From positions 1-30,274 of IMG/VR virus record IMGVR_UViG_3300046794_000481: a stretch of DNA of 30,274 bases. One strand, 5' to 3'. This DNA is from a virus. This document shows, one piece after another, positions 1 to 30,274 of this stretch (position 1 is its first letter; each line of letters starts with the position of its first letter). Under the pieces are notes generated by a model. The model was not told the origin of the DNA and made no database searches. It saw only the letters and a list, made by a program, of their open reading frames with translations. A program made the position numbers and the translations under genes.

Positions 1-43
1 TTGCTCAGTTGTAGCAAAACCGTGCGGATGAATTTGCAGAACG

Positions 44-77
44 AAAAAAAACCGCTGTTCCTGTGAGGACAGCGGTT
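44..77 (-). terminator. Rho-independent terminator, minus strand
   Basis: An inverted repeat (50-60 with 67-77, 11 pairs including one G-T) is followed, on the minus strand, by a run of eight T (44-51 as A on the plus strand). This is a textbook intrinsic terminator for leftward transcription. It sits about 35 nt beyond the tRNA-like 3' end at 111-127, where the host tRNA terminator would be expected. Confidence 0.8.
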
Positions 78-110
78 CTTTGCATGCGTCAGATGATCTG
101 CACAATGTTC

Positions 111-127
111 TGGCGGAGAGAGGGGGA
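111..127 (-). other. Probable attachment site: 3' end of a tRNA-Ser gene
   Basis: Read on the minus strand these 17 nt match the end of many proteobacterial tRNA-Ser genes: the 3' strand of a C-rich T-stem, the acceptor strand, the discriminator G and CCA. Beyond position 127 the match to a tRNA is lost, because the T-loop is missing, as at an island-chromosome junction. The stretch also lies in an imperfect palindrome (CTGGCG 110-115 with CGCCAG 141-146; GGGGG 122-126 with CCCCC 130-134). The tRNA identity is from memory of the family. No second copy of the core was seen in the window, so the partner site would lie to the right, beyond the prophage. Confidence 0.55.
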
Positions 128-302
128 ATCCCCCAAAAAACGCCAGGAGTCAGTATCCATGCGGGTTTCAGCCCGGTCTGCTCTGCTGTTGTAGACGAAA
201 ATGTATACGGTCTAAAACGGCATCTTTGGCATTATGGCGCCCGACAGTAGCATGTGCAATAGCTCAACCACTCAGCTACTGACTAGGCGACCGATTACCA
301 GC

Positions 303-2204
303 CTAACCGACCAGCTCTGCGCCATGTGGAAGTGAATGTTGGTCGGAGTCAGCCATTCTTGACCGGAAGAACTTCTCCGTAGCCTTATCCTCGAAATACA
401 CGTAGCATCCCTTCATACCCCGGCTAAGCAGGATGCGATAAGTATTCTTTACGAGTTCAAGGAAGTTAGGGCTGCGCTTTACTTCTTTGTCGTGAGAATG
501 ACTAGGATCCCCGATCCACTGTCCGGTCAGCTCATCGTACCGAAGATCCTTACCGAAGATGACGCCCACATAGTCAAATTCAAACCCTTGCGCTGTATAA
601 ACACAACCAACTTGATTGATCCCGCCAGGCGCTGTTGCCCACAAAGCCGCTTCAGGGACATCATTAGCCAAACGAACAGAGCCAGGCTTAGCGTTCCAAG
701 GACGGGTGAAGCCGTCAACAACAACATCATGTACCAAGGTCCCATCCTGATTAGGTTTAGACCATGGCCAGCAGAACCCGGCTGTTACTCTCGCACTGCT
801 GCCATGCGAAGCTCGTCCGATGACCAGTCTCTCAAGTTCAGTTGGAGAGTCTACGATTTGAAACGTGAAATCCTCGCTCGGAACCCATACTTCGTTCGCG
901 GTGTCACGAATGCCCAGCGTGTTGTCAATCCAGTTTACGAACCCATCTGCTCCGCCGCATCGGAATTGAACTTCCAGTTCGAACTCACTGATCGAAGCCC
1001 CTTGTGCCAAAGCAGCAGATCGAATGTATTCCGCCGACCCAATCTCCCCAGGTCGGACCGTTTGGGCGTCGTCGATGAAGAGAACCAAGGTCTTTGCCGC
1101 ATTGAAGAGTTCCTCGAACTGCGTCAGCGGACCGGGCTTCCTGTACATGATTTTCGTCTTTTCACGAATCCGGTGAGCTTCATCAATAATCAACACGTCA
1201 ACGGCGTGGCTTGCGGCATCGATATAATTGTGCGTGTACTTCAAGGCCGTACTGCCTCGTCTGCCAACCGTTGTACGCAACGTTTCCGTAAATGCCTTTG
1301 AGCCAGTCGCATAATTTGCATTAAATCCTGCTTTCATCAAGGCGCCAAGCAGCTTCAGTGCCACTACAGATTTTCCTGATCCAGGCCCTCCCCTCACTAG
1401 GATTAGCGATTTCCGGCGCTCGTTGAATGCCCTTGTTGCTGCATGAAACACCGCATCGAAGCTCACTAACTGCTCATCGAGCAGCACATACTGTGGCAGT
1501 CCGGCGATCACGTCGGCAACATGATCCATAAGTTTGCGGCTGGCTCTGTAGGTGTTCTGTTCTACCAACCCGGCAATGTCTAATCCCTCGCCAAACCCGA
1601 CCTTGCTTTTCAGATGTTGAACCAGTTCCTCAACCTGGTCTGCGTTAAAGAGGGGGTACGCCGCAGTCAACTCTGAGAATTTCTGATCTAGGAGGGGGTC
1701 GGGGATCTTTGACGCGTAGTTATGTAAGTAGCAGCATCCCGATAGATGGATTTTCTTCTCAGAGGAATCAAACGCAGAGTGGCTGTCTTGTAGGTAACTA
1801 ACATACCCACGCGCCTGAGCGGAAGGATGCAGTACAGTGCGGTTTGCCTTCGCGACGAACGTGATAACTTCATTCGGTCCCGCGCTAGCCTCGACACTCG
1901 ACCATTGCTTCAGCTCGATCAGCACTGCATGGCTTGCTCCGGCAGCATCTCTTCCAGTGACAATGCAATCCACTCGCATCGACGTTAGAGGGAGCTGATA
2001 CTCAAGTATCACACCCTGAGCCTCGAAGTCCGCCAAGCGGAATACGTCTGCGATGGCCCTCAGAGAATTTCGCCAAGAGTTTATCTCCGATTCTCCAGGA
2101 CTGTGGCCACGATAGATCTGAAAAGCCCCCTTTAATTTTTCGGAAATCTGATTAGTTTCGCAGGCGCGAATGAATTGCTTGGCAGAAGATGAGTAGAGGC
2201 GCAT
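303..2204 (-). CDS. DUF2075 (Schlafen group 3-like) DNA/RNA helicase with N-terminal nuclease-like domain
   Basis: The 633-residue protein has a P-loop GGPGSGKS (272-279), a Walker B/DEAH box (LIIDEAH, 338-344), an FIDDAQ helicase motif and a C-terminal NTYRILLSRG motif VI. This layout is typical of the DUF2075/SLFN-g3 superfamily 1-like helicase family, which is often found in defence islands. The N-terminal 110 residues show a PD-(D/E)xK-like pattern, RVD (D79) followed by IELK (E97, K99), suggesting a nuclease fold. The predicted role is ATP-driven nucleic-acid processing in the cytoplasm, probably against invading DNA; this is inference. The ATG at 2204 has only a weak ribosome site. It is the last gene of the leftward block, 71 bp after the HEPN-like gene, and both could be co-transcribed. 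Length fits the family and no lesion is visible. Confidence 0.85.
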   Translation of the reverse strand: MRLYSSSAKQFIRACETNQISEKLKGAFQIYRGHSPGESEINSWRNSLRAIADVFRLADFEAQGVILEYQLPLTSMRVDCIVTGRDAAGASHAVLIELKQWSSVEASAGPNEVITFVAKANRTVLHPSAQARGYVSYLQDSHSAFDSSEKKIHLSGCCYLHNYASKIPDPLLDQKFSELTAAYPLFNADQVEELVQHLKSKVGFGEGLDIAGLVEQNTYRASRKLMDHVADVIAGLPQYVLLDEQLVSFDAVFHAATRAFNERRKSLILVRGGPGSGKSVVALKLLGALMKAGFNANYATGSKAFTETLRTTVGRRGSTALKYTHNYIDAASHAVDVLIIDEAHRIREKTKIMYRKPGPLTQFEELFNAAKTLVLFIDDAQTVRPGEIGSAEYIRSAALAQGASISEFELEVQFRCGGADGFVNWIDNTLGIRDTANEVWVPSEDFTFQIVDSPTELERLVIGRASHGSSARVTAGFCWPWSKPNQDGTLVHDVVVDGFTRPWNAKPGSVRLANDVPEAALWATAPGGINQVGCVYTAQGFEFDYVGVIFGKDLRYDELTGQWIGDPSHSHDKEVKRSPNFLELVKNTYRILLSRGMKGCYVYFEDKATEKFFRSRMADSDQHSLPHGAELVG

Positions 2205-2275
2205 CTCGAGTTATTGGCAGTGGCTGTAAAGCTTTCCAGTGTAGCATTGTTACCAAACATAACGGTTGAGAAGGC

Positions 2276-2950
2276 TCATGCGCTTGTAACCCAAGGTGCG
2301 CACCACCGATGGTTACAGTCGAGACATCCGTTCTCCGGAACCAACCCATTCGTTGGCGTCTCGACAACACATCCGGCCAGCATTACTTCTCCCCGCAAAT
2401 AGGCTCCCCACGCTCTGCTGTCTGGTTCTCCCCATAGCAGGGGAACCCCTTGAAGTTGTCCGCACAGTGGACAAACCGTTTTGCTGAACACAGGGAAGCA
2501 GTAACGCTCGCTCGCGTACACGTGAAATCGCTTAGTAGACGGCGTGTCGTCCCTCAACAGAAGCCAACGACTCTCAACTGCGCGTTCCAAAAGATCGAAG
2601 GCTTCCTGCTCGATGTCCATGTACATCGTATCCTCCGTTCCATCGGAATGCTTCAGCCAGTTCCGAGCAGAGTTGAGGGCAATTTTGACACCATCCTTTG
2701 TGCCTTTCCCCCCATCACCACGTATGGCCTTACGCTCCTCCTGCGTCAGCGATTCGTCGAATCGACCATGTAGCTGAGTGAAGGCCGATGCGGCACCAGA
2801 ACGTTCGACCATCTGGCCGAAAATCTCCTCTGCCGCACCAGCGAGCGTAAGTGCCGAGTAGTAATCCTCTTCCTCTAAGAACAGCTTAATAGCGCGCTCC
2901 AACTGAATACACGCAGCTTCCTTTTGGTTATGGAATCTTGATACCATCAT
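2276..2950 (-). CDS. HEPN-like protein with C-terminal zinc ribbon
   Basis: The N-terminal 130 residues are helical and contain an R-x4-H motif (R96, H101 in ARNWLKH) preceded by an AGAAEEI helix, the pattern of HEPN RNases and HEPN-like accessory proteins. The C-terminal 65 residues form a separate unit with CPLC (C160, C163), an LAGC (C194) and GCLDC (C209, C212), which resembles a small stand-alone bacterial zinc-ribbon family. Joining these two modules in one chain looks unusual. The start is taken at the ATG at 2950 behind AGGGAAG; GTG 2953 and ATG 2947 are alternatives. The gene lies between the nitrilase gene (57 bp upstream) and the helicase gene (71 bp downstream), all leftward. An RNA-cleaving defence or toxin role is possible but unproven. 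Confidence 0.7.
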   Translation of the reverse strand: MMVSRFHNQKEAACIQLERAIKLFLEEEDYYSALTLAGAAEEIFGQMVERSGAASAFTQLHGRFDESLTQEERKAIRGDGGKGTKDGVKIALNSARNWLKHSDGTEDTMYMDIEQEAFDLLERAVESRWLLLRDDTPSTKRFHVYASERYCFPVFSKTVCPLCGQLQGVPLLWGEPDSRAWGAYLRGEVMLAGCVVETPTNGLVPENGCLDCNHRWCAPWVTSA

Positions 2951-3007
2951 CACTTCCCTATATTTAGGGCCTTCCAGATCCCAGAGAAAACGTAATTAGC
3001 CCCAAAT

Positions 3008-3931
3008 CTATTTACCATATGATGCACGCTTACGCAGGCCGTCGAGCGGAAACAATGGCGGAGTAGGCTTAAATAATTTGGATTCCTTCTGCAATCCATA
3101 ACCTTTTCTCTGATGAACTCGTAGCTCTTTGAGGTCCAGGCTCATGGCCAAAAACGTCAAGTTCTCCCCACCTTTGATACGAAGCGGATTCATACTTACG
3201 GACGGAGACGGACTTATCACACGTGAGTCACCAAATGCTGAATCGTTAACTTGAACTACATAACAGTGCAAATCGCGAGCCGCAGATTCAACAATGTTGG
3301 AAAAATAGTTGGTGTCACGGTTAAACTCTGTAGCAACGATGAAGTCAACGTGTCCTTTAAATAAGGCCCGATCCTCAATCGAAGTCAGCTCGAAGCAGTT
3401 ATAAATCGCAAAACTTGCGCCACGCCATCGAAAAAGGTGGTAAGGGTTTTTTGCTTTTGGCATTGTCAAACCCTCGTTCGTCAGAATGAATTCTTCTTCT
3501 GGCGAGTAAAACCTCTTTAAACGACGAACGGGCACACAAGACCAATGCCCAGTTGGCGAGACATAAGGTAGTGCAGCTAACACCTCATTTAGAGCTTGCC
3601 CCCTCAAATCGACCTTGTGCTCCAGGCCACAGACAACACCTATTCGATGTCTACGCGCCCAAGTGACTAACATACTTTCCCAAGCATGAGGAATGCTAAC
3701 CTCTGGGAATATAACTAAATCGATCTTTCGCTTTTGCTTATTCCTATATACTGCTATTTCGTTTAATAGGTTCGTAAAAGGTTTCAGCCTTGCTCGACTT
3801 AGCACAGGAGTGCCCAAATAGCTGGCCTCCACATTACGAGGTTCAACAGGAACGTTAGCAAGAGCGATTTGAATGTTGTCGTGCAGATCTGCAGTATCAC
3901 AACCAACATCGATTTCTTCATAAGATAACAC
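3008..3931 (-). CDS. Nitrilase-superfamily protein, partner of the reverse transcriptase
   Basis: A carbon-nitrogen hydrolase fold of 307 residues. The Glu-Lys-Cys triad is readable: E77 in FPEVSIP, K139 in RRLKRFYSP, C179 in IYNCFE. Nitrilases cleave C-N bonds through a thiol ester on the cysteine, but the substrate here is unknown. In known defence RTs of the UG1/DRT1 kind a nitrilase-like domain is fused to the RT C-terminus; here it is a separate chain. Its GTG start (3931) lies 4 nt after the RT stop, with AGAGGA 8 nt upstream, so the two are translationally coupled. The alternative start is forced by position, as no ATG lies near the domain start. The sequence is AT-richer than the rest of the window, a sign of separate acquisition. 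Confidence 0.85.
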   Translation of the reverse strand: MLSYEEIDVGCDTADLHDNIQIALANVPVEPRNVEASYLGTPVLSRARLKPFTNLLNEIAVYRNKQKRKIDLVIFPEVSIPHAWESMLVTWARRHRIGVVCGLEHKVDLRGQALNEVLAALPYVSPTGHWSCVPVRRLKRFYSPEEEFILTNEGLTMPKAKNPYHLFRWRGASFAIYNCFELTSIEDRALFKGHVDFIVATEFNRDTNYFSNIVESAARDLHCYVVQVNDSAFGDSRVISPSPSVSMNPLRIKGGENLTFLAMSLDLKELRVHQRKGYGLQKESKLFKPTPPLFPLDGLRKRASYGK

Positions 3932-3935
3932 GAGA

Positions 3936-5876
3936 TCAATCCTCTTCAGCTTCTAGTTTTATCCAAGTAATTCCACTAATATCTTGCCGGTTGGCCTCTT
4001 CAAAAACCGACGAAGCAAACTCAAATGGTGACTTTCGACTAGTCTCGACATTGCCGCTATATGCAAGCAACATACACTCATCAAAGTTAATAAACCTAGG
4101 CGTTCTCTGCAACTTTTCCTTATCGAGCTTGGCACGCTTCATCAACTTTCTGGCACTAAGTGGACCAGCATAAGTAGTAAAGTTCAATAGTGGCGCCCGG
4201 ACAAAGTGATGTCTGAGCATATTTGAGCGCCGAAGGTGCTCCGAATGAATATCATCGACAATATCGGACAGCCCAACGTCTTCGCTACAGACCGCTTCCG
4301 ACATTGCGAGCGAGAACAGCAAGTGATTCTCTAGGTCGCGCTGTAGAGCTTTCGTTACCGCGGGGACTCCGGTACGCACACTCGATATCTCGCTCTTTAG
4401 CTGCTTGGTAAAGGCGCGCAGCGTAGAACCGTCCCCAGAAATACCAAGTAAGGTTAGGACCCGCTCCCATAAATCGAAGAATTCGATTGCACTGCGTCCT
4501 TTGAAAAACTTTTGCAATCCCTTGCTAACCGTTCGATCAGGAGGATCATCAGTAACCAAATGCAGTATAGTCTGTCTTGCCAGATGTTTTGCCAACTCGT
4601 ATCTATTTTCCGCGACCCCTTTTACACTACGAAACTTATTAACGGAGCCTTCATATAGTAATTCGTAAGCTATGTCTTCCATTGAGTTATCTGCCTCATC
4701 AACAGGCAACAACAGGAAGTCACTACCATTTTCCTCGAGCTTCTTTTGAAACTTCTCCAGACCAGCTATTGAGTGCTTTGCATCAAAATACTGCAAAATG
4801 CACTTCGACTGCTGCAGACGCAGACCAGGTCGAGCCTGCACTTCGTATGTACCGTCTTCTATTTCTTCTAGAAGACCAGCGTTTACCAACAGTTCCTGCA
4901 AAAATGCTTTAACCGGACCGCCGCTCTTGCTGGCAGGCATTCGGCCAATTGGAACCACTAACAGAATGTCATCAACGTATCGACCATAATAAGCAGGCTT
5001 AATCCCATTAAGGATTGACGCGTCAAAATCTTGAAGATACCAATTCGCCAAAACAAGCGATGAGGGCAACCCTATAGGAAGACCAGTTACTGACTCTTCT
5101 ATATCGGGATGTGTTTTAAGCATCAATTGCTGGATCGAAGCACGGTAGGCCAACCCAATGGCTTTGATGCAGCCAAGCAAAACACTGCTCCCCTCTTCGT
5201 CATTAGACTTATTTATAGATTTTAATTTATCACCAACCCCATCGAAATCAATATTAATGCGATAGAAGTACTCTTGCAGATCGAGCCCGAGAATCGCGAC
5301 ATTTTTGTTCTCATCGGTTAAAAGCTGCTTTGCTTTACGAATACCGGTATCACGCCATCTAGCATACTGTTCATGGTACTTACTGAATAACTGAAGTGAC
5401 TCATCACCTTCATTACGTAACTTCTCAGACAATCTCGACCCACAGCACTCTGGAAAAAGTTGCGCGTCCAAATGTCGACCTTCAATCATGATCCACAATA
5501 CTGAGATAATGTATAGCTCAATTGGCCCATCGAAAAAGTAATTCACTTTATCGACATGAATAGTCTTGGCGCTTGTTACGTTCGTGATGAACTTACCGTG
5601 GTGATCATCACAGTTGAATTCGTCGTCACTCTCGGAGCGAATTTTCTTTGGAACGATGCGAAAATTCACATCACTTAACCATTGCTGAAAGCCTGGCTCA
5701 ACCGTGGGCTCATCAGAATTAAGCACTTCTTTAACGGACTCAAGTTTATCCAGGAAATCCTTCGAGCACTCAAACGCGGCCAGGCGCGTCCGCAACCTGA
5801 GGTCAGTCTTATCGTAATATACGTAGCTCTTTAATTTTCGGTACGCCGTTTCAACATCAGCATCAGATATAAACAC
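3936..5876 (-). CDS. Defence-associated (UG/DRT-type) reverse transcriptase
   Basis: The 646-residue protein carries RT motif A (LGLDLQEYFY, D199), motif B (GLPIGLPSS, 265-273) and motif C YVDD (300-303, D302/D303), so the polymerase site is intact. About 190 residues precede motif A, and more than 300 helix-rich residues follow motif C. There is no group II intron maturase X/HNH domain, no retron msr/msd upstream and no DGR repeat. With the nitrilase gene 4 nt downstream, it fits the 'unknown group' defence RTs (compare UG1/DRT1, RT-nitrilase). Translation starts at GTG 5876, with AGGAG 5 nt upstream. The ATG two bases earlier is out of frame. The likely action is RNA- or protein-primed cDNA synthesis on phage infection, with the nitrilase as partner. 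That mechanism is inferred. Confidence 0.88.
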   Translation of the reverse strand: MFISDADVETAYRKLKSYVYYDKTDLRLRTRLAAFECSKDFLDKLESVKEVLNSDEPTVEPGFQQWLSDVNFRIVPKKIRSESDDEFNCDDHHGKFITNVTSAKTIHVDKVNYFFDGPIELYIISVLWIMIEGRHLDAQLFPECCGSRLSEKLRNEGDESLQLFSKYHEQYARWRDTGIRKAKQLLTDENKNVAILGLDLQEYFYRINIDFDGVGDKLKSINKSNDEEGSSVLLGCIKAIGLAYRASIQQLMLKTHPDIEESVTGLPIGLPSSLVLANWYLQDFDASILNGIKPAYYGRYVDDILLVVPIGRMPASKSGGPVKAFLQELLVNAGLLEEIEDGTYEVQARPGLRLQQSKCILQYFDAKHSIAGLEKFQKKLEENGSDFLLLPVDEADNSMEDIAYELLYEGSVNKFRSVKGVAENRYELAKHLARQTILHLVTDDPPDRTVSKGLQKFFKGRSAIEFFDLWERVLTLLGISGDGSTLRAFTKQLKSEISSVRTGVPAVTKALQRDLENHLLFSLAMSEAVCSEDVGLSDIVDDIHSEHLRRSNMLRHHFVRAPLLNFTTYAGPLSARKLMKRAKLDKEKLQRTPRFINFDECMLLAYSGNVETSRKSPFEFASSVFEEANRQDISGITWIKLEAEED

Positions 5877-5889
5877 ATAAACTCCTAGA

Positions 5890-5920
5890 AAGACGTCTTC
5901 AAACTAGTTGCATGACGTCA
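5890..5920. promoter_or_regulatory. Paired GACGTC palindromes upstream of the RT gene
   Basis: Two perfect palindromes centred on GACGTC lie in the 5' leader of the RT gene: AAGACGTCTT (5890-5899) and TGACGTCA (5913-5920). Their centres are 22 bp apart, two helical turns, so a dimeric regulator could bind both on one face. No regulator gene was linked to them. Confidence 0.35.
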
Positions 5921-5976
5921 CTGCACCTCTGCTCGTTTTTTTGAGCTTTAATTTACCATTCGAGGTGGCTCATCAG

Positions 5977-5985
5977 ATTATCACA
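5977..5985 (-). promoter_or_regulatory. Possible extended -10 promoter of the RT-nitrilase operon
   Basis: On the minus strand this reads TGTGATAAT, an extended -10 element (TGn plus GATAAT). No good -35 box precedes it, which extended -10 promoters tolerate. Transcription would start near 5970, giving a leader of about 95 nt that includes the GACGTC palindromes. Confidence 0.35.
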
Positions 5986-6095
5986 GTAAAACTTTTGACG
6001 TATCGATTGCCGCTGAGACGTTACGATTGCGCTTCGGCTCCCGTATGTTTTGTTACTCGTCAGCTTAATGAGTCTACGGCACCGTGCCCGTTCCT

Positions 6096-6938
6096 CTATA
6101 GCGCCTTATTCATGTCAACCGGTAAGCCCGCTGCGCGCAGTTCCTTTGCAAGTTGCAATCGCCAAGCGCCACGGTCATCGAGTTCTATGTATAGGACACC
6201 AGAATAGTCTGACGGCATTTCGAGACCGCCACGGTACAGTGCACAGACCCGATTTCTACCGAGCCGGCCGATAAAGTACCCCAGCTCGAAAACTACGTTT
6301 TGTCGTGCCCTCGGTCGAAGTTCTTCAAACGACATGCTCCGTGTGCCACCTTGGTCATCCGGCGTGAGTAAGACCACAGTGAAACCAACGTCTGCGTATT
6401 CCTCAAACTTTTCGACAATTGTGCGACCTTGGTTGGGCTGTTCACGAAGTATCACAACCTCTTGATCAAGCGTCTCAAGGAAGCGTGCGGTTTCGTGAAG
6501 GATACCCTCGTCATGTCCATGAACAAGGAAAATGCGGTGGCCTAATGGTCCCGATGGTTGAGCTACGACATGCTGTTCCTGGAGTTCAGCTTCTGTATCA
6601 AGCAGTTCGATTAGTCCGCCCAGCTTAGCAAGTTGAGTCCGCAGGTTCTCCGCACGGCGCCGCCCCCACCATTGCTCGTCTGCATGCATTGGAAAGGCCC
6701 CGTATCGGCCAACGTCAACGATTGCGGAAATGTTTGGCGAGTTCTTCCCGAATGCCTTCTCTAAGTAATTCCTCGCAACCATAATCCACGTCGAGTATGC
6801 ATCGTTATTGACGAAATGTGGACCTACTAGCTCAGCACCGGCCTCTGCGTGCTTTCGCAAAAGCTGAGCTGCTTTCGTTGGGGAGAGTTCAGGCTTTCCA
6901 ATAGCCTGTGCCTCTGTATTTGAACGTTTGTTCGCCAC
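6096..6938 (-). CDS. TIR-domain predicted nucleotide-binding protein (Cap12/PycTIR type), first copy
   Basis: The C-terminal half is the TIR-like domain found in Cap12 and Pycsar TIR effectors (PF10137 type). It has IFLVHGHD (136-143), EQPNQGRTIVEKFEEY, VVLLTPDD and RARQNVVFELGYF with the candidate catalytic Glu E218. TIR domains of this group hydrolyse NAD+ to arrest infected cells; activity of this protein is inferred. The first 130 residues form a different, basic helical domain that may be the sensor. It starts at GTG 6938 with AAGGA 6 nt upstream. A paralogue lies 188 bp upstream in the same direction, and the RT gene lies 219 bp downstream. No CD-NTase or cyclase gene is nearby, so this is not a standard CBASS or Pycsar locus. 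Confidence 0.82.
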   Translation of the reverse strand: MANKRSNTEAQAIGKPELSPTKAAQLLRKHAEAGAELVGPHFVNNDAYSTWIMVARNYLEKAFGKNSPNISAIVDVGRYGAFPMHADEQWWGRRRAENLRTQLAKLGGLIELLDTEAELQEQHVVAQPSGPLGHRIFLVHGHDEGILHETARFLETLDQEVVILREQPNQGRTIVEKFEEYADVGFTVVLLTPDDQGGTRSMSFEELRPRARQNVVFELGYFIGRLGRNRVCALYRGGLEMPSDYSGVLYIELDDRGAWRLQLAKELRAAGLPVDMNKAL

Positions 6939-7126
6939 TGATGGTCCTTCGAGTTGATGAGTGCAATGAACGGAAACGAGGAGCCACTGCCATACCCGAC
7001 TAGGCTCTTACTGAAGCGGCCAATGAAGGAAGCGAACACCACTCATAGCGTCGACATAGAATACTCTTGCATAAGCCTTGTCTATGCCCCGCCGAGCCAC
7101 GGATTTCGCCTAAATGTCTAGATTGA

Positions 7127-7951
7127 TCAAATCAGTTTATTGAAGTCGACAGGATAACCAGCACTCTTCATTTCTTTTGCTATGTCGATTTGCCAGTCCG
7201 TATCCGAGACATACACCATGCCACTAATGTCACCAGGGAGTTCAATACGCCCGTTTACCAATGGCACGACACGGTCGCGGCCCAACTTCGCCATAAGATA
7301 ACCATGTTCAAAGACTACATTCTGCCGCGCTCGGTCGTTTAGCTGCCCCGTACCCGCTTCCCCTTTAGAATTCCCTTTGTCATCGGCAGTATAGAGAACG
7401 ATAGCAAAGCCTACATTCGTGTAGGTTTCAATCTTTTCGATGATGGTCTTCCCGCGGCTCGCTTGCTCATGCAGGATGATCGCTTCAAAGCCCAATTTTT
7501 CGATGAATCGCGCCGTTTGGGTCTTTACTAGTTCGTCGTGGCCGTGAACAATGAAAACACGGTTTTGATTAATTGAATGCTCTTTGCTCATCTGCTCACT
7601 CTCTTCGCTAGCTGCCTCGGCTTTTGTTTCCGCTTCGTACTCACCCGCCTGGATGTCCACTATTAGAGAATCAATGAACGAAGCGACAATTTCACCATCC
7701 GTTCTCCAGAAACGCTGAGCATCGCTCTCTCCAACGTGGATCGAATAGACGAGATGGTGCAGTTTTGAACTCAGTCGAGACGACTCGCCTGGAAGATTAT
7801 CATCCAGAAATTTTGAAAATTTTCTCCTCCAAGCGGCAAATCGTTCGTTGCCATAGGTCGAGCCACGAGTCGCGTACGCCTGAAGAACTTCACCCGTTAG
7901 GCGATCTCGATAAGACTGCAATGTGTCAACAATTTCTTCTTTTTGTAGCAC
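7127..7951 (-). CDS. TIR-domain predicted nucleotide-binding protein, second copy
   Basis: It has the same C-terminal TIR-like domain as its neighbour: FIVHGHD (133-139), EQASRGKTIIEKIE and RARQNVVFEHGY with Glu 215. The N-terminal 120 residues are unrelated to the first copy (acidic near residues 105-125), so the pair shares an effector but not a sensor. The longer reading from ATG 7969 is possible, but a perfect AGGAGG (7958-7963) lies inside it, 6 nt before GTG 7951, so GTG 7951 is taken as the start (274 residues). It is the first gene of the leftward defence block. The function, NAD+ depletion or nucleotide binding during phage attack, is inferred from the family. Confidence 0.8.
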   Translation of the reverse strand: MLQKEEIVDTLQSYRDRLTGEVLQAYATRGSTYGNERFAAWRRKFSKFLDDNLPGESSRLSSKLHHLVYSIHVGESDAQRFWRTDGEIVASFIDSLIVDIQAGEYEAETKAEAASEESEQMSKEHSINQNRVFIVHGHDELVKTQTARFIEKLGFEAIILHEQASRGKTIIEKIETYTNVGFAIVLYTADDKGNSKGEAGTGQLNDRARQNVVFEHGYLMAKLGRDRVVPLVNGRIELPGDISGMVYVSDTDWQIDIAKEMKSAGYPVDFNKLI

Positions 7952-7984
7952 CGAAAACCTCCTGCTCATGACTTTACTCGGTGT

Positions 7985-8083
7985 TCAACATTTTACTACT
8001 GTCTGTTCGGCAACGGGCGTTTTGGCCTGCAAGTCACAACGGTAGGCGTAGGTCTGCACCAGCATGGTCCAGACTTTCAGCAT
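7985..8083 (-). pseudogene. Short open fragment, possible gene remnant
   Basis: Thirty-two residues can be read from ATG 8083, beginning MLKVWTMLVQTYAYRC. The composition looks coding, but the frame is cut by a stop just upstream and no domain is recognisable. It may be the tail of a decayed gene. Apart from this, 7970-8270 holds nothing I can support. Confidence 0.2.
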
Positions 8084-8273
8084 TAACTGCGCAACTAAAA
8101 AGTTTCACTACAAAAATTTGAAAGACCACTCGACGAGTCGACACTGACTCACTCCCCCGTAGGTACAAGCAAGCCTGACGGGATGGTGGCACAATAAAAG
8201 TTTCCAGGATTTCTAAGGGGAACGATGGTCTGTAGCCATTCGCTGAGCTTCATACGCCAAGGTTCGCTCGGCT

Positions 8274-8504
8274 CTAGTGCGTGCCGCTCTTAATGCCGAG
8301 GTTCCAGATGGGTATGTCCGAGTCGAACACTGCATCCTTCTGCAGGCAATAGTTCGCTACAGCTTCGACCAATCTATCTGGAACCGGTACTTCAGGGCCA
8401 TTCAAACCGAGCTGGACCATTTGCTGCTGAAGGTCCGAAATTGTCCGTTTCCGTACACCGTTTACAACACTGTCCGAAAGTCTACTTGTAAACGTTTCGT
8501 ACAT
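8274..8504 (-). CDS. Hypothetical small protein
   Basis: A 76-residue reading frame with no recognisable domain. Its start region lies inside the res-like repeats and there is no good ribosome site. An overlapping plus-strand frame of similar length exists, so coding strand and reality are both uncertain. It may be the remnant of a gene cut by insertion of the recombinase module. Confidence 0.25.
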
Positions 8505-8535
8505 GCACTACGATTCGGACTCCCTTTCCGTACAC
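8448..8535. promoter_or_regulatory. res-like recombination site upstream of the serine recombinase
   Basis: The stretch just before the recombinase start holds two exact copies of TTTCCGTACAC (8448-8458, 8525-8535) and a variant TTTCGTACAT (8495-8504). Between them is a 9-bp perfect inverted repeat, CGTTTACAA (8459-8467) and TTGTAAACG (8486-8494), spanning 36 bp. Several recombinase-sized sites next to the resolvase gene is the layout of Tn3-type res, where resolvase recombines DNA and represses its own promoter. Identity is inferred from layout, not from a sequence match. Confidence 0.5.
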
Positions 8536-8548
8536 TCATGAGTTTCTG

Positions 8549-9124
8549 ATGTCCCGAGTTTTCGCTTACTGCCGAGTATCCACCTCCGACCAAACCACCG
8601 AGAACCAAATCCGCGAGATTGCTGCAGCAGGGTTTGCTGTGGCGGCCCACAGAACGATCACTGAGACCGTCTCCGGCTCAGTTGCGGCCATGGAGCGCGA
8701 AGGCTTCAAAAAGCTCCTGAATAAGCTGGAGGATGGGGATGTTCTGGTTGTGACCAAACTCGACCGATTAGGTCGCAATGCGATGGACGTTCGGTCATCC
8801 GTGGAGTACCTAGAGCGGCTTGGTGTCCGTGTCCACTGCCTTGCTCTCGGCGGTGTCGACTTGGCGAGTCCGGCTGGAAAAATGACCATGCAAGTGATCA
8901 ATGCAGTTGCTGAGTTCGAGCGAGATCTCCTGATTGAACGTACCCACGCAGGGCTGACCAGGGCCAAGGCTGAAGGGAAGACTTTCGGACGGCCATCGGC
9001 GTTGTCGAAGGACCAGCAGAGCGAAGCCCGAAAGTTGCTGGCCGGGGGGGTACCAGTTGCCCAGATTGCCCGTCAGTTCGACACAAGCCGTCAGACGATC
9101 ATGCGGCTTCGGACTTTCTCGTAG
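8549..9124 (+). CDS. Serine recombinase (resolvase/invertase family)
   Basis: A complete small serine recombinase of 191 residues. It has the N-terminal catalytic motif YCRVST (nucleophile S11), TKLDRLGRN, the [11 protein letters not shown] loop, the long dimerisation helix with [12 protein letters not shown], and a GRPS linker leading to a C-terminal helix-turn-helix (about 155-190). It cuts and rejoins DNA through a serine-phosphodiester bond, resolving cointegrates or inverting segments. The putative res site lies directly upstream and a tandem repeat array directly downstream. No transposase of a Tn3 element is present, so the gene may be a plasmid-type multimer resolution system or a transposon remnant. 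The ribosome site before ATG 8549 is weak. Confidence 0.92.
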
Positions 9125-9148
9125 TCATTCCCCACACTTTAGAATGAC
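9124..9148. terminator. Inverted repeat after the recombinase gene
   Basis: A perfect 7-bp inverted repeat, GTCATTC (9124-9130) and GAATGAC (9142-9148), starts at the last base of the recombinase stop codon. It may be a terminator stem, but there is no T-run, so a protein-binding or recombination site is equally possible. Confidence 0.35.
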
Positions 9149-9525
9149 CAGGAGGCGTTTGACTGACACTGGCAGACGTCCTTGTTCACGCGTCACTGCA
9201 GAAGATGAGCCGCTGATCGCCAATGACAGCGCCCCATTTCAAACACTATAGAAAGAACTGAGCCGCCGCGACCGCCCTTGGCAGCCGGCTCTTGTTCAAT
9301 TACTGACGCAGAAGATGAGCCGCGCTGACCACCATTTGTAGTTGGCCCATTGGTAGCACTATAGGAAGAAGCAGCCGACCTGACTGCAATTGGCAGTTGG
9401 CGCTTACTTAAGTTCTAACGCAGAAGATGAGCCGGACTGACCGCCACCGGCAGTTCCCCATTGGACGCACTATAGGAGAAAGCAGCCAACCTGACCGCGA
9501 CTGGCAGTTGGCGCGCCTCCACACT
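9149..9525. repeat. Composite tandem repeat, unit about 111 bp, three full units
   Basis: GCAGAAGATGAGCCG occurs exactly at 9198, 9308 and 9420. CACTATAG occurs at 9244, 9357 and 9468, so the unit is 110-113 bp. Each unit consists of two related halves (A, after GAGCCG; B, after GCAGCC) that each contain a degenerate TGACCGCnAnTGGCAGTTGG core. A further half-unit is visible before the first copy (9150-9197) and a faded one after the last. There is no coding frame across it. It could be a binding array for a partition, replication or recombination protein. The stretch 9526-9697 holds nothing else I can support. Confidence 0.75.
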
Positions 9526-9697
9526 CCGGAAGAACTCGGGCTGGCTACCGCGATTGGAGCAGTCCGGGTATTTCATTTTTACCGTCCAGGTTGCAGCCTG
9601 CACGGTTTCCTCAATCAGTCTCCCAACGATAGTCCAGCGTCCGTCTGTGGCTATCGGTTTTGGGAAAGTATCTACACAACAAGGACCCCTGAAGCAA

Positions 9698-10015
9698 ATG
9701 AACACTGTCGCCACCAGTAAGGACACTGTACGTCCATTGTTAGGCAGGCCACCAGATCAACCAGAAGACGTCTCCAAAGATCGTGTCCTGATTCAGTACG
9801 GACGCAACGGGACAGTTATCAAGACTCGCTTAAAGCAGTCACTTACCGAAGCACTGAACCGTTCCCGAACCCATCTTCAAAAAGCATCGGGGCGCCACTT
9901 TAGCCAAACCATCCTCGTCCGCCGTGCTCTTGATCTCTACGCCAAGCAAGTGAGTGCGATGGATGTTCAAAGAACAGAAGACGAAGCGAGGGTACTAATC
10001 CAACAATATAGGTAA
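9698..10015 (+). CDS. Hypothetical small basic protein
   Basis: Of unknown family: 105 residues from ATG 9698. A longer frame from TTG 9554 adds low-complexity sequence that crosses into the repeat region and is unlikely. The middle is basic and helical (RLKQSLTEALNRSRTHLQ, then SQTILVRRALDLYAK), which resembles the short strand-helix-helix style of DNA-binding partition or antitoxin proteins, but no family is assigned. It lies directly downstream of the 111-bp repeat array, which makes it a candidate array-binding protein. Ribosome site is poor (AAGGA 13 nt upstream). It is the first of three small rightward genes. Confidence 0.5.
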   Translation: MNTVATSKDTVRPLLGRPPDQPEDVSKDRVLIQYGRNGTVIKTRLKQSLTEALNRSRTHLQKASGRHFSQTILVRRALDLYAKQVSAMDVQRTEDEARVLIQQYR

Positions 10016-10094
10016 CAAATCTACGCCCGACAAGGGTTTCAACCACTCCCATAGATATCCCTACTGTAGTGAAACCTCTAAATCCAAACAAATC

Positions 10095-10478
10095 ATGACT
10101 ATGAACATTCAAGAATTTTTGACTTTCTTTAAACGCGGAAACCCCATCTCTTCCTTCCCTGAGCATTTTGGAATTCCAGACTATCTTGAGATAGCTCGAA
10201 AAGCTGTTGAAGCAGCAAACTTGATTAAACTTGATAAGCAGCCGCCATTTGAATTAATTCTCGAGAAAAATCGCGTCTTATCTGAACTGAGGGACTGCTT
10301 GCGTTACCTAAGCCGTGACGAGGTTGAGCTTGCATGCCCTGACATCCTAGAGTTGATTGCCTGCTATTTCGACGATGCGGCGCAAATAGCCTATTCGCTG
10401 GCAAATGCGCTAAGAGCGTTGACCAAGTCCTTGTCTCTGTCGGAGCAGTCGGTAACTGAACTGCCGATCACACCATAA
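10095..10478 (+). CDS. Hypothetical protein
   Basis: Not recognised. It has 127 residues, mostly helical by composition, acidic toward the C-terminus (ELACPDILELIACYFDDAAQ), with no signal peptide or membrane segment. ATG 10095 and ATG 10101 are both possible starts, and neither has a strong ribosome site. It lies 79 bp after the preceding small gene and 57 bp before the next, all rightward, so the three may form one operon. Confidence 0.5.
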   Translation: MTMNIQEFLTFFKRGNPISSFPEHFGIPDYLEIARKAVEAANLIKLDKQPPFELILEKNRVLSELRDCLRYLSRDEVELACPDILELIACYFDDAAQIAYSLANALRALTKSLSLSEQSVTELPITP

Positions 10479-10535
10479 CCTTATATAAAACGAGCAGATT
10501 GCTCATTCCCAAGATACTGAACTTTAACTAAATCA

Positions 10536-11111
10536 ATGACTTATGAACCCTCAGATATGTACTATCAGGACGGGAACCCAGAACTGGTGTTTCGACCAAT
10601 ATCGACCTCCCTAGAGTGGCGTACCGTTTGCCCTCCGATTACAATCAACGGCCAGAAGGTCACACGGTACAAAGCCCCAGTGATTACCGAGTATGTAGAC
10701 CTTCAAACCGGTGAGATCGTCCCGGCCTCCCACCTCAAGAACAACCCTGCGGTCTGGCCCACGCTTCACCTCGGGGAGAGCGTATTGAGGAGACAAGCTG
10801 TACTAGACTCCCTCCGCAGTGAAGTTAGAAGCTTGGCCTCGTTCATACTTCTATTCCGGAATCATCGTCGAGGAGTGACGCCGGATGTCGACACCCTCGT
10901 AGAGTGGTATGCACGACTACATAACAAGCGCGCGGCAAATGTCAGGCGCAATGTGAAGACTCTGGAGAAAGCCGGAGTGCTGGCTGGGGCGTCATTGCTG
11001 TCACCCCTGTTCCAGTTTTCTGGCAAAAAAGCCAAAGCCGCAGATCATCTTGGGGAAGATGTGGCTGCAAGGGGCAAGTATTTTAAGTTATCCTGCCGAT
11101 TAGCATCTTAG
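10536..11111 (+). CDS. Hypothetical protein with possible winged-helix segment
   Basis: Not recognised. It is 191 residues long. The first half is beta-rich (VCPPITINGQKVTRYKAPVI), and the second half contains helices ending in NVRRNVKTLEKAGVL, which reads like the recognition helix and turn of a winged-helix domain (about 130-155). Plasmid replication or mobilisation accessory proteins can look like this, but nothing supports a specific call. The stop codon overlaps that of the convergent downstream gene by 4 nt. Confidence 0.5.
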   Translation: MTYEPSDMYYQDGNPELVFRPISTSLEWRTVCPPITINGQKVTRYKAPVITEYVDLQTGEIVPASHLKNNPAVWPTLHLGESVLRRQAVLDSLRSEVRSLASFILLFRNHRRGVTPDVDTLVEWYARLHNKRAANVRRNVKTLEKAGVLAGASLLSPLFQFSGKKAKAADHLGEDVAARGKYFKLSCRLAS

Positions 11112-11857
11112 TAACCAGCATCAAGGTTGACCGAGCCGAACCGGATGGACTTCCTTCCGCCCATTTCTCTAAGGTTGTCCATCGCAACACTGAGTTCGTT
11201 TACGAGCTGTAGCGTAAACGCTTTACCGCCACTCGACTCATAGTCAGCATAAACAGAACAATTGAGCAAAGTTCCACTCGGCGCAGCTCTGTAGATCGCG
11301 CTAAGGAGATCAGAGCAGATAACGCCACAAGCGATTGAGAGATCAATCCCATGGCCAAGTTTTCGCTTGCTCGGCACAACGTACACCATTTCCGCCTGAA
11401 TAAAGAGCGTTGCGTCTCCTTTATCCGTATCGTAAACAACGCTCACCTCCATCCCGGCATAACCGATAACCGTTTCCTGCTCGTATGCAACAACAGTTAG
11501 CCACTGATGTTCACGTACATGCTCCTCAGTATCTCGTGTCCACTGTTCGAAAGCTGCCGGGATACCATGTTGTATTTGTATAGGCTCATCAGGCATATGG
11601 TCGGCTTGAGCTCTTTCAAGGATGGTTGTTAATTCGACTGCTGACAGCCCATCAGGATTAACAATCACCTTAGTCGGCGTTCGATCAGCAATCCCATCCA
11701 AGTATGATTCGGTTGCCTCCCAGCCGTCGGGCGAAAAATAGAACGATCGTCGCCACTCATCATTGATGGTTTCGCTAAAAGCGATGCCTATTGGCGTTAA
11801 TTTGGTCCGGTTATCGAAATGCTCTGGACTCAGGAACGCTTTGACAGTTTTTTTCAA
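11108..11857 (-). CDS. Hypothetical protein, weak GNAT-like features
   Basis: A 249-residue protein starting at TTG 11857, supported by GAGG 5 nt upstream; no ATG lies near. The segment AEMVYVVPSKRKLGHGIDLS (about 165-184) recalls the V-P-x-x-R-x-x-G-x-G acetyl-CoA binding loop of GNAT acetyltransferases, preceded by a strand with IGYAGMEVSVVY. The match is loose and the N-terminal third is unlike GNAT proteins. It lies 29 bp downstream of the integrase gene in the same direction and is probably co-transcribed with it, as island cargo often is. Confidence 0.6.
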   Translation of the reverse strand: MKKTVKAFLSPEHFDNRTKLTPIGIAFSETINDEWRRSFYFSPDGWEATESYLDGIADRTPTKVIVNPDGLSAVELTTILERAQADHMPDEPIQIQHGIPAAFEQWTRDTEEHVREHQWLTVVAYEQETVIGYAGMEVSVVYDTDKGDATLFIQAEMVYVVPSKRKLGHGIDLSIACGVICSDLLSAIYRAAPSGTLLNCSVYADYESSGGKAFTLQLVNELSVAMDNLREMGGRKSIRFGSVNLDAGY

Positions 11858-11886
11858 ATTGACCTCAAATATTAATCACAGCCATT

Positions 11887-13329
11887 TCAGGGTATCGACC
11901 TGACTGGCGGCCTCACTTCAAACTTCAACTGCTCAAGAATAGCCTTCTTGTTTGGCAACGACATTTCCCCACGGCATCCACGCACGACCCGACTTGCATC
12001 TCCCGCGTGACCTGTGATGACTTCGATGTTGGCAATATGATTGTTGAAACCATAGTGCAGAAGGGTATGGCGGAAAGCATGCATGCCCAGCAGTGTCTGC
12101 CCGTGGGTCTCATCCCTTAGGCCAGTCTCTCGAAGAAACTCACGGAACCAATCTTCTGCGGCCGGGCTTGCTCTTCCACGCGTAGGCACCCATGAAGGGA
12201 ACAGGACGCTTGCTCCCTGCTTGTTGATCCGCTCCACGTAAGACAGAAAGCCAAGTTCCAGCAATTGCGAATGGATCGGCGTCTTTCTCCGTGACCCGGC
12301 GGTCTTGACGCTCTTCGTCACGCGCGCATCGGCGGCTGACTCCTCGGTGAAGTCGAAGAACCAAATCCCCTGTTCCTCGCGGATATCGACTTGCGGATTC
12401 AGCTGGCAGATTTCATTGACACGCGCGCCAGTGTAGAGACCGATCAGCGGCAACCAGTACTCAGCCGCCTTGCCGGGATCCGCTGCGAACGAGGCATACT
12501 CGCTGCCCCCGAAGAGACGCTTTAGCTCATCTTTGCGGAATGCTCGCTGCTTCTTCGCCCCTTCCTTCTGGCTGCCTTTGTACTTGATACCCTCGACGGT
12601 AAGGCGCTCAGGGAAGCCACTATCGCCGAACAAGCGCTTTGCCTCGGCCAGGAATGGCCGTATGGATGCCATGTAGGAGTATTCAAAGGTCTTCGGTGAG
12701 AGCGTGACTTCGTGGTCCTGTTCCGCCAATTTCTTGGCCGAGATGCCTTTGCGCCTCACCTCATCGGACCATCTCGGCGGAAGCCGACACAACATTGCAA
12801 AGTAGTTGTCGATGTCGATTTGCCGGATGCCCGACACCGGAACGTTACCAATGAACTCAAGGAACAGCCCAAGCGCAGCTTGATGCTTCTTGAACATAGC
12901 AGCAGTCTTATCGTAATTGCCTAAGAAGTGGCTGACGACATCTCCAAGGCTCGGCGTAGACAGGCCAGTTGGCAGAACGGGCGATGCTCTTTCCGTCTCA
13001 ACCTTCGGCGCGAGCGGCGACTCAACAAACTCACCTTCGTTGCGTCTGCGCTGGATTTCGAGCTTCTGCTGTGTGGCCTTGGCGAACTCTCGGGCGACCT
13101 TGCGGAAGTCGGGCGAACCCGGCTCCAAGTCGTACCCATGACCCATGAGCCACTCGTTGACGATATCCGTGAATGCCGAGTAATCCCCTCTTGCCGCAGC
13201 TATTCGAACAGCATCCTTGTCAGGCGTGGTCACGCTGGGTCCAAATTGAGGAGGATGCGAGAGAAACTCTATCTGCCCCTCGTGCCGCAATTCTTCGTCT
13301 ACCTGTGCTGATGACGCCAGCATAGCCAT
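11887..13329 (-). CDS. Tyrosine-recombinase-family integrase with the catalytic tyrosine replaced by cysteine
   Basis: A 480-residue phage/island-type integrase. The catalytic domain has the first Arg in LYTGARVNEICQL, the box II HAFRH (H417, R420) and GHAGD (H441). The nucleophile should follow about ten residues later, but the sequence reads VVRGCRGE with Cys 452 (codon TGC), and no Tyr occurs anywhere after H441. One base change, TAC to TGC, would explain it. The long N-terminal region (1-130) and the SAM-like core-binding domain (about 135-260) look intact. Without the Tyr the protein should not recombine DNA, so the island may be fixed in place. ATG 13329 is taken as start, with a weak GGGAA upstream. 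Confidence 0.9.
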   Translation of the reverse strand: MAMLASSAQVDEELRHEGQIEFLSHPPQFGPSVTTPDKDAVRIAAARGDYSAFTDIVNEWLMGHGYDLEPGSPDFRKVAREFAKATQQKLEIQRRRNEGEFVESPLAPKVETERASPVLPTGLSTPSLGDVVSHFLGNYDKTAAMFKKHQAALGLFLEFIGNVPVSGIRQIDIDNYFAMLCRLPPRWSDEVRRKGISAKKLAEQDHEVTLSPKTFEYSYMASIRPFLAEAKRLFGDSGFPERLTVEGIKYKGSQKEGAKKQRAFRKDELKRLFGGSEYASFAADPGKAAEYWLPLIGLYTGARVNEICQLNPQVDIREEQGIWFFDFTEESAADARVTKSVKTAGSRRKTPIHSQLLELGFLSYVERINKQGASVLFPSWVPTRGRASPAAEDWFREFLRETGLRDETHGQTLLGMHAFRHTLLHYGFNNHIANIEVITGHAGDASRVVRGCRGEMSLPNKKAILEQLKFEVRPPVRSIP

Positions 13330-13812
13330 TGCGATATTCCCGGCATCTTGGTCAGTTATCGTAGTTCGACGCTGTACCTGCGCCGGGACTGGCTGGGTGC
13401 GGAGGCGCTCAAACTCCCGTTCGAGTGTGGGGGAGTGAGCATATTGTCACCCGGTAAGGTCCTGCGAGAAACCCAATAAACCCAGCCAGAACAAACACTT
13501 AGCATGAATTCCGGGCTGGGATGGTTTTGGCACCGATTAGTCGCGTTTGCGCCGATTCAGGCCGCTATTGCGCTTTTTTTGGCATTGAGGCGACCAGATT
13601 TCGGGCGGTCGCTGCGGTATGAGGGATCATTTGCCGAGGGAGCTGGCGCCTGCGCCCGAACAGCCAGGTTGGCGTTCGCCCAATTCCCGCAGGGGGTGTC
13701 GTCGGCTTCACGGAGGATTTGCTTGAGTGATGCGATGATGCTTTGCTTGGTCATGGTGCAAATCTTTGAGTCTAGTTGACGCAAGGCAACGAAAAATCAC
13801 ACATTCCCACGG
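13330..13812. other. Island-prophage junction without confident genes
   Basis: The left end of the Mu-like prophage should lie here, as it must be left of the repressor gene. I could not place it: the transposase-binding ends of this phage type are not known to me, and the right end with its target duplication is outside the window. Visible structure: inverted repeats ACTCCC/GGGAGT (13413-13418, 13431-13436) and CCCAGCC/GGCTGGG (13481-13487, 13514-13520), and a CGAAAAA motif near 13790 of the kind seen in Mu end sites. Confidence 0.4.
13557..13754 (-). CDS. Hypothetical small basic protein
   Basis: Sixty-five residues starting MTKQSIIASLKQIL, with a hydrophilic, Pro/Ser/Lys-rich tail. There is no recognisable family and no clear ribosome site. 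It reads leftward like the repressor gene and starts 58 bp beyond it. A plus-strand frame overlaps it, so coding status is uncertain. Confidence 0.25.
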   Translation of the reverse strand: MTKQSIIASLKQILREADDTPCGNWANANLAVRAQAPAPSANDPSYRSDRPKSGRLNAKKSAIAA

Positions 13813-14355
13813 TTACCCGACCGCGCGCAGAAACTTCCTAAGATCGTCAGCACCAGCCCCTCTCGCCAGATAGTCATAAAGGACAGCTGCAACCGAGCCT
13901 TTTCGACCAGGCGTTAGCGTTTTACCGCTCTCCTGGCACCATTCCTCGACGGCCTGGACGGCAAGAGCTAATAGCTCCGGGTCTGCCTTCGTACCGGCCG
14001 CAATGGCCGTAGGCGCGCCCGCCTTGCCTGTGACGTAGGCGTCCCTGTCCTGCTCTACCGTAACGGCCCCCGCTGCCCCAGGGCGACTTAGGCGTTTTGC
14101 CTCGTCTGGATCGCTCCAGCCACCATCACAAGCGCGATAACGTCCGCCCGACATCTCATGCAGCTCAGCGCCTTTCGACTTCGCCGGCAGATAGCGTGCG
14201 GGGATCTGGTAGACGCGCCTGGTGCCGCCCACGCCCGTGCGCTCTTCGAAGTACCAGGCTTCTCTCTTCGCCATCGCATGGACGGCTGCCTTAGTAGTCG
14301 GAACGCCAGGAAGACGCTTCTCGGCAATCTCTTGTGCGCTCAGTAGTTCTTCCAC
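13813..14355 (-). CDS. Mu-type repressor (c-like) with HTH_Mu DNA-binding domain
   Basis: The N-terminal 60 residues (LLSAQEIAEKRLPGVPTTK, then GVGGTRRVYQIPARYLP) are the Mu-type winged HTH that binds operators. The same domain opens the transposase of this phage (SAAELAALRLPGLPETK, VGGTRREY). As in Mu, the repressor gene is leftmost, reads leftward, and faces ner across an operator region; it would hold the lytic operon silent in the lysogen. The end of the protein (AAVLYDYLARGAGADDLRKFL) is helical and may serve multimerisation or degradation control. GTG 14355 is taken as start because GGGAG lies 6 nt upstream. ATG 14370 is in frame but has no ribosome site. Confidence 0.8.
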   Translation of the reverse strand: MEELLSAQEIAEKRLPGVPTTKAAVHAMAKREAWYFEERTGVGGTRRVYQIPARYLPAKSKGAELHEMSGGRYRACDGGWSDPDEAKRLSRPGAAGAVTVEQDRDAYVTGKAGAPTAIAAGTKADPELLALAVQAVEEWCQESGKTLTPGRKGSVAAVLYDYLARGAGADDLRKFLRAVG

Positions 14356-14370
14356 AATCCACTCCCACAT

Positions 14371-14560
14371 AAAAAAGCGGATTGGCTGTCCGTCCAGTTC
14401 CGCAGCCGCCCCAACAAACTAAATTCCCCATAAATCAAAGACTTATGGAAATTACCCATAGAAAAGAGTGGTTTGCCAAGAGGATTGTTGAAAATCCCCT
14501 TTACGATCCACTTACCATCCACTAAAATCCACTCATGTACCGAACCAACAGGGGTCACCA
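14371..14560. promoter_or_regulatory. Repressor-ner operator region with phased repeats
   Basis: The divergent intergenic region contains ATCCACT three times in direct repeat at 14506, 14517 and 14527 (spacing 11 and 10 bp, one helical turn). A fourth copy lies at 14357 in the repressor start. Separate from these is the inverted repeat CCATAA/TTATGG (14428-14433, 14443-14448). The repeats are likely sites for the repressor, Ner or the transposase enhancer-binding domain; which protein binds which repeat is not readable. The region is AT-rich relative to the rest of the prophage. Confidence 0.6.
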
Positions 14561-14857
14561 ATGAGTGTAGTCAATAGCATTAAAAAATCCGCCCAGGCCG
14601 ACTGGCATAGGGCGGATGTAGTGGCTGCAATGCACAAGGCAGGATGGTCGCTTCGCGCCCTCTCCGTTCAAAGTGGATTGAGCCCCTTTACGCTTAAATC
14701 CGCTCTCGACCGACCGTATCTCAAGGCTGAACGCATCATCGCCGAAGCGATTGGCGTTGCACCGGAAGAGATCTGGCCCGAACGATATGCAAAGCGCAAT
14801 TTTACGCCAGTTTTGACACCAGTAGCCGTGCTTGCAACCCATCAACCGTCCAACTGA
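14561..14857 (+). CDS. ner: Ner-like (Nlp family) transcriptional regulator
   Basis: The protein has 98 residues with the Ner/Nlp-type HTH: WHRADVVAAMHKAGWSLRALS, then SGLSPFTLKSALDRPY and AERIIAEAIGVAPEEIWPERY. In Mu, Ner is the first lytic gene and shuts down both the early and repressor promoters. Here it likewise faces the repressor across the operator repeats and precedes the transposase. AGGGGT lies 6 nt before ATG 14561. Length is slightly above the Mu protein (75 residues) because of a C-terminal extension. Confidence 0.88.
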   Translation: MSVVNSIKKSAQADWHRADVVAAMHKAGWSLRALSVQSGLSPFTLKSALDRPYLKAERIIAEAIGVAPEEIWPERYAKRNFTPVLTPVAVLATHQPSN

Positions 14858-14929
14858 TGAGTGAAGCAATGGTAAGCAATCTCGACCCGGCTTGCCACAA
14901 AGGAATTTCCCGGACAAGGAAAAGCATCA

Positions 14930-15409
14930 ATGAGAACTAAACAATGGAAGTCAGCACGTGCATCGAGCCTCTCCGAAGCTATGGAGTTGTGCATCGAATT
15001 CGCTGCTACAAAACGACGCCCAATCAAGGTGCTGGCCGACCTGATGGGCGTAGAGGTAAAGACCCTCTATCGGTGGCTTTCGGACACGTCGATGCCGCTG
15101 AACCGTATCCGCCAGTTCGAAACGTTTTGCGGTAAATCGTTCGTAAGCGAATACCTGTGTATGGCACAAGGCGACAAAGTTGTCGTGACGATCCCTTCCG
15201 GAAAGAAAGCAGGCGTCCTCGAGCTGGCACAAGTTCAAGGCGCCTTCGCCGATGCCATGTCCAAGCTGGTCCGCTTCTACGAGTCTGAAGGCGACGTCGA
15301 CGAAACGGTTTCAGCGATCACCGGCACCCTAGTGCAATTGGCGTATCAGCGCGAAAACGTGTTGAAGGCAGGAACCCCTGAGCTTGACCTGTTTGAGGGG
15401 GACGAGTGA
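14930..15409 (+). CDS. HTH-containing early phage protein
   Basis: A 159-residue protein with an HTH segment near residues 35-60 (IKVLADLMGVEVKTLYRWLSD) followed by a helical C-terminal half. Genes of this kind occupy the position between ner and A in transposable phages, but no named function is known to me. AAGGAAA precedes ATG 14930. Its stop overlaps the GTG start of the transposase by 4 nt (GTGA), so the two are coupled. It probably modulates transposition or early transcription; this is inference from position. Confidence 0.7.
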   Translation: MRTKQWKSARASSLSEAMELCIEFAATKRRPIKVLADLMGVEVKTLYRWLSDTSMPLNRIRQFETFCGKSFVSEYLCMAQGDKVVVTIPSGKKAGVLELAQVQGAFADAMSKLVRFYESEGDVDETVSAITGTLVQLAYQRENVLKAGTPELDLFEGDE

Positions 15410-17532
15410 ACACGGCCGTCGTCAAAACCCATTACTCCGCTGCTGAGCTGGCCGCGTTGCGCCTTCCAGGGTTGCCCGAGACAAAGGCAAACATGCGCGC
15501 CAAGGCCGAGCGTGAAGGCTGGTGCTTCATCGAGGTGAAAGGCGTCGGTGGCACTCGCCGCGAATATGCCCCATCCGCAGAGGTGATTGAGGCGATCAAA
15601 GAGAAGGCAGCGCGCGAGGTAGTGGCGGTAGTCCCAGCCAAGCGCCTGGCGCTCAAACCGGAAGACCAGCTGCCGCTGATCGTGACCGAAAGCCAAGGCC
15701 TGCAGCTTGACGCTCGCAAGGGTGTTCTCCTGGCGCTTGAAGCCCTCATGAACCGCTCGGGCTACCCGATGAAGAAGGCTGCGCGTGTACTAATCGAGAT
15801 GGCGCGCAAGGGCGAAGCCGGCGAGCAGCTGGTCGCCATGCTCAAGATGGCACGCGACGGCCGGGGCCGCCCCAGCCCGGATGGCCTGCCGTCCGAGCGC
15901 AGCGTCCTACGCTTCGTCGAGTACGAGCGCGCCGGCATGCTGGCGCCAAAGAAGCGCGAAGCGGATATGTCGGTGCCGGCTTGGGCGAAAGCCTTCCTGG
16001 AGCATTACCAGCGGCCAGAGAAGCCCACGGTCGAGCACGCCTACCGCGAGTTCTGCAAGGCGCTGGACGACAAGGCGCAGGCGCCGAGCATCTGGCAGGT
16101 GCGCCGCTTCCTGGGCAAGGTCGGCAACGTGACGCTGCAGTTGGGCCGTATGGGCGACCGCGAGATCAAGAGCCTCAAGGGTTTCGTGCGCCGCGATTTC
16201 GCCAGCCTGCTGCCGGGTGACATTTATAGCGCTGACGGCCACACCTTCGACGCGGAGGTGCAGCACCCGATGCACGGCCGCCCGTTCCGCCCGGAGATCA
16301 CCTCGGTGGTCGACATCGCCACTCGCAAGACGGTGGGCTGGTCGGTCGGCCTGGCCGAAAGCGCGTTCGCGGTGCTCGACGCCCTGCGCGCCGCGGTTCT
16401 TACTGGCGGCATCCCTGCCGTGTTCTATGTCGACAACGGCTCGGGCTACAAAAACGAGCTGATGACGGACACCGGCACCGGCCTGCTTGCTCGCCTCGGC
16501 ATCGAGATGATCAACAGCCTGCCCTACAACAGCCAAGCGCGCGGCGTCATCGAGAAGCTGCACCAGACCATCTGGGTCAACGCGGCCAAGGAACTGCCCG
16601 GCTTCATCGGCCGCGACATGGACCGCCAAGCCAAACAGGCGATCTTCAAGCTGTCCCGCAAGGCGCTGGCCAACGCGGCTGGCGAGGCGGTGGCGATGCC
16701 GCTGATGGCCTGGGATCGCTTCGTCGCCTTCTGCGAGGAAAAGGTGGCCGAGTACAACAACCGGCCCCACCGCTCCCTGCCGAAGGTCACCGATCCAGAG
16801 AACGGCCGTCGCCGCCACATGACGCCGAACGAAGCATGGGCACGCGCCGAAGCGGCAGGGGTCGCCGCCCACCTGGTCACGGACGACGAGGCACGGCCGC
16901 TGTTCCGCCCGCAGGTGTTGCGCACGGTTCGCCGTTGCGAGATCGAGCTGTTCGGGAACAAGTACTTCGCCCGCCAGCTGGAGGAGTTCCACACCGAGCA
17001 GCTGCGGGTCGGCTACGACATCCACGACCCCGCCCTGGTGTGGGTCTACGACGAGGCTGGTCGCTTTATCTGCAACGCCGAGCTGGACGGCAACAAGCGC
17101 GACTACATGCCGATGTCGGTCATCGAGCGCGCCAGGGACAAACGCGAGGCCGGCCGTGAACGCCGTCTGGAAAACAAGCTGGTGGAGGTACGCCTGGAAC
17201 GCCGTGGAGCCCCGGCCATCGAGGCACCGCAGAGCATCAGCATTCCTGGACTGATGGGCAGCATCAACCTGACCCAGCTGGCAGAGCGTGCGCGCCAGGC
17301 CGAGCTGGTGGAGGTGACGCCGATCGCCGCGCCGACGCCGGCGGTCGCGATCGCCTCGATCCCAGCACAGCACGTCTGGACCGTCCCAACCACAGCCGCC
17401 GAGCGCTACGCCGAGTGGCAACGAATTCAACACCTGAGCGAGGAGGCGCTGGTAAGCGAGAAGCAAAAAAAATGGCGGAACACCTATCAGGAGTCCGCCG
17501 AGTTCAGAGCATTTCTGAAAAAAACCGCTTGA
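15406..17532 (+). CDS. A: MuA-type DDE transposase
   Basis: The protein has 708 residues. The N-terminal HTH_Mu domain (about 10-50) is shared with the repressor and should bind the operator/enhancer. It is followed by end-binding domains (about 70-240), then the catalytic core with D277 (SADGHTF), D343 (YVDNGSGYKNE) and E383 (RGVIEKLHQ), then a beta-barrel domain and a helical C-terminus that would contact the MuB-like ATPase. The enzyme nicks phage ends and joins them to target DNA, for integration and replicative lytic transposition. It starts at GTG 15406, overlapping the upstream stop. All catalytic residues are present, so it should be active. Mu A is 663 residues, so this copy is slightly longer. 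Confidence 0.95.
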   Translation: MNTAVVKTHYSAAELAALRLPGLPETKANMRAKAEREGWCFIEVKGVGGTRREYAPSAEVIEAIKEKAAREVVAVVPAKRLALKPEDQLPLIVTESQGLQLDARKGVLLALEALMNRSGYPMKKAARVLIEMARKGEAGEQLVAMLKMARDGRGRPSPDGLPSERSVLRFVEYERAGMLAPKKREADMSVPAWAKAFLEHYQRPEKPTVEHAYREFCKALDDKAQAPSIWQVRRFLGKVGNVTLQLGRMGDREIKSLKGFVRRDFASLLPGDIYSADGHTFDAEVQHPMHGRPFRPEITSVVDIATRKTVGWSVGLAESAFAVLDALRAAVLTGGIPAVFYVDNGSGYKNELMTDTGTGLLARLGIEMINSLPYNSQARGVIEKLHQTIWVNAAKELPGFIGRDMDRQAKQAIFKLSRKALANAAGEAVAMPLMAWDRFVAFCEEKVAEYNNRPHRSLPKVTDPENGRRRHMTPNEAWARAEAAGVAAHLVTDDEARPLFRPQVLRTVRRCEIELFGNKYFARQLEEFHTEQLRVGYDIHDPALVWVYDEAGRFICNAELDGNKRDYMPMSVIERARDKREAGRERRLENKLVEVRLERRGAPAIEAPQSISIPGLMGSINLTQLAERARQAELVEVTPIAAPTPAVAIASIPAQHVWTVPTTAAERYAEWQRIQHLSEEALVSEKQKKWRNTYQESAEFRAFLKKTA

Positions 17533-17584
17533 TTAACGCCCGCCGCTGCAACGGCGAGCACCAGAACAGAAAGAAAACCAGAGT

Positions 17585-18325
17585 ATGACGACTACGAATC
17601 AGCCGGTCAATCGTGTGGCCAATATCAGCAACCTCGACCTGGTCGCTGTCGCGGCCGAGAAACTCCAGTCCCGCGCCAACGGCCTGCCCGGCATCGGCGT
17701 GCTGTACGGCGAGGCCGGGCGTGGCAAGACCGTTGTCTGCTCGGCGATCGCCAACATGATGCGCGGCTACTACGTCCAGATGGCAAGCGCCTGGAACCGC
17801 AAGACCCTGCTGGAGAAGATCCTGTTTGAAATGGGCGTCAAGCCGGCCGGCACCATCCCGACCATGCTCGACATGGTCTGCGAGCAGTTGGGCGCCTCGG
17901 GTCGGCCGCTCATCATCGACGAGTTCGACCACTGTCTCAAGAAGGACGGCATGGTCGAGCTGGTGCGCGACATCTACGAAGGCAGCCAGGGCACGCTGCT
18001 CCTGGTCGGCGAGGAACAGGTGCCGCAGAAGATGAAGCGCTGGGAGCGCATGCACAGCCGCGTGCTGGCCTGGATTCCCGCCCTGCCGGCGTCGATGGAC
18101 GACGCGCGCAAGCTGGCCCCGATCTACTGCCCAGGCGTCGCGATCGCCGACGACCTCCTGCAGCGCGTGGTCGAGATGGCCCACGGCTCTATCCGCCGGG
18201 TCTGCGTCAACCTGACCCGCATCCATGAGGAAGCGATGCTCCAGGCCGAGTCCGAGATGACGCTAGCCACCTGGGGCGACCGCGATCTGTACACCGGCGA
18301 CGCGCCGAAGCGTAGGACGGTGTAA
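17585..18325 (+). CDS. B: MuB-like AAA+ ATPase, target-DNA activator
   Basis: The 246-residue AAA+ ATPase has a Walker A GEAGRGKT (42-49), Walker B LIIDE (109-113) and a C-terminal helical lid with GSIRRV. MuB forms ATP-dependent filaments on target DNA and delivers it to the transposase. At 246 residues it lacks the N-terminal HTH region of Mu B (312 residues), as in shorter BcepMu-type relatives. It lies 52 bp after the transposase gene and is followed 2 nt later by a small winged-helix gene. Confidence 0.9.
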   Translation: MTTTNQPVNRVANISNLDLVAVAAEKLQSRANGLPGIGVLYGEAGRGKTVVCSAIANMMRGYYVQMASAWNRKTLLEKILFEMGVKPAGTIPTMLDMVCEQLGASGRPLIIDEFDHCLKKDGMVELVRDIYEGSQGTLLLVGEEQVPQKMKRWERMHSRVLAWIPALPASMDDARKLAPIYCPGVAIADDLLQRVVEMAHGSIRRVCVNLTRIHEEAMLQAESEMTLATWGDRDLYTGDAPKRRTV

Positions 18326-18327
18326 CG

Positions 18328-18990
18328 ATGAGCATGGAGCAACAAAGCGAGAAGCGCGGCCGCCGTAAGCCCGCGCACATGGAGCTGGTAGGTGGTAAGG
18401 GGTCGCGCCAACGTGCCTGGGAAGCAATGCGCAAGCACGCGGGACCATTTACCTGCTATGGCATCGCTCGCAAGGCCAAGGTCGACGACGAAACCCTGTT
18501 CACCTACCTGATCTCCCTGGAGCGCGCCGGCATCGTCGAGTGCGAGAAGGTCGACGGCAAGGCGATCCAGCGGCACGCGAAATGGACGATCGTCCGCGAC
18601 AACGGGATCGAGGCGCCGCGCGTGACCCGCGACGGCAAGCAGGTCACCCAGGGACTCGGCACCGAGGCCATGTGGCGTTCGATGCGCATCATCGGCGAGT
18701 TCAACATCAACGAGCTGGCCGCGCATGCCGAGGCTGCTGGCGTCAAGGTGAGTCAGGAGACCGCGAAAACGTATATCGGAGCGCTCTACGGTGCCGGCTA
18801 TCTGGTCCGCGTGGCAGACGTACGAAGCCTTGGATTCGGCAAAGGGAATGTCCAGGCGCGGTATCGCCTGGGACCGGGTAAGTACACCGGCCCGCGTCCG
18901 CCGATGATCCAACGCACGAAGCAGGTATACGACCCGAACCTGAGCCAGGTCGTCTGGAAGGAAGATCCGAAGAATGACGACGACCTCTGA
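18328..18990 (+). CDS. Early phage protein with two winged-helix-like repeats
   Basis: A 220-residue protein. Two similar segments can be seen: residues 28-75 (AWEAMRKHAGPFTCYGIARKA, then YLISLERAGIVE) and 112-165 (MWRSMRIIGEFNINELAAHAE, then YIGALYGAGYLV). Each reads as a winged helix, suggesting a DNA-binding protein, perhaps taking over the binding role missing from the short MuB. The tail is acidic. It starts 2 nt after the B stop, and its end overlaps the next gene by 17 nt. Known in transposable phages only as hypothetical. Confidence 0.7.
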   Translation: MSMEQQSEKRGRRKPAHMELVGGKGSRQRAWEAMRKHAGPFTCYGIARKAKVDDETLFTYLISLERAGIVECEKVDGKAIQRHAKWTIVRDNGIEAPRVTRDGKQVTQGLGTEAMWRSMRIIGEFNINELAAHAEAAGVKVSQETAKTYIGALYGAGYLVRVADVRSLGFGKGNVQARYRLGPGKYTGPRPPMIQRTKQVYDPNLSQVVWKEDPKNDDDL

Positions 18991-19315
18991 ACCGCGCTGG
19001 CTCAGCCTCATGCACCAGGAGGCGGCGCGCAGCAGCAAGCAGGCGCTCGCCGACCGCCTGGGCTACTCCCGCACGACCGTCAGCCTGGTGCTGTCGGGAA
19101 CCTACCCCGGCAACACGGACAAGATCGCGGCGAAGGCGATCGAAGTGCTGGAGCCGGCCGTGGTGGTCGACTGCCCGTACCTGGGCGGCCAGCTGCCGAT
19201 CGAGCAATGCGTCGAGTACTCGACCCAACGGGCACCGACACACCACCCAACCAAGATGGCCCACTGGCGCGCATGCCAACAGTGCCAAAACAACTGCAAA
19301 GGAAAGCAGCCATGA
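18974..19315 (+). CDS. Small HTH protein with C-terminal cysteine cluster
   Basis: In its 113 residues, positions 20-55 form a helix-turn-helix (QALADRLGYSRTTVSLVLSG) of the Cro/LacI kind. The C-terminal third holds five cysteines (DCPYLG, EQCVEY, RACQQCQNNC), probably a metal site. Such proteins are common among early genes of Mu-like phages, without an assigned function. It overlaps its neighbours by 17 nt upstream and 4 nt (ATGA) downstream, so it is translated as part of the early operon. Confidence 0.7.
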   Translation: MTTTSEPRWLSLMHQEAARSSKQALADRLGYSRTTVSLVLSGTYPGNTDKIAAKAIEVLEPAVVVDCPYLGGQLPIEQCVEYSTQRAPTHHPTKMAHWRACQQCQNNCKGKQP

Positions 19316-19659
19316 ACATGCAAGCCCGTACTGCCCAGGTTGTTTCGTTCCGTCCGGCCGGCGCGCCGGTGGTCGTCGACGTCGACGTCAAGGAACAAAG
19401 CTCCAAGACCTTCAACGCCGACTTCATGGCCCGCCTCCGGGCAGCGAACGATATGTCGCGCTGGCTCCGCCAGAACGGTCATCCGCCGATGACGACGCAC
19501 CTGCAGGGTCGGATGCCGGCCATCCACGTCGACGGCGCCGCCGCTCGGCTGCTGATCACCCAGGCGCGCGGCTTTACGGGTCGCCGCGTGGACGACACAT
19601 ACCGGCACTGTAGCGTGGAGCTGCGCGATTGCCTGGTCACCTGGTTCGAACCGCTTTAA
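19312..19659 (+). CDS. Hypothetical early phage protein
   Basis: The chain is 115 residues long, starting at ATG 19312, which overlaps the previous stop by 4 nt. A longer in-frame reading from 19207 lies inside the previous gene and is not supported. No domain is recognised. The middle (FMARLRAANDMSRWLRQNGHPP) is basic and helical, and the C-terminus is mixed. It is expressed with the early operon. Confidence 0.65.
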   Translation: MNMQARTAQVVSFRPAGAPVVVDVDVKEQSSKTFNADFMARLRAANDMSRWLRQNGHPPMTTHLQGRMPAIHVDGAAARLLITQARGFTGRRVDDTYRHCSVELRDCLVTWFEPL

Positions 19660-19698
19660 CCCCTACCACCACCTGTCTAACAAAGAGGAGATTTAACG

Positions 19699-19968
19699 AT
19701 GAGCCACCAAGAACACTGGTCCAAACGCCTGCACGACGCGCTGTCTGCCCAAGAGAAGCCTAGCTACGAGCTGCTGGAGGAAGCCGTGCAGTGTCTCCTC
19801 CAAGAGCGCCAAGGCCTCACCGCCACTTTGACCGACATGGCGAAGCAAGTCGGGCGCATCGTCATCGCGCGCCAGGCCGGCAGCACCGATGGTGTGCTGA
19901 GCCTCATCGACACCTTGATCGAGAAGCACGTGGGCGAGCGCAAGCCGGCAACGGCGGTCACGCACTGA
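19699..19968 (+). CDS. Hypothetical early phage protein
   Basis: The product has 89 residues, helical throughout (SYELLEEAVQCLLQERQGLTA), and a length and charge like small phage accessory proteins. It is not assigned to a family. A good ribosome site (AGAGGAG) precedes ATG 19699. The next small gene begins 8 nt later. Confidence 0.6.
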   Translation: MSHQEHWSKRLHDALSAQEKPSYELLEEAVQCLLQERQGLTATLTDMAKQVGRIVIARQAGSTDGVLSLIDTLIEKHVGERKPATAVTH

Positions 19969-19976
19969 GGTGAATT

Positions 19977-20099
19977 GTGGGCGCATTCGATCCCCTTATC
20001 CCCAAGCCCGACCGTAGCCACGACGGCAGCAAGAAGCCGGCCGAGCCGGTGGCACCGCCGCGCGACTGGCCGATTCCAATCGGTCCGACCGACATCTGA
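19977..20099 (+). CDS. Proline-rich phage microprotein
   Basis: A 40-residue frame starting at GTG 19977 behind a strong GAGGTGA site that overlaps the previous stop. The product is hydrophilic and rich in Pro and Lys, ending PRDWPIPIGPTDI. It fits exactly between two early genes without overlap, and position and ribosome site support it. Function unknown. Confidence 0.55.
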   Translation: MGAFDPLIPKPDRSHDGSKKPAEPVAPPRDWPIPIGPTDI

Positions 20100-20125
20100 T
20101 TACAACCTGAAAGGAAGTAGAACCC

Positions 20126-20752
20126 ATGCAACAAAACGACAATAACGTGATCCCGGCTGGCCACCGCAAGAACGCCCAGGGCCACTTGGTGCCGGAATCG
20201 CTGATCAAGCCGATCGACCTGGAACGCGACCGCTTGGTGGCCGAACTGGTCAACGCGGCCAAAACGCTGAGCAGCCAGATGCAGACCTTCAAGAGCAAGG
20301 TGTTCGGCGACTTCGGCGCCTTCGTCCAGCTCTCGGCCGAGGAGTACAAGGTCTCGGTCGGCGGCAAGAAAGGTAACACCACCCTGTTCAGCTTCGATGG
20401 CCGCTACAAGGTCCAGATCGCCACGGCCGACCGCATCGCGTTCGACGAGCGCCTGCAGGCGGCGAAAGCCCTGATCGATGAATGCATCGCCGCCTGGAGC
20501 GCCGGCAGCAGCCCCGAACTCATCGCGTTGGTGCAGCAGGCATTCAACGCCGACAAGGAAGGCAAGCTGAACACTGGTCGCATCCTGGCGCTGCGCCGGA
20601 TGGAGATCAAGGACGAACGCTGGCAGCAGGCCATGAAGGCGATCGGCGAATCCGTCCAGGTGGTGGGCAGCAAGCAGTACGTCCGCTTCTACGAGCGCGT
20701 CGGCGAAACCGAGCAGTACGCGCCGATCTCGCTGGACATGGCCACCGTATGA
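20126..20752 (+). CDS. DUF3164 family phage protein
   Basis: The 208-residue sequence fits the DUF3164 family, typical of the early region of Mu-like phages and prophages. Recognisable parts are the N-terminal NAQGHLVPESLIKPIDLERD, a central KKGNTTLFSFDGRYKVQIA strand pair, and the C-terminal LRRMEIKDERWQQAMKAI. The biochemical role is not known. A good ribosome site (GGAAGTAG) lies before ATG 20126. Its stop overlaps the next start (ATGA). Confidence 0.85.
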   Translation: MQQNDNNVIPAGHRKNAQGHLVPESLIKPIDLERDRLVAELVNAAKTLSSQMQTFKSKVFGDFGAFVQLSAEEYKVSVGGKKGNTTLFSFDGRYKVQIATADRIAFDERLQAAKALIDECIAAWSAGSSPELIALVQQAFNADKEGKLNTGRILALRRMEIKDERWQQAMKAIGESVQVVGSKQYVRFYERVGETEQYAPISLDMATV

Positions 20753-20952
20753 AGCTGCAGATCAACGACGCCGGCAGCTGGCGGCACATCAGCAACTTCG
20801 ACCGGCTCGATGAACCGACGGTCCGCGTGCGCGCGGCCCAACTGGCGGTCGCGCTGAACGAGCGTTCCAAGCTGCGGATCTTGGACGATCAGAACAACCC
20901 TCGGGCGCACTGCAAAGGCCCTGACTTCACTTGGGAGGATTGGAACCAATGA
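20749..20952 (+). CDS. Hypothetical small phage protein
   Basis: The 67-residue product is of no known family. It starts at ATG 20749, overlapping the DUF3164 stop by 4 nt, and ends overlapping the next start by 4 nt. Such chained ATGA overlaps on both sides argue strongly that it is translated. The sequence is mixed in charge, with LRILDDQNNPRAH and a Trp-rich end (FTWEDWNQ). Confidence 0.7.
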   Translation: MKLQINDAGSWRHISNFDRLDEPTVRVRAAQLAVALNERSKLRILDDQNNPRAHCKGPDFTWEDWNQ

Positions 20953-21404
20953 GCAAGACCGCACAGGTGGCCAGCGATATCGAGGTCCAATGTACCCGCT
21001 GCCGCAACAAGCATCAGGAATCCGAACGCCAGCTGCAGGTTGTCGGAGACGGCCATTGGGCGCGGGTTTGCCCGCGCTGCAGCTGCCGTTCCTTCTTCGA
21101 CATCCGGTCCCAGATCGCGTGGTGCTGGTCGTCTGGCCTGATCGAAACGGGCAATGAAGATGCGCTGCCGGAGGGAGCCATCCTCATTGCCAACGGGCCG
21201 AAGGCATACCTGACCGGGACCATCGCCGCTCTTGCCCGCATTGGCCGGGGTGCCAACGAGGGCACGTTCCTGGTTCCGGGGGTGCCCGAACTGGATGGCC
21301 AGGAGGCCAAGAACGATGCGCTTGCCCAGTGGCTGAAATGGTGCGCCCGGAACAACGGGCACAAGGGGCGCCATGGCGTGGTGTTCGTGACACCGAACTA
21401 CTGA
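20949..21404 (+). CDS. Phage protein with N-terminal zinc ribbon
   Basis: The protein has 151 residues. Residues 15-44 form a four-cysteine ribbon (CTRC, C15 and C18; CPRC, C41 and C44) suited to nucleic-acid binding. The rest is an uncharacterised domain (AYLTGTIAALARIGRG). The true start is ATG 20949, coupled to the upstream gene; the in-frame position 20931 lacks a ribosome site. Likely a small DNA-binding accessory protein of the early operon; no family name is assigned. Confidence 0.7.
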   Translation: MSKTAQVASDIEVQCTRCRNKHQESERQLQVVGDGHWARVCPRCSCRSFFDIRSQIAWCWSSGLIETGNEDALPEGAILIANGPKAYLTGTIAALARIGRGANEGTFLVPGVPELDGQEAKNDALAQWLKWCARNNGHKGRHGVVFVTPNY

Positions 21405-21411
21405 AGCGAAA

Positions 21412-21458
21412 CCGGCCGCTGGTGACAGCGGTCGGTCTGCCTGGCGTGGTTGCCAGGT
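21412..21458 (+). promoter_or_regulatory. Two stacked RNA hairpins between early genes
   Basis: Hairpin one pairs 21412-21421 with 21426-21435 (10 pairs, one G-U) around the tetraloop GTGA, a GNRA-type loop. Hairpin two pairs 21440-21445 with 21452-21457 (6 G/C-rich pairs). They lie between a stop codon and the next ribosome site (AAGGAGAA, 21473-21480). No T-run follows, so a processing, stabilising or attenuation role is more likely than termination. Confidence 0.45.
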
Positions 21459-21483
21459 ACCGATGAGCAGCCAAGGAGAATTC

Positions 21484-21969
21484 ATGAAACTGAGTAAAGA
21501 GCAAAAAGACGACCTGGTAGAGACACTGAATCTGCCGTGGAGTTGTGTGAACCTGCGGTGCGACGGCTACGTGGTAACGCTGGCGGTCCGCCGCTTCAAA
21601 GGCGGCATCAAATACCGAGTGATGACCTACGTGAACGGCAAGTTCGACAGCGCCTGGAGCAGTGAAAAGAACGCAGCGCCGGAAGTCAAGTTCCTGCGCA
21701 AGTCCGTCCGTCCGTACCTTACGCCGACCGAGCGAAGGGAAGCTGAGAAAGTCCTCGGCAAGCGCAAGGTCGCGAAAGATCCGGTCTATAACGGCTCGCT
21801 GACGTTGTATCTGCCCGACTGGGCCACGGGGAAGGCTGCGATCAACCACCTCACCAAGGTCTGCGACTCCATCGAGCTGCTGACAGTTGAAGCGGCTCGG
21901 GAAGCCCTGGCGGCGACCGCCCCAGCGGCGACCGATAGGGACGCCGGCATTTACGCACTGGAGGCGTGA
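21484..21969 (+). CDS. Hypothetical early phage protein
   Basis: A 161-residue protein from ATG 21484, chosen because AAGGAGAA lies just upstream; a start 21 nt earlier would include that site. The first 90 residues have strand-rich sequence (CVNLRCDGYVVTLAVRRF, KYRVMTYVNGKF) followed by a basic helix (RREAEKVLGKRKV). The second part is helical and Ala-rich. It is unassigned. It is located directly upstream of gemA, as unknown genes of similar size are in related phages. Confidence 0.7.
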   Translation: MKLSKEQKDDLVETLNLPWSCVNLRCDGYVVTLAVRRFKGGIKYRVMTYVNGKFDSAWSSEKNAAPEVKFLRKSVRPYLTPTERREAEKVLGKRKVAKDPVYNGSLTLYLPDWATGKAAINHLTKVCDSIELLTVEAAREALAATAPAATDRDAGIYALEA

Positions 21970-21972
21970 CAA

Positions 21973-22401
21973 ATGCCCCGCAATCCCACCCTCGCCAAGA
22001 TCCACATCGCCAAAAAGGATCTGGGCCTGGACGACGAAACCTATCGCGCCATGCTGCAGCAGCATGGCGGCGTGACCTCGTCGAAGGACTTGACCCCGCT
22101 CGGCGCCGCCCAGGTGCTGCAGCACCTGGAGAAGGCCGGGTTCAAGCCCAAGGCCAGCCCAGGGAAGCGCCCGAAGCCTGCTGCCGGCCGCGCCGCCCTG
22201 GTCGGGAAGATCGAGGCGCAGCTGGCGTCCGCCGGCCGTCCCTGGGACTACGCTCATTCCATGGCGAAGAAGATGTACCAGGTCGAGAAGGTCGACTGGC
22301 TGAACGAAGAGCAGCTCGGCGGCATCGTCGCGGCGCTGGCCATCGACGCCAAGCGCCGCAGCAAACGCCAGGCTGGCGCCGGAGGCAACGATGGACGCTG
22401 A
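21973..22401 (+). CDS. gemA: GemA-family regulatory protein (DUF1018, Mu gp16-like)
   Basis: Its 142 residues match the DUF1018/GemA family: KIHIAKKDLGLDDETYRAML near the start, DLTPLGAAQVLQHLEKAGF, then RPWDYAHSMAKKMYQ and WLNEEQLGGIVAAL. In Mu, GemA influences host gene expression and DNA supercoiling during lytic growth. As in Mu relatives, the gene lies just before mor. It overlaps mor by 11 nt and begins 3 nt after the previous stop. Confidence 0.88.
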   Translation: MPRNPTLAKIHIAKKDLGLDDETYRAMLQQHGGVTSSKDLTPLGAAQVLQHLEKAGFKPKASPGKRPKPAAGRAALVGKIEAQLASAGRPWDYAHSMAKKMYQVEKVDWLNEEQLGGIVAALAIDAKRRSKRQAGAGGNDGR

Positions 22402-22819
22402 CCTGTCCCCGTTGCCGGAAAGCGTCAGGACGCTGATCGCCCTGATTGGCCTGCCGCTGACCCTGCGCATGGTCGACCGGTTCGGCGGCACAACCCTCTA
22501 CCTCTACCGGAGCGACGCCTGTCTGGCCAAGCTTACTGCGGCGGTTGGGAAAGAGGCCGCCGAGAAGATCATCAAGTTTTTCGGTAACACTCCGGTCACC
22601 ATCGCCACCTGCAGGCGGGCTCTTGTTATTTTGAGAAACCGTGATATTTTGGCGAAGTTTGACCGGTTGACCATGGAAGAGAAGCTGTCGGCGCGCGCGG
22701 CCGTTAATCAGATCGTGCTCGACTACAGCCCAAATCTCCATGAGCGCAGCGTCTGGCGCATCCTCAAGACGACCGGCACCGTCAAGCCCACCGACGTTCG
22801 CCAGCTCGGTTTGTTCTAA
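22391..22819 (+). CDS. mor: Mor-family middle transcription activator
   Basis: In Mu, Mor is the last early product and activates the middle promoter Pm as a dimer through a C-terminal HTH, without a -35 box. The 142-residue protein here shows the family pattern: IALIGLPLTLRMVDRFGG and TLYLYRS near the start, VNQIVLDYSPNLHERSVWRIL at the HTH. No separate C-type late activator gene is seen, so one activator may drive all later genes. It ends in a strong hairpin, and a dyad that could be its binding site lies 60-75 bp downstream. Confidence 0.88.
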   Translation: MDADLSPLPESVRTLIALIGLPLTLRMVDRFGGTTLYLYRSDACLAKLTAAVGKEAAEKIIKFFGNTPVTIATCRRALVILRNRDILAKFDRLTMEEKLSARAAVNQIVLDYSPNLHERSVWRILKTTGTVKPTDVRQLGLF

Positions 22820-22847
22820 CGGCCTGACGCGATCGCGTCAAGGCCGT
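22819..22847 (+). terminator. GC-rich palindrome ending the early operon
   Basis: An almost perfect 29-nt palindrome begins at the last base of the mor stop codon: ACGGCC-TGACGCGAT against ATCGCGTCA-AGGCCGT, one unpaired base. The stem is long and GC-rich but no T-run follows, so it may act as a factor-assisted terminator or pausing element at the early/middle boundary. Confidence 0.5.
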
Positions 22848-22878
22848 ACTCCTCCCCCATCCCATATTCCCCCCACTG

Positions 22879-22923
22879 CTGACATCTGTCAGTTGTGGTC
22901 AGAGTCGTTTCCGCCCGTAAAGT
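22879..22923 (+). promoter_or_regulatory. Probable Mor-dependent middle promoter (Pm-like)
   Basis: The dyad CTGACA-tc-TGTCAG (22879-22892) is followed by a -10-like TAAAGT (22918-22923), with no -35 box. If transcription starts near 22930, the dyad is centred at about -44, close to the position of the Mor dyad in Mu Pm. It lies just upstream of the lysis genes. This is inference from spacing, not a sequence match. Confidence 0.5.
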
Positions 22924-22971
22924 CCCTTCGTGCCGCGTTTCCGCGTGTCATTAATTTCCATGGAGGACGAT

Positions 22972-23274
22972 GTGAAAAGCACCACCGATACTCTTACCCG
23001 CGAGCGCCGCGACCTGATGCGCATGGCCGAGTGGCTGCTGGTCGCCCTCGTCCTGTACGCCTCGGCCCTGCTGCTCATGCGCCACGGCGACGCCGGTCCG
23101 GTCCAGACCCTGATCTGGAAGCTCGGCCACGTCACCCTGGGCGGCTACGCCGGCTACTGGATCGACCGCAAAGCATTCCGCGACCGCATCCGCCAAGACT
23201 CCCATCCGCTGGTCATGATCCGCCGGGCCATCATTATCTTCGGCTCGATGTACACCCTCGGGACTGGCTTGTGA
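22972..23274 (+). CDS. Putative holin or lysis-associated membrane protein
   Basis: The reading frame gives 100 residues from GTG 22972, chosen because GGAGG lies 5 nt upstream; the in-frame ATG at 22960 has no such site. Three hydrophobic stretches are visible: 20-36, 48-64 (shorter, Gly-rich) and 85-99. The N-terminus is charged. Size, membrane segments and position before the endolysin and spanins indicate a holin, which opens the inner membrane at lysis time. No holin family is recognised by sequence. The stop overlaps the next start (TGATG). Confidence 0.7.
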   Translation: MKSTTDTLTRERRDLMRMAEWLLVALVLYASALLLMRHGDAGPVQTLIWKLGHVTLGGYAGYWIDRKAFRDRIRQDSHPLVMIRRAIIIFGSMYTLGTGL

Positions 23275-23891
23275 TGAAGCGTTTTCCGCGTAGCGTCGTG
23301 ATCGGCATGGCTGCTGTGTTGCTGAGCAAATGCACGGCCGCACCAGCCTACGCGGCCGATCCGTGCGACCGCTACCGCGCGACCTTGACCCGCGAGGCCC
23401 AGGCCGTATTTGGACTGGGCGCCCCTGTGCCGGCCCTCGCCGCCCAGCTGCTGAAGGAGAGCAGCTGCCGCGCCGACGTCACTGCCTGGGACAACGGCCG
23501 TGGCCTGGCACAGTTCATGGACCCCACGGCCGCCCAGGTGGCGCGCCTGTTCCCCGAACTGGGTGTGCCGGACCCATACAGCCCCACCTGGTCGATGCGC
23601 GCCCAAGTACGGTTCAACAACTGGATGCTGGCCCGCGTCCAGGGCGACAGCGACTGCGAGCGCTGGGGCGCCGCCTTCAAGGGATATAACGCCGGCCTCG
23701 GCTACGTCCAGCGCGCCCAGCGGCAGTCCCGCGCACCTGGCGTTTGGTTTGGCGTGACCGAGGACATCAACGCCGGCCAGAGTGCCGCCAACTTCAGTTA
23801 CTCGCGCCAGTACCCCCGCACGATCCTGTTCACCCACCAACTGCGTTACCTGACCTGGGGCGCGGCACTTTGCACCCGGAGCCCGCGATGA
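23274..23891 (+). CDS. Lytic transglycosylase endolysin with signal peptide
   Basis: The chain is 205 residues. An N-terminal hydrophobic signal (about 1-27, cleavage likely after AYA) sends it to the periplasm or anchors it until lysis. The SLT fold is seen in LLKESSC (catalytic E62), GRGLAQFM (76-82) and FKGYNAG (136-141). It cleaves the peptidoglycan MurNAc-GlcNAc bond. It sits between the holin-like protein and spanins. The next gene overlaps by 4 nt (ATGA). ATG 23274 was taken over GTG 23271. Confidence 0.85.
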   Translation: MKRFPRSVVIGMAAVLLSKCTAAPAYAADPCDRYRATLTREAQAVFGLGAPVPALAAQLLKESSCRADVTAWDNGRGLAQFMDPTAAQVARLFPELGVPDPYSPTWSMRAQVRFNNWMLARVQGDSDCERWGAAFKGYNAGLGYVQRAQRQSRAPGVWFGVTEDINAGQSAANFSYSRQYPRTILFTHQLRYLTWGAALCTRSPR

Positions 23892-24295
23892 AGGCGGCAA
23901 CTATTGCAGCCATTGCTCTGCTGTGGTCCCTGTTCGTGGGCGTGTGCGGGTTCACCTCGGGCTACTACATCCGGGGCGCGCGGGAGGTGACAAAAGAGGT
24001 GCAAGCCGAGCGAAAGGACGCCAAGCAGAAGGACCGGAAGGACCGCAAGGCGCTCGCCGCCGGCGTCCGCACCGAGCAGGCCCAAGCCAAGGCCGACACC
24101 GCTTTCCAACGAATCCGATCCGACTATGAAGCCGACCAACTTAAGAACCCTGCTGCTGGCTGTGTGCTTGACGCTGACAGCCTGCGCCAGTGGAACGCTG
24201 CAGCCGCGCAATCAGACAGCGAGGCCGCAGGCCAACCTGATGGTGAAGTGCCCGCCGCTGCCGAAGATGAAGCCGGGCGACAACGCCGTCAGTAA
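23888..24295 (+). CDS. Inner-membrane spanin subunit (Rz-like)
   Basis: In this 135-residue protein one N-terminal membrane helix (about 4-28) is followed by a long charged coiled-coil segment (VTKEVQAERKDAKQKDRKD) and an Ala-rich periplasmic end. This is the layout of i-spanins, which span the periplasm with an outer-membrane partner and fuse the two membranes at the last step of lysis. The partner gene is nested inside its 3' part in another frame. It overlaps the endolysin gene by 4 nt. Confidence 0.85.
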   Translation: MKAATIAAIALLWSLFVGVCGFTSGYYIRGAREVTKEVQAERKDAKQKDRKDRKALAAGVRTEQAQAKADTAFQRIRSDYEADQLKNPAAGCVLDADSLRQWNAAAAQSDSEAAGQPDGEVPAAAEDEAGRQRRQ

Positions 24296-24386
24296 TTACA
24301 TCGAAGCCGCCCGCCTTTATGTGCTCTGCCAGAACAGGACGGCGGGCTGGATCGACTGGTTCACCAGCACCGAGGAGACGGAGTGA
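24126..24386 (+). CDS. Outer-membrane spanin lipoprotein (Rz1-like), nested gene
   Basis: A lipoprotein signal with lipobox LTAC, giving a mature N-terminus at Cys 20, begins this 86-residue protein. It starts inside the Rz-like gene in the +1 frame and extends 91 nt beyond it, the embedded arrangement known for Rz/Rz1 pairs. The mature part is Pro-containing (MVKCPPLPKMKPG), typical of o-spanins, but with a longer tail than lambda Rz1. Its stop overlaps the next GTG start. Confidence 0.88.
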   Translation: MKPTNLRTLLLAVCLTLTACASGTLQPRNQTARPQANLMVKCPPLPKMKPGDNAVSNYIEAARLYVLCQNRTAGWIDWFTSTEETE

Positions 24387-24637
24387 CGGACATTTTTGAA
24401 GAGGCGACCGACGCGGAGATGCGCGAGCGCGCCGCCCTGATCGAAGCTCGCCAGGCGCGCTCGGAGCTGGAGGCGAAGCTGGCGGCCGCATGCGAAGCGG
24501 CGCGCGGCCCCGGCCCGGCGATTTGCGTCGGCTGCGGCTTCCAAATTCCCGAACCCCGTCGCCAAGCCGTATCTGGGTGCCTGCGCTGCGCACTGTGCGA
24601 GCGTCAACATTTCAACCGTAACAGCGCTCGCCGCTGA
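24383..24637 (+). CDS. TraR/DksA-like C4 zinc-finger protein
   Basis: The product has 84 residues with a helical N-terminal half (EATDAEMRERAALIEARQARS) and a C4 finger (CVGCG at about 48-52, then CLRCALCE), as in TraR and phage DksA-like proteins. These bind the RNA polymerase secondary channel and shift transcription, often away from host ribosomal genes. It starts at GTG 24383, overlapping the Rz1 stop by 4 nt. The N-terminal part matches the short TraR type, which lacks the DksA coiled coil. It stands between lysis and packaging genes. Confidence 0.85.
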   Translation: MTDIFEEATDAEMRERAALIEARQARSELEAKLAAACEAARGPGPAICVGCGFQIPEPRRQAVSGCLRCALCERQHFNRNSARR

Positions 24638-24654
24638 CCCAACGAAGGAACTGC

Positions 24655-24981
24655 ATGCAAATCAGCAACGACGACCTCGGGCGCATCCTCGGCCGCCTGG
24701 AGGCCAAACTCGACGAACAGGGCCACGCCTTCAAGCGGGTCGAAGACGCTGTCGCCAGCGTCGACCGCAAGCTGGGACAGCGCCTGGACGAGCACGACGC
24801 CCGGCTGCGCAGCCTTGAGGTGGCGAATCCCGAGCAGATCGCCAAGACCGTGGCCGAGCACACGAAGCGCATCGAGGCGCTGGAGCAAGGCGCTGCCCGT
24901 CACGGCGTGATTGCCGGTATCGGCTCGGCCGTGGCGATGAGCGCACTGATCGAGCTGCTCAAGAAGAAGATTGGGCTGTAA
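24655..24981 (+). CDS. DUF2730-like phage protein (Mu gp26-like)
   Basis: A heptad-rich coiled coil (about 10-80; RLEAKLDEQGHAFKRVEDAV) fills most of the 108 residues and is followed by a hydrophobic C-terminal segment (AGIGSAVAMSALIELLKK) that may be a membrane helix. The layout and its position just before the gp27-like gene match gp26/DUF2730 proteins of Mu-like phages, whose job is unknown. AAGGA precedes ATG 24655. The stop overlaps the next start by one base. Confidence 0.78.
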   Translation: MQISNDDLGRILGRLEAKLDEQGHAFKRVEDAVASVDRKLGQRLDEHDARLRSLEVANPEQIAKTVAEHTKRIEALEQGAARHGVIAGIGSAVAMSALIELLKKKIGL

Positions 24982-25490
24982 TGGCGAAGGGGGCAGAGAC
25001 TCGCGCTAAGCTGCGCAAGCATTACGTGTTCGATCGGCTGTCCCTGGAACAGGCGGCCAGGCTCGTCGACGTGTCGTACTCGACCGCCAAGCGGTGGCGC
25101 GACGCGGCTGCGGCCGAAGGCGACGACTGGGAGCGCATGCGCACGGCGTCGAGCCTGAGCGGTGGCGACATCGAGCAGCTGTCCCAGCAGATCCTGACCG
25201 AGATGCTCGTCCAGTTCAACGCCACCCTCGACCTCATCAAGGGCGATTCGGAGATGCCGGCCGTGCAGCGGGTCGACCTGCTGTCCAGCCTCATGGACAA
25301 CATCCACAAGAGCATGTCGGCCATGAAGAAATTCCTGCCCGAAGCGAACTCGCTGTCGATCGCGATGGCGGTTGTGCGCGGCCTGGTCGAGTTCGTGCAG
25401 GACAAGTTCCCCCGGCACGCGCCCATCCTGGTTGAGATCCTGGAGCCCTTCGGTGATGTCCTGCCCAAGATTCTGGCGAGTGCCAAATGA
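24981..25490 (+). CDS. Mu gp27-like protein (DUF1804), probable small terminase subunit
   Basis: The 169-residue protein has an N-terminal HTH (LSLEQAARLVDVSYSTAKRWRD) followed by helices with DLLSSLMDNIHKSMSAM, which fits DUF1804 proteins. In Mu, gp27 is thought to act as the DNA-recognising small terminase subunit, choosing the pac site for headful packaging. It lies directly upstream of the large subunit gene, and the two overlap by 4 nt (ATGA). Confidence 0.85.
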   Translation: MAKGAETRAKLRKHYVFDRLSLEQAARLVDVSYSTAKRWRDAAAAEGDDWERMRTASSLSGGDIEQLSQQILTEMLVQFNATLDLIKGDSEMPAVQRVDLLSSLMDNIHKSMSAMKKFLPEANSLSIAMAVVRGLVEFVQDKFPRHAPILVEILEPFGDVLPKILASAK

Positions 25491-27259
25491 TCCACAAAGA
25501 ACTGACAAAAAAGGAATTTAACCAAGAGCTGACCGACCTGGTCAGCTCTTTACGTAAGGACATCGAGGCGCACGCGGCCGGCCTGGACGGTTCGCCCGTG
25601 GCCATCCTCGCGCGCCGGCGCCGGGTGCTGTCCGGCGACTTCCAGTTCTTCGCTTATACCTATTTCCCGCACCACATCCGTGGCACACCGTCGCTTTTCC
25701 AGGCGCAGTTCTGCAAACGCTTCCCCCAGCTGCTCGGCCAGGCCGGCGGCGTCAAGGAATGGTGGATCGCGCCCCGAGGCGAAGCCAAGTCGTCGATGCT
25801 GACCAAGATCGGGCCGACATGGGTCGCGATCCAGGCGCTGCTGCAGCGCGCCGAGGTGCGAAAGGAGATCGGGATTACCACGATCCCGGCTTTCATCGAC
25901 TACGTGATCCTGCTGGGCGCCGAAACGGTCCTGCCGACCAAGCTGATCGAGGTCGTCAAGACGGAGCTGACCGGCAACGCTGCCCTGGCGCTCGATTTCC
26001 CGGAGGCCTGCGGCAAGGGGGCGATGTGGAAGATCGGCGAATGCGTCACACGGACCGGCGTCAAGCTGGAGTCGTTCGGCGCCGAGCAAGCGATTCGCGG
26101 CACCTTCCACGGCGCCAGCCGCCCGAAGCTGTTGCTGGGCGACGACCTGATCACCGACGCCGAGGCCAAGAGCCCGACCGAGCGCCAGAACCGCTGGACC
26201 TGGCTGACCAAGGCGATCGACTACCTCGGTCCACCAGACGGCTCGGTGAAATATTGCGGCGTCGGCACGATCCTGGATAAGGACGATCCGATCAGCCGGG
26301 CGAAGAAGACCATCGGCCACGTCGTCCACCACTTCCGGGCGATCGAGCAGCTGCCCGAGGGCATGGACCTGTGGGCGAAGTGCGAGGAGATGATGCGCAA
26401 CGACGACGCCCGCGTCGTCCAGGACGCCGCCGAGCGCGGCGAGGTCGTGCCCGATGACCAGCTGCCGTCGTTCCGGTTCTACGTGACAAACAAGACGCAA
26501 ATGGACGCCGGCGCCGTGATCTCCTGGCCAGGCGTCCGGACGCTGTTCTGGCTGATGCGCCAGCGCGCGACCGCCAAGAAGGCGTTCGACACGGAAATGC
26601 AGGGCGAGCCGCGCAGCGACGAAGACAAGATCTTCAGCCATATCACGTACTGGGTACAGCGCTCGCGCGAATGGCTGATGTTCGGCGGCTGCGACCCGTC
26701 CATGGGCACAGGCCAAAAGTCCGACCCTTCGGCGATTCTGGTCGGCGGGCTCGACCAGCGGATGAAGCGCCTGCACGTCATCCACGCGGAAATCAAGCGC
26801 CGGGTGCCGTCCAAGCTCGAGACGGACCTGATCCGCGTGCAGCGCGAGTTTCGCTGCCTGGCATGGGCATTCGAAAACAACAACGCCTACGAACACTCGC
26901 GTCAGACCTTCATGCTGGCCGGCCTGCGCGAAGGCGTGCCGCTGCCGCTCGTCGGTGTGACTGCCACCGTGGCGCCCGAGGTGCGCATCGACTCGATCGA
27001 ACCATACGTCACGGACCCGATCATGCCCGGCCTCGTCTTCCACGCGAGCCTGACCCAGTTGCTGTCCGAGTTGGATACCTGGCCAGAGCCACAGACCAAC
27101 CACCACTACGACGGGCTGACCGCCTTGCACTTGCTGTGGCATATCGCCATCACGCGGGGCATGGGCACCTACGAGATTCAAACCCAGGCCCGAAGCGGAT
27201 CGTTCGGCGGCGGCGGCCGCGACGACGACTTCGGCTCGCCATCCAGGAGAATGATGTGA
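25487..27259 (+). CDS. Terminase large subunit (Mu gp28-like)
   Basis: An ATPase motor domain with a variant P-loop (RGEAKS, about 97-102) and a Walker B-like LLLGDDLITD opens the 590-residue chain. An RNase-H-fold nuclease domain follows, beginning MFGGCDPSMG and ending in TNHHYDGLTALHLLW, with the expected acidic residues. It translocates DNA into the prohead and cuts it headful-wise, taking flanking host DNA. Length and gene order match gp28. It overlaps both neighbours by 4 nt. A long antisense open frame here is a composition artefact. Confidence 0.92.
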   Translation: MIHKELTKKEFNQELTDLVSSLRKDIEAHAAGLDGSPVAILARRRRVLSGDFQFFAYTYFPHHIRGTPSLFQAQFCKRFPQLLGQAGGVKEWWIAPRGEAKSSMLTKIGPTWVAIQALLQRAEVRKEIGITTIPAFIDYVILLGAETVLPTKLIEVVKTELTGNAALALDFPEACGKGAMWKIGECVTRTGVKLESFGAEQAIRGTFHGASRPKLLLGDDLITDAEAKSPTERQNRWTWLTKAIDYLGPPDGSVKYCGVGTILDKDDPISRAKKTIGHVVHHFRAIEQLPEGMDLWAKCEEMMRNDDARVVQDAAERGEVVPDDQLPSFRFYVTNKTQMDAGAVISWPGVRTLFWLMRQRATAKKAFDTEMQGEPRSDEDKIFSHITYWVQRSREWLMFGGCDPSMGTGQKSDPSAILVGGLDQRMKRLHVIHAEIKRRVPSKLETDLIRVQREFRCLAWAFENNNAYEHSRQTFMLAGLREGVPLPLVGVTATVAPEVRIDSIEPYVTDPIMPGLVFHASLTQLLSELDTWPEPQTNHHYDGLTALHLLWHIAITRGMGTYEIQTQARSGSFGGGGRDDDFGSPSRRMM

Positions 27260-28857
27260 CAACGATCCTTGACCAGTACGGGAAGCCGATCGACCGGGCC
27301 GTCCTAGACGAACCGCAGACCTCCCACATCGCGGAGCTGCAGAACCAGTACCTGACGCCCATGCTGGGCGGACTGACGCCGGCACGCCTGGCGCGCACCC
27401 TGCAGGAAGCCGACCAGGGCAACCTGGTCGAGCAACACCGGCTGTTCGCCGACATGGAAGAGCGCGACGGCCACATGCGCGCCGAGATGGACAAGCGCAA
27501 GAGCGCCGTCGCCGGCCTGGACTGGGACATCGTCCCGCCCAGGAACGCTACCGCCGCCGAAAAGGCCGCCGCGGAGTGGGCGCGAGAGGCCCTGCAGGAC
27601 GCCGTCGACCCGATCGAAGACCTGATCCTCGCCTTGATGGACGCTGTCGGCCACGGCTTCGCGCCGGTCGAGCTGGAATGGCGCAAGGAAGGCAGCGAGC
27701 TGCTCCCGACGATCCACCCACGGCCGCAGGAGTGGTTTCGCCTGAACACAGCTCGCACGTCGCTGCGTCTGCGCAGCAGCTCCATGGACGGAGAGGCGTT
27801 GCAGCCGTTCGGCTGGATCATGCACACCCACGGAAAAGCCAAGACCGGCTACCTCGGGCGCATGGGCCTGTTCCGCACCCTGGTCTGGCCTTTCCTGTAC
27901 AAGGCGTACGCCCTGGGCGACTTCGCCGAATTCCTGGAAACCTATGGTTTGCCGATCATCGTGGGCAAGTACCACGCCGGCGCGACGGCCGACGAGAAGG
28001 CTAGCCTGATGCGCGCGGTGACCGCGCTCGGCCATGACGCCCGCGCCATCATGCCGCAGGAAATGCAGCTGGAGATCCAGAAGATCACCGGCGGCTCCGG
28101 TGACTCGGCGCACCTGGCGATGATGAAGTGGGCCGAAGGGTCGGAGTCGAAGAGCATCCTGGGCCAGACGCTGTCGGCCGACACCGGCCAGAAGGGCGGC
28201 GGGAGCTACGCCCTGGGCAAGGTGCACAACGAAGTCCGGCACGACATCTGCGCGAGCGACGCCCGCCAGGTCGCCGCGACCATCACCCGCGACTACCTGT
28301 ACCCGCTGATCGTCATGAACCGGAGCGGCATTGAGGGGCTGCGGCGCTGCCCGCGCCTGCTGTTCCCGATGGCGGAACCGGAAGATATGACGGCCTACGC
28401 CGAATCTCTGCCCAAACTGGTCGCAGTTGGCGTCCAGGTGCCGGTCGCCTGGGCGCAAGAGAAGCTGCAGATCCCGCTGCCAAAAGAAGGCGAAGCCGTG
28501 CTGACGGCGCCAAAAGAACCGCAATCCACCACACCCGGCACCGTGCCCACGCCGGCGCCAGGTGGCGCGGGCAAGGCGAAGCTGTCGGCCGACGTGCCGC
28601 CGATCGGCGACCAGGCGCCGGTCGACCCAACCGCTGCAGTGGTCGACCAGCTGGCTGGCGCGGCTGGCTCCACGTGGGCCGAGCTGCTCGACGTGATCGG
28701 CGCGAAGGTCGACGGCGCGGCCGACCTGGCGGCGCTGCAGCGGGATCTCCTGCAGACGTTCGGTGGCCAGCCGCAGGAGCAGCTGGTCAAGCTGATGGCC
28801 GCCGCCTTCGCCCTGGCGGAACTCAAGGGCATTGTCGACGTGCAGGACGGGGCCTGA
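27256..28857 (+). CDS. Portal protein (DUF935, Mu gp29-like)
   Basis: A 533-residue portal starting at GTG 27256, overlapping the terminase stop by 4 nt; the longer upstream frame inside the terminase gene is spurious. Signature stretches of DUF935 include NLVEQHRLFADMEERDGH, HGFAPVELEWRKEG and the FAEFLETYGLPIIVGKY block. The dodecameric portal would form the DNA gate at the capsid vertex and contact the terminase. The C-terminal 100 residues are a Pro/Ala-rich linker plus helices. Confidence 0.93.
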   Translation: MTTILDQYGKPIDRAVLDEPQTSHIAELQNQYLTPMLGGLTPARLARTLQEADQGNLVEQHRLFADMEERDGHMRAEMDKRKSAVAGLDWDIVPPRNATAAEKAAAEWAREALQDAVDPIEDLILALMDAVGHGFAPVELEWRKEGSELLPTIHPRPQEWFRLNTARTSLRLRSSSMDGEALQPFGWIMHTHGKAKTGYLGRMGLFRTLVWPFLYKAYALGDFAEFLETYGLPIIVGKYHAGATADEKASLMRAVTALGHDARAIMPQEMQLEIQKITGGSGDSAHLAMMKWAEGSESKSILGQTLSADTGQKGGGSYALGKVHNEVRHDICASDARQVAATITRDYLYPLIVMNRSGIEGLRRCPRLLFPMAEPEDMTAYAESLPKLVAVGVQVPVAWAQEKLQIPLPKEGEAVLTAPKEPQSTTPGTVPTPAPGGAGKAKLSADVPPIGDQAPVDPTAAVVDQLAGAAGSTWAELLDVIGAKVDGAADLAALQRDLLQTFGGQPQEQLVKLMAAAFALAELKGIVDVQDGA

Positions 28858-28858
28858 T

Positions 28859-30103
28859 ATGCCGCTGCAGGTGGGCAAGAACACCCCGTTCGAAGAGCAG
28901 CTGGCGTTCTTCAAGGCGAAGCTGAACCTCCCTACCGAGCGCTGGGACGACATCATGCGCTCGGCGCACGATCGGGCGTTCGTCGTCGCCGGCGCCGCCA
29001 ATGCCGACCTGCTGGCCGACCTGCGCGCTGCGGTGCAGCGGGGAATCGAGACCGGCAGCGGCCTGGAAGGGTTCCGTAAGGACTTCAAGGGCATCGTCCA
29101 GAAGCACGGCTGGACCGGCTGGACCGGACAAGGCACGGCCGCCGGCGAAGCCTGGCGCACGCGGGTGATCTACCAGACCAACAGCGCGACCAGCTACGCG
29201 GCCGGCCGCTGGCAGCAGCTCAAGAACGAGCAGCTGCTGAAGGTGAAACCCTACTGGAAGTACGTCCACGCGGACGGCGTGGCGCATCCTCGGCCCCTAC
29301 ACGTGTCCTGGCATGGCCTGGTCCTGCCACACGATCACCCGTTCTGGACGACCCACTTCCCGCCCAACGGCTGGGGATGTCACTGCAGGGTGGTCGCCGT
29401 TGACGCGCGCGCCTACCAGGCTGCCGTCGATGCCGGGAAAGGCGAGCCGCCCGAAGGCTGGCAGGCGATCAGCCCGAAGACCGGCGCGCCGGTCGGGATC
29501 GACAAGGGCTTCGACTACGCACCTGGTGCGCGCGCCAACGCGCCCCTGCGATCGCTCATCGACGACCGGCTGGTGCGGCTGGCGTCGCCGATCGGCTCGC
29601 GCCTGTACCAGGCGATGCAGCCGGTCCTGCAGGCCGAGCAACGCCAGGCGTACCAAGGCTTCGTCGACGAGGTGCTGGCCGACCCGGTCAAGCGCGGCCG
29701 CACCGCGATCGCCGGCGCGATCGAGCCAGAGATCCTCGACTGGCTGCAGGCGAACCAGGGCGTCATCCCGGCCAGCGCCGAGATCGCCGTCCAGGACAGC
29801 CTGCTGGTCGGGAAGAAGGCCCGGCGGCACGAAGCTGCCGGAGACGCGCTAACCGAGGAGGAGTGGCGCGGCCTGTTCGACGCCTTGGTCAGCCCCCTGC
29901 AGGTGCTCTACGACGTGAATAGCGGCAAGTTGCTTTACGTGCTGCCGGCAGCGGACGGCCGGGCGCAGAAGGTGGCGGTGGAGTTCGACTTCCAGGTGAA
30001 GAAGCGCGACGGGGTGCTGAACATGATCGTCTCAGCCTTCAAGCCGCTACTGGAAAAGATCGAAGGCGGGATCGTGGGTGGACTGCTGCAGGTAATTAAA
30101 TGA
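28859..30103 (+). CDS. Mu gpF-like head morphogenesis protein with possible C-terminal nuclease domain
   Basis: The central block of this 414-residue protein (about 105-190) carries the Mu F signature: IYQTNSATSYAAGRW, then HPFWTTHFPPNGWGCHCRV with paired cysteines. It is needed for head assembly, and some copies are injected. The last 80 residues (SPLQVLYDVNSGKLLYVLPA, then FDFQVKKRDGVLNMI) are separate from the core and resemble the phage-Barnase-EndoU-ColicinE5-RelE (PBECR) nuclease fold reported at gpF C-termini; that match is from memory. ATG 28859 follows the portal stop by one base. Its own stop opens the structured element at 30101. Confidence 0.88.
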   Translation: MPLQVGKNTPFEEQLAFFKAKLNLPTERWDDIMRSAHDRAFVVAGAANADLLADLRAAVQRGIETGSGLEGFRKDFKGIVQKHGWTGWTGQGTAAGEAWRTRVIYQTNSATSYAAGRWQQLKNEQLLKVKPYWKYVHADGVAHPRPLHVSWHGLVLPHDHPFWTTHFPPNGWGCHCRVVAVDARAYQAAVDAGKGEPPEGWQAISPKTGAPVGIDKGFDYAPGARANAPLRSLIDDRLVRLASPIGSRLYQAMQPVLQAEQRQAYQGFVDEVLADPVKRGRTAIAGAIEPEILDWLQANQGVIPASAEIAVQDSLLVGKKARRHEAAGDALTEEEWRGLFDALVSPLQVLYDVNSGKLLYVLPAADGRAQKVAVEFDFQVKKRDGVLNMIVSAFKPLLEKIEGGIVGGLLQVIK

Positions 30104-30202
30104 GTCGGAGGGAGGCCGGACGTCCCTCCATCCATGAGCGGCCACGGCGAACCATGGCCGGACAAGCCTGTGGACTCCGAATTTCCACAGCTCCCCGACT
30201 CA
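30101..30202 (+). ncRNA. Candidate four-way-junction RNA between gpF and gpG genes
   Basis: An outer 8-bp stem (TGAGTCGG 30101-30108 with CCGACTCA 30195-30202) encloses three hairpins: 30109-30113 with 30123-30127 (7 bp if 30107-30108 leave the outer stem), 30139-30144 with 30155-30160 (6 bp), and 30168-30174 with 30184-30190 (7 bp). No open frame fits it. It may be a processing or terminator-like structure at the head-gene junction, or a small RNA. The fold is drawn by eye. Confidence 0.4.
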
Positions 30203-30224
30203 CATAGTAATTATAGGCACAAAC

Positions 30225-30274
30225 GTGAACCAGCATATCGAAATCAACAACGGCTCCGTCGCCCAGTTGCTGAA
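30225..30274 (+). CDS. Probable gpG-like virion morphogenesis protein, 5' end only
   Basis: Sixteen codons from GTG 30225 (NQHIEINNGSVAQLL), open to the window end. Mu gpG-type proteins follow gpF and often begin with a short strand of this kind followed by a helix. Position and the first residues fit, but the fragment is too short to be sure. No clear ribosome site is seen upstream. Confidence 0.4.
   Translation, partial: MNQHIEINNGSVAQLL

Follow-up and report, generated by a model that had tools for sequence, protein, structure and literature searches.

A UG5-small reverse transcriptase encoded beside a separate nitrilase: a probable two-protein anti-phage system

The DNA analysed here (the window) is a 30,274-nt stretch catalogued as an IMG/VR virus record. 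It carries, on the minus strand, adjacent genes for a reverse transcriptase (RT) of the UG5-small family and a stand-alone nitrilase. By analogy with the DRT1 defence system, the locus is probably a bacterial anti-phage system in which the two products act as partner proteins. We are fairly confident of a more specific reading, namely that it is a class 3 DRT system of the UG5-small type, comprising a co-translated RT and a separate nitrilase effector and working by the mechanism proposed below. The elements of the pair are:

5877-6095, minus strand: 219-nt intergenic stretch upstream of the RT gene, with AGGAG ahead of the RT GTG start
3936-5876, minus strand: UG5-small RT, 646 aa, GTG start (PADLOC RT_UG5_small profile, tree, invariant columns)
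4722-4724, minus strand: codon for Ser385 of the RT, a candidate site of DNA priming (invariant-column alignment)
3932-3935, minus strand: 4-nt gap between the RT stop and the nitrilase GTG (sequence)
3008-3931, minus strand: stand-alone nitrilase (CN hydrolase), 307 aa, GTG start (PADLOC, fold match, alignment)
3050-3070, minus strand: nitrilase C-terminal lid motif, K288-P-T-P291-P-L-F294 (alignment)

The RT domain has both D199 and the YVDD motif (residues 300-303) intact, as stated in a first-pass annotation of this DNA, and the two motifs are invariant in an alignment of 10 UG5 RTs as well as in the split homologues. The protein matches the PADLOC RT_UG5_small profile over residues 3-637 of 646 (949.6 bits, E 1.8e-286). 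Other PADLOC models score lower (RT_UG5-nitrilase, 421 bits; Drt1a, 54 bits), and the Pfam RVT_1 match, at 29.2 bits, is under the gathering cut-off of 29.6. The C-terminal region of the RT is homologous to the segment preceding the nitrilase in fused UG5 proteins. An AlphaFold2 model of the RT, generated from a five-sequence alignment, had a pLDDT of 41.9, too low to be used.

In a maximum-likelihood tree of RT domains, five UG5-small RTs including that of the window form a single clade (support 100/99). This clade is sister to five RTs from fused UG5-nitrilase proteins (97/92), with UG1/DRT1 branching next (96/95), while group II-type and retron RTs fall outside UG5/UG1. Thus, the phylogenetic placement that the first-pass annotation had called for sets the RT apart from retron and group II RTs, in a tree that includes no confirmed DGR RT; the match to the UG5-small profile argues against a DGR RT. 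The profile scores likewise led us to reject a retron (28.7 bits with the retron St85 profile, cut-off 235) and a group II intron RT (20.3 bits, cut-off 300). Membership of UG1/DRT1 was rejected in view of the score of only 54 bits with Drt1a, the separate chains and the different clade. The earlier description of the locus as a split DRT-like system therefore holds insofar as the RT is DRT-like and its conserved nitrilase is a separate protein, but the family is UG5 rather than UG1/DRT1. The suggestion that it represents a separate subtype was also correct, although the subtype is not new, UG5-small being already catalogued (PADLOC RT_UG5_small).

A tree of the nitrilases shows the same arrangement as the RT tree, the split nitrilases again forming one clade (99/99). 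Since UG1 and the sister group within UG5 are both fused, a single fission at the base of UG5-small is the simplest history; two separate fusions are a possible alternative. A DRT1 from Sphingopyxis that seemed to be split was discarded, since it turned out to be cut short close to an insertion sequence. At another locus (L038, positions 4091-7129, minus strand) in-frame stops break a fused UG5-nitrilase gene into neighbouring ORFs of 594 and 417 aa. This interrupted fusion is possibly a decayed copy rather than a natural split.

The nitrilase scores 309.7 bits against the C-terminal part of the PADLOC RT_UG5-nitrilase model and 107.2 bits against RTasNitrilase; with Pfam CN_hydrolase it scores 17.7 bits, under the gathering cut-off of 23.2. 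The Glu-Lys-Cys triad previously assigned to it (E77, K139, C179) is entirely present and invariant in the split homologues, and so is E146, likely the fourth active-site residue, or second Glu, of the nitrilase. All four residues are invariant among 13 split, fused and DRT1 nitrilases, and C179 aligns with C1116 of DRT1. In total, 20 positions are invariant when split nitrilases are aligned with those of fused UG5 and DRT1 proteins. An AlphaFold2 model made from a four-sequence alignment reached a pLDDT of 71.8, and Foldseek returned CN hydrolases with a probability of 1.00, at TM-scores of only about 0.5 and with the C-terminal lid region predicted at low confidence. Both marks of the nitrilase superfamily, the catalytic residues and a CN-hydrolase fold match, are thus found in the window protein.

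Conservation extends to the C-terminus. Residues K288, P291 and F294, defining a K-x-x-P-x-x-F motif, are invariant in the 13 split, fused and DRT1 nitrilases. The DRT1 counterpart is K1219-T-Q-P-A-G-F1225, where K1219 aligns with K288. Conservation of these three residues indicates that the separate nitrilase retains the part needed for the inter-subunit lid.

Four further UG5-small loci were found, in Allopusillimonas soli (L002), a Nitrosomonadales MAG (L003), a Roseateles MAG (L004) and genome G149 (L013), encoding RTs with 64%, 58%, 67% and 44% identity to the window RT, respectively. The nitrilase gene lies directly downstream of the RT gene in five of five loci, the window and its four relatives making up the whole UG5-small sample. 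The first-pass annotation would have been contradicted by relatives lacking the nitrilase neighbour; all of them keep it. In the Nitrosomonadales MAG the contig ends within the nitrilase gene, and a second contig of that genome has at its end a fragment that fits the remainder. Genomic surroundings vary: HipA-like, AbiU2 and Shedu genes in A. soli, a DNA methylase gene in the Nitrosomonadales MAG and, in genome G149, an apparently chromosomal site where the pair stands alone between phosphoribosyltransferase and M15 peptidase genes. The pair is rare, as draws of about 400 genomes within order, family and class yielded only the seed genomes and one more. No relatives of the pair were detected in other IMG/VR contigs or phage records at the sensitivity used, and a search of plasmids retrieved only distant fused forms.

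From this conserved pairing we infer, on good grounds, that the nitrilase acts in trans. Chance is excluded by the 949.6 bits of the RT with RT_UG5_small and the 309.7 bits of the nitrilase with the C-terminal part of RT_UG5-nitrilase. One could still envisage the nitrilase as an independent metabolic enzyme whose gene lies beside that of the RT by accident, for free-standing nitrilases are widespread in metabolism and the predicted fold matches many amidases. We regard this as exceedingly improbable, considering that the adjacency is kept in all five loci across differing contexts, that the RT and nitrilase trees are congruent and that the best-matching profile is that of the nitrilase domain in fused RT-nitrilases.

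As noted in the first-pass annotation, the nitrilase start lies 4 nt past the RT stop. The sequence GAAGAGGA, inside the end of the RT gene, could serve as ribosome-binding site for the nitrilase. In all four relatives the two genes overlap or are close, and since the junctions range from an overlap to 8 nt, RT and nitrilase are likely to be translationally coupled. The 219 nt upstream of the RT gene gave no sign of a structured or templating ncRNA (fold z-score 0.17, no conservation in alignments, no Rfam match). In the Nitrosomonadales MAG the RT start adjoins the stop of the preceding gene.

Other features of the window are:

303-2204, minus strand: Schlafen group 3 type helicase protein (Pfam SLFN-g3_helicase, 283 bits)
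2276-2953, minus strand: 225-aa protein encoded 54 nt past the nitrilase gene; paired Cys motifs close to its C-terminus
6096-6938 and 7127-7969, minus strand: two tandem TIR-domain proteins (Pfam CAP12-PCTIR_TIR; PADLOC PDC-S35)
8549-9124, plus strand: resolvase/invertase-type recombinase
11887-13329, minus strand: integrase-like protein
21404-21476, plus strand: type II hammerhead ribozyme in a Mu-like prophage (Rfam RF02276, 62.2 bits, above the gathering score)

The tandem TIR proteins upstream of the RT are about 49% identical to each other in the TIR part. The SLFN-type helicase has an uncharacterised N-terminal part and a weak match to the candidate defence family PDC-S41. The 2276-2953 protein has no family match and does not occur beside the pair in the relatives. 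All these genes being on the minus strand like the pair, with gaps of 4 to 219 nt, they could form one larger system together with the RT and nitrilase. Such an arrangement looks quite unlikely: none of the other genes adjoins the pair in any of the four relatives; PDC-S35, which the TIR proteins match, is a family of single-gene candidate defence systems; and the region resembles an island of separate systems. As no other defence gene of the window is found next to the pair in its relatives, we take the functional unit to be the RT plus the nitrilase, a conserved two-gene module on a catalogued RT family.

Phage genes of the Mu type extend rightwards from about 13.8 kb, and in the terminase and portal genes the prophage DNA is about 69% identical to that of Pseudomonas phages, JBD5 among them. 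Given these genes and the origin of the window in a virus record, the pair might be prophage cargo serving superinfection exclusion. This is very unlikely in our view: the homology to phages starts at the repressor/transposase end, beyond the integrase gene at 11.9-13.3 kb; the G+C content is 0.43-0.47 at the pair versus 0.61-0.69 in the phage part; and the pair has no detected relatives in other viral contigs. The RT and nitrilase genes lie beyond the integrase gene, among other defence-type genes where the G+C content is lower, and are probably host DNA flanking the Mu-like prophage rather than phage cargo. Lying between the prophage and the defence genes, those for the recombinase and the integrase-like protein may mark another mobile element.

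A mechanism for the pair can be drawn from DRT1. In that system, DNA synthesis is untemplated and protein-primed on Ser402 (PMC13275509, PDB 9yfd), the DNA drives assembly of nitrilase-cored tetramers and filaments (PMC13275509), and a C-terminal lid completes the nitrilase pocket of the neighbouring subunit (PMC13275509). Mutations in the RT (D324N/D325N), the nitrilase (C1116A) or the lid (K1219A) abolish or strongly reduce defence (PMC13275509). Purified DRT1, DRT5S and DRT5L all make DNA without added template (PMC13275509); we read DRT5S as UG5-small, and DRT5L as UG5 too, from their names and class, the paper's text not using the term "UG5". Likewise, the window RT would synthesise DNA untemplated and carry it as a covalent attachment, possibly on Ser385, and the DNA-modified RT would assemble with the nitrilase. 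The latter would form an oligomer in which each subunit's C-terminal K-x-x-P-x-x-F lid completes the pocket of a neighbour. Phage infection would then release or activate the nitrilase, with damage to a cell metabolite and abortion of the infection. A literature search found no defence assay on any UG5-small system and no experiment on this locus.

As RT and nitrilase are separate proteins, the RT could alone be the effector, by dNTP depletion or through toxic DNA, sharing an operon with the nitrilase for the sake of translation and leaving the latter a part in immunity or an accessory function. AbiK and other class 1 RTs are described as producing untemplated DNA with no nitrilase involved (PMC13275509). 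We nonetheless deem an RT-only effector unlikely, because every active-site residue of the nitrilase is invariant, because conservation is higher for the nitrilase (55-77% identity) than for the RT (44-67%) and because DRT1 requires its nitrilase active site (PMC13275509).

Ser385 is a candidate DNA-priming residue, offered as a testable suggestion from the alignments. It is the sole invariant Ser/Thr after YVDD in the 10 UG5 RTs, a set in which identity between split and fused members is only about 25-32%. It lies about 85 residues past YVDD, after a helix-like stretch; DRT1 Ser402 lies about 81 residues past its own YVDD. The two serines share a column in four of seven settings of a 15-row alignment and in one of four when more sequences are included. 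Because of this instability, their equivalence is kept only as a lead. The authors of the DRT1 study report that conservation of S402 does not extend to the other class 3 DRTs (PMC13275509). It is conceivable, though we would not favour it at present, that UG5-small is a naturally two-subunit system where DNA built on RT Ser385 controls the trans-acting nitrilase through a DRT1-type inter-subunit lid, K288-x-x-P-x-x-F294. If so, DNA-controlled assembly would be a property of the partners and not of a fused chain, and class 3 DRTs would share a priming site.

UG5-small RTs and a model for an RT-associated nitrilase (RTasNitrilase) are both already in PADLOC. We found no description of the UG5-small nitrilase pair or its mechanism in the literature searched, a set that did not comprise the paper defining the UG groups (gkac467). 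In DRT1 a single chain makes the effect of DNA synthesis on the nitrilase hard to separate, whereas each half of the two-protein form can be expressed, purified, mutated and recombined alone. The natural split makes it possible to test whether physical contact is how DNA adducts act on the nitrilase, which compound the nitrilase destroys, and whether priming serine and lid are a mechanism common to class 3 systems.

Among known systems, the window RT belongs with the UG5-small RTs (PADLOC RT_UG5_small, PDLC03781, listed under DRT), from which no difference in membership was detected over residues 3-637; that RT model does not cover the separate nitrilase gene. In a survey, a nitrilase was present within or beside 50% of UG5 RTs (PMC8934634). 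The RTasNitrilase entry (PDLC03804) points, by name and model, to an RT-associated nitrilase, but the window nitrilase scores 107 bits with it against 310 with the UG5 fusion model. The strongest RTasNitrilase matches are DRT1-length fusions and one orphan nitrilase. The latter, a stand-alone protein (L031, positions 7761-8642, plus strand; 348 bits), is encoded within a cluster of polysaccharide genes, and none of the ORFs listed over 13 kb there is an RT. Fused UG5-nitrilase RTs (RT_UG5-nitrilase, PDLC03780) are collinear with the pair, having RT, C-terminal region and nitrilase in the same order and the same active site and lid motif; they differ in being one chain of about 1,000-1,070 aa, with RTs only about 25-32% identical to that of the window. 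Class 3 DRTs are defined by an RT with a nitrilase (or phosphohydrolase) in a multidomain protein (PMC13275509); in the window the nitrilase is present as a separate protein, and the tree makes its RT kin to the fused class 3 RTs. DRT1 (UG1; PDB 9yfd; PMC13275509) is a single chain of about 1,230-1,300 aa from a distinct clade; it forms filaments, and its priming serine S402 is not clearly alignable to the window RT. Both systems nevertheless combine RT and nitrilase with conserved catalytic residues and the lid lysine that is essential in DRT1, and by this analogy the window pair likely works by the same logic.
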